Assembly: GCF_001019615.1 (NCBI RefSeq)
Contig: NZ_JNBQ01000034.1
Span: forward strand, 1 to 41,787
Source of the DNA: Cellulosimicrobium funkei
Lineage (GTDB): Bacteria; Actinomycetota; Actinomycetes; Actinomycetales; Cellulomonadaceae
Direction of reading: 5' to 3'
DNA length: 41,787 nucleotides
The translations under genes and the position numbers were made by a program. Below are positions 1 to 41,787 of this stretch, one piece after another. The first letter of the stretch is position 1. The number at the start of each line of letters is the position of its first letter. The notes under the pieces are model-generated. The model was not told where the DNA came from. It saw nothing but the letters and a program-made list of their open reading frames with translations, and made no database searches.

Positions 1-1145
1 GGCGGCGCGCCCCCGGCGTCGTGCGCCGCGGGACGCGGACTGCGCAGGCGCCGCAGCGCGGCCGAGACCCGGGGCGCCGTCCCGACGCAGGCGCGCGCGA
101 CGGGTCCGCGGACGGCGACCATGAGCCCGACGAGGTCGCGACGCCCGGGGTACAGGGTCGACGGGACGGTGAACTTGGGGTGGATGCACGGGTCGAAGAG
201 GGAGACGTCGCCGCGCGCGGCGACGTGCTCCTGCGTCATGACCCGGCCGATCACGCCCGGCCCCAGGTCTGCGTGGTCCTCGTCGTAGGTGTCGAGGTAG
301 CCGAAGAGCCCGCTGCCGGAGCGGATCACCGCGCTCGCGTAGACCGTGGTCCCGCCGCCCACGAGCTCGAAGACGTGCAGCCGCCCCTGCCGCCGCATCT
401 CGTCCGTGGCCTCCTGGAACCACCCGAGCTGGTGCGGCTTGTTGCGCTGCGCGGCCCCCTTGCGCGACCGGTCGCCCTTCCATCCGGACGCCTCGAGGTC
501 CAGCAGACGCTCGGTCGCGGCCGGGTCACCGCCGTTGTCGACGATCGTGAGCTCACCGCCGAGCCGCTCGGCCAGGGCGGCCGCGTCCTGCCGGACGTGC
601 CGGCGCCGCCGCCTGCTCAGGTGCGCGACGGGGTCCTCGCCGGGGACCCGGAGGCACGCACGCTCCAGCCGGTAGCGCTCGAGGACCGGGAGCCGACGGT
701 CCGCGCAGGCGTCGAGGAGCGCGGACAGGAGGGGGCCGTCCGGGAACAGCGTCAGCTCGAGCAGCCCGGGCAGGCCGCTGCGGCGGCGTCCCACGGCGTC
801 GAGCACGGCCTCGAGTGTCGCGCGCGTGTCGTCGCGGTCCACGAGCGGGGCGCAGACGGAGGCGTTCCGCGCGAGGTACGGGGTCGCGGTCGTCGAGTAC
901 GCCACCGGGAGCCGGTGGAACCCCCGCTCCAGGCCGAGCGGCAGGACCAGGCGCACCCGGTCGGCGTCCTCGGCGAGGAGGAGTCGCAGGTCGCGCGCCG
1001 CGGGGAACCAGCGCGTCGCGGGCAGGAGCCAGCCCGGGTCGAGGAACGCGTTGGGCTCCGCCGCGCGTGCGGCGAGGTCGGACCAGCCCGCGACGTCCGC
1101 GGGCGAGAGGTCGTCGAGCGCGACGACCCGCACGGTGACCGTCAT
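1..1145 (-). CDS. GNAT-fold acyltransferase of the CelD/FemAB-like type (partial, 3' end off window)
   Basis: I translated the reverse strand by hand from ATG at 1145-1143. The frame stays open to the left edge, so the C terminus is missing. The product reads as a GNAT/Acetyltransf_6 (CelD-like) protein. The N-terminal half has the LDPGWLLPATRWFP and PVAYSTTATPYLARN segments. The second half has the SGWKGDRSRKGAAQ and LFGYLDTYDEDHADLGPGV stretches typical of acyl-CoA-dependent transferases in polysaccharide clusters. Its ATG overlaps the stop of the preceding glycosyltransferase gene by 4 bp, so it is the last visible member of the wzt-wzm operon. The likely role is acylation of a sugar or lipid intermediate of the exported glycan. 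The family call is moderately firm; the substrate is unknown. Confidence 0.75.
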   Translation of the reverse strand, partial: MTVTVRVVALDDLSPADVAGWSDLAARAAEPNAFLDPGWLLPATRWFPAARDLRLLLAEDADRVRLVLPLGLERGFHRLPVAYSTTATPYLARNASVCAPLVDRDDTRATLEAVLDAVGRRRSGLPGLLELTLFPDGPLLSALLDACADRRLPVLERYRLERACLRVPGEDPVAHLSRRRRRHVRQDAAALAERLGGELTIVDNGGDPAATERLLDLEASGWKGDRSRKGAAQRNKPHQLGWFQEATDEMRRQGRLHVFELVGGGTTVYASAVIRSGSGLFGYLDTYDEDHADLGPGVIGRVMTQEHVAARGDVSLFDPCIHPKFTVPSTLYPGRRDLVGLMVAVRGPVARACVGTAPRVSAALRRLRSPRPAAHDAGGAP

Positions 1146-2287
1146 CGGTACGCCTCCAGCACCTCGTCGAGACGGGCCGCGGCCGCCGCCCAGGTCCGTG
1201 TCCGCGCGGTCGCCCGCGCCCTCGCCTGAGCCTGGCCGAGGGTGTGCGCGTCGCGCAGCCCGTCCAGCGCCTCGGCGAGCCGGTCGACGTCGCCCGGCGG
1301 GACCAGGAGCCCGCCGTCGCCGACGGCCTCCGGCAGCCCGCCGACGTCGGACGCGACGACGGCGGCGCCGGCCGCCATGCCCTCCAGCGCGGTGAGCCCG
1401 AACGGCTCGGGCCAGGTGGAGGGGACGACGACGACCGAGGCGGTCGCGAGGACGGCGGGCAGCGCGTCGCGGGCGAGGAACGACGCGAACCGGACCGGCG
1501 ACCGCAGGCCGGCCGCTGTCCGGCGGAGCTCCTGCTCGTAGGGCGTCAGCGGGTCCCGGGCGTCGAACCCTGGGCGCCCGACGACCGTCACGCGGACGTC
1601 GGCGCGGTCCAGCGCCTCGACAGCGGCCAGCAGCACGTGGACGCCCTTGTCGGGGATGACCCGGCCGACGTACACGACGTGCAGGCCGTCGTCGGCGGAG
1701 TCCGCGCGCGGGACGTCGAGGAGCGTCGGGTCCACCCCGTTGCGGACGGTGCGCACCTGGTCGCCGAGCTCCCGCGGGAGCCGCGCCCGGACCTGCTCCG
1801 CGAGGAAGTCGCTCACGCACACCACCGGGGCGTGCGCCAGCGTCCGGCCCGCGTCGCGGGCCGTGTAGGTCCGCAGCACCTGGTTGTGCGCGTAGAGCAC
1901 GGGCACGTGCCGCGCGTCGACCAGCGGCACCAGGGCCGGGGCGTTGTGGGCGAGCACGAACGACGGCCGCCACTCGTCCTGGCCGCCGACGACGGCGGCG
2001 AACGCGCGGCGCGCCGCCATCCGGGGGGCGCCCACGCGCGCGAGCGCCGAGTCGACGTAGCGGTCGCTCCGTCGGGAGCGCCGTGGCGCGTACTCGACGA
2101 CGTCGGCGCTCGTGTAGCGGTCCGGGTAGGTCCCGCGCGCGACGAGGACCGTCGGCCGCGGGCTGCCCTCGGGCCGGTGCCGCGAGAGACCGTCGACCAC
2201 GGTCGGGACGGCGCTGCCCGTTCGCGGGGAGAAGTGGTCGCCCGGCGTGATCGCGTGGACGAGCGGCCTGCCCGCCCCCGGGGTCAT
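1142..2287 (-). CDS. GT4-family glycosyltransferase
   Basis: A 381-residue GT-B fold enzyme that should transfer a nucleotide-activated sugar to a growing surface glycan in the cytoplasm. The C-terminal Rossmann half carries VYVGRVIPDKGVHVLL and the E-x7-E motif of retaining GT4 enzymes (EPFGLTALE). The N-terminal half has HAITPGDHFSPRTGSAVPT. The start at 2287 is chosen because this ATG overlaps the upstream stop (ATGA). The reverse-strand frame is open further upstream, but that part is out-of-frame readthrough of the neighbouring gene and has no family similarity. It overlaps the preceding GT2 gene and the following acyltransferase gene by 4 bp each, which indicates translational coupling. 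Confidence 0.9.
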   Translation of the reverse strand: MTPGAGRPLVHAITPGDHFSPRTGSAVPTVVDGLSRHRPEGSPRPTVLVARGTYPDRYTSADVVEYAPRRSRRSDRYVDSALARVGAPRMAARRAFAAVVGGQDEWRPSFVLAHNAPALVPLVDARHVPVLYAHNQVLRTYTARDAGRTLAHAPVVCVSDFLAEQVRARLPRELGDQVRTVRNGVDPTLLDVPRADSADDGLHVVYVGRVIPDKGVHVLLAAVEALDRADVRVTVVGRPGFDARDPLTPYEQELRRTAAGLRSPVRFASFLARDALPAVLATASVVVVPSTWPEPFGLTALEGMAAGAAVVASDVGGLPEAVGDGGLLVPPGDVDRLAEALDGLRDAHTLGQAQARARATARTRTWAAAAARLDEVLEAYR

Positions 2288-3270
2288 GGCGTCGCGAGCC
2301 CTTCCGCGCGGTCCTGCCGCGTCGCGCGCACGGCGGCGGGGACGCCCGCGGCCAGGCCGACCAGCTCCGCCACCGCCCGCGTGAGGACGACCGGGGCCGT
2401 GACCCGCTTGCGCAGGGACCGGCGCGTCCCGTCCGACTTGGTCGGCCCGAGGCGCCGCGCGGTGGTGCGCAGGTAGTCGCGCTGGTCGCGGACGGTCGTG
2501 CGGGCGTACCGACGCACGATCGGGTCCCGCCACCCGAAGTTGCGCACGAGCATGACGAGGTGGTTGCGGCGGGCGTAGTACAGGTAGCGCCGGTCGAAGC
2601 GCTTGCCACCGATCCCGTACGGCGCGGCCATGTGCCGCACGACCGCGCGCGGCGTGTAGAGCAGGCGCCCGCCCGTCGCGCGCAGGCGCAGCGAGATGTC
2701 GGACTCCTCGCACAGGCAGGTGCCCGGGTAGTTGCCGCGGATGCCGCCGATCGCGTCCAGGGCGCTGCGGCGGAACGACATGTTCGCCCCGAGCAGGTGG
2801 TCGACCTCGACGACGCGGCCGGGGTCGGCGGCGAAGCTGCCGGTGAGGCGGCCGTCGGGGAGCAGCCGGCCGATGCGGTCCAGCCCCTCGTGCTCCTCGC
2901 CGGGGATGCCGTTGTCGGCGCGGCCACCGACGGCGACGACGTCCGGGTCGGCGTAGGGCGCGATGAGCTCGTCGAGCCAGTCGGGCGCCGCGTAGGCGTC
3001 GTCGTCGACGAAGGCCACGACGTCGCCGCGGGTGACGGCGAAGCCCATCTGCCGCGACTCGGGCGTCGTGCCGCGCCCGAGCGTGCTGTGCAGGAGCCGC
3101 ACGTCGGGGAACTCCTCGCGCACGAGCCGGCGCGTCGTGTCCGCGGGGGTCGAGTCGACGACCACCACCTCGAGCGGCGGGGTGTCGAGCCGCTCCAGGT
3201 GCTCCAGGCACGCGCGCACGCTCTCGGGGCGGCCGTACGTCACGACGACGACGCTCACGGTCGGGCTCAC
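2284..3270 (-). CDS. GT2-family glycosyltransferase
   Basis: A 328-residue GT-A inverting glycosyltransferase. It begins SPTVSVVVVTYGRPESV, has the nucleotide-sugar/metal-binding acidic cluster in VAFVDDDAYA (DDD), and has an acidic ED-like motif in CEESDISLRLR. The C-terminal basic region (roughly residues 215-328) resembles rhamnosyl- or galactofuranosyl-type GT2 enzymes, but the sugar cannot be read from sequence. The GTG start at 3270 overlaps the previous stop in a GTGA arrangement. It sits in the wzt-wzm export operon and most likely builds the exported polysaccharide on its lipid carrier. Confidence 0.9.
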   Translation of the reverse strand: MSPTVSVVVVTYGRPESVRACLEHLERLDTPPLEVVVVDSTPADTTRRLVREEFPDVRLLHSTLGRGTTPESRQMGFAVTRGDVVAFVDDDAYAAPDWLDELIAPYADPDVVAVGGRADNGIPGEEHEGLDRIGRLLPDGRLTGSFAADPGRVVEVDHLLGANMSFRRSALDAIGGIRGNYPGTCLCEESDISLRLRATGGRLLYTPRAVVRHMAAPYGIGGKRFDRRYLYYARRNHLVMLVRNFGWRDPIVRRYARTTVRDQRDYLRTTARRLGPTKSDGTRRSLRKRVTAPVVLTRAVAELVGLAAGVPAAVRATRQDRAEGLATP

Positions 3271-4109
3271 GGCGCGCCTCCCGGCGGCTCGGGGACGGTC
3301 ACGAGGCGGAACCAGTCCTGGCGGCGGAGGGGAGTGGTGAGCACCGTGCGGCGCGGGCGTCGCGACCGCCCGACCCACGACTCGTAGACCCCCGGGCGCG
3401 AGTAGTGGGCCGTGTGCCCGGACCACCCGAACTTCTGCCGCATGGCCTCCGGGCGGCGGACCCAGGAGAAGTGGAGCACGGCCTGGTCGGGGCGCACGAC
3501 CTCGTGGACGACGGTGTCGTGCGGGTGGCTCGGGTCGGTGTTCCAGGGCCGCAGGTCGACGCGGTAGAGCGGCACGTCGGCCTGCCGCGCGTGGGCGAGG
3601 GTCGTGCCGGCGCGCACCGCCAGCGGCCCGGGGTACGACGCCGCGGGCCGGCCGAGACGCGTGCTCGACTCCAGGTAGCGCCCCGGCGCGACGCGCGAGT
3701 AGAGCCAGCGCGCGGGGTAGTGGAGCCCGCCCGCCCCCGCCCGCTCGGCGGCGTCCAGGGACGCGCGGAACGCGGCCGGGTCCAGCATGACCTCGTCCGT
3801 GTCGAGCTGGAGCACCCAGTCGGCACCCTCCGACGCCGCGTCGAGGGCGGACTGGCGCTGGTACGTGTCGTTGTCGAGGGGGTGCTCGTCGAGCCGGGCG
3901 AAGCGTCCGGGGGCGTGCACGCACTTGCCGTCCGTGTCGATCTCCTCGACGACCGCGAGGCACTCGTCGACCGGCAGCGGGGTCCCCGTCCACGACGTGC
4001 TCGTCTCGTCGTAGGACAGGACGACCCGGTCGACGAGGTGGTAGTACGCGAGCAGGCTCGCGCGCAGGAAGCTCGGGTCGGCGAGGAGGACGTACGCGGT
4101 GACGCGCAT
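3267..4109 (-). CDS. GT2-like glycosyltransferase
   Basis: A 280-residue protein that starts MRVTAYVLLADPSFLRASL and carries a DxD-like motif in VLQLDTDEVML. It also has YYHLVDRVVLSYDETS and a C-terminal WVRRPEAMRQKFGWSGHT segment common to GT2-like transferases of surface-glycan clusters. The family is less sharply defined than for its neighbour. ATG at 4109 overlaps the wzm stop by one base (TGATG), and its own stop overlaps the next gene by 4 bp. It is probably cytoplasmic or membrane-peripheral. The donor and acceptor are unknown. Confidence 0.8.
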   Translation of the reverse strand: MRVTAYVLLADPSFLRASLLAYYHLVDRVVLSYDETSTSWTGTPLPVDECLAVVEEIDTDGKCVHAPGRFARLDEHPLDNDTYQRQSALDAASEGADWVLQLDTDEVMLDPAAFRASLDAAERAGAGGLHYPARWLYSRVAPGRYLESSTRLGRPAASYPGPLAVRAGTTLAHARQADVPLYRVDLRPWNTDPSHPHDTVVHEVVRPDQAVLHFSWVRRPEAMRQKFGWSGHTAHYSRPGVYESWVGRSRRPRRTVLTTPLRRQDWFRLVTVPEPPGGAP

Positions 4110-4939
4110 CAGATGAAGTCCGCGAACTCGCGCTCGTTCTTCTGGAACACGAGCGTCCCGGCGAGGAAGATCAGCGGGGCGGCGACCACGAGCGCCACGA
4201 CCTGCCACGTGGGCGGGAAGTCGGTGCCCAGCAGGGACCAGCGGAAGCCCTCGAGGAACCACGTCACCGGGTTGATGTCGAAGAGCCAGCGCAGGTTCTC
4301 GGGCACGGACGACAGCGCGTAGGCGACCGGGCTCGCGTAGAGGAGGATCTGGACGAGCCAGGGCAGCACGTACCCGACGTCGCGGTACTTGACCATGTAC
4401 GCCGCGGCGGCGAGGCCGAGCCCCGTGCCGATCAGCAGGATGAGCAGCACCCAGACGGGCAGGAGCAGGACCGCCCAGCCGGGGTTGATGCCGTAGACGA
4501 AGAGCAGCACGACCGCGAGCGCGAGCGCGACGAGGAAGTCGAGCACGACGGAGGCGAGGCTCGAGATCGGGACCAGGAGCCGCGGGAAGAAGACCTTCTG
4601 CACGAGGGACTGGTTGCCGACCATCGAGCCGGACGCACGGCCGAGGGCACCGTTGAACAGGTTCCACGCGAGCATGCCCGCGAGCGTGAAGAGGAAGGTG
4701 GGGATATTCCCCGTCGACAGCCCCGCGATCTCCCCGAAGACGATGGTGAAGATGCCGGCGCTGACCAGCGGCTGGGCGATGACCCACGTGATGCCGAAGA
4801 TCGTCTGGCGGTAGCGCACGATGACGTCGCGCAGCGCGAGCCGGACGGCGACCTCGCGCGCGTTCCACAGCTCGCGCCAGGACGGGAGGTTGAGGCGCCC
4901 CGGCGGCGTGATGACGGTGCGCTGCACGGTCTGCTCCAC
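4109..4939 (-). CDS. wzm: ABC-2 type polysaccharide export permease (Wzm)
   Basis: A 276-residue integral membrane protein of the O-antigen/teichoic-acid exporter type (Wzm/TagG/RfbA). It begins with a cytoplasmic segment (NAREVAVRLALRDVIVRYRQ) typical of the family. About six hydrophobic segments follow, including ITWVIAQPLVSAGIFTIVF, LVALALAVVLLFVYG and LLLPVWVLLILLIGTG. The NPVTWFLEGFRWSLLG loop near the C terminus is also characteristic. It forms the membrane channel that moves a lipid-linked glycan across the membrane with the ATPase encoded one base upstream. GTG at 4939 is the start that fits the family length and the one-base spacing from the wzt stop. Confidence 0.93.
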   Translation of the reverse strand: MEQTVQRTVITPPGRLNLPSWRELWNAREVAVRLALRDVIVRYRQTIFGITWVIAQPLVSAGIFTIVFGEIAGLSTGNIPTFLFTLAGMLAWNLFNGALGRASGSMVGNQSLVQKVFFPRLLVPISSLASVVLDFLVALALAVVLLFVYGINPGWAVLLLPVWVLLILLIGTGLGLAAAAYMVKYRDVGYVLPWLVQILLYASPVAYALSSVPENLRWLFDINPVTWFLEGFRWSLLGTDFPPTWQVVALVVAAPLIFLAGTLVFQKNEREFADFI

Positions 4940-4940
4940 G

Positions 4941-6155
4941 TCAGGCCCCCTCGTACTCGAAGTTCACGAAGACCATGCCCTTCTCGGTGCTGGACGCCTC
5001 CGTGAACTCCGGGTAGGGAAGGTCGGGCAGCACCTCGAAGCGCCACGCACCCTCCCACGCGTCGAGCACGCCGGCCTGGCACGCGTACACGTCGACCGTG
5101 TACTGGCCGGGCTTGAGCCACAGGTCGCGGACCACGAGGCGGCCCTTCTGGGGCTGCTCCGGGTCGAACCACTTCCCGACGAGACGCGAGTCGCACTGCG
5201 CGATGACGGTCCCCTGGTCGTTGTTGATGTGCATCGAGACGAAGTAGGTCCCGACGAGCTTCTTGCTCGCAGGCGCCTCGAAGTCGACGACGATGTCCTG
5301 GGACGACTTGACGAACTCGTCCTCCATGCGGACCGAGGAGAGCCGGACCTTGCCGTTGCCGGGACGCTTCTTGGGGTCGGACTGCGCCGCGGCGAAGCTC
5401 TCGAAGCTGTCGCGGTAGGCCTGGAGCGTCCCCTCGACCGTGCCCGAGTACTTCAGGGTCCCGCGGTCGAGGAGGACCGCGGACGTGCACAGGGCCTGGA
5501 CGGTCTGCAGCTGGTGGCTCACGTAGAGCACGGTGCGACCGCCCTGGGCGGCCTCGCGCATCTTCTGGATCGAGCGGCGCTGGAACTCGGCGTCGCCGAC
5601 CGCGAGGACCTCGTCGATCGCGAGGATCTCCGTGTCGAGGTGGGCGGCGACCGAGAACGCGAGCCGCACGTACATGCCGGAGGAGTAGCGCTTGACGGGG
5701 GTCGCGAGGAACTTCTCGATGCCGGAGAACGCGACGATCTCGTCGTAGCGCTTGGTGATCTCCTTGCGCGTCATGCCGAGGATCGCGCCGTTGAGGAAGA
5801 TGTTCTCCTTGCCCGTGAGCTCCGGGTGGAACCCCGTGCCGACCTCGAGGAGCGACCCGACCCGCCCGGTGAGCTCGATGCGCCCGCGCGTGGGCGCGGT
5901 GACGCGCGTGAGGATCTTGAGCAGCGTCGACTTGCCGGCGCCGTTGCGCCCGACGATCCCGAGCGCTTCGCCCTGCGGGACCTCGAAGGAGACGTCGTCG
6001 AGCGCGTCGAACAGCGTGTACTTCTGCTTGCCGGTCGACCGCACCCACTGGATGGCGGCGGCCGCGGCGGTGGACGGTCGCTCGCCGAACGCACCGAGCC
6101 GGTACGTCTTGCCCAGCCCGGCGACGCGGATCGCGGGTTCCGTGGTCGCCTGCAC
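4941..6155 (-). CDS. wzt: Polysaccharide export ABC transporter ATPase with C-terminal carbohydrate-binding domain (Wzt)
   Basis: A 404-residue ATPase that powers Wzm. Walker A is GRNGAGKST (residues 69-77), the signature is YSSGM (157-161) and not LSGGQ, as is normal for Wzt/TagH, Walker B is ILAIDEV (177-183), and the switch His is in YVSHQ (214). Residues about 260-404 form a beta-rich C-terminal domain like the Wzt substrate-recognition domain, which in characterised systems reads a terminal modification on the glycan. This implies chain-terminated export. It is the first gene of the operon. The GTG start has no clear Shine-Dalgarno, but TATCTT lies exactly 6 nt upstream, consistent with a leaderless mRNA. 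Confidence 0.93.
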   Translation of the reverse strand: MQATTEPAIRVAGLGKTYRLGAFGERPSTAAAAAIQWVRSTGKQKYTLFDALDDVSFEVPQGEALGIVGRNGAGKSTLLKILTRVTAPTRGRIELTGRVGSLLEVGTGFHPELTGKENIFLNGAILGMTRKEITKRYDEIVAFSGIEKFLATPVKRYSSGMYVRLAFSVAAHLDTEILAIDEVLAVGDAEFQRRSIQKMREAAQGGRTVLYVSHQLQTVQALCTSAVLLDRGTLKYSGTVEGTLQAYRDSFESFAAAQSDPKKRPGNGKVRLSSVRMEDEFVKSSQDIVVDFEAPASKKLVGTYFVSMHINNDQGTVIAQCDSRLVGKWFDPEQPQKGRLVVRDLWLKPGQYTVDVYACQAGVLDAWEGAWRFEVLPDLPYPEFTEASSTEKGMVFVNFEYEGA

Positions 6156-6332
6156 AGATGAAAGATAGTCGTCCTGCTCGCGCTCGCGGTCGGGTCGAAC
6201 GGGTGAATCGAGCCCGGAACCGGACGAACGCGGGTGAAAGTGCCCGCCGGCCCTCGGTGTCGACCCCCCGCGGACCTACGCTCGCGGGAGCGGCACCCGA
6301 GCAGCAGGGCCCGACGACGACAGGGCGGCGAG
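6156..6332. promoter_or_regulatory. Divergent wzt / GH-A glycosidase intergenic region
   Basis: This 177-bp gap separates wzt (leftward) from the glycosidase gene (rightward). The wzt -10-like TATCTT (6167-6162 on the reverse strand) lies 6 nt from its GTG. The rightward gene has a purine-rich GGCGGCGAG just before ATG 6333. Two GGGTGAA repeats occur at about 6199 and 6231. No convincing -35 box or operator palindrome was seen. Confidence 0.45.
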
Positions 6333-9300
6333 ATGGTTTCGGACGAGGACCGGGAGAGGCCCGAGGGCGGTGCAGACCTCACGGTCGTGGGTGGCGTCGT
6401 CGCCGCCGTCCTCGGGTTGGTCGCGGCCGTCGCGATCGGCGGCACCGGGGCGGGGCGCACGTCGGACGCGCCGCCGTTCACCGCGTCCCCGGTCCCCGCG
6501 GCCGCGCCCGTCACGCAGGCGGGCGCGCTGCCCCTGTGCGGGTTCCCCCGCCTCGAGCAGGTGACCGACGACGGCGTCGACACCGAGGCGCTGGACGGGG
6601 TCCGCACGGTCGTCGACGACGTCGTGACCCTCGAGGACGGCGAGCTCGTCACGTTCCGCGTGCTCGACGGCGCGGCGTACGTGCTGGAGTGGGACCGCGA
6701 GGCGACGTACACCGTGACGCGCTACGACCTCGCGACCGGGGACGTGGAGGCGACGACGCCGGTCGAGCTCGACTGGGACGGCGCGAGCGAGACGTTCCGC
6801 ACCGACTCCTTCGAGGTCGACCCCGACGGGAGCGTCTACCTCCTCGACACGCTCATGCACCGCCGCGACCTGCTCAAGGTCGCGCCCGACGGGACCACGA
6901 CCTGGTCGGTGACGATCCCCGAGGGGGAGCACACGGCGGGCGACCTGCTCGACCTGTACGGGACGGTGCGCTGGACGGGCGACGGCGGGACCGTCGTCGG
7001 CGTCCAGGAGGGGGGCGAGGTCCTGCACGAGGTGTCGGGCGACGGGGAGCTCCTCGCGGAGACCCCGTTCGAGGGCGCCGTCCTCGCCCAGCTCCCGGAC
7101 GGCACGGCCCTGGTGCAGACCGACGTGCGCGACGACGAGCGCCGCACGCTCGACCTGCGCGCCGTGGGGCCGGAGGGCGACGACGCGTCCTTCCACCTCG
7201 GCGCCTCGTGGGAGCGCGGGCGACCGTTCGGCGTGCCGCGTGTGCCCTGGCTCGACGACACGACGGGCGCGACCACCGGGCCCTCCTCCGGGCCCGAGGG
7301 CGACGGCCTCGTCGTCGCCGACGAGAACCTCGGGTTCCGGTGGTGGGGGAGCGACGGCGTCTTCCGGGGCGTGTGGCCGGACACGCACAAGGACCTCGAG
7401 CAGCCGTTCGCGCTGTGGGAGAGCACGCCGGTGCTGCGCGACGGCACCGCCGGGGACGCGCCGTACTACGTGCTCACGCACGGCGAGGACGGCGGGTTCG
7501 CCGTCACCGAGATCACGGCCGACCGCATGGCGTACCAGCTCGGCGCGCCGGTGAAGTACAACGCGGCGAACGAGGAGCTGTTCGGCGGCCTCGGGCTCGG
7601 TGCCGGGCTGCTCGTGGACGCGCCCTACGGCGTCTTCCCCGACGGGACCGCGCCGCGCGTGGTCGCGGCGTTCGACGACGCGTGGGGCGCCTCCTCCGGG
7701 ACGTACCGCCTGCGCTACCAGGTGCGCGGCGACCCGCGCGTGTGGGACCCGGTGGTCGGCGAGGAGACCGTCGTCGACCTCCCCGCGGACGGCGGCGACG
7801 TCCCACTCGACCTGCCGCCGACCCGACCGGGCGTGTACGAGGTCGACGCCGCGCTGGTCGACGCCGCGACGGGCGAGGCGGTCTCGGGGACGTGCCTGCG
7901 CTACACCGTGGCCGCCGCGGGCAGCGGGCTCGACCCGGCGGCGCTCGCGGACGGCGCGGACTGGGGCGGTGCCGGCCCGCTGCGCGGCGTGCAGCTCGCC
8001 GGCCAGCTCGGCGTGGGCAGCCACCGTACGCAGCTCGACTTCGGCGCGATCGTGCCCGACCCGACCGCCGAGCCGGACGCCGCCGCGCTCGTCTGGGACT
8101 CGCTGCCGAACGCGGCGTTCGCGCCCGACGAGGAGGAGGGCGAGGAGCCCGCCGACGTCGACCCGTTCACCGAGCTCGCGGCCGCCGCCGAGCTCGCCGA
8201 GGAGACGGGCGTGATCCTCACGCTCCAGCTCGGCTCGGGCGGCGAGGCGGAGCAGGCCGCGGTCGAGGCCGGCACCTGGGAGGGGTGGACGCGCGAGATC
8301 GTCGCCGCCGTCCACGAGCACGCGCCGCAGATCCGCTCCTGGCAGCCGTGGAACGAGCCCAACAACACGGGCTACGAGGACGCGGCCGCGTACGAGGAGG
8401 AGGTCGGCGCGCCGTTCGCGGCGGGCGCTCGCGACGCGTCGGCCGACGTCGTCGTGGTCGGGGGCAACACGCTCGGGATCGAGCCCGCGTGGTGGGCCGA
8501 CCTGGTCGCGGCGGGCGGGTGCGACTCGCTCGACGTCGTCGGGATCCACCCCTACACCGGGTTCAACCGGTCGTGGGAGGAGGAGGGGTTCTCCGCGGAC
8601 GGCGCCGAGCTGGACCGGCTGCGCGAGGCGATCGGTCCGTGCGGGGACGTCCCCGTGTGGGACACCGAGTCCGGGTGGTGGTCCGACGGCGTCGCGAACT
8701 TCTGGGCGGGCGGGTCCGACGTCGTGCGCAAGCTCCTCTGGTACGGGCTCGAGGGCGTCGACGAGTGGACGTACTTCTTCTCCGAGGGCGGGTTCGGCGA
8801 GGCGGGGAACTCGTGGTCGCTGCTCCAGTACGGGCAGTACGTGAAGCCCGCCGGCGCCGCCTTCGCGGCGAGCGCGGCGTTCCTCGACGGGTTCGGGCCG
8901 CCCGAGGCGGTCGAGACCGGGACCCCCGGGGTCCACGCCGTGCGCGCGCCCGGGACGGGCGAGGTCGAGGGCGCCGAGCTGCTCGCCCTGTGGGGCGAGG
9001 ACCTGTCCACCACCGTGCGGCTGACGGCGCCGGACGGTGCGGTCACCGTGACCGCGCGCGACCCGTACGGCGCCGAGCGCGGCCTGGAGGTCCCCTCGGG
9101 GGGCGTCGAGGTCCCGGTGGACGGCGCGCCCGTGCTGCTCGTCGCGCCGGCGGGCACGGCGCTCGAGGTCGCCCCCGCCGAGCCGTTCGCCGACGACGTG
9201 CTCGAGGGCCGGCCGGTGACCGCGACGTCGACCCACGAGGACGCGAGCGGTCCCGACGTCGTGACGTCGGGGACCTTCGCCGTGCGCGAGCCGTGGCGGT

Positions 9301-9710
9301 CCGGGCGCCTGGCCGACGGGTCGGTCGACGAGGCCCCCGGCGTCGAGGTCACGACCGACGGCCCACGCACGATCGACCGCGTCGCCGTCGCGACGGCCGG
9401 CATCCGGTGCTGCACGTCGGGACTGCGCGACTACACCGTCTCCGTGCGGACGCCCGACGGCGACTGGCACGACGTCGCGCAGCAGACCGACCAGTTCCTC
9501 GACCGCGTCGCGCTCTTCACGTTCGAGCCCGTCGAGGTCACGGCGGTGCGCGTGACGCTCCCGATGACGACCGAGCGGGACGTGCCCGTGCTCGCGGCGA
9601 ACTACACGGGGATTGTCGGCGGGCTGCACCCCGACTTCATCCCGCTCGCGACGGAGAGCGAGTGGATCGCGACGATCAGCGCGGTCCGGGCGTGGGAGCC
9701 GGCAGGGTGA
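6333..9710 (+). CDS. Membrane-anchored multidomain clan GH-A glycoside hydrolase
   Basis: A 1125-residue protein. A short cytoplasmic head is followed by one transmembrane helix at about residues 16-37 (LTVVGGVVAAVLGLVAAVAIGG), so the rest should be outside the cell. Residues about 60-420 contain repeated beta-strand units ending in DG and resemble a beta-propeller. A beta-sandwich follows at about 430-520, then a (beta/alpha)8 catalytic region at about 545-850. Its WNEPNN motif places the likely acid/base at Glu675, and DTESGWW the likely nucleophile at Glu779, with GIHPYTGF between. The last ~180 residues read as an F5/8 type C (discoidin/CBM32-like) domain. ATG 6333 is preferred over upstream in-frame starts because it has GGCGAG and directly precedes the anchor. 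It is divergent from wzt and so may process the exported polysaccharide. The exact GH family (GH39-like?) is not certain. Confidence 0.85.
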   Translation: MVSDEDRERPEGGADLTVVGGVVAAVLGLVAAVAIGGTGAGRTSDAPPFTASPVPAAAPVTQAGALPLCGFPRLEQVTDDGVDTEALDGVRTVVDDVVTLEDGELVTFRVLDGAAYVLEWDREATYTVTRYDLATGDVEATTPVELDWDGASETFRTDSFEVDPDGSVYLLDTLMHRRDLLKVAPDGTTTWSVTIPEGEHTAGDLLDLYGTVRWTGDGGTVVGVQEGGEVLHEVSGDGELLAETPFEGAVLAQLPDGTALVQTDVRDDERRTLDLRAVGPEGDDASFHLGASWERGRPFGVPRVPWLDDTTGATTGPSSGPEGDGLVVADENLGFRWWGSDGVFRGVWPDTHKDLEQPFALWESTPVLRDGTAGDAPYYVLTHGEDGGFAVTEITADRMAYQLGAPVKYNAANEELFGGLGLGAGLLVDAPYGVFPDGTAPRVVAAFDDAWGASSGTYRLRYQVRGDPRVWDPVVGEETVVDLPADGGDVPLDLPPTRPGVYEVDAALVDAATGEAVSGTCLRYTVAAAGSGLDPAALADGADWGGAGPLRGVQLAGQLGVGSHRTQLDFGAIVPDPTAEPDAAALVWDSLPNAAFAPDEEEGEEPADVDPFTELAAAAELAEETGVILTLQLGSGGEAEQAAVEAGTWEGWTREIVAAVHEHAPQIRSWQPWNEPNNTGYEDAAAYEEEVGAPFAAGARDASADVVVVGGNTLGIEPAWWADLVAAGGCDSLDVVGIHPYTGFNRSWEEEGFSADGAELDRLREAIGPCGDVPVWDTESGWWSDGVANFWAGGSDVVRKLLWYGLEGVDEWTYFFSEGGFGEAGNSWSLLQYGQYVKPAGAAFAASAAFLDGFGPPEAVETGTPGVHAVRAPGTGEVEGAELLALWGEDLSTTVRLTAPDGAVTVTARDPYGAERGLEVPSGGVEVPVDGAPVLLVAPAGTALEVAPAEPFADDVLEGRPVTATSTHEDASGPDVVTSGTFAVREPWRSGRLADGSVDEAPGVEVTTDGPRTIDRVAVATAGIRCCTSGLRDYTVSVRTPDGDWHDVAQQTDQFLDRVALFTFEPVEVTAVRVTLPMTTERDVPVLAANYTGIVGGLHPDFIPLATESEWIATISAVRAWEPAG

Positions 9711-9736
9711 GCGCCGTCGCCCGGGTGCGGGCGCGG

Positions 9737-10822
9737 TCAGCCGCGCGCGGCGACCGCTCGCCAGATCGCCGCGTGCTGCGCGGCGCTGCGCTCCCACGTG
9801 AACGTGGCGGCGCGCTCGCGCCCGCGCCCGACGAGCGCCTCGACCTCGGCGTCGCGCGTCGTCACCCACAGCAGCGCTTCCGCGAGGCTCGTGCCGTCCG
9901 GCTCGGCGAGCACGCCGCCGTCGCCCACGACCTCGGGCAGGGAGCTGGTGCGCGCCGCGACCACGGGGACCCCTGCCGCCATGGCCTCGAGGGCGGGCAG
10001 CCCGAACCCCTCGTAGCGCGACGGCACGACGACGGCCGCGGCGCCCGCAACGAGCCCCGGCATGAGCTCGCCCGGCAGCCGACCGACGAGCCGCGTGCCG
10101 GGCAGGTCCGCGAACAGCGCCGTGCGCCGGGGGTGCGGCGGCCCGCTCATGACGAGTGTGAGGTCGGGGCGCGCGGAGCGGACGGCGGTCCACGCGACCG
10201 CCAGCTCCTCGAGGTTCTTGCGCCGCGACGCACCGCCCGCGTGCAGCACGTACGGGCCGTCGACCCCGAGCGCCGCGAGACGCTCGCGGGGGAGCGGCTC
10301 GGCGGAGAAGTAGACCGGGTCGACGCCGTTGTAGGCCACGGACGGTCGCTCGGCGAGCCCGAGGACGTCGGCTGCCTCGTCCGCGCTGAACTCCGACACG
10401 CACACGACGGCCGCCGCGCGGCGGACCTCCTCGGCGGCAGCGCGCACCGGCGCGGACTCGTCGTCGTAGCGCCACGACACGACGTCCTGCACGGCGACGA
10501 CGTCGCGCGTCGGGTGCGGCGGCAGGTCGAGCCCCACGCGGTGCACGACCGCGCCGCGCGGGTAGACCGCGCGGCCGACGGCCCGGCGCACCGCAGGGCT
10601 CGCGGAGCCGAGGCGTCCGAGCGGGAGCCGGTGGGTCCCGGCGAGCGGGGAGCGCAGCGAGCGGAAGACGGCCCGGTCGACGGACCAGCTGCCGGTCGCG
10701 CCGGTCGCGCCGGCGGAACCGTCCGCGAGCGCTCCCGCCGCGCGCGAGGCGACCTCCTCCTGGTACACCTGGGCCCCCATCGGGACCTCGACCGCGACGG
10801 TCGCGACGACGAGCTGCGGCAT
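9737..10822 (-). CDS. GT4-family glycosyltransferase
   Basis: A 361-residue retaining glycosyltransferase. The N-terminal half begins PQLVVATVAVEVPMGAQVY and contains VVAVQDVVSWRYDDES and VVCVSEFSADEAADVL. The C-terminal half has YVLHAGGASRRKNLEEL, typical of mannosyl-/rhamnosyl-type GT4 enzymes, and the intact E-x7-E motif in SRYEGFGLPALEA. The start at ATG 10822 is supported by a purine-rich stretch upstream and by the family N terminus; further upstream the frame is proline/arginine noise. It converges with the glycosidase gene (26-bp gap) and is divergent from the next GT4 gene. It probably adds a sugar to the same surface glycan. Confidence 0.88.
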   Translation of the reverse strand: MPQLVVATVAVEVPMGAQVYQEEVASRAAGALADGSAGATGATGSWSVDRAVFRSLRSPLAGTHRLPLGRLGSASPAVRRAVGRAVYPRGAVVHRVGLDLPPHPTRDVVAVQDVVSWRYDDESAPVRAAAEEVRRAAAVVCVSEFSADEAADVLGLAERPSVAYNGVDPVYFSAEPLPRERLAALGVDGPYVLHAGGASRRKNLEELAVAWTAVRSARPDLTLVMSGPPHPRRTALFADLPGTRLVGRLPGELMPGLVAGAAAVVVPSRYEGFGLPALEAMAAGVPVVAARTSSLPEVVGDGGVLAEPDGTSLAEALLWVTTRDAEVEALVGRGRERAATFTWERSAAQHAAIWRAVAARG

Positions 10823-10890
10823 CGGGAGGGTCCCCCTCGGGGCGTGGTGCGCGGCGGGCGCGGCACGGTCGGGACGACCGGAGCGGTCGG

Positions 10891-10907
10891 TAGAGTGGCC
10901 CACTCTA
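10891..10907. promoter_or_regulatory. 17-bp palindrome between two divergent GT4 genes (candidate operator / back-to-back -10)
   Basis: TAGAGTGG-C-CCACTCTA is a perfect inverted repeat with 8-bp arms around one central base. It lies in the 179-bp gap between the two divergent glycosyltransferase genes. Both strands read TAGAGT, a plausible actinobacterial -10, so a single site could set or repress both promoters. No good -35 was found on either side, so the promoter reading is tentative. Confidence 0.5.
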
Positions 10908-11001
10908 GTGGCGCGGACGCCCCGCCGGACCTGCGGGAGCGGGTGATGAGCGGGTGATCGTGGACCGGGCGCGGGCAGTCCCGCGAGAGGGTGAGGGGCG
11001 C

Positions 11002-12255
11002 ATGGCGGGACGTCGTGTGGCGCTGGTCGCGAGCTCGTTCGACCCGCACACCGGGGGCGTCGAGTCGCACGTGCGGCACGTCGCTCGGGTGCTGGCGGCA
11101 CGGGGGACCGCGGTGGAGGTCTGGACCGTCGACCGCGGCGAGCGGCTCGGCACGCGCCGCGTGGACGGCGTCCTCGTGCGCTACCTGCCGACCCCGCAGC
11201 CGTCGAGCCGGCCCGGCGACGTCGCCCGGTTCGCCCTCGCCGCGCCGTCCGCGGCGGTCGCCTGGGGCCGGGCGTTCCGGGCGTTCCGGCCCGACGTGCT
11301 GCACGTGCAGTGCTTCGGCCCCAACGGCGCGTACGCCCTCGGCCTGCGCACGCTCACGCGCACGCCGCTCGTGGTCAGCTCGCACGGGGAGACCTTCGCG
11401 GACGACCACGCGGTGTTCGAGCACTCGCGGCTGCTGCGCGCGGCGCTCGAGCGCTCGATCGGCGTCGCGGGCGCGGTGACGGGGTGCTCGCGCGTCGTCG
11501 CGGACGACCTGGTCCGCTTCGGGGCGCCGGACGCCGTGGTCGTCCCGAACGGCGTCGACCTGGCCGGGCACGACGCGGCCGGGCACGGCGTGGCCGGGCA
11601 CGACCTGGTCGAGCACCGTCCGCAGGACGCCGCGGCGGCGGAGGAGCCCGCGCGGTCGGGCCCGGTGCGCGAGCCCGTGGTCGTCGCGGTGGGGCGGATC
11701 GAGCACGTCAAGGGGTTCGACCTGCTCGTGGACGCGTTCGCGTCGTCGCCGTTGCGCGACCGGGCGCGGCTTGTCGTCGTCGGCGACGGGAGCGAGGCGG
11801 GCGCGCTGCGCCGCCGGGTCGCGTCGGCGGGGCTGACGGACCGCGTCGAGCTGCCCGGGCGGCTGGACCCCTCGGAGGTGGCGGCCCGCCTCGCGGCTGC
11901 GGACGTGGTCGTCGTGCCGAGCCGCGCCGACGCCGCCCCGCTCGTCGTCCTCGAGGCGTGGCGGTCTGGCCGGCCGCTCGTGGCGACGGTGCGGGGCGGG
12001 CCCCCGGAGATCGTCACCGACGGCGTCGACGGCGTGCTCGTGGACCCCCAGGACACCCAGGCGCTCGCGGCGGCCGTGCTCGGCCTGCTCGACGACCCGG
12101 AGCGCGCGGGGCGGATCGGGGCCGCCGGCCGCCGGCGGGTCGAGGACTTCACGTGGGAGCGCGTCGTCGACCGGTACGAGGACCTCTACGCGGGGCTCGC
12201 CGAGGTCAGGCCGAGGGGTCGCCGACCCGGGGAGGCTGGGGCGTCCCGTCGGTGA
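11002..12255 (+). CDS. GT4-family glycosyltransferase with altered E-x7-E motif
   Basis: A 417-residue GT-B enzyme starting MAGRRVALVASSFDPHTGG, with HVQCFGPNGAYALGL, VVSSHGETFADDH and VVAVGRIEHVKGFDLLV. In the retaining E-x7-E motif the first Glu is replaced by Asp310 (ADAAPLVVLE), while Glu318 is present. The linker between the two Rossmann halves contains a short repeat (GHDAAGHGVAGHD) encoded by four 15-bp units. ATG 11002 has a strong GAGGGTGAGGGG ribosome site; an in-frame start 48 nt upstream lacks family sequence. Its last 50 bp overlap the 3' end of the convergent PAP2 gene. It probably acts on the same surface glycan as its neighbours. Confidence 0.88.
   Translation: MAGRRVALVASSFDPHTGGVESHVRHVARVLAARGTAVEVWTVDRGERLGTRRVDGVLVRYLPTPQPSSRPGDVARFALAAPSAAVAWGRAFRAFRPDVLHVQCFGPNGAYALGLRTLTRTPLVVSSHGETFADDHAVFEHSRLLRAALERSIGVAGAVTGCSRVVADDLVRFGAPDAVVVPNGVDLAGHDAAGHGVAGHDLVEHRPQDAAAAEEPARSGPVREPVVVAVGRIEHVKGFDLLVDAFASSPLRDRARLVVVGDGSEAGALRRRVASAGLTDRVELPGRLDPSEVAARLAAADVVVVPSRADAAPLVVLEAWRSGRPLVATVRGGPPEIVTDGVDGVLVDPQDTQALAAAVLGLLDDPERAGRIGAAGRRRVEDFTWERVVDRYEDLYAGLAEVRPRGRRPGEAGASRR
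11561..11620 (+). repeat. Four tandem degenerate 15-bp units inside the GT4 gene
   Basis: Four 15-nt units (11561-11575, 11576-11590, 11591-11605, 11606-11620) share the form TGGCCGGGCACGACG. The first three differ from one another at only one to three positions and the fourth is more diverged. Being a multiple of three, they add Gly-His-rich repeats to the interdomain linker without breaking the frame. Confidence 0.85.
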
Positions 12256-12922
12256 CGGCGGGAGCCGCGGCCGGGGGTGCCCCCGCCGCGCGAGCCCCCC
12301 GCGGGACGTCGAGCAGCCACACGACGGCGACCGTGACGGCCGCCGCGACGAGCAGCGAGCCGACGACGTCGCTCGGCCGGTGCGCGTACGTCACGACGGA
12401 GGCGAGGGCGGCGACCGCCGTCACCCCGATCGCGGCCCAGCCCGCGGCCGCGCGCGACGACCGCCACGGCCACAGCAGCCAGATCGCGACGCACAGGCCG
12501 CCGACCACCGCGACGTGCCCGCTCGGGAAGGTCTGGTAGGCGTAGCCGTACCCCCCGAGGTCCGGCCGCACGAGGACCTCGCGGAGCCCAAGCGCGATCC
12601 CGACGATACCGAGCACGACGACGACGGCGGCGAGGAGGTCGCGCCACGCGCGGCGCACGACCGCGACCATGCCCAGGACGGCGACGACCGCCGCGCACGC
12701 CACCGGGAGACCCCGGCGCAGCGCCCCCGCGAGGTCGCGCCCGGCGTCGTGCAGGGGAGCGAGCGTCCGGAACGCCCCCGCGTCGGCACGCTGGCCCGCG
12801 ACGGTGAGGTGCGAGGCGGCCCAGAGCGCGACGAAGGCCGCGACGAGCAGCACGAGCACCACCAGGAGCGCGGAGGAGCGGGGCCGGGCCGGCACGGAGG
12901 CCGGCGCCGCAGACGTGGACAC
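12206..12922 (-). CDS. PAP2-family membrane phosphatase
   Basis: A 238-residue membrane protein with about six hydrophobic segments. It has the PAP2 motifs FPSGHVA (C2, PSGH) and SVVTYAHRPSDVVGS (C3, catalytic His and Asp). The C1 motif is relaxed: LREVLVRPDL in place of the usual K-x6-RP. PAP2 enzymes hydrolyse lipid phosphates such as undecaprenyl pyrophosphate or phosphatidate. Beside a glycan export cluster, carrier-lipid recycling is a reasonable inference. The GTG start at 12922 follows the out-of-frame ATG at 12933. CATGCT lies 6 nt upstream, a weak -10-like match. The C-terminal tail is Ala/Pro-rich, and its 3' end overlaps the convergent GT4 gene by 50 bp. Confidence 0.85.
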   Translation of the reverse strand: MSTSAAPASVPARPRSSALLVVLVLLVAAFVALWAASHLTVAGQRADAGAFRTLAPLHDAGRDLAGALRRGLPVACAAVVAVLGMVAVVRRAWRDLLAAVVVVLGIVGIALGLREVLVRPDLGGYGYAYQTFPSGHVAVVGGLCVAIWLLWPWRSSRAAAGWAAIGVTAVAALASVVTYAHRPSDVVGSLLVAAAVTVAVVWLLDVPRGARAAGAPPAAAPAVTDGTPQPPRVGDPSA

Positions 12923-13226
12923 GCCCCGAGCATGACGGAGCAGCGGGGACCGTGTCACCGGTCGCGAGCGGGAGACGCCGGGTGAAAACGTCGCGTCCCC
13001 GTCGCGCCGCCGCCGGTCGACGTGTGGGCGGCGGGGCGTACGCTGGGATCCGTCGTCTCGCACGACGTCAGCCCGGACCCGCTCGCCCCTCGGTGAGCCT
13101 CGGTCCGGGCCGTTCGTGCTGCCCCGTCGTGTCCTCAGCCAGCCCCGGTACCGTCCTCGACCCGGGCCCGCCCCCGCGCGCGGCCGCCAACGCTCCCGAC
13201 CACCGTCCTCGGAGGGACCCCACCGC
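12923..13226. promoter_or_regulatory. Intergenic region upstream of mfd (divergent from PAP2)
   Basis: 304 bp without a convincing gene. A possible rightward promoter is TCGACG (13017-13022), 16 bp, TACGCT (13039-13044), which would give a leader of about 175 nt. The leader contains a hairpin with arms CCCGGACC (13072-13079) and GGTCCGGG (13102-13109). A second -10-like TACCGT lies at 13149-13154. A good Shine-Dalgarno (GGAGGGA, 13211-13217) precedes the mfd ATG. Confidence 0.4.
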
Positions 13227-16200
13227 ATGAACCTCACCGGTATCCTGCCCGCGCTGCTCGCCGACCCCGCCGCGACGGCGGCGGTCGAGCACGTGCGTGC
13301 CCGCGGCGAGGCGGACGTGGTCGGCCCGGCGGGTGCGCGTCCGCCGCTGCTCGCGGCGATGGCGGGGGCGCGCGCGACGGGTCCGGCGGACGAACCCGCG
13401 CCTGGGGGAGCGGCGCCGGCGTGGGCGCCGGGCGCGCGCCCGCTCGTGGTCGTGACGGCGACCGGGCGCGACGCGGACGAGCTCGCGGCGAGCGTCCGGG
13501 CGTACCTGCCGGACGAGCTGGCCGACGTGGTCGCGGTGCTGCCGAGCTGGGAGACGCTGCCGCACGAGCGGCTGAGCCCGCGCGCTGACACGGTCGCCAA
13601 GCGCATCGCCGTGTTCCGCCGCCTCGCGCACCCGGACCCGGAGGTCGGGCCGTCGGGCCCCGTCCGCGTGCTCGTCATGCCGGTGCGCGCGCTCCTCCAG
13701 CCGGTCGTGGACGGGCTGGGCGAGCTCGAGCCGGTCGAGCTGCACGCCGGGTCGACGGCGGACCTGACCGACGTCGCGGAGCGGCTCGTCGCGGCCGCGT
13801 ACACGCGCGTGGACATGGTCGAGCGCCGCGGCGAGTTCGCGGTGCGCGGCGGCATCCTCGACGTGTTCCCGCCCACCGAGGACCACCCGCTGCGCGTGGA
13901 GTTCTGGGGCGACGAGGTGTCGGAGATCCGCTGGTTCGCGGTCGCGGACCAGCGCAGCCTCGAGATCGCGGAGCACGGGCTGTGGGCGCCGCCGTGCCGC
14001 GAGATCCTGCTCACCGAGTCCGTGCGGGCGCGCGCGGCGGCGCTCGTCGAGCAGCTGCCGGGCGCGGTCGAGATGCTCGACAAGCTCGCCGCGGGTGTCG
14101 CGGTCGAGGGCATGGAGTCGCTCGCGCCGGTCCTCGTGGACCGCATGGTCCCGGTGCTCGAGCTCGTCCCCGACGACGCGCTCCTCGTGCTGGACGACGC
14201 CGAGCGCGTCCGGCGTCGCGCGCACGATCTCGTCGCGACGACGGAGGAGTTCCTCGCGGCGGCGTGGACGGGCGCGGTGGCGGGCGGGACGTCGCCCCTC
14301 GACCTCTCGGCGGCGTCGTTCGAGACCTTCGCGGAGGTGCGCGCGGTCGCCCAGCGCCGTGGCCTGGGCTGGTGGACGCTTTCGTCGTTCGCGCTCGACA
14401 ACCCGGACCTCGACCTGCCGGCGGACGCGGCCACCGACGCCGGTGCGCGGGACGCAGGCGGCGCGGGCGCGTCGTCGGGCACGACGGCCGCGCACGTGGG
14501 CGAGAGCGCGGACGGCGTCCCGACCTTCACGATCGGCGCGCGTGACGTCGAGTCCTACCGCGGCGACGTCTCGCGCGCTCTCGACGACGTGCGCGGGCTC
14601 CAGCACGCGGGCTGGCGCCTCGTGCTCACGACCGAGGGCCACGGCCCGGCCAAGCGCATGGTCGAGCAGCTCGGCGCGGTCGACACGCCCGCGCGCCTCG
14701 TGCCGCGCCTCGACGACGAGCCCGAGGGCGGCATCGTCCTCGTCACCCCCGCCATGGTCGGCAAGGGCTTCGTCGCGCCGGGGCTGCGCCTCGCCGTCTT
14801 CTCCGAGGCCGACCTCACGGGCCGTGCGGGGACGAGCACGCGCGACATGCGCAAGATGCCGAGCCGGCGGCGCAACGTCGTCGACCCGCTCCAGCTCAAG
14901 GCAGGCGACTTCGTCGTGCACGAGCAGCACGGCGTGGGCCGGTTCGTCGAGCTCGTGCAGCGCACGCTCGGCACGGGCGGCAACGCCGCGACGCGCGAGT
15001 ACCTCGTCATCGAGTACGCCAGCAGCAAGCGCGGCCAGCCCGGCGACCGGTTGTTCGTGCCCATGGACCAGCTCGACCAGGTCACCAAGTACACGGGCGG
15101 CGAGTCGCCGAGCCTCAACAAGATGGGCGGCGCGGACTGGGCGAAGACCAAGACCCGGGCGCGTAAGCACGTCAAGGAGATCGCGGGCGAGCTCATCCGC
15201 CTGTACTCGGCGCGCATGGCGACGCAGGGGCACGCGTTCGGCGCCGACACGCCGTGGCAGCGCGAGCTCGAGGACGCGTTCGCGTACGTCGAGACGCCGG
15301 ACCAGCTCGCGACGATCGACGAGGTCAAGGCGGACATGGAGAAGACGGTCCCCATGGACCGGCTCGTGTGCGGCGACGTCGGCTACGGCAAGACGGAGAT
15401 CGCGATCCGCGCGGCGTTCAAGGCCGTCCAGGACGGCAAGCAGGTCGCGGTCCTCGTGCCGACGACGCTCCTCGTCCAGCAGCACCTCGAGACGTTCTCC
15501 GAGCGGTACGCGGGCTTCCCCGTCACGGTGAAGGCGCTCTCGCGCTTCCAGACCCCCAAGGAGTCCGAGGAGGTCGTGGACGGGCTGCGCAAGGGCACCG
15601 TCGACGTCGTCATCGGCACGCACCGGCTCATCACGGGCAGCGTCCGGTTCAAGGACCTCGGCCTCGTCATCATCGACGAGGAGCAGCGGTTCGGCGTCGA
15701 GCACAAGGAGACGCTCAAGCAGCTGCGCACCAACGTGGACGTGCTCGCCATGTCCGCGACCCCGATCCCGCGCACGCTCGAGATGGCGGTCACCGGCATC
15801 CGTGAGATGTCGACGCTCGCGACGCCGCCCGAGGAGCGCCACCCCGTCCTCACCTACGTGGGTGCCTACGAGGAGAAGCAGATCGCGGCCGCGCTGCGCC
15901 GCGAGCTGCTGCGCGAGGGCCAGGTGTTCTACGTGCACAACAAGGTCGAGACGATCGAGCGCACGGCGTCGAAGCTGCGCGAGCTGGTGCCCGAGGCCCG
16001 CGTGGGCGTGGCCCACGGCAAGATGAACGAGCACCAGCTCGACCAGGTGATCCGGGCGTTCTGGGAGAAGGAGCTCGACGTCCTCGTCTGCACGACGATC
16101 ATCGAGACCGGCCTGGACATCTCCAACGCGAACACGCTCATCCTCGAGCGCGCGGACATGCTCGGTCTGTCCCAGCTCCACCAGCTCCGGGGCCGCGTGG

Positions 16201-16973
16201 GCCGTGGCCGGGAGCGCGCGTACGCGTACTTCCTCTACCCGCCGGAGCGGCCCCTGACCGAGACGGCGCACGACCGCCTCGCGACCATCGCGGCCCACAC
16301 CGACCTCGGTGCCGGCATGCAGGTCGCGATGAAGGACCTCGAGATCCGCGGCGCGGGCAACCTGCTCGGGGGCGAGCAGTCCGGGCACATCGCGGGCGTG
16401 GGGTTCGACCTCTACGTGCGGATGGTGGGGGAGGCCGTCGCGAACTACCGGGGCGACGGCCCGGAGGAGCAGCCCGAGGTCTCCATCGAGCTGCCGGTCG
16501 ACGCGCACCTGCCCGAGTCGTACATCGCGACCGAGCGGCTGCGGCTCGAGGCGTACAAGAAGATCGCCGCCGCCACGGACGCGCCCGAGCTCGCCGAGGT
16601 GCGGGCGGAGCTCGTCGACCGGTACGGCGCGCTGCCGGACGTGGCGTCCGCGCTGTTCGACGTCGCGGACTTCCGCAACCACGCGCGCCGCGCGGGCCTC
16701 ACGGACGTCACGGCGCAGGGCAAGTTCATCCGGTTCGCGCCGGTCGACCTCGCCGAGTCCGCGCAGCTCCGGCTCAAGCGCCTGTACCCGGGCACGCTCC
16801 TCAAGCCCGCGATCCGCGCGTTCCTCGTGCCGTACCCGACGACGGCGCGCATCGGCGGCCGGCCGCTGCGCGGTGCCGAGGTGCTCGCCTGGGCGCGCCA
16901 GCTCATCGACGCCGTGGTCCTCGGCGAGGTGAGCGCGGCGGCGACCGTCGGGACGTCGGCGGCCGCCCGCTGA
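13227..16973 (+). CDS. mfd: Transcription-repair coupling factor Mfd
   Basis: A 1248-residue Mfd, normal length for the family. It displaces RNA polymerase stalled at DNA lesions and recruits UvrA. The N-terminal part (about 1-450) is the UvrB-homology region. The CarD-like RNA polymerase interaction domain begins at about residue 557 ([20 protein letters not shown]). The translocase motor has Walker A GDVGYGKT (716-723), the DEEQ box (817-820), [13 protein letters not shown] and QLRGRVGRG, and a TRCF domain ends the protein. ATG 13227 is chosen over an upstream in-frame start because of GGAGGGA 9 nt before it and because [11 protein letters not shown] matches family N termini. A Gly/Ala-rich insertion lies near residues 400-430. 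Confidence 0.98.
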
Positions 16974-16977
16974 CGCG

Positions 16978-17196
16978 TCAGCTCTTGCGACCGTCGAGGA
17001 AGTAGGCGATCGGGCCGACCCAGTTGACGAGCAGCGCGAGGCCCCACGCGAGCTTGGTGCCGTTGACCTGCTCGGCCGGGCGGCGCAGCAGGTCGCGGTA
17101 CGCCGCGGCCGTGAGCGTGACCTGTGCCGCGCCCACGACCCCGACGGCGATCTTCTGACCCTTGGTCAGGTCCTTCCAGCGGCGCTTGGTCCCCAT
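16978..17196 (-). CDS. Small PLDc_N-domain membrane protein
   Basis: A 72-residue protein with two hydrophobic segments (KIAVGVVGAAQVTLTAAAY and LAWGLALLVNWVGPIAYFL) and a C-terminal GRKS. The W-x-L-x(2)-VNW-x-GPIAYF pattern is the phospholipase-D N-terminal (PLDc_N) membrane motif, found alone in small actinobacterial proteins of unknown function. ATG 17196 has GAGGAGA 8 nt upstream. It converges with mfd, with only 4 bp between the stops. Confidence 0.85.
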   Translation of the reverse strand: MGTKRRWKDLTKGQKIAVGVVGAAQVTLTAAAYRDLLRRPAEQVNGTKLAWGLALLVNWVGPIAYFLDGRKS

Positions 17197-17328
17197 GTCG
17201 TCGTCTCCTCTCGTGGTGCGTACCGCTCGACGCTATGCCGTCCAGGCCTACGGTGCACGGCCCGCGGGCCGGCAGTGGTCGGTGGTGCACGAGCGGCGGG
17301 CTCGCGGCGAACGAGTGCGTCACGGGTC

Positions 17329-17387
17329 GTGACAGCGCGCACCGTGCTCTGTAAGGTTGCTGCAACATCCGGAAACTCTCTGCAACG
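17329..17387 (+). promoter_or_regulatory. Alpha-amylase promoter overlapped by CTGCAAC operator repeats
   Basis: GTGACA (17329-17334), a 17-bp spacer and TAAGGT (17352-17357) make the best sigma-70-type promoter in the window. GTTGC-T-GCAAC (17356-17366) is an inverted repeat overlapping the -10. CTGCAAC recurs at 17380-17386, after GGAAACTCT. From memory, this layout resembles the MalR/Reg1-type operators of Streptomyces alpha-amylase genes. A further inverted repeat, GTCACG-GGT-CGTGAC (17319-17333), covers the -35. The predicted leader is about 135 nt. Confidence 0.72.
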
Positions 17388-17499
17388 CCGCTGGGTCCCG
17401 GACGCGCGCCCGACACCCCGGGGCGCCGGTCAGCACCGCGTGGCCTCCCGCGTTCGATGCCGAGCGCGCCGTCGGCCGCAGCACCTCGAAGGAGCAGCA

Positions 17500-19713
17500 A
17501 TGACGCGCACCACCGACCCCGCCGGTCCGCCGGCACCCACCCCGACGTCCGTCGCCGGTCACGGTCCCCGGCGAACGTCCAGGCGCACGAGCCGCCGGGA
17601 CGGTCGCCTGCGGCGTCTCGTCGCGGCCGCGACGTCGGCCGCCCTCGCGCTCGGGGCGGCGCTCGCCGCCACGGTGCCGGTCGCCGCGCCCGCCGCGGCG
17701 GCACCGCCCGTGCCGACGCCCGTCGTCGACTCCCCGAACGGCCGGGGCGACGTGATCCTCAACCTCTTCCAGTGGACGTGGGACGCCGTGGCCGCCGAGT
17801 GCACCAGCACCATCGGCCCCGCCGGGTTCGGCTACGTCCAGGTCTCGCCGCCGCAGGAGCACATCCAGGGCACGGCCTGGTGGACCTCCTACCAGCCCGT
17901 CAGCTACAAGCTCGAGTCCAAGCTCGGCACCCGCGCCGAGTTCCAGCACATGGTGAGCACGTGCCGGGCGGCGGGCGTCGGCGTCGTCGTCGACGCGGTC
18001 GTCAACCACACCGCGGGCGCCGACACCGGCTCCGGGACCGGCACGGGCGGGACGAGCTACTCGGTGGACAGCTTCCCCGGCGTCCCGTACGGCGCGAACG
18101 ACTTCAACGACTGCCGGTCGAACATCAGCAACTACGGCGACCGGTACAACGTCCAGAACTGCCGCCTCGTCTCGCTCCAGGACCTGCGGACGGGCTCCGA
18201 CTACGTGCGCGGCAAGATCGCCGGCTACCTCAACGACCTGCTCTCCCTCGGCGTCGCCGGGTTCCGCATCGACGCCGCGAAGCACATCCCGGCCGCGGAC
18301 CTCGCGGCGATCAAGGCGCGGCTCACGAACCCGAACGTCTTCTGGGTGCACGAGGTCATCGGCGCGAGCGGCGAGCCGATCCAGCCCTCGGAGTACCTCG
18401 GCTCCGGCGACTCGCACGAGTTCTTCTACGCGCGCGAGCTCAAGTCCCGGTTCGACGGCCAGATCAAGGACCTGCGCACCATCGGCGACAACAAGCTCCC
18501 CTCGGACCGCGCGGGCGTCTTCGTCGACAACCACGACACCGAGCGCAACGGCGAGACCATGAACTACAAGTGGGGCGCCAAGTACCGGCTCGCCAACGCG
18601 TTCATGCTCTCGTGGCCCTACGGCGCGCCCAGCGTCTACTCCGGCTACACGTGGGACAACAAGGACGCCGGCGCCCCCGGCGCGTCCGCGACGTCCGTCC
18701 CCGACGCGAGCTGCTCGAGCAGCGCCTGGGTCTGCACGCAGCGCTGGACCGAGATCGCGGGCATGGTCGGCTTCCACAACGCGGTCGCCGGGACCGCGGT
18801 GACGAACTGGTGGGACGACGGGAACAACCACGTCGCGTACGGCCGCGGCAGCAAGGGGTACGTGACGATCAACAACTCCGCGAACGCCGTCACGCGCACC
18901 TACCAGACGTCGCTCCCTGCGGGCACGTACTGCGACGTCGTCGCGTCGAAGGACTGCGCGAAGACGGTCACCGTCTCCGGCGCCGGCACCTTCACGGCGA
19001 CGGTCCCGGCGTACGGGGCGCTGGCGCTGCACGTCGGCGCCGTGGACGACGGCGGCACCGGTGGCCCTGGTCCCGTCGACCCGAGCGGCACGACGACCGT
19101 CTACTACGCGACCGACAAGGGCTGGAACGCGTACCACGTCCACTACCGCGTCGGCACGGGTGCCTGGACCGCGGTGCCCGGCGTCGCGATGACCGCGGCC
19201 TGCACCGGCTGGGTCGCGAAGGAGATCGCCCTGCCGACCGGCGCGACCGGCGCCGCCGCGACCGTCACGGCGGCGTTCACGAACGGCTCGGGCTCCTGGG
19301 ACAACAACGGCGGCAAGGACTATGCCCTGAGCGGTGCCGCCGTCGCGGTCTCGGACGGGACGGTCACGGCCGGCGACCCGTGCGAGGACGGCGGCGAGGG
19401 GCCCGGTCCCGTCGAGGGCCAGGGTGACGCGTCGTTCGCCGTGACGGCGACGACCGCGTGGGGGCAGAGCGTCTTCGTCGTGGGGAGCATCCCCGCGCTG
19501 GGGTCCTGGGCGCCCGCGAACGGCGTCGCGCTCTCGGCCGCCGGGTACCCCGTCTGGACCGCGACCCTCGACCTCCCGGCCGGAACGACGTTCCAGTACA
19601 AGTACGTCAAGCGCGACGGCGGGGGGAACGTCGTCTGGGAGAGCGGCGGCAACCGCAGCGCGACGGTCGGCCCGGACGGCTCGGTGACGCTGTCGGACAC
19701 CTGGAGGTCGTGA
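17500..19713 (+). CDS. Secreted GH13 alpha-amylase with CBM25 and CBM20
   Basis: A 737-residue secreted starch hydrolase. A long basic n-region (about 40 residues, several Arg pairs) precedes a hydrophobic stretch and an AAA-A cleavage site near residue 68. The catalytic domain (about 75-520) is of the Streptomyces alpha-amylase type. The nucleophile is Asp258 in GFRIDAAKHIP, the acid/base Glu285 in FWVHEVIG, and the transition-state Asp346 in VDNHDTERN. VDAVVNHTAG is the first GH13 motif. A starch-binding domain of CBM25/53 type follows at about 530-625 (YYATDKGWNAYHVHYR, SWDNNGGKDY), then a C-terminal CBM20 at about 640-737 (FVVGSIPALGSW, FQYKYVKRD). Both bind raw starch. ATG 17500 has GGAG 5 nt upstream. 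An operator and a strong terminator flank it, so it is monocistronic. Confidence 0.95.
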   Translation: MTRTTDPAGPPAPTPTSVAGHGPRRTSRRTSRRDGRLRRLVAAATSAALALGAALAATVPVAAPAAAAPPVPTPVVDSPNGRGDVILNLFQWTWDAVAAECTSTIGPAGFGYVQVSPPQEHIQGTAWWTSYQPVSYKLESKLGTRAEFQHMVSTCRAAGVGVVVDAVVNHTAGADTGSGTGTGGTSYSVDSFPGVPYGANDFNDCRSNISNYGDRYNVQNCRLVSLQDLRTGSDYVRGKIAGYLNDLLSLGVAGFRIDAAKHIPAADLAAIKARLTNPNVFWVHEVIGASGEPIQPSEYLGSGDSHEFFYARELKSRFDGQIKDLRTIGDNKLPSDRAGVFVDNHDTERNGETMNYKWGAKYRLANAFMLSWPYGAPSVYSGYTWDNKDAGAPGASATSVPDASCSSSAWVCTQRWTEIAGMVGFHNAVAGTAVTNWWDDGNNHVAYGRGSKGYVTINNSANAVTRTYQTSLPAGTYCDVVASKDCAKTVTVSGAGTFTATVPAYGALALHVGAVDDGGTGGPGPVDPSGTTTVYYATDKGWNAYHVHYRVGTGAWTAVPGVAMTAACTGWVAKEIALPTGATGAAATVTAAFTNGSGSWDNNGGKDYALSGAAVAVSDGTVTAGDPCEDGGEGPGPVEGQGDASFAVTATTAWGQSVFVVGSIPALGSWAPANGVALSAAGYPVWTATLDLPAGTTFQYKYVKRDGGGNVVWESGGNRSATVGPDGSVTLSDTWRS

Positions 19714-19725
19714 CCTCGCACTCCC

Positions 19726-19762
19726 GGCCCCGCCCCGGTCTCACTCAGACCGGGGCGGGGCC
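19726..19762 (+). terminator. Rho-independent-type terminator after the amylase gene
   Basis: A perfect inverted repeat of 16-bp arms (19726-19741 and 19747-19762) with a 5-nt loop. It begins 13 nt after the amylase stop and is followed by TTCT. The stem is almost entirely G:C. Confidence 0.88.
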
Positions 19763-19805
19763 TTCTGCCGTGGTGGTGATGATCTGCTGCCGGCTCTCGC
19801 CCACC

Positions 19806-19847
19806 GCCGAGGTAGAACCGTGGTCGGCCGAGGTAGAGCCGTGGTCG
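19806..19847 (+). repeat. Two tandem 21-bp units upstream of the xylanase gene
   Basis: Two head-to-tail copies of a 21-bp unit (19806-19826 and 19827-19847), identical except for one A/G change. They contain GAGGTAGA and CCGTGGTCG. They lie between the amylase terminator and the xylanase promoter. They do not look like terminators and could be regulator-binding direct repeats. Confidence 0.7.
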
Positions 19848-19935
19848 GCCGGTCGAGATGGAGCTGCGATTCACCAGAGCTCACCTCAGGTGCCGGTCGG
19901 CATGGTCGGAGGAATGGCGGGAAATAGTTCAACCA

Positions 19936-19965
19936 TTGTTCGAACCGGGCGGGTGCCCCTAGGGT
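19936..19965 (+). promoter_or_regulatory. Xylanase promoter with GTTCGAAC palindrome
   Basis: TTGTTC (19936-19941), 18 bp and TAGGGT (19960-19965) form a plausible promoter with a leader of about 65 nt. The -35 lies in an AT-rich patch containing GTTCAAC (19927-19933) and the 8-bp palindrome GTTCGAAC (19938-19945), which could be an operator. CACCT-C-AGGTG lies further upstream at 19882-19892. Confidence 0.5.
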
Positions 19966-20036
19966 GTGGCCGGGCGCGCCGGTGCGCCCGGGGGCGCGAT
20001 GCGCCCCGCGCAGCCGATCGCAAGGGAGCGACGACG

Positions 20037-23000
20037 ATGAGACGCACGTGGAGGACCGCCGTGGCGGGGGTGCTCGCCACCCTCGTGGCGGGAGGGGGAG
20101 CGAGCGCGGCAGTAGGGACGGATGTGCAGACGCCTGCCCAAGTCGATAACGATATCGATATCGTTCTGGAGAACGATTTCGAATCGCCGGGGACGGCGCC
20201 GTGGACAGCGCGCGGTCCCGTCACCGTCGCCCTGACCGACGCCGAGGCGCACGGCGGGTCGTCGAGCCTCGCGGTGACGGGTCGGACGGCGGACTGGCAC
20301 GGCGTCGCGACCGACGCGCTCGCGCTGCTCCAGCCCGGCGTCGCGTACGAGGTCGAGGCGTGGGTCAAGCTCCCCGCGGGCACGACGGGTTCCTCCGGGG
20401 TCCACTTCACGGTGCAGGAGACGGGCGCGTCGGGGACGGCGTACACGTGGGTCGGCGGGGCCGTCGCGACGACGGCCGACGGCTGGGTGGAGATCGGCGG
20501 GACGTACACCCTGCCCGCCGGCCTCACGTCGGCGTCGCTCTACGTCGAGGCCGCGCCGGTCGCCGGCGCGCACCCGTCGTTCCTGCTCGACGACGTCCGC
20601 GTGGCGACCGTCGCGACCGACCCCGGCGACGTCGTGCCCGGGGGAGCGGTGAACCCCGTCCCGACGCCCGTGCGTCTCGCGGAGGGGACAGGCGACGTCG
20701 CGGCCCTGACGTTCGACGACGGCCCGAACCCCGGCACGACGCCCGCGCTCCTGGACTTCCTCGCCGAGCACGACCTGCACGCGGTGTTCTGCGTCATCGG
20801 CCAGAACGTCCAGGCGCCGGGCGGCGCCGAGCTCCTGCGCCGCATCGTCGACGAGGGGCACGTGCTGTGCAACCACTCGACGGGCTACGCCGACATGGGC
20901 GCGTGGTCGGCCGACCAGGTGCGCGCCGACCTTGTCGAGAACCTCGGCATCCTGCGCGACGCGCTGGGCGACCCCGAGTACCCGGTCCCGTTCTTCCGCG
21001 CGCCGAACGGCTCGTGGGGCGCGACCCCCGAGGTCGCCGTCGCGCTCGGCATGCAGCCGCTCGCCGTCGTCAACACGATCTCCGACTGGGAGACCCAGGA
21101 CGTCGAGACGCTCACCGCGAACCTGCGCGCCGCGATGAGGCCCGGCGAGGTCGTGCTCGCGCACGACGGCGGCGGCGACCGCGCGGGCACGCTCGCGGCG
21201 GTCGAGACGGTCGTCGCCGAGCGGCTCGCGGCAGGCTGGGAGTTCACGTTCCCCGTCGGCACGCCGCCGCGCGGGGGCGAGGTGCTGCTGGAGACCGGCT
21301 TCGAGGACGGCCTCGGCGGCTGGGTGCCGCGCGCGGGCGACGCGACGACGCCGTCGCTCGACCTCACGGACGTGGCGCACGGCGGCGCGCAGGCCGCGGT
21401 CGTCTCCGGCCGCGACGGTCAGGGCGACGGCATCGGGCACGACGTGACCGGGCTGCTCGCCGTCGGCACGACGTACGAGCTCAGCGCGTGGGTGCGCTTC
21501 GCCGAGGGCCAGCCCGCGGACGACGTGTGGCTCAGCATCGCGCGCACGGTCGACGGGGCGACGTCGTACTCGACCCTCGCCCAGCTCGCGGGGATCACGA
21601 GCACGGGGTGGACGCAGATCACCGCGACGTTCCCCGGCGCCGCCGCGGACGAGGCGCTGCTCTACCTGGAGACGGACTACAACGGCGACAACACGAGCGA
21701 CCTGCTCGTCGACGACGTCGTGCTGCGCGTGCCGCCGCCGCCCGCGGTCGAGGACCTCACGGGCATCAAGGAGACCGTCGACGTGCCGGTCGGCGTCGCG
21801 ATCGACAGCCGGGAGACGTCCGGCGCGGCGTCCGAGCTGCTGCTGCGGCACTTCGACCAGGTCACGGCCGAGAACCACATGAAGCCCGAGGCCTGGTACG
21901 ACGAGGACCGCACGTTCCGGACGCACCCCGAGGCGACCGCGCTCATGGACTACGCGGCCGCGCACGACCTGCGGGTCTACGGCCACGTGCTCGTGTGGCA
22001 CTCGCAGACGCCGGCCTGGTTCTTCGAGGGCGCCGACGGCGCGCCCCTGACGACGTCGGAGGCGGACCGTCAGGTCCTGCGCGACCGCCTGCGGACGCAC
22101 GTCTTCTCCGTCGCGCAGGCGCTCGCGGACGCCTACGGCCCGTTCGGCGGCGACAACCCGCTCACGGCGTTCGACGTGGTGAACGAGGTCGTGTCGGACG
22201 GCGCGGAGAACCCCGACGGCCTGCGCCGCTCGGAGTGGTTCCGGATCCTCGGCGAGGAGTACCTCGACCTCGCGTTCGCGTACGCCGACGAGGCGTTCAA
22301 CGACGTCTACGCCGACCCGGCGGCGACGGAGCGCGGGGAGCGGCCGGTCGCGCTGTTCATCAACGACTACAACACCGAGCAGGGCGGCAAGCAGGACCGG
22401 TACCACGCGCTCGTCGAGCGGCTCCTCGCGCGCGGGGTGCCCGTCGACGGCGTGGGGCACCAGTTCCACGTGAGCCTCGCGATGCCGGTCTCCGCGCTCG
22501 ACGGCGCGATCGAGCGGTTCGCCGACCTGCCCGTGACGCAGGCCGTCACCGAGCTCGACGTCACGACCGGGACCCCGGTCACCCAGGCGTCGCTCGTCGA
22601 GCAGGGGTACTACTACCGCGACGCGTTCCGCGTGTTCCGGGCGCACGCCGACGACCTGTACTCCGTCACCGTGTGGGGCCTCACCGACGGCCGGAGCTGG
22701 CGCGTCGACAGCGGCGCTCCGCTCGTCTTCGACGACGCGCTCAAGGCCAAGCCCGCGTACCACGGCGTGGTCGACGGCGAGCTCCCGGCCCGCCTGCGCA
22801 CGGCCGACGTGTTCGCCGGCGACGTCCCGCTCGACGGCGACGCCACGGCGTCCCCCGACTGGCAGCGGCTCCCGCTGCACACGTTCGCCGCGCCGGGTGG
22901 GGGCGCCGGGGGAGAGGTCGGGTTCCAGCTCCGCTGGTCGCCCGACCACCTCACGGCGTTCGCGAGCGTCGACGACGCGACCGACGACGCCGCCGACGCC

Positions 23001-24122
23001 GTGACGTTCGCGCTCGACGGCACGGAGCACGCCGTCGGCCGTGACGGGACGACGAGCGCGGGGGTCTCCGCGGAGGTGACCGAGCGTGCGGGCGGGTACG
23101 ACGTCGTCGCGCACCTCCCGCTCGACGCCGCCACCGCGGGCGACACGCTCGCGCTCGACGTGCGCGTCACGGACGCGGGGACCGACGGCGGCGCGATCTC
23201 CGCGTGGAACACGCCCGGCGCGACGGGCACGCTGCGCCTGCTCGAGGAGCTGTCGTACCTCGAGGTCGCGCACGCGTCGGCCGCGCCCGCGGTCGACGGC
23301 GAGGTCGACGCCGTGTGGGCGGAGGCGGGTGCTCCCGTGACGACCGCGAAGGAGGTCCAGGGGAGCGGCGGCGCGGTCGCGACCGTCCGCACCCTGTGGC
23401 GCGACCGGACGCTCTACGTGCTCGCCGAGGTCGCCGACCCCGTGGTGGACGTGAGCGGCTCCGACCCGTGGGTGCAGGACTCCGTCGAGGTCTACGTCGA
23501 CGCGGGCAACGCCAAGAACGGCGCCTACCGGGACCTGGACACCCAGATCCGCGTGAGTGCCGAGAACGCCGTGTCGTTCGGCACGGGCGACGAGGCGGCG
23601 CAGCGGGCGCGCGTCACGAGCGCGACGACGCGCACGGCCGACGGGTACGTCGTCGAGCTCGCGGTCGACCTCTCCGACCAGGGCGGCGAGGGGACCTTCC
23701 ACGGGCTCGACCTCCAGGTCAACGACGCGTCGGACGGCGCCCGCACGGCGATCCGCAACTGGGCGGACCCGTCCGGTGCGGGCTACCAGTCGACGGCCCG
23801 CTGGGGCGTCGCACGGCTCGTCGGCGCGGACGCCGCGCCCGAGGTCGCGCTCGACGTCGAGGCGTCGGCGCGCTGCCTCGCGGGCAAGGCCTACGTGGCC
23901 GTCCGGGCGACGAACCGCGAGGACGTGCCCGTCGACGTGACGCTCACGACCCCGTACGGGTCGCGGACGTTCACCGCCGTGGCACCGGGCGCGAACGCAT
24001 ACCAGTCGTTCGCGGTCCGCGCGACGTCGGTCCCGGCCGGTACGGCCACGGTCTCGGCCGTGCTCGACGGCGGCCGGGTCACCTCGACGCGCGACGTCGC
24101 CGTGGAGGCACGCACCTGCTGA
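20037..24122 (+). CDS. Secreted bifunctional xylanase/polysaccharide deacetylase (CBM22-CE4-CBM22-GH10-CBM9)
   Basis: A 1361-residue secreted enzyme. A signal peptide covers about residues 1-27. CBM22/CBM4_9-type xylan-binding modules lie at about 42-190 and 415-565. Between them is a CE4 (NodB) deacetylase at about 205-410, with TFDDGP (Asp227/Asp228), HSTGY (His280), FFRAPNGSWG and VLAHDGGGDR. A GH10 xylanase follows at about 570-918, with acid/base Glu717 (DVVNEVV) and nucleophile Glu839 (VTELDV). CBM9-like modules cover about 920-1070 and 1071-1264. A ~95-residue C-terminal beta domain with a Cys pair (ARCLAGKAYVAV ... EARTC) ends the protein. It should deacetylate and cut acetylated xylan outside the cell. 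The CE4 zinc motif H(S/T)xxH lacks its second His (Tyr284). ATG 20037 has AAGGGAG 8 nt upstream. Confidence 0.94.
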   Translation: MRRTWRTAVAGVLATLVAGGGASAAVGTDVQTPAQVDNDIDIVLENDFESPGTAPWTARGPVTVALTDAEAHGGSSSLAVTGRTADWHGVATDALALLQPGVAYEVEAWVKLPAGTTGSSGVHFTVQETGASGTAYTWVGGAVATTADGWVEIGGTYTLPAGLTSASLYVEAAPVAGAHPSFLLDDVRVATVATDPGDVVPGGAVNPVPTPVRLAEGTGDVAALTFDDGPNPGTTPALLDFLAEHDLHAVFCVIGQNVQAPGGAELLRRIVDEGHVLCNHSTGYADMGAWSADQVRADLVENLGILRDALGDPEYPVPFFRAPNGSWGATPEVAVALGMQPLAVVNTISDWETQDVETLTANLRAAMRPGEVVLAHDGGGDRAGTLAAVETVVAERLAAGWEFTFPVGTPPRGGEVLLETGFEDGLGGWVPRAGDATTPSLDLTDVAHGGAQAAVVSGRDGQGDGIGHDVTGLLAVGTTYELSAWVRFAEGQPADDVWLSIARTVDGATSYSTLAQLAGITSTGWTQITATFPGAAADEALLYLETDYNGDNTSDLLVDDVVLRVPPPPAVEDLTGIKETVDVPVGVAIDSRETSGAASELLLRHFDQVTAENHMKPEAWYDEDRTFRTHPEATALMDYAAAHDLRVYGHVLVWHSQTPAWFFEGADGAPLTTSEADRQVLRDRLRTHVFSVAQALADAYGPFGGDNPLTAFDVVNEVVSDGAENPDGLRRSEWFRILGEEYLDLAFAYADEAFNDVYADPAATERGERPVALFINDYNTEQGGKQDRYHALVERLLARGVPVDGVGHQFHVSLAMPVSALDGAIERFADLPVTQAVTELDVTTGTPVTQASLVEQGYYYRDAFRVFRAHADDLYSVTVWGLTDGRSWRVDSGAPLVFDDALKAKPAYHGVVDGELPARLRTADVFAGDVPLDGDATASPDWQRLPLHTFAAPGGGAGGEVGFQLRWSPDHLTAFASVDDATDDAADAVTFALDGTEHAVGRDGTTSAGVSAEVTERAGGYDVVAHLPLDAATAGDTLALDVRVTDAGTDGGAISAWNTPGATGTLRLLEELSYLEVAHASAAPAVDGEVDAVWAEAGAPVTTAKEVQGSGGAVATVRTLWRDRTLYVLAEVADPVVDVSGSDPWVQDSVEVYVDAGNAKNGAYRDLDTQIRVSAENAVSFGTGDEAAQRARVTSATTRTADGYVVELAVDLSDQGGEGTFHGLDLQVNDASDGARTAIRNWADPSGAGYQSTARWGVARLVGADAAPEVALDVEASARCLAGKAYVAVRATNREDVPVDVTLTTPYGSRTFTAVAPGANAYQSFAVRATSVPAGTATVSAVLDGGRVTSTRDVAVEARTC
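20148..20186. repeat. Cluster of three AT-rich palindromes inside the 5' end of the xylanase gene
   Basis: AACGATATCGATATCGTT (20148-20165) is a perfect 18-bp palindrome. It is followed at once by GTTCT-GG-AGAAC (20164-20175) and CGATT-TCG-AATCG (20174-20186). They encode the stretch between the signal peptide and the first CBM. The codons there (GAT, ATA-like triplets, GTT, TTC-GAA) have far more A/T than the rest of the gene, which suggests selection on the DNA or RNA. Confidence 0.8.
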
Positions 24123-24136
24123 CGCGCCGAGCGGGT

Positions 24137-24174
24137 GGTCGTGGCCCGTCCGGACGTCCGGGCGGGCCACGACC
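24137..24174 (+). terminator. Terminator-like hairpin after the xylanase gene
   Basis: Arms 24137-24153 and 24158-24174 pair over 17 positions with one G.U wobble around the loop ACGT. The hairpin starts 15 nt after the xylanase stop. No clear U-run follows, as is common in GC-rich actinobacteria. Confidence 0.75.
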
Positions 24175-24224
24175 GCAGGGTCGAGCGGGGGGCGACGGAC
24201 GGGGATCACCGGCTTCGCCGAACC

Positions 24225-24230
24225 TACGAT
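24225..24230 (+). promoter_or_regulatory. -10 element of a leaderless mazG transcript
   Basis: TACGAT lies exactly 6 nt before GTG 24237, which has no Shine-Dalgarno. Transcription would start at or beside the start codon. No clear -35 is visible. Confidence 0.5.
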
Positions 24231-24236
24231 GAACCG

Positions 24237-24977
24237 GTGACCGCACCCGAGCCCTCGGCCCCTCATCCCGCGCCCGCGCACGACCCCGCGACCGACCCGC
24301 TGAGCGACGTCGTCGGCGTCATGGACCGGCTCTACTCCCCGGGCGGGTGCCCCTGGGACCGCGAGCAGACGCACGAGTCGCTCGTGCGCTACCTGCTCGA
24401 GGAGGCGCACGAGCTGGCCGACGCCATCGAGACCGGCGACCGCGCGGGGATGCGCGAGGAGCTCGGCGACCTGCTGCTCCAGGTCCTCTTCCATGCCCGC
24501 ATCGCGAGCGAGGAGCCGGACCCGTTCACGGTCGACGACGTCGCGGCCGACCTCGCGGCGAAGCTCGTGCGACGCCATCCCCACGTGTTCGCCGACGCCG
24601 ACGTGACCGACCTGCACCAGCAGTGGGACGCGATCAAGAAGGCCGAGAAGCAGCGCTCGTCCGTGCTCGAGGGGATCTCGCACACCCAGGGCGCGCTCGC
24701 CCGCGCGCAGAAGGTCCTCTCCCGGGCCGGTCGCGGCGGCCTCGGGGACGTCGTCGGGGAGGCGCTCGCGACGCCGTCGGGCGGCGCCCCGGGCGAGGTC
24801 GTCGGGGACGGCGAGGGCGCGTCGGCGGACGAGCGGCTGGGGCGCGAGCTCCTCGCCCTCGTGGCGCGCGCCGAGGCGGACGGGCTGGACGCCGAGGCGG
24901 CGCTGCGCGGCGAGCTGCGGCGCGTCGAGGCGCGGATCGTCGCGGCGGAGGCGCGGCCCGCGGGGGAGCCGGCCTGA
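24237..24977 (+). CDS. mazG: MazG-family nucleoside triphosphate pyrophosphohydrolase
   Basis: A 246-residue all-alpha NTP pyrophosphatase that hydrolyses (d)NTPs to NMP and PPi and clears aberrant nucleotides. It has CPWDREQTHESLVRYLLEEAHE and the metal-binding EELGDLLLQVLFHA. KLVRRHPHVF and QWDAIKKAEK are characteristic of the MazG core. A Gly/Ala-rich linker of about 40 residues (near 180-215) precedes the C-terminal helices. GTG 24237 is preferred over an upstream in-frame start that would lie in the xylanase terminator. It precedes eno, as in other actinobacteria, but the lpqU-like gene found between them in mycobacteria is absent. Confidence 0.93.
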   Translation: MTAPEPSAPHPAPAHDPATDPLSDVVGVMDRLYSPGGCPWDREQTHESLVRYLLEEAHELADAIETGDRAGMREELGDLLLQVLFHARIASEEPDPFTVDDVAADLAAKLVRRHPHVFADADVTDLHQQWDAIKKAEKQRSSVLEGISHTQGALARAQKVLSRAGRGGLGDVVGEALATPSGGAPGEVVGDGEGASADERLGRELLALVARAEADGLDAEAALRGELRRVEARIVAAEARPAGEPA

Positions 24978-26471
<1,494 letters not shown>

Positions 26472-26523
26472 CCTGCGGCTGACCGTCCGGTCACGCAGCA
26501 ACTCCGCCGGGACGTCCCGGCAC

Positions 26524-26564
26524 CCGGAGCCCGGTGGGCCGCTCGTCGGCCCGCCGGGCTCCGG
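26524..26564 (+). terminator. Terminator after eno
   Basis: Arms 26524-26540 and 26548-26564 pair over 17 positions with one G.U wobble and a 7-nt loop (GCTCGTC). It lies 52 nt after the eno stop and should separate eno from the ftsB/divIC unit, whose own -10-like CACAAT is at 26698-26703. Confidence 0.8.
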
Positions 26565-26709
26565 CGCGTCCGGGACCGGTGCACGACGCGCGCACGACGC
26601 CGTCGCAGGTCACGGTCGCGGGTGAAGATGTCGTGTCGATCGGCTCACGTTCGCGGGCGCCCCGCGCGTGCTCCCCGGGCCAGGCCGGTCCCGGCAGCAC
26701 AATCGGGGC

Positions 26710-27561
26710 ATGCCGTCCTCGCGCCGCCCTCCGCGCCCCGGTGCCCCCGCGCGCCCGGGGACCGGGCCTGCGCGCGGGTCGTCCGGATCGAAGCCGGCCC
26801 GGTCGGGCTCGACGGCGTCCGGAGCGTCGTCCCGCTCGTCGACGTCCAAGCCCGCCGCGTCCCCGGGCGCGTCGCGCCCGCGGCCGACGACCGGGAAGAG
26901 CTCCACGACGGGCGCGAAGGCCACCGCGTCGTCGGGCGCACGCCGGCCGGCCACGCGCGCGCAGCGCCCGGCTCCGTCGCGCCGCGCCGCGGGCCCCGCG
27001 CCGGAGGACCGGCGCCGGAGCCGGTACGGCTTCCTGCTGCCCGAGGTGGTGACGGTCCGCACCCTGGTGCTGTCCGTCGTCGTGCTGCTCGCCGTGGTGC
27101 TGCTGCTGCCCACCCTGCGGGCGTACGTGAACCAGACGGGGGAGCTGCGCGAGCTGCGCAACGACCTCGCGCAGGCGGAGACCCGGCGCGACGACCTCCA
27201 GTCCGAGCTGGACCGCTGGGACGACCAGGCGTACGTCGAGCGCGAGGCGCGGGACCGCCTCAACTTCGTCATGCCGGGCGAGCGGCCGTGGCGCGTGCTC
27301 GACCCGGAGACGGTGGTCGACGACATCGACCCGCAGACCGGCCGGACGATCACCGACGGCCCCGTCCAGGGCTACGAGGACGGCACGCCCTGGTACGAGG
27401 CGATCTGGGCGTCGGTGCAGGTCGCGGGCGAGCAGCCGGTGTCGTCGGGCACGGGCGAGAGGTCCGGGGCGGCCGACGACGGGGCCGGCGGGGACGCCCC
27501 TCCGACGGGTGAGGAACCGACCGGCGGCGGCTCGGCGCCGTCGAGCGGGGAGAATGGGTGA
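26710..27561 (+). CDS. ftsB: FtsB/DivIC-type septum formation initiator
   Basis: A 283-residue bitopic cell-division protein. A long Ser/Ala/Pro/Arg-rich cytoplasmic tail (about 1-110) is followed by one transmembrane helix (about 117-138, LVLSVVVLLAVVLLLPTL). A short coiled coil (about 142-172, ELRELRNDLAQAETRRDDLQ) and the family segment AYVEREARDRLNFVMPGE come next, and an acidic Gly/Ser tail ends the protein. FtsB/DivIC proteins bridge FtsL and FtsQ at the divisome. The tail is much longer than in enterobacteria, as is usual in actinobacteria. ATG 26710 has no good Shine-Dalgarno. CACAAT lies exactly 6 nt upstream, so a leaderless start is likely. Confidence 0.9.
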   Translation: MPSSRRPPRPGAPARPGTGPARGSSGSKPARSGSTASGASSRSSTSKPAASPGASRPRPTTGKSSTTGAKATASSGARRPATRAQRPAPSRRAAGPAPEDRRRSRYGFLLPEVVTVRTLVLSVVVLLAVVLLLPTLRAYVNQTGELRELRNDLAQAETRRDDLQSELDRWDDQAYVEREARDRLNFVMPGERPWRVLDPETVVDDIDPQTGRTITDGPVQGYEDGTPWYEAIWASVQVAGEQPVSSGTGERSGAADDGAGGDAPPTGEEPTGGGSAPSSGENG

Positions 27562-27602
27562 CGCGTCGCTCCGACGCGCCCGACCGACCCGAAGGAAGAC
27601 CC

Positions 27603-28130
27603 GTGCCCGACGCCCGCCTGGCCATCCCCGCCGACGACCCGGACGCCGTCGTCACCGAGCGCGACCTCGAGACCCTCGCGGAGCAGCTCGGTCGCACCCC
27701 GCGCGGGGTCGTCGGCATCGCCGCCCGCTGCGCGTGCGGGCGCCCGCTCGTGGTCCGCACCGCGCCGCGGCTCGAGAACGGCACGCCGTTCCCCACGACC
27801 TTCTACCTCACGCACCCCGGCGCGGTGGCGGCCGCGTCGACGCTCGAGGCGAACGGCGTCATGAAGGAGATGTCTGAACGCCTCACCGAGGACGAGGAGC
27901 TCGCCGCCGCCTACCGGCGTGCGCACGAGCACTACCTCGCGCAGCGCGAGGCGCTCGGCCACGTGGAGGAGATCGACGGGATCTCGGCCGGGGGCATGCC
28001 GACTCGCGTCAAGTGCCTGCACGTCCTCGTCGGGCACGCCCTGGCCGCCGGTCCCGGCGTGAACCCGCTGGGGGACGAGGCGCTCGAGCGCGTGCGCGAC
28101 GTCTGGCGCCCGGACCGCTGCACCTGCTGA
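27603..28130 (+). CDS. DUF501 family protein
   Basis: A 175-residue protein of the actinobacterial DUF501 family, function unknown, conserved between ftsB/divIC and ppx. Characteristic stretches are ERDLETLAEQLGRTPRG, VAARCACGRPLVV-like IAARCACGRPLVV, PFPTTFYLTHP, MPTRVKCLHVLVGHALAAGPG and a Cys-rich C terminus (DRCTC). The conserved cysteines and His suggest metal binding, which is inference. GTG 27603 is chosen for GAAGGAAGA 4 nt upstream. An alternative GTG at 27558 overlaps the ftsB stop (GTGA) and is also preceded by a GGGGAG, so the N terminus may be 15 residues longer. Confidence 0.9.
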   Translation: MPDARLAIPADDPDAVVTERDLETLAEQLGRTPRGVVGIAARCACGRPLVVRTAPRLENGTPFPTTFYLTHPGAVAAASTLEANGVMKEMSERLTEDEELAAAYRRAHEHYLAQREALGHVEEIDGISAGGMPTRVKCLHVLVGHALAAGPGVNPLGDEALERVRDVWRPDRCTC

Positions 28131-28151
28131 GCGCGTGGCACGCTTGGTCGC

Positions 28152-29186
28152 ATGACCTCAGGCTCCACCTCTCCCCTCACCCGTGACCCGGGCGCGCTCG
28201 CCGCGACGGCACCCTCGCCCGCCCCGGTCCCGCCCGGCGCCGCGCGCGTCGCGGCGATCGACTGCGGGACCAACTCGATCCGCCTGCTCGTCGCCGACGT
28301 CGACCCGGTCGCGGGCACGCTCGTCGACCTCGACCGCCGCATGGAGGTCGTCCGGCTCGGCCAGGGCGTCGACCGCACGGGCCGCCTCGCGCCGGAGGCG
28401 CTCGCGCGCACGCTCGACGCCGCGCGCCGGTACGCCGACGTGATCGCGGAGCTCGGCGCGTCGCGCACGCGGTTCGTCGCGACCTCGGCCACGCGGGACG
28501 CGGAGAACCGCGCCGAGTTCGTCGAGGGCGTCCTGGCGGCGCTGGGCGTGGAGCCCGAGGTCGTCTCGGGCGAGGAGGAGGCGGCGCTGTCGTTCCGCGG
28601 CGCGACGTCGACGGTCGCCGCGCTGCGTCCGGGCCCGTACGTGGTCGTGGACCTCGGCGGCGGCTCGACCGAGCTCGTGCTCGGCACGGCGACCCCCGAC
28701 GCCGCGTTCTCCATGGACGTCGGGTGCGTGCGCCTCACCGAGCGGCACCTGCGCTCCGACCCCCCGACCGCCGACGAGGAGGCCGCGGCCCGCGCGGACG
28801 TGCGCGCCGCGCTCGACGAGGCGGCCGCCGTCGTCCCGCTGGGGGAGGCCGCGACGCTCGTGGGTCTTGCGGGGTCGGTCACGACGGTGACGGCCCACGC
28901 GCTGGGCCTCGCGCGGTACGACCGGGAGCGGATCGACGGCGCGGTGCTGCCGGTCGACGCGGTCCTCGCGGCGTGCGACGACCTGCTCCACCGCTCGCGC
29001 GCCGAGCGCACCGCGCTCGGGTTCATGCACCCGGGCCGCGTGGACGTCATCGGTGCGGGCGCGCTCGTGTGGTCGGAGGTCGTGCGCCGCGTGCGCGACG
29101 ACGTCGCCGCCGCGGGCGGGTCGCTCACCGAGGTCGTCACGAGCGAGCACGACATCCTCGACGGGATCGCCTGGTCGATCGCCTGA
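28152..29186 (+). CDS. ppx: Ppx/GppA family exopolyphosphatase
   Basis: A 344-residue ASKHA-fold phosphatase that acts on polyphosphate or pppGpp. The phosphate-1 motif is AAIDCGTNSIRLLVAD. FVATSATRDAENR and VVSGEEEAALSF follow, then the phosphate-2 motif VVVDLGGGSTELVLG, and LVGLAGSVTTVTAHALGL nearer the C terminus. The single short domain corresponds to the actinobacterial Ppx2/Rv1026-like type without the C-terminal HD domain. ATG 28152 lies 21 bp after DUF501 and probably shares its transcript. A long hairpin follows the stop. Confidence 0.93.
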   Translation: MTSGSTSPLTRDPGALAATAPSPAPVPPGAARVAAIDCGTNSIRLLVADVDPVAGTLVDLDRRMEVVRLGQGVDRTGRLAPEALARTLDAARRYADVIAELGASRTRFVATSATRDAENRAEFVEGVLAALGVEPEVVSGEEEAALSFRGATSTVAALRPGPYVVVDLGGGSTELVLGTATPDAAFSMDVGCVRLTERHLRSDPPTADEEAAARADVRAALDEAAAVVPLGEAATLVGLAGSVTTVTAHALGLARYDRERIDGAVLPVDAVLAACDDLLHRSRAERTALGFMHPGRVDVIGAGALVWSEVVRRVRDDVAAAGGSLTEVVTSEHDILDGIAWSIA

Positions 29187-29194
29187 CCCGACCG

Positions 29195-29252
29195 CCGAAC
29201 CCGGGGTCGGTCCCCACCCACGCTCGCGGGTGGGGAACGACCCCGGGTTCGG
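29195..29252 (+). terminator. Long hairpin after ppx (25-bp arms)
   Basis: Arms 29195-29219 and 29228-29252 pair at 24 of 25 positions around an 8-nt loop. It begins 8 nt after the ppx stop. The outer 18 nt of each arm match the hairpin at 31160-31215 at 16 of 18 positions, so this is also a member of a dispersed palindromic repeat family. Confidence 0.85.
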
Positions 29253-29291
29253 CGTCTCCGGGGACGCGATGCGGCGTGTCGCCGTGCGTAG

Positions 29292-29310
29292 TACCGCGCA
29301 TCGCGCGGTA
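29292..29310. promoter_or_regulatory. Palindromic operator candidate upstream of padR
   Basis: TACCGCGC-ATC-GCGCGGTA is a perfect inverted repeat with 8-bp arms. It overlaps a -10-like TAGTGT (29309-29314) ahead of padR. PadR regulators usually repress their own promoter through such sites, so autoregulation is likely. The neighbouring TAGTACC and GGTAGTG may extend the recognised region. Confidence 0.6.
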
Positions 29311-29388
29311 GTGTGCATCGCGTGAGCCTGCCGCGTCCGGCGGGCCGAGTGCCGGGACGGACCAGGGCCACGCCCGACGGAGGGTCGG

Positions 29389-29721
29389 ATGGACACCACG
29401 CAGCTGCTCAAGGGGGTGCTCGACGCCGCGGTCCTCGCAGCGGTCGAGGCCGAGGACGGGTACGGGTACGACGTCGTGCGACGCCTGCGCGCCGCAGGGC
29501 TCGACGACGTGGGGGACGCGTCGGTCTACGGGACGCTGCGGCGCCTGTACGCGAGCGGGGCGCTGACGACGTACGTCGTGCCGTCCGACGCAGGGCCGCA
29601 CCGCAAGTACTACGGGATCAACGCGCAGGGCCGGGCGATGCTCGACCTGCACCGCAAGGAGTGGCAGACGTTCGCGGGCACCGTGTCCGCGCTGCTGCGG
29701 ACCGGAGAGGTGGCCGCCTGA
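29389..29721 (+). CDS. PadR-family transcriptional regulator
   Basis: A 110-residue winged-helix repressor. LLKGVLDAAVLAAVEAEDGYGYDVVRRL and SVYGTLRRLYASGAL contain the recognition region, and HRKYYGINAQGRAML forms the wing. ATG 29389 has GACGGAGGG 4-5 nt upstream. Its stop overlaps the start of the next gene by one base (TGATG). PadR genes paired this way with HAAS/DUF1700-type membrane proteins are common in Gram-positive bacteria, and the regulator probably controls this two-gene unit. Confidence 0.93.
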   Translation: MDTTQLLKGVLDAAVLAAVEAEDGYGYDVVRRLRAAGLDDVGDASVYGTLRRLYASGALTTYVVPSDAGPHRKYYGINAQGRAMLDLHRKEWQTFAGTVSALLRTGEVAA

Positions 29722-31148
29722 TGAGCACGACGACGTCCGCGCAGCAGCCCGCCGGGGCACCCGTGGGCCTGGCCTTCTACGGGCACGTCCACGCGTACGC
29801 GCAGCAGGTGCGCGCGCACCTCGCCGACCTGCGCCCGGAGCAGGTCGAGGAGCTCACCGACGGGCTCGAGGCCGACCTCGCCGAGGCGGTCGTCGACGCG
29901 CCGGGCGCGCTGCCGCGGCGCGGAGCCCCGGCAGGCGCGACCGGCGAGGGTCCCGCCGCGGGCGCCGACCCGGGCGCGCCCCTCGCCGCGGGCCCCGACG
30001 ACACCGGCCTCGACCTCGTCGCGCTCTTCGGCCCGCCCGCGGAGTACGCCGCCGAGCTGCGCGCCGCCGCAGGGCTCCCGCCCGCCGCGCCGGGCGGTGC
30101 GCGCCGCCCCCGCATCGGGCTGCGCGGGCGGCTGCTCGTGCTCGGCGGGATCCTCTCGTCGGGGTGGCGCTCCCTGTGGCGGCCCGTGACGTCGACGCCC
30201 CAGTGGGCCTCCGTCATGGAGTTCCTGCGGACGCTGACGCCCGCGTGGTGGATCCTGCGCGGCTGGGTCGCCGCGACGCTGCTGCTCTGGATGTTCGGCG
30301 GGTACCAGATCGCGATGCTGCCCCCGGACCTGTCGGCGCGGGTCGTCGTGCTCGCGGCCGTCGTGGTGAGCGTGCAGTGGGGGAGGGGCCGGTGGCTGCC
30401 CACGACGTGGCTGCCGAAGGTCGTGCGCCCGCTGTCCGTCGCGGCGGCGGTCGTCGCGGCACCCCTCGTCCTGCACGCCGCGGCGGCCGGGGCGTCCTCC
30501 TCCGTATCGGGCTGGGAGAGCGGCTACCAGCAGGGCGTGGCCGACGGTCGCGTCGGGGTGAACCAGGTCGCGTACGACGGCGGGGGGCCCGGCGGCGACG
30601 GCGTGTGGGTCGACGGGATGCAGGTGTCCAACCTGTTCGTGTACGACGCGGCGGGCGACCCGGTGCGGGACGTCCAGGTCTTCGACGACCGCGGTCGACC
30701 GGTGCGCACGGTGACGGAAGAAGGCGCGTACGGAGTCTGGGCCGTCCCTGACGTCGAGGGGTCGTGGTACTTCCAGCCGACGCTCTCGACGGACGGCCGC
30801 GAGCGCTGGAACGTCTACCCGCTGCGCGCGGTCGCCGAGGAGGACGTCGAGTACGCCGACGGCGACGGGCGGCCCGTCCCGGCGACGGGGACGCGCACGC
30901 ACGAGATGCCGTGGCCGTTCCTCAAGGCGCCCACCGCGGTGCCGTCGAGCGCGGGCTCGGGCGAGGCGGCGTCGGGCACCGGGGAGCCGAGCACCGGCGA
31001 CGCCGGCGACCCGGACGGCCCCGCGCCGTCGGGCGACGCGCCGGACCCCGCGGACGGCACCGCGCCCGAGCCCGGGTCCACCCCGCCGGCGGGCGGCTCG
31101 CAGCCGCGGCCGACCGGCCCGACCCCCGTCGTCGGCGCGATCGGCTGA
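29721..31148 (+). CDS. HAAS-type membrane protein coupled to PadR
   Basis: A 475-residue protein. Residues about 15-60 (FYGHVHAYAQQVRAHLADL, then EQVEELTDGLEADLAEA) form a small helical domain like the HAAS/DUF1700 partner of PadR. A Gly/Ala/Pro linker follows. Then come about three hydrophobic helices at ~173-195 (WVAATLLLWMFGGYQI), ~200-217 and ~233-255. The C-terminal ~220 residues are presumably extracytoplasmic. They contain a beta-domain (VSNLFVYDAAGDPVRDVQVFDDRG) resembling a carboxypeptidase-regulatory-like or BNR-type sandwich, and an acidic Pro/Gly/Ser tail. It may sense envelope state and signal to PadR; this is inferred from the gene pairing only. Confidence 0.8.
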   Translation: MSTTTSAQQPAGAPVGLAFYGHVHAYAQQVRAHLADLRPEQVEELTDGLEADLAEAVVDAPGALPRRGAPAGATGEGPAAGADPGAPLAAGPDDTGLDLVALFGPPAEYAAELRAAAGLPPAAPGGARRPRIGLRGRLLVLGGILSSGWRSLWRPVTSTPQWASVMEFLRTLTPAWWILRGWVAATLLLWMFGGYQIAMLPPDLSARVVVLAAVVVSVQWGRGRWLPTTWLPKVVRPLSVAAAVVAAPLVLHAAAAGASSSVSGWESGYQQGVADGRVGVNQVAYDGGGPGGDGVWVDGMQVSNLFVYDAAGDPVRDVQVFDDRGRPVRTVTEEGAYGVWAVPDVEGSWYFQPTLSTDGRERWNVYPLRAVAEEDVEYADGDGRPVPATGTRTHEMPWPFLKAPTAVPSSAGSGEAASGTGEPSTGDAGDPDGPAPSGDAPDPADGTAPEPGSTPPAGGSQPRPTGPTPVVGAIG

Positions 31149-31159
31149 CCGGGGGCCCT

Positions 31160-31215
31160 CGAACCCGGGATCGCTCCCCAGCGGGGGGTCGTCGTGAGGA
31201 GCGATCCCGGGTTCG
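31160..31215 (+). terminator. Hairpin after the PadR/HAAS unit, related to the one after ppx
   Basis: Arms 31160-31177 and 31198-31215 are perfectly complementary over 18 bp, with a 20-nt loop. The arms share 16 of 18 bases with the outer arms of the 29195-29252 hairpin. It starts 11 nt after the stop and should end the padR operon. Confidence 0.85.
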
Positions 31216-31326
31216 GCGACCGCGGTGTCGCGTGGAATGTCGCGTCTGCCCCCTGGGCGGGGCGAGCGTGGGGCGCGTCACGCCCGTCTGGCGGACGCTC
31301 CGGCTCGCCTGTGCCGCAACCGGTAA

Positions 31327-31332
31327 TACTCT
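31327..31332 (+). promoter_or_regulatory. -10 element of a probable leaderless ndh transcript
   Basis: TACTCT lies exactly 6 nt before ATG 31339. An overlapping TAATAC (31324-31329) is an alternative -10. No Shine-Dalgarno is visible between it and the start codon. Confidence 0.5.
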
Positions 31333-31338
31333 GGAACC

Positions 31339-32829
31339 ATGCCTCAGAATGACCTGACCTCGGTCAGCCGTGCCCAGACCGCTTCGCCGCGGCCCCGCAA
31401 GGTGCCCCGCGTCGTCGTCCTCGGCGGCGGCTCCGTGGGTCTGTACGCCGCGCGCCGACTGCGCAAGAAGCTCGGTCGCCGCGAGGCGGCGATCGTCGTC
31501 GTCGACCCGCGCCCGTACATGACGTACGCGCCCTTCCTCCCCGAGGCGGCCGCGGGCTCGATCGACGGTCGCGACGTCGTCGCGCCGCACCGCCGTGCGC
31601 TCAAGGGCGTCGACGTGCTCCAGGGCAAGGTCGTCGCGATCGACCACGGCGCGCGCCGCGTGACGATCCACCCGGAGGAGGGCGACGACTACTCGGTCAC
31701 GTACGACCACCTGATCGTCGGCCTCGGCTCGGTGTCGCGCACGCTCCCCATCCCCGGGCTCGCGGAGAACGCGATCGGCTTCAAGAACGTGGAGGAGGCC
31801 ATCGCGGTCCGCAACCACGTGCTCAACCGCATGGACGTCGCCTCGTCCACCTGGGACGAGCAGCTGCGCCGTCGCATGCTGACGTTCACGTTCGTCGGCG
31901 GCGGGTTCGCGGGCGTCGAGGCGATCGCCGAGATCGAGGACATGGCGCGCTACGCGACCCGCAACTACGCGACGATCGAGGAGAAGGACCTCCGCTTCGT
32001 CATGATCGAGGGCGCCGGGCGCATCCTGCCCGAGCTCAGCGAGCCCATGGCGGGCTACGCGCTCGAGGAGCTGAAGAAGCGCGGCATCGAGTTCCACCTC
32101 AACACGTTCCTGTCGTCGTGCGTGGACGGTCACGTCGTCACGTCGACGGGCGTGGAGTTCGACTCCGACACGATCGTGTGGACCGCGGGCGTCAAGGCGA
32201 ACCCGGTCATCAAGGAGGCCTCGGACCTCCCCGTGGACAAGATGGGCCGCGTCACGGTGCTCCCGACGCTCCAGGTCGCGGACGCCGACGGCAACGTCGT
32301 CCCGAACGCGTGGGCCGCGGGCGACTGCGCCGCCGTCCCGGACGTGCTCAACCCGGGCAAGTTCTGCCCGCCGAACGCGCAGCACGCGATCCGCGAGGCC
32401 ACGCGCCTGGCCGACAACCTCGCGCTCGAGCTGCACAGCGAGAAGCCGGTCGAGTACCGCCACAAGAGCGTCGGTACGGTCGCGTCCCTCGGCCTGTACA
32501 AGGGCGTCGCGGAGCTGTTCGGCGTGTTCAAGCTGCGCGGCGTGCTCGCGTGGCTCATGCACCGCAGCTACCACGTCATGGCGATGCCCACGGGCAACCG
32601 CAAGATCCGTATCTTCATCGGCTGGATCGGGCAGTTCCTCCTGGGCCGCGAGCTCGTGTCGCTCGGCTCCCTGCATGACCCGCGCGCGGAGTTCCGCGCC
32701 GCGTCGGTGCCGCCCAAGAAGGACGGCGAGCCGGTCAAGCAGACCGCGCAGGGCTCGGCGGCCGCGGCGGAGTCCGGCACGGGCACCGTCGACGCCGACG
32801 ACCGGACGCCGGCGGCCAAGGCGTCCTGA
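31339..32829 (+). CDS. ndh: Type II NADH dehydrogenase (NDH-2)
   Basis: A 496-residue peripheral membrane flavoprotein that passes electrons from NADH to quinone without pumping protons. The FAD-binding Rossmann motif is VVVLGGGSVGLYAARRL (about residue 25-41). The NAD-binding motif is FTFVGGGFAGVEAIAEI (about 183-199). AAGDCAAVPD (about 328) is the second FAD contact. CPPNAQHAIREATRLADN and the C-terminal WLMHRSYHVMAMPTGNRKIRIF amphipathic segment are typical of actinobacterial Ndh. A Gly/Ala/Lys-rich tail follows. Length is normal, and a terminator follows 42 nt after the stop. Confidence 0.95.
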   Translation: MPQNDLTSVSRAQTASPRPRKVPRVVVLGGGSVGLYAARRLRKKLGRREAAIVVVDPRPYMTYAPFLPEAAAGSIDGRDVVAPHRRALKGVDVLQGKVVAIDHGARRVTIHPEEGDDYSVTYDHLIVGLGSVSRTLPIPGLAENAIGFKNVEEAIAVRNHVLNRMDVASSTWDEQLRRRMLTFTFVGGGFAGVEAIAEIEDMARYATRNYATIEEKDLRFVMIEGAGRILPELSEPMAGYALEELKKRGIEFHLNTFLSSCVDGHVVTSTGVEFDSDTIVWTAGVKANPVIKEASDLPVDKMGRVTVLPTLQVADADGNVVPNAWAAGDCAAVPDVLNPGKFCPPNAQHAIREATRLADNLALELHSEKPVEYRHKSVGTVASLGLYKGVAELFGVFKLRGVLAWLMHRSYHVMAMPTGNRKIRIFIGWIGQFLLGRELVSLGSLHDPRAEFRAASVPPKKDGEPVKQTAQGSAAAAESGTGTVDADDRTPAAKAS

Positions 32830-32871
32830 CGCCCGTCCGCACCCGCCGGGATCCCCGCACCTGCCCGACGA

Positions 32872-32905
32872 CGAGGGGCGAGCCGCGCGTACGGCTCGCC
32901 CCTCG
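32872..32905 (+). terminator. Terminator after ndh
   Basis: A perfect inverted repeat with 14-bp arms (32872-32885 and 32892-32905) and a 6-nt loop (CGCGTA). It lies between ndh and the tRNA gene, 42 nt after the ndh stop. Confidence 0.85.
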
Positions 32906-32972
32906 CGGCGTCCTGGTCGGGTCGAGCGCCGACGGCCCGGGGAGAGCCGCAGTCGCGGTAGATTCGGCCCGC

Positions 32973-33046
32973 GCCCCCATGGCCCAACTGGCAGAGGCGG
33001 CCGGCTTAAACCCGGCGTGTTCCGGGTTCGAGTCCCGGTGGGGGCA
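32973..33046 (+). tRNA. tRNA with UAA anticodon, class I shape (nominal tRNA-Leu)
   Basis: A 74-nt cloverleaf. The acceptor stem is GCCCCCA/TGGGGGC. The D arm starts GCCC and contains the conserved GG. The anticodon stem GCCGG/CCGGC holds loop CTTAAAC, giving anticodon TAA (33007-33009). A variable region of only 5 nt (GTGTT) follows, then T arm CCGGG-TTCGAGT-CCCGG and discriminator A73. CCA is not encoded exactly (CCC follows). The anticodon reads leucine UUA codons, but bacterial tRNA-Leu normally has a long variable arm, so identity is uncertain. A -10-like TAGATT lies at 32959-32964. Confidence 0.88.
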
Positions 33047-33052
33047 CCCAGG

Positions 33053-33448
33053 TCACGAGAGCCCGGTCGGGCCGTCCGGCTCGGGCGGCGGCGCGGCCTC
33101 CTGGCCGAGGACCACGACGGTGCCGTCCGGGTCCTGCACGCGCGCGACGCGCTCGCCCCACGGCTGGTCCGTGGGTGGTTCGAGCACCGGCACGCCGGCG
33201 GCGGCGAGGTGCTCGACGGCGCGGTCGCAGTCGTCGACGTACACCCACAGCACGATCCGCGTGTCCGCGGGAGGCGGCTCGCCCTGGCCCAGGCCGAGCG
33301 GCGAGCCGCCCACGCGCAGGCTCACGTAGACCGGCGGCCCGTCGTCGGGGAACGCGTACTCGACGGTCCCGCGCAGCAGGTCGCGGTAGAAGCCGAGCGA
33401 CCGCTCGAGGTCGGCCACGGTGAGGATCGGGAAGAGGCTGCGGAACAT
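33053..33448 (-). CDS. VOC/glyoxalase-family protein
   Basis: A 131-residue single VOC domain (two beta-alpha-beta-beta-beta units): FPILTVADLERSLGFYRDLL, then VYVDDCDRAVEHLAAAGVPV, and VARVQDPDGTVVVLGQE. The usual metal-binding His and Glu positions are not clear (the last motif ends VVVLGQ), so the chemistry cannot be assigned. It could be a glyoxalase/bleomycin-resistance-like protein. ATG is at 33448. Its stop lies 6 bp from the 3' end of the tRNA gene on the other strand. A 104-bp gap separates it from the preceding hydrolase gene, so it may or may not be in that operon. Confidence 0.85.
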   Translation of the reverse strand: MFRSLFPILTVADLERSLGFYRDLLRGTVEYAFPDDGPPVYVSLRVGGSPLGLGQGEPPPADTRIVLWVYVDDCDRAVEHLAAAGVPVLEPPTDQPWGERVARVQDPDGTVVVLGQEAAPPPEPDGPTGLS

Positions 33449-33552
33449 CGGCGTCGCTCCTCGGTGCGCACGGCGGGTGTGCTCCCATCGTGCGCGCCCG
33501 ACGCCCGGCCCGCGCCCCGTGCCGCCCGCCCGGTGGGGCGTGACCCGGGGTG

Positions 33553-34197
33553 TCAGGTCGCCGCTCGCCCCACGACGTCGTCGAGGAACGCCCGGACGTC
33601 GGCGAGCTCGCGCGCGTCGATGCCGTGCGCGAGACCGGGGTAGACGCGCTCGACGAGCGTCGAGCGGTCCGGCAGCCACGCGGCGGTGCGGTCGACCGCG
33701 TGCGGCGCGATGACCCGGTCGTCGGCGCCGCGGCCCCAGAAGACGGGCGGGCGCGACGCGGCGAGCGCGGGGTCGGCGGGCTGCTCCGCCGCCTGGACGA
33801 ACCCGCCGAGGACGACGGTCGCCGCCACGCGCTCGGGGCGCGTGCGCAGGAGCTGCGTGGCCATGAGCCCACCCTGGGAGAACCCGACGGGGACGACCGG
33901 CCGGTCGGTACCGAGCTCGGCGTCGACCCAGTCCCAGACGGCCTCGGTCGCGCGCGCGACGGGCTCGGGGTCGGGGTCGCCGGGCGTGACGATCGGGAAC
34001 CACGCGAACCCGCCGTGGGGGAGGGCGAGCGGGGCGCGGAGCGAGACCCAGGGCGCACCGAGGTGCGGGCCGAGGCCGGCGAGGTCGTGCTCGTGGGAGC
34101 CGAACCCGTGGAGCAGCACGACGACGGCGCCCCCCGCGGGCGGGCTCGTCGGGTCCGCCTCGGACCGGACCGCGACGAGGGGGGCCGGAGCGCTCAT
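33553..34197 (-). CDS. Carboxylesterase/phospholipase-type alpha/beta hydrolase
   Basis: A 214-residue single-domain hydrolase of the Abhydrolase_2 type. The oxyanion region is VVLLHGFGSHEHDL, the nucleophile Ser107 is in VGFSQGG, the acid is Asp159/160 in GADDRV, and the base is His191 in LAHGID. Similar small esterases (MhqD/YodD-like) accompany ring-cleaving VOC dioxygenases in quinone-responsive operons. Its ATG overlaps the stop of the dioxygenase gene by 4 bp (ATGA), so the two are translated together. The physiological ester is unknown. Confidence 0.88.
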   Translation of the reverse strand: MSAPAPLVAVRSEADPTSPPAGGAVVVLLHGFGSHEHDLAGLGPHLGAPWVSLRAPLALPHGGFAWFPIVTPGDPDPEPVARATEAVWDWVDAELGTDRPVVPVGFSQGGLMATQLLRTRPERVAATVVLGGFVQAAEQPADPALAASRPPVFWGRGADDRVIAPHAVDRTAAWLPDRSTLVERVYPGLAHGIDARELADVRAFLDDVVGRAAT

Positions 34198-35120
34198 CGC
34201 GCGAGCAGCTCGTCGGTCGTCGTGCCGGGCACGGCCAGCGTGACGCGCGTGCCCCACGGGTCGTGCACGACGACGGAGCGGCCGTCGTCGGCGTGCTGCA
34301 GGCCACGGGCGCGCAGGCGGGCGACGAGCGCGTCGAGGTCGTCGCGGCCGGGCACGGTGATCGCCACGTCCCCGAGGCCGAGGCTCGCGGCGCGCGGCCC
34401 GGCGCCGGCGCTGTTCCAGACGTTCATCGCGACGTGGTGGTGGTAGCCGCCGGCGGACGCGAACAGGGCGCCGCTGTACTCGGTGACCGTGGCCTCGAAC
34501 CCGACGGCGTCGACGTAGAAGTCGTGGGCGGTCGCGATGTCACCGACCTGGAGATGGACGTGCCCCACGCGCCCGGCGAGCGAGGGCCCGGCGTCGAACG
34601 TCTCCTGGTCGAGGTGCGTGCGCAGGTACGCGTTCGGGTCCAGGAACTCGGTGGCCATGCGGATCTGCCCCCGCTCGCGCACCCACGTCTCGCGCGGCCG
34701 GTCGGTGTACAGCTCGACGCCGTTGCCCTCGGGGTCGGTGAAGTAGAACGCCTCGCTGACGAGGTGGTCGCTCGACCCGACGAACGACCCCCGGCGGTCC
34801 TGCGCGGCGCGGTAGACGGTCGCGGCGAGGCTCGCCGCGTCGTCGAACAGGAACGCGGTGTGGAACAGGCCGGCCTGGCGCCGGTCGACGGCGGGCAGGC
34901 CGGGCGTGTGCACGAGGCGCAGCATGGGCGTCGTGCCGCGGCCGAGGACGCGGTGCACCTCGGTGCCGCGGGAACGCTCCTCGAGGGGAGCGAGCGCGAA
35001 CGCGCCCGTGTAGTAGGACGTCATCTGCTCGAGGTCGCCGACGCGCAGCGTGACGGCGTCCATGCTCGTGGACGGGGACAGGAGGCGGTCGGTCGCCGCG
35101 CCCGGGGTGCTCGTGGTCAT
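34194..35120 (-). CDS. Two-domain VOC ring-cleaving dioxygenase (CatE/MhqO-like)
   Basis: A 308-residue extradiol-type dioxygenase built from two VOC repeats: about 20-145 (MDAVTLRVGDLEQMTSYY ... DPEGNGVELYTDRP) and about 180-300 (VGHVHLQVGDIATAHDFY ... YHHHVAMNVW). The two His motifs of the C-terminal repeat fit an Fe(II) site. The third ligand is less clear because the last motif is DPWGTRVTL. It probably opens catechol- or hydroquinone-like rings as a defence against quinones. ATG 35120 has a GGAG site. It is first in a two-gene operon behind a MarR-type operator. Confidence 0.85.
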   Translation of the reverse strand: MTTSTPGAATDRLLSPSTSMDAVTLRVGDLEQMTSYYTGAFALAPLEERSRGTEVHRVLGRGTTPMLRLVHTPGLPAVDRRQAGLFHTAFLFDDAASLAATVYRAAQDRRGSFVGSSDHLVSEAFYFTDPEGNGVELYTDRPRETWVRERGQIRMATEFLDPNAYLRTHLDQETFDAGPSLAGRVGHVHLQVGDIATAHDFYVDAVGFEATVTEYSGALFASAGGYHHHVAMNVWNSAGAGPRAASLGLGDVAITVPGRDDLDALVARLRARGLQHADDGRSVVVHDPWGTRVTLAVPGTTTDELLAR

Positions 35121-35134
35121 GTCTGCTCCAACTT

Positions 35135-35152
35135 GTTGTCGCTACAACTATA
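35135..35152 (-). promoter_or_regulatory. Promoter and MarR-type operator of the dioxygenase-hydrolase operon
   Basis: On the reverse strand TATAGT (35152-35147) is a good -10. The inverted repeat GTTGT-CGCT-ACAAC (35135-35148) overlaps its downstream end and the likely start site. This placement suits repression. The GTTGT/ACAAC half-sites are typical of MarR-family repressors, and no such regulator gene lies in the window. Confidence 0.65.
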
Positions 35153-35212
35153 TTCCCACACGCCGTCGGACGCTCCCGACGGGGGAGGTGCTTCCTTGCT
35201 AGGGTCGCGGCG

Positions 35213-35322
35213 AACCACGCGGGGCGTCCCGCCCGGGCAGCCGGGCCGAGGGACTGAGACGAGCGGTACGGCCGCCCGGACCCGTCGAACCTGATCTCGC
35301 TAGCACGAGCGGAGGAACGTGG
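35213..35322 (+). ncRNA. TPP (thi-box) riboswitch upstream of tenA
   Basis: The leader holds the thiamine pyrophosphate aptamer landmarks: GGACTGAGA (about 35251-35259) and GACCCGTCGAACCTGATCT (35279-35297). P1 is CCACG/CGTGG (35215-35219 with 35318-35322), P2 GTCCC/GGGAC (35226-35230 with 35250-35254), and P3 GCCCGG/CCGGGC inside. The aptamer 3' part GCGGAGGAAC contains the only Shine-Dalgarno for tenA (GGAGGA, 35311-35316), and P1 ends 2 nt before the ATG. TPP binding should therefore hide the ribosome site directly. Confidence 0.92.
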
Positions 35323-35324
35323 GC

Positions 35325-36077
35325 ATGACGACGCCTGCTGCCATCACCCTGAACCCTGTCCTCGCGGACGACCCGACCGCGCTCGTCCGGCAGGAGGAGA
35401 CCGGCTTCACCGCCGACCTCGCCCGCCGGTACGCGCACCTCTTCGACGAGTTCTACGACCACCCGTTCCTCGCCGGCCTGCGCGACGGCTCCGTCGAGCC
35501 GGCCGCGGTGCGGCACTACGTCGGCCAGGACCACCAGTACCTCACGGCGTACCTGCGCTGCTACGGCCTGGGCATGGCCCTCGCGCCCGACCGGGAGTGG
35601 GCCGCGTACTTCCACGAGAAGGCCGGGTTCCTGCTCGACGACGAGTCGCACGCCCACCACGCGATGTGCGACTTCCTCGGCGTGACGTACGAGGAGGCGC
35701 AGACGCACCGCCTCGCCCCGAGCGCGCAGGCCTACGTCGACCACATGCTCGCCGCGGGCCGCGACTCGCTCGGCGTGCTGCTCGCCGCGCTCCTGCCGTG
35801 CCCGTGGACCTACATCTGGTCGGCGCGGCGGTTCTGGCTCGCCGAGCGGGAGACGACGCCCGGTGCGATCGAGGACGACCACCCGCTCGCGGGCTGGTGG
35901 GAGTTCTACGCCGCCGAGCGCACCGAGGGCGTCCTGGCCGACCTCCGGGCACGCCTCGACGCGCTCGCCGCCGACGCGGGCGAGGCGGAGCGCGCCCGCA
36001 TGGAGCGTGCGTTCGAGCTGAGCTGCCGGCACGAGATCCGGTTCTGGCAGATGGCGTGGTCGCTCGAGCTCTGGTGA
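35325..36077 (+). CDS. tenA: TenA-family aminopyrimidine aminohydrolase (thiaminase II)
   Basis: A 250-residue all-helical TenA protein for thiamine salvage (aminopyrimidine deamination or thiamine cleavage). Catalytic Cys159 lies in LLPCPWTYIW, a C-terminal Glu237 in CRHEIRFWQMAW, and substrate-pocket residues in YVGQDHQYLTAY (Tyr/Asp) and FDEFYDHPFL. Full length for the family. ATG 35325 is chosen over the in-frame GTG two codons upstream, since the latter lies inside riboswitch stem P1 and is only 2 nt from the Shine-Dalgarno. The TPP riboswitch places it in the thiamine regulon. Confidence 0.95.
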   Translation: MTTPAAITLNPVLADDPTALVRQEETGFTADLARRYAHLFDEFYDHPFLAGLRDGSVEPAAVRHYVGQDHQYLTAYLRCYGLGMALAPDREWAAYFHEKAGFLLDDESHAHHAMCDFLGVTYEEAQTHRLAPSAQAYVDHMLAAGRDSLGVLLAALLPCPWTYIWSARRFWLAERETTPGAIEDDHPLAGWWEFYAAERTEGVLADLRARLDALAADAGEAERARMERAFELSCRHEIRFWQMAWSLELW

Positions 36078-36132
36078 CGCTCACCGGCGCTCGAGGCCCG
36101 ACGGCGGGCCGTTACGCCAGCAGCAGATCCTC

Positions 36133-36156
36133 GCCCGGGTGCCTCGGCACCCGGGC
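36133..36156 (+). terminator. Hairpin between tenA and the PopR/ClgR-like gene
   Basis: GCCCGGGTGCC / GGCACCCGGGC (36133-36143 and 36146-36156) form an 11-bp perfect inverted repeat that would fold as a 10-bp stem with a 4-nt loop. It begins 56 nt after tenA and lies just upstream of the next gene's -10, so it may be the tenA terminator. Confidence 0.65.
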
Positions 36157-36166
36157 GGGGCGCGGG

Positions 36167-36172
36167 TAGCGT
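36167..36172 (+). promoter_or_regulatory. -10 element of the leaderless PopR/ClgR-like gene
   Basis: TAGCGT lies exactly 6 nt before ATG 36179, with no Shine-Dalgarno. A leaderless mRNA is likely. Confidence 0.5.
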
Positions 36173-36178
36173 GACCGC

Positions 36179-36670
36179 ATGGACGTGACGAGCGCGGTGC
36201 CGAGCGGAGCGCCGAGCGGAGCGCCGGCGAGCCCCCGGCCCCGGGCGGGTGGGCGGCCGGAGCCGCTCCTGCGCCACGTCATCGGGGGGATCCTCCGGCG
36301 GGCACGGCTCGCGCAGGGTCGCACGCTCGTCGACGTCGCGGCCTCCGCGCGCGTCTCCACCGCCTACCTGTCCGAGGTGGAGCGCGGCCGCAAGGAGGCG
36401 TCCTCCGAGGTGCTGGCAGCGGTCTGCGGCGCGCTCGGCCTGCGCCTCGTGGACCTGGTGGCGCGTACGGGAGAGGAGCTGCGCCCCGTCGCCCCGGTGC
36501 GCGTGCTCTCCTCCGTCCGGGAGCGCGGCGCGCTCTCCGCGCCGCGGCACCCCGCCCCGGCGGGCGAGCCCGTGCGCGACCTCCCGGTCGCGCGGACCAC
36601 GATCGCGACCCCGACCCTCGCGTCGCGCCCGACCGCGCGCACCGCCGACGTCCTGCTCCTCGCGGCCTGA
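36179..36670 (+). CDS. PopR/ClgR-like XRE-family activator of clp genes
   Basis: A 163-residue DNA-binding protein. Residues 34-92 form a helix-turn-helix closely resembling ClgR and PopR: IGGILRRARLAQGRTL, then STAYLSEVERGRKEASSEVL, then AVCGALGLRLVDLV. These proteins activate clpP operons in actinobacteria. The chain ends LLLAA, like the C-terminal Ala-Ala tails by which PopR and ClgR are handed to Clp proteases. The N terminus is Ser/Gly/Ala/Pro-rich with a short SGAP repeat encoded by a 12-bp duplication. A clpP-clpP operon with two PopR-like boxes lies 1.1 kb downstream on the other strand. PopR versus ClgR cannot be decided from this window. Confidence 0.85.
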   Translation: MDVTSAVPSGAPSGAPASPRPRAGGRPEPLLRHVIGGILRRARLAQGRTLVDVAASARVSTAYLSEVERGRKEASSEVLAAVCGALGLRLVDLVARTGEELRPVAPVRVLSSVRERGALSAPRHPAPAGEPVRDLPVARTTIATPTLASRPTARTADVLLLAA

Positions 36671-36770
36671 GCCCCGCGGACCCGGGGGTCGAGACGCACC
36701 TGACGGGTACCTGGTCGGCACCGCGTGTCGTGCCCCGGTGCGGGGGGAGGCGCGCGGCTACCGTCGAGGG

Positions 36771-37718
36771 ATGACGGAGCCGCAGACCGCGCACGGCACG
36801 GCAGAGCAGACCGCCCCGGCCCTCCAGGAGCTCGTCGACGACGCCGCGTTCCTCTCGCACGAGCACCAGCTCCAGCTCGCCGACGACCACGGTGACGACG
36901 CGTGGGGCGCCGAGATGGCGGAGGGCACGTTCACCTTCACCGCCGCCTCCGGTGAGACGACGACGTGCCGGCTCCAGTTCCTCGGCACGGCCGCGCCCGG
37001 CCCCGGGAGCTGGATGTGGGCGTGGAACAACGTCAACGGCTTCTCCGACGACGTGCTGCGCGCCGCCGAGAAGACCCGCGAGACCGGCCTGCGCGAGGCG
37101 ACCGAGGCGGAGCTGCCGCTCGCCGACGACCTCCCGTACCGCCTCGCGCTCGCGGCCAAGGCCGTCACCGGGTCCTGGACCCACTACAGCGCCCCCGTCG
37201 GCGGCGGGACGCGCGCGTGGTTCCTCCTCGACGCCGCCAGCCTCGCGCTGCCCGCGCCGAGCGTCCCGCGCGTCGTGCGGGTGCTGAGCGAGGGACTGCT
37301 GTCCGTCACGGTCGTCGACCACCGCCGTGCGGTCGCGTCCTACGCGGCCGCGCGCGGCCTCGAGACGACGGAGGACGGCGGCGCGCTGGCGCTCACCCTG
37401 CCCGACGGGAGCGTGACCGTCCGGTTCGACGAGCACGGGCGGATCGCCGGCATCGAGGCGACCGCGCGGCGTGCGGCGGAGCCCGTGCACGAGCCCGACC
37501 CGGACGCGTCGGGACCTGACGCCGACCCCGCGAGGGTGGACGCCGTCGTCGACCCGGCTCCGGCCGTCGAGGAAGCTGCCCCGGACGAGCCGGGACCGGG
37601 CACTCCGCCACCGGAGGAGGCAAGGTCGCCGGGCGAGCAGCCCGACGAGCCGACGGCGACGACGGACGAGCGGGCGACGGAGCCACGGCGCCGATCGTGG
37701 TTCCGGCGGCGCGGGTAG
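36771..37718 (+). CDS. DUF6882-type protein of unknown function
   Basis: A 315-residue cytoplasmic protein. Residues about 15-190 match the DUF6882 pattern as I recall it: [19 protein letters not shown], then [11 protein letters not shown], and [18 protein letters not shown] second beta-rich segment (about 190-240) and a long acidic Pro/Glu/Asp tail ending in a basic [10 protein letters not shown] follow. No catalytic motif is recognised. ATG 36771 has no Shine-Dalgarno, and TACCGT (36759-36764) lies exactly 6 nt upstream. It is convergent with the clpP operon, and there is no evidence that it belongs to the Clp circuit. Confidence 0.8.
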
Positions 37719-37746
37719 ACCCGAACGCACGGCGGCACGCGGCGAG

Positions 37747-37787
37747 CGATGCGTCTGCGGCCGAGAGCTGCGTCTCGGGACGCATCG
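37747..37787. terminator. Nested hairpin between convergent DUF6882 and clpP genes
   Basis: Outer arms CGATGCGTC (37747-37755) and GACGCATCG (37779-37787) enclose inner arms CCGAGA (37761-37766) and TCTCGG (37773-37778). It lies in the 100-bp gap between two convergent stops and could end transcription from both sides. Confidence 0.6.
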
Positions 37788-37818
37788 GTCGACCGCGGAC
37801 GCAGCGCTCGACCGCCGG

Positions 37819-38427
37819 TCAGGCGGCGGCGGCGGCGAGCTTGCGCGAGGTGACGACGGCGTCCGCGACGCCGTACTCGACGGCCTGGCGCGCCGTGAGC
37901 ACGAGGTCGCGGTCGGTGTCCGCGCGCAGGCGCTCGACGGTCTGACCCGTGTGGCGGGACAGCACCTCCTCCGTCTCGGACCGGATCCGCAGGATCTCCT
38001 CGGCCTGGATCGACAGGTCGGAGATGGTGCCCTCGCCGCCGCCCGAGGGCTGGTGCAGCAGCACGCGCGAGTGCTCGAGCACGAACCGCTTGCCCGGCGT
38101 CCCCGCCGCGAGCAGCACGGCCGCGGCCGACGCCGCCTGGCCCATGCAGATGGTCGACACGTCGCAGCGGACGAACTGCATCGTGTCGTAGATCGCCATG
38201 AGCGCGGTCGCGGAGCCGCCGGGGGAGTTGATGTACAGGCCGATCTCCTGGTCCGGAGCGTCGGACTCCAGGTGGAGGAGCTGCGCCATGACGACGTTCG
38301 CGACGCCGTCGTCGATCTCCGTGCCGAGGAAGACGATGCGCTCCGACAGGAGGCGGGAGAAGACGTCGAACGCGCGCTCCCCGAGCGGGGTCCTCTCGAC
38401 GACGGTCGGGATCGTGTAGCTCGCCAT
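37819..38427 (-). CDS. clpP: ATP-dependent Clp protease proteolytic subunit, second of pair
   Basis: A 202-residue serine protease subunit. The catalytic triad is Ser100 (MGQAASAAA), His125 (LLHQPSGG) and Asp174 (TDRDLVLTA). GLYINSPGG and FLGTEIDD are conserved. It forms the proteolytic barrel with a partner ClpP and a ClpX/ClpC unfoldase encoded elsewhere. The [20 protein letters not shown] form resembles the ClpP2-type partner. ATG overlaps the stop of the first clpP by one base (TGATG), so the two subunits are co-translated. The C terminus is a run of alanines. No tig or clpX lies beside the pair, which suggests a secondary pair like Streptomyces clpP3-clpP4. Confidence 0.95.
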
Positions 38428-39065
38428 CACAGGCCCACCTTCCGGGCCGCGCGGGCGGGACGGACGTCGTCGACGGACTCGACGATCCGGTCGACCATGC
38501 CGTACTCGAGCGCCTGCTGCGCCGTGAACCAGCGGTCCCGGTCGGAGTCGTCGGCGATGGTCTCGACGCTCTGGCCGGTGCTCTCGGCGGTCAGCCGGTG
38601 CATGAGGCCCTTGGTGTAGACGAGGTTCTCGGCCTGGATCGCGATGTCGACGGCGGTGCCGCCGATCCCCGCCGAGGGCTGGTGCATCATGATCCGCGCG
38701 TGCGGCAGCGCGAACCGCTTGCCCGGCGTCCCCGCGCACAGCAGGAACTGCCCCATGCTCGCGGCGAAGCCCATCGCGACCGTCGAGACGTCGTTGGGGA
38801 TGAGCCGCATCGTGTCGTAGATGGCCAGCCCGGCGCTCACCGAGCCGCCGGGGGAGTTCACGTAGAGCGCGACGTCCGCGCGCGGGTCCTCGGCCGAGAG
38901 CAGGAGGAGCTGCGCGCACAGACGGTTCGCGACGGCGTCGTCCACGGCCGAGCCGAGGACGACGATGCGCTGGTGGAGCAGGCGCGTCGTGAGCTGGTCG
39001 TCGAAGGACGACGCCGCCGGGGCGACGGCCTCCGCGTGCGGTGGGCGTGACGTGTGCGTGGTCAT
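38427..39065 (-). CDS. clpP: ATP-dependent Clp protease proteolytic subunit, first of pair
   Basis: A 212-residue ClpP. The catalytic triad is Ser103 (GFAASMGQF), His128 (MMHQPSAG) and Asp177 (DRDRWFTA). [15 protein letters not shown] and YTKGLMHRL are also conserved. A ~25-residue variable N-terminal extension precedes the core. ATG 39065 is chosen because the family core starts soon after; a longer in-frame start at 39122 would lie inside the regulatory boxes. It is the first gene of the two-gene operon, with two PopR-like boxes about 42-72 bp upstream. It probably forms a mixed tetradecamer with the second ClpP. Confidence 0.95.
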
Positions 39066-39106
39066 GGCACCACCGTGGCCCGGGCGAGGCACGGACGGGC
39101 GAGGAA

Positions 39107-39136
39107 TCTGCCGTCGGCTCATTCGCCGACGGCAGA
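39107..39136. promoter_or_regulatory. Two abutting 15-bp PopR/ClgR-like activator boxes ahead of the clpP operon
   Basis: TCTGCC-GTC-GGCTCA (39107-39121) and TTCGCC-GAC-GGCAGA (39122-39136) are two directly adjacent boxes. Each has one perfect and one 4-of-6 half-site of TCTGCC-N3-GGCAGA, which I recall as the PopR-binding palindrome of Streptomyces. Together they form a 13-bp-arm inverted repeat (39106-39118 with 39125-39137, 6-nt spacer). The same hairpin could also serve as terminator of the FN3 gene, whose stop is 28 bp away. Confidence 0.7.
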
Positions 39137-39164
39137 TCCCCCGCCCGCCGTCACCCGCCGAGGA

Positions 39165-41787
39165 TCAGCGAGGTTCCCAGGTGCGCCGTTCCACCACGAG
39201 GTTGGCCGGCGCGGGACTGACGGTGATCCAGTTCTGCGGCGAGGGGTAGTAGTTGCCCATGATGCACGGGAGGTCGAACGAGGCGTTCGGACCGATAGCC
39301 CGCGAGTAGCCGCCCGTGATGGCGTGGTCGTACCCGCCCGCGTTCGTCATGCACTGCACCGTGTAGGTGCCGCTCGGGAACGTCGCGTTCGTGTTGAGGC
39401 GGTACCGCGTGCAGACCGAGGTGTTGCAGTCACCCAGGGAGCCGGTGTTCGCCTGGGCGCCGCGCGTCGCCCAGATCCGGGGCGGGTCGGGCCGGGGGTC
39501 GGTGGTGAACGTGGCCTGATTGCTCCACGCCCCGCACCCGGCCGCGTTGCACGCCCGCGCGATCAGCCGGAACGTCTGCTCGTAGTCGGAGCCGACGTTG
39601 ACCGTCTGCCCCGTGCCGGACGTGTTCTGGCTGCCGGAGAGCTGCCACTCGTAGCGCGAGATCCCGTTGCCGCCGTTCGACGAGGGCGCCGAGATCGAGA
39701 ACTGGCCACGGTTCACGCCCGTCCGGGACACCGAGACGCCCGGGGTCCCCGGCTTGTCGTAGGCGTTGATCGACGCCGACGCGGGGCTCGACGTCGACGT
39801 ACCGCCGAGGTTGGTCGCGGTCACGGTGAACGTGTACGAGCCGGGGTTGAGGCCCGTGAAGTCCACCGACGTCCCGGACACCTGCCTGGTCGTCCCGCCC
39901 GGCGAGGCCGTCACGGTGTAGGCGGTGATCGGGCTGCCGTTGGCGTCGGCGGCGCCCCACGACACGCGCGGGATGCCGCTGTCCTGGGACGACGACCCGA
40001 CGTTCTGCACGCTCGGCCGGGGCGGGGCCTCCGGACGGCCGTAGGGCACGACCGCCGCGGACGCCGAGCTCTGCGCGGTCACGCCCGCCTTGTTCTCGGC
40101 GGTCACGGTGAACGTGTAGGACGACTCGTTGTCGAGCCCGGTCGCCTTGTGGCTGAGCCCCGTGAGGGTCAGCGCCGCCCCGTCGGGCGAGCCGTTGCGG
40201 TACCGCTGGAGGTGGTACGCCTTGATGGCGTCACCGTTCTCGAACGGCTGCTCCCACGACACGTCGATCGACCCGCCGTTGAGCGGCGAGTCCGCGGCGC
40301 GGCTCGCGCTCGGCGTCTTCGGGACGTCCGGCAGCCCGGCGGGGATCTCCTCGGCGGAGTAGTCGCCCCACTCGGACGGGTCGGGCGCGAGGTTCACGGC
40401 CTGGACGCGGACGCGGTAGGCCGTGCCGTTCTCGAGCCCCGTCCACACGACCTGGTTGCCGGAGAGCGCCTGCATCTGGATCGCCCCGCTCGGCGGCGCC
40501 GGGGAGATCTCGAGATTGACGGTCTCGATGGGCGACCGGTCGGTGTAGGTCTTGTTGGTCCAGGTGACGGTGAGCGACTTGTCGCCGAACTCGAGGGTGG
40601 GTGCGGCGGGCGGGTCGGGCTTCTCGTCGGGGCGCGCCTCGGCCGAGGGCGGGGAGGCGGGGCCGTCGCCGACAGCGTTGGTCGCGAAGACGGTGAAGGT
40701 GTACTTCACGTTGTTGGTGAGGCCGTCGAGGGTGCAGGTGGTGGTGCCGCAGGCCTTCTCGTAGCCGTTCTGGGAGCGCACGGTGTAGCCGGTGATCTCG
40801 GCGCCGTTGTTGTTCGGCGGGTCCCAGGACAGCACGACGGTCTTGGAGCGGACCTCGTCGACCTGCGGGGTGGCTGGTGCCTCGGGCTTGCCGAGCACCT
40901 TGAGCTGGACGCGCCCCTCCACGAGGCGGTCCTGGTCCTTGGTGGCGTCCTGCACGCGGTAGACCACGACCATCACGCCGACGAAGTTCTCGTCCGGGGT
41001 CACGGTCACGCTGTCACCCGTGAAGGCGACGTCTCCCGAGCCGGTCTCGACCACCGCGCCCGTCACGACGAGCGGGGTGTCGGGGAAGGGGTTGGAGTCG
41101 TTGGCGAGCACGGGGACCGAGGTCGGCTTGCCCTGGTGGGCGTCGTCGACGGTGTCCTGGTTGGCGCGCGCGAGGGGTCGGGTGGAGGCCACGACGGTCA
41201 GGGTCGCGGTGCCCTCGACCGGGGGGTGCTCGCCGTCGGTGACGGTGATCGGGACCTGGACGACCGAGCCCTTGGGGACCTCGGGGGTGGCCTGGGCGTG
41301 CAGGGTGGTGCCCTCGACGGTGACGGTCAGGCCCTGGGCCTGGCCGGTGGCCTTGAAGGTCAGGGGGTCGCCGTCCGGGTCGGTGGCGAAGCGCGCGAGG
41401 TCGATCGACGCCTCCTCGCCCGCCGCGACGTCGAGCGTCGGGGTGGAGAGCTCCGGCGGCAGGTTCTCCGGTGGGATCACGCTGATCGGCAGCGTGAGCA
41501 GCGCCGTGTGCCCGTCGGGGTCGTCGGGGCCGGAGCCGTCGGTCACCTCGAACGTGACGGCGGCGGGACCGACGTAGTCGGCGTTCGAGGTGTAGACGAT
41601 CTCGGTGGTCGAGGGCACCTCACGGGTCCCCTCGAGCGCGGTGACCTTGTCCTCGGTCGTCAGGCGCGGGGTCTTGCCCTCGACGACGAGCACGTAGTCG
41701 GTGATGTCGATCGGCAGCGGCTCACCGCTGACGACCTCCAACGGGGTGATGCCCGGACGCAGGGTCGGGGCCTGGTCCGTCATCCCC
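39165..41787 (-). CDS. Large Ig-like/fibronectin type III surface protein (partial, 5' end off window)
   Basis: The frame is open to the right edge, so the N terminus is missing; the Met at 41783 is probably internal. The visible ~873 residues hold about three cadherin/Ig-like repeats (to ~300; VTFEVTDGSGPDDPDGHT, FATDPDGDPLTFKA, VPVLANDSNPFPDTPLVV). Five FN3 domains follow at roughly 305-775, with TYTFTVTA-type strands. A ~95-residue Cys-containing terminal domain (CNTSVCTRYRLN ... CIMGNYYPSPQNW) ends the protein. No C-terminal anchor or LPxTG motif is seen. In cellulolytic actinobacteria such proteins typically precede MoxR/DUF58/transglutaminase genes, which would lie outside the window. 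The role is probably adhesive or envelope-associated. Confidence 0.9.
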   Translation of the reverse strand, partial: GMTDQAPTLRPGITPLEVVSGEPLPIDITDYVLVVEGKTPRLTTEDKVTALEGTREVPSTTEIVYTSNADYVGPAAVTFEVTDGSGPDDPDGHTALLTLPISVIPPENLPPELSTPTLDVAAGEEASIDLARFATDPDGDPLTFKATGQAQGLTVTVEGTTLHAQATPEVPKGSVVQVPITVTDGEHPPVEGTATLTVVASTRPLARANQDTVDDAHQGKPTSVPVLANDSNPFPDTPLVVTGAVVETGSGDVAFTGDSVTVTPDENFVGVMVVVYRVQDATKDQDRLVEGRVQLKVLGKPEAPATPQVDEVRSKTVVLSWDPPNNNGAEITGYTVRSQNGYEKACGTTTCTLDGLTNNVKYTFTVFATNAVGDGPASPPSAEARPDEKPDPPAAPTLEFGDKSLTVTWTNKTYTDRSPIETVNLEISPAPPSGAIQMQALSGNQVVWTGLENGTAYRVRVQAVNLAPDPSEWGDYSAEEIPAGLPDVPKTPSASRAADSPLNGGSIDVSWEQPFENGDAIKAYHLQRYRNGSPDGAALTLTGLSHKATGLDNESSYTFTVTAENKAGVTAQSSASAAVVPYGRPEAPPRPSVQNVGSSSQDSGIPRVSWGAADANGSPITAYTVTASPGGTTRQVSGTSVDFTGLNPGSYTFTVTATNLGGTSTSSPASASINAYDKPGTPGVSVSRTGVNRGQFSISAPSSNGGNGISRYEWQLSGSQNTSGTGQTVNVGSDYEQTFRLIARACNAAGCGAWSNQATFTTDPRPDPPRIWATRGAQANTGSLGDCNTSVCTRYRLNTNATFPSGTYTVQCMTNAGGYDHAITGGYSRAIGPNASFDLPCIMGNYYPSPQNWITVSPAPANLVVERRTWEPR

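Follow-up and report, generated by a model that had tools for sequence, protein, structure and literature searches.

A predicted PopR/clpP3-clpP4 rescue locus in Cellulosimicrobium funkei

PopR and ClgR as activators of clpP genes

The PopR/clpP3-clpP4 system was reportedly described in Streptomyces lividans by Viala and colleagues in 2000 and 2002. According to passages of two articles, Streptomyces PopR carries two C-terminal alanines and is degraded in vitro by ClpX with ClpP1 and ClpP2, ClpP3 is expressed once ClpP1P2 is out, and the PopR operator, as reviewed there, reads TCTGCC-3N-GGCGAATCTGCC-3N-GGCAGA (PMC9765437, PMC9775585). The recognition motif of ClgR is given as GTTCGC-5N-GCG in a review. 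PopR outside Streptomyces has no description in the literature searched, the coverage of which mostly excludes subscription papers, and the best 20 of 2393 matches for PopR together with GGCAGA are all unrelated papers. Since ClpP serves as a drug target, the response of such bacteria depends in part on whether a spare enzyme appears once the main one has been hit.

The locus presented here lies in a stretch of 41,787 nt from C. funkei (contig NZ_JNBQ01000034.1 of GCF_001019615.1), called the window below, and is very probably the PopR/clpP3-clpP4 rescue circuit of Streptomyces in Cellulosimicrobium. The circuit itself is already known from Streptomyces, and the host is new. New at the sequence level are the spacing of a -10-like element, a predicted leaderless start, and the position of the operator inside a covarying stem-loop. 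Shared with the Streptomyces system are a ClgR-paralogue activator with C-terminal Ala-Ala, a tandem operator, a main clpP pair located elsewhere and a -10-like element at the same distance, and popR lies near and faces the spare clpP pair, as it does in most of the listed Streptomyces loci of a clpP-blind operator scan. With ClgR and clpP1-clpP2 of Actinobacteria the locus shares a related HTH activator of clpP, which in that system is itself a Clp substrate according to the articles consulted.

Genes of the locus and the two ClpP pairs

The activator is a PopR-like HTH protein of 163 aa (36179–36670, + strand) and is followed by a gene for a DUF6882 protein (36771–37718, +; DUF6882 at 102.6 bits). 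The spare clpP genes are on the opposite strand, ClpP3-like first (38427–39065, -) and ClpP4-like second (37819–38427, -), with the stop codon of the first overlapping the ATG of the second by one base. Before them, on the same strand, is a gene for an FN3/Big_9-domain protein (39165–41783, -), the start of which is near the window edge or possibly further out. Its stop codon is 28 nt before the operator in the window. The activator, the DUF6882 gene, the clpP pair and the boxes are all located where the initial annotation had placed them.

In total the genome has four clpP genes, the spare pair and a main pair at C8:6270-7560, compared to five in two of the three Streptomyces genomes examined. 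The main pair is placed between a trigger-factor frame and ClpX; the former gives 142 bits over its second half, short of the 180 required for the whole protein, the latter 453 bits, above cut-off. The spare operon is therefore not the only clpP operon of the genome, and the search for a second pair next to tig/clpX, proposed with the initial annotation, has a positive outcome. In a tree of 34 ClpPs, in which the Streptomyces spare genes were identified via operator and popR and not by locus name, the first spare clpP joins spare genes of Streptomyces, Nocardioides and Cellulomonas (100/99), and the second joins the corresponding spare genes (94/90, below the starred level). Judged by this grouping, both spare ClpPs are orthologous to Streptomyces ClpP3 and ClpP4. 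Both subunits have the catalytic Ser, His and Asp; in the second subunit this differs from the two Streptomyces looked at, where Gly takes the place of the His. Too narrow a motif suggested that the spare ClpPs of Micromonospora and Frankia had lost their catalytic serine, which is rejected, as the alignment shows the serine within GSMG.

The activator has an HTH_3 domain (39.3 bits), and its best NCBIfam match is ClgR (NF041677), where it scores 93.6 bits and the cut-off is 170, which makes it a relative and not a ClgR equivalog. Its C-terminus reads TADVLLLAA, in agreement with the initial description of a ClgR/PopR-like activator ending in LLLAA, and the tail is a predicted ClpX-type degron; the tmRNA tag of the same genome ends in ALAA. 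The PopR tail is AA in 93 of 98 family loci (a count in which some genomes occur twice and hits of 60 bits or less are omitted) and, once Micromonospora and Frankia are set aside, AA or VA in all 66 named loci; only 10 of the 27 Micromonospora popR-like proteins end in AA or VA. A paralogue at C59, taken as the true ClgR, is 57% identical to the window activator over the HTH and ends in LQPVG.

Unlike in Streptomyces, the DUF6882 gene separates popR from clpP at this locus. The initial annotation listed this as a difference, and the arrangement is that of 10 Cellulosimicrobium genomes which have the spare pair and of seven Oerskovia-group (g15) genomes. DUF6882 adjoins popR in 12 of the 17 genus genomes and in seven Oerskovia-group genomes. 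Two genomes that lack the pair (G120, G124) likewise have it behind popR; DUF6882 thus seems to go with popR. Three of the 17 genus genomes (G120, G122, G124) have popR with a LAA-type tail and neither spare clpP nor operator, and PopR may therefore have another job there.

Tandem operator and predicted promoter

A pattern scan predicts a tandem PopR operator of two abutting 15-bp boxes at 39107–39136 (-), which is -42 to -71 relative to the first clpP ATG when counted from its A, and the initial claim of two such boxes before this ATG can be read directly from the DNA. In the clpP sense the boxes are TCTGCC-GTC-GGCGAA and then TGAGCC-GAC-GGCAGA, and if extended by a single base at either end they make up an inverted repeat of 32 bp (39106–39137) that is perfect, with 13-bp arms and a 6-base centre. 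The operator shares 22 of the 24 fixed bases with that of Streptomyces. Tandem boxes with one degraded half-site each had been proposed as a mark setting this locus apart from Streptomyces, which is ruled out by the operator given in the review and by the blind scan, both of which have the same form.

A single box with up to three mismatches occurs at 2098 places in the genome, compared to 6347 for a reversed-pattern control, i.e. without enrichment; such matches are so common that a lone box proves nothing, and the single-box scan was dropped as evidence for its high background. The tandem 30-mer is different: in the 4.66-Mb genome it has no mismatch at the window, and the sole other place within three mismatches has three, against 17 places within three mismatches for its reversed-pattern control. 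The genome scan for boxes suggested earlier therefore yields a single tandem site. Scans for the tandem pattern covered the own genome and 17 genus genomes, and the operator is present in exactly the 13 of these 17 that have four clpP genes and absent in the four that have two.

In the taxonomic family, 104 loci were picked by the ClpP protein and not by the box (the window, the 102 best-ranked others and the lower-ranked G205; G014, G207, G083 and weaker ones were excluded). In 96 of them the upstream region holds a tandem site that agrees with the consensus at 20 or more of its 24 bases, and the best score among shuffled upstreams (n = 2080) is 19 of 24. Six of the eight loci without a good tandem site carry one perfect box. 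The clpP-blind scan of GTDB genomes gave at least 119 sites; of those listed, 108 of 119 immediately precede a clpP, and for 94 of the 108 the stretch also includes a popR-like gene. The two sets share some genomes and are not independent.

Past the operator, 88 of the 96 family loci have A31 and T35, as do 97 of the 108 listed blind-scan loci, the next-best offset reaching 13 and 9, respectively. This -10-like nAnnnT pattern, with its constant spacing to the boxes, is a new detail, seen here as a sequence regularity; in the window it is CACGGT (39072–39077, -), 29 bp past the operator, and the spacing gives an exact, testable promoter model. From the distance to this element the transcription start is predicted at 39065 (-), the A of the clpP ATG, so that the clpP3 message of the window would be leaderless, as is probably the case for clpP3-clpP4 in the genus, whereas Streptomyces has a leader with an AGGAG-like site. 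A scan with the sigma-70 consensus found no promoter, which is unsurprising for a GC-rich, activator-dependent promoter. Among the matches listed, the operator stands before clpP also in Micromonospora, Cellulomonas, Oerskovia, Cellulosimicrobium, Nocardioides, Frankia and others, and its occurrence across many genera, mostly with one distance to the -10-like element, suggests that PopR and the spare clpP genes are an old actinobacterial rescue system.

Proposed circuit and competing explanations

By analogy with Streptomyces, working main ClpP1P2 (with ClpX) would destroy PopR via the C-terminal Leu-Ala-Ala, and the spare pair would be silent. Upon loss of main ClpP activity PopR would build up, two PopR dimers (a number we infer) would bind the abutting 15-bp boxes, and RNA polymerase would be recruited to a promoter with the -10-like element and without a recognisable -35. 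The outcome would be a clpP3-clpP4 message, probably starting at the ATG in this genus, and the same palindrome may also serve as a 3' hairpin. The rescue circuit claimed by the initial annotation is supported at the sequence level, where the second clpP pair by tig/clpX, the single operator, the grouping of the ClpPs, the conserved LAA tail and the conserved operator-to--10 spacing point to it; PopR binding, degradation, silence and induction at this locus are carried over from Streptomyces as expectations.

The tail effect is known from Streptomyces only, and control could lie at popR transcription with the LAA tail not being a working degron, but this is highly unlikely given that the final residues are conserved in relatives while the preceding ones vary, and that the paralogous ClgR ends differently. 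Hardly more probable is a spare pair run by ClgR or expressed constitutively, with no rescue switch. The genome does have the ClgR paralogue, which could also act on the operator; the ClgR motif given in the review differs, however, from the boxes, and popR and the tandem operator remain together across genera.

The palindrome itself might be no activator site at all and serve the FN3 gene before it only as a terminator or 3' hairpin. The operator does lie within a strong, GC-rich stem-loop with G-U pairs (39098–39145, -; 21-bp stem, -47 kcal/mol, z -9.06), a candidate terminator or insulator of the upstream gene; this longer stem-loop around the operator is a difference from Streptomyces. Covarying flanks lengthen the stem in 11 of the 13 operator-bearing genus loci, and in 10 of these 11 the operator is 15–28 nt past the FN3 stop. 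The box spacers of the listed blind-scan sites also pair slightly above expectation (1.53 of 3 vs 1.15). Nevertheless, the 85 family loci from other genera keep the half-sites while their spacers pair at 1.19 of 3 vs 1.24 expected and their flanks barely lengthen the stem. A T-rich stretch follows the operator in one of 96 family loci and in none of 109 listed blind-scan rows, and no U-tract after the stem and no terminator-like site is present in 36080–39300. Together with the position of the blind hits before clpP and their fixed distance to the -10-like element, this makes an exclusive terminator very improbable, and spacer pairing and the missing U-tract rule against it as the sole explanation.

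A tentative addition to the rescue circuit, which complements and does not replace it, is that operator and terminator coincide in one 48-bp element in most Cellulosimicrobium, so that the palindrome, merged with the 3' hairpin of the upstream surface-type protein gene, would at once switch the silent rescue operon and shield it from read-through, with the rescue message leaderless; this full combination is, if anything, slightly more doubtful. Allowing G-U pairs and small shifts, the flanks extend the stem by 6.2 pairs on average in the 11 genus loci, which have 10 distinct flank pairs, compared to 1.6 in the 85 loci of other genera. Flank cells altered on both sides number 12 vs 5.7 in shuffles (none of 500 as high), and a permutation test gave 0 of 20000, relatedness not being corrected. 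With strict Watson-Crick pairs and no shifts, however, the mean is only 3.9 (1 in the window, 0 in L032 and L036) vs 2.2 with flanks swapped between genomes, and pairs changed on both sides (4 vs 3.4) and pair types (9 vs 7.5) are not unusual. The stem is not extended in G110 and G125, which have the operator and more diverged pairs, the absence of the U-tract counts here as well, and replication can perfect imperfect palindromes without selection. No Rfam family reaches the gathering score in 36000–41787. The operator hairpin may end the message of the neighbouring FN3 gene, and the silent clpP3 promoter would then be insulated from read-through.

Gene content and relationships of the spare clpP pair

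The forward strand of the window carries a popR-like gene for an HTH protein of 163 aa ending in LLLAA (36179-36670) and a gene for a DUF6882 protein (36771-37718). The reverse strand carries two ClpP subunit genes, the first of the pair at 38427-39065 and the second at 37819-38427, stop and start overlapping by one base. Genes and boxes lie where the initial annotation had described them. A TenA-like gene (thiaminase II; 35319-36077, forward strand), directly upstream of popR, scores 129 bits, just under the cut-off of 130.

The window pair had been proposed to be a spare one, and a second clpP pair beside tig and clpX is indeed present, so that the window does not hold the sole clpP operon. 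Four clpP genes are present in the genome (4.66 Mb, 85 contigs, 99.99% complete), two in the window and two on contig C8 (6270-7560). The C8 pair is flanked by ClpX (453 bits, above its cut-off) and by a trigger-factor frame whose match covers the model's second half (142 bits; the whole-protein cut-off is 180). A ClgR paralogue is located on contig C59.

A 34-protein ClpP tree joins the window first subunit to the spare subunits encoded behind the operator in Streptomyces, Nocardioides and Cellulomonas (100/99), and the second to the partners of those subunits (94/90, below the starred level). The Streptomyces spare pair in the tree is presumably clpP3-clpP4, judging from operator, popR and literature rather than locus names. 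Both window subunits retain in the alignment the S, H and D which we take, from ClpP in general, to be catalytic. The second spare subunit of two Streptomyces loci (L122 and L181) has Gly at the catalytic His (LLGQP), whereas the window second subunit has His (LLHQP). The locus is well supported, on sequence comparison, as the known PopR/clpP3-clpP4 circuit in a new host, to which it would add two testable features, a leaderless start and an operator inside a covarying stem-loop.

Cellulosimicrobium cellulans NBRC 15516 (L196) has a 97% identical ClpP. A 94% identical one occurs in L090 (QAPD01000015.1); the organism name on that record, Sphaerisporangium cinnabarinum ATCC 31213, looks wrong. 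In the tree, the Frankia sp. QA3 spare pair behind the tandem operator (L155, L306, L315) is closer to the main pair of Frankia itself than to the spare pairs of other genera, which would fit a duplicate that had been placed under the same operator.

The tandem operator and the predicted promoter behind it

The operator (39107-39136, reverse strand; clpP sense TCTGCCGTCGGCGAA|TGAGCCGACGGCAGA) consists of two abutting 15-bp boxes at -71 to -42 from the ATG, and with one extra base per side it forms a perfect 32-bp inverted repeat. A review gives TCTGCC-3N-GGCGAATCTGCC-3N-GGCAGA as the PopR target in Streptomyces (PMC9775585), and the window operator departs from it at 2 of the 24 fixed bases. 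Abutting boxes and a degraded inner half-site, GGCGAA here, are therefore the known form, and cannot be said, as initially suggested, to set this locus apart from Streptomyces. In clpP sense, the palindrome's six central bases, GAATGA in the window (39119-39124), are inverted to TCATTC in another Cellulosimicrobium locus (L033, G117), as would result if the centre had flipped between its arms.

A single 15-mer is no evidence alone, because it occurs with up to 3 mismatches at 2098 places in the genome and its reversed control at even more. The 30-mer has one mismatch-free site, in the window, and just one further match at up to 3 mismatches, which carries all 3. A clpP-blind scan of GTDB species genomes with TCTGCCNNNGGCNNATNNGCNNNNGGCAGA gave at least 119 stretches. 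Among the 119 sites listed, 108 lie directly upstream of clpP, 94 of these accompanied by a popR-like gene within the stretch. Four of the 11 listed sites without clpP (L142, L147, L154, L202; Streptomyces or Cellulomonas) fall within about 200 bp of one end of the fetched stretch; the other seven are in non-actinobacterial records, two (L118, L152) also near a stretch end. Reciprocally, among 104 family loci including the window, chosen by ClpP similarity, the upstream regions matched 20 or more of the 24 consensus bases in 96 and 17 to 19 in 8; the best of 2080 shuffled upstreams reached 19. Six of the 8 low-scoring loci have one perfect box, TCTGCC-N3-GGCAGA (L231, L232, L239, L242, L248, L250). 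Within Cellulosimicrobium, the operator occurs in 13/13 genomes with four clpP genes and in 0/4 with two, two of these four being incomplete (83% and 75%).

Downstream, a -10-like nAnnnT element spans positions 30-35 counted from the operator's last base; its A31 and T35 occur together in 88/96 family loci and 97/108 listed blind-scan loci, the next-best offset giving 13 and 9, respectively. By eye, the majority of misses (8 and 11) show a one-base shift. In five of the six single-box loci the A and T keep, from the one box, the spacing that separates them elsewhere from the proximal box; in L242 they lie one base further. C at 9-10 and G at 26 are conserved less strongly. A -35 consensus was not seen, and the activator probably replaces this element. 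In the window the -10-like element is CACGGT (39077-39072, reverse strand) and the ATG starts six bases beyond it, at 42; exactly this ATG position is seen in 44/96 family loci. Such spacing suggests that clpP3 mRNA is leaderless in Cellulosimicrobium, whereas in Streptomyces loci the ATG is, by eye, preceded by a leader carrying an AGGAG-like site. A weak ribosome site, GGTGG, ahead of the window ATG may be used instead of a leaderless start.

In the Micromonospora loci (L087, L091, L100 and 26 more among L085-L203) the popR-like gene lies near the site in a different arrangement, and whole-genome search of Micromonospora G224 and G225 found three clpP genes, one behind a tandem operator.

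The stem-loop around the operator

The window operator is part of a longer, 21-bp stem that includes some G-U pairs (-47 kcal/mol against -20.4 in shuffles; z -9.06). Among 11 Cellulosimicrobium loci (window and L027-L036; 10 distinct rows), bases outside the operator vary yet tend to keep their complementarity. The third pair outward is C-G, T-A or G-C and the fourth G-C, C-G or A-T, with one unpaired locus at each. Both-side changes occur in twelve cells (10 distinct rows) vs 5.7 in shuffles (0/500 as high), and the flank covariation score is 0.159 vs 0.076 shuffled (0/500), slid structures coming nowhere near. Pairs with both-side change (4 vs 3.4) and further pair types (9 vs 7.5) are not unusual against expectation. 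With G-U and small shifts allowed, the stem extends by 6.2 pairs on average vs 1.6 in 85 other-genus loci, and 0/20000 permutations attain the observed sum, relatedness being uncorrected. Strict Watson-Crick extension is 3.9 vs 0.8 in other genera (window 1; L032 and L036 0) and 2.2 with flanks swapped within Cellulosimicrobium.

The FN3 gene upstream (39165-41783, reverse strand, in the window) has its stop codon 15-28 nt before the site in 10 of the 11 loci, no FN3 gene being found in L036. Tentatively, in most Cellulosimicrobium the operator might also terminate the upstream message and shield the silent clpP3 operon from read-through, a role we consider rather doubtful; the terminator scan of the window found no U-tract after the stem, and stem extension is absent from the remaining operator-bearing Cellulosimicrobium loci (G110, G125), whose clpP pairs are more diverged. 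The extended palindrome may instead be of mutational origin, perfected during replication.

The PopR tail and the DUF6882 neighbour

In Streptomyces, PopR is reported to be degraded by ClpX with ClpP1 and ClpP2, ClpP3 appearing once these fail (PMC9765437; PMC12607617), with two C-terminal alanines as the likely recognition site (PMC9775585). Leaving aside Micromonospora and Frankia, PopR ends in AA (59) or VA (7) in 66/66 named loci. The popR-like protein does so in 10/27 Micromonospora and 0/1 Frankia, where several of the regulators are positioned differently and are perhaps another protein. In the family set, 93/98 loci end in AA, 79 of them in LAA, some genomes being counted twice. The tmRNA tag in this genome is ADNKRTDFALAA.

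DUF6882 occurs in 27/220 family genomes. By coordinates it adjoins popR in 12/12 Cellulosimicrobium and 7/7 Oerskovia-group (g15) genomes having the domain, and it is far from popR in G037, one of 8 other domain-bearing family genomes. The spare clpP pair is absent from two of the 12 Cellulosimicrobium genomes (G120, G124), and DUF6882 seems to go with popR, not with clpP. Orphan PopRs, 84-87% identical over the HTH, occur in three Cellulosimicrobium genomes with two clpP genes only and no tandem operator, their tails being SLAAA (L206, G124), VVLAA (L207, G122) and RALAA (L208, G120).
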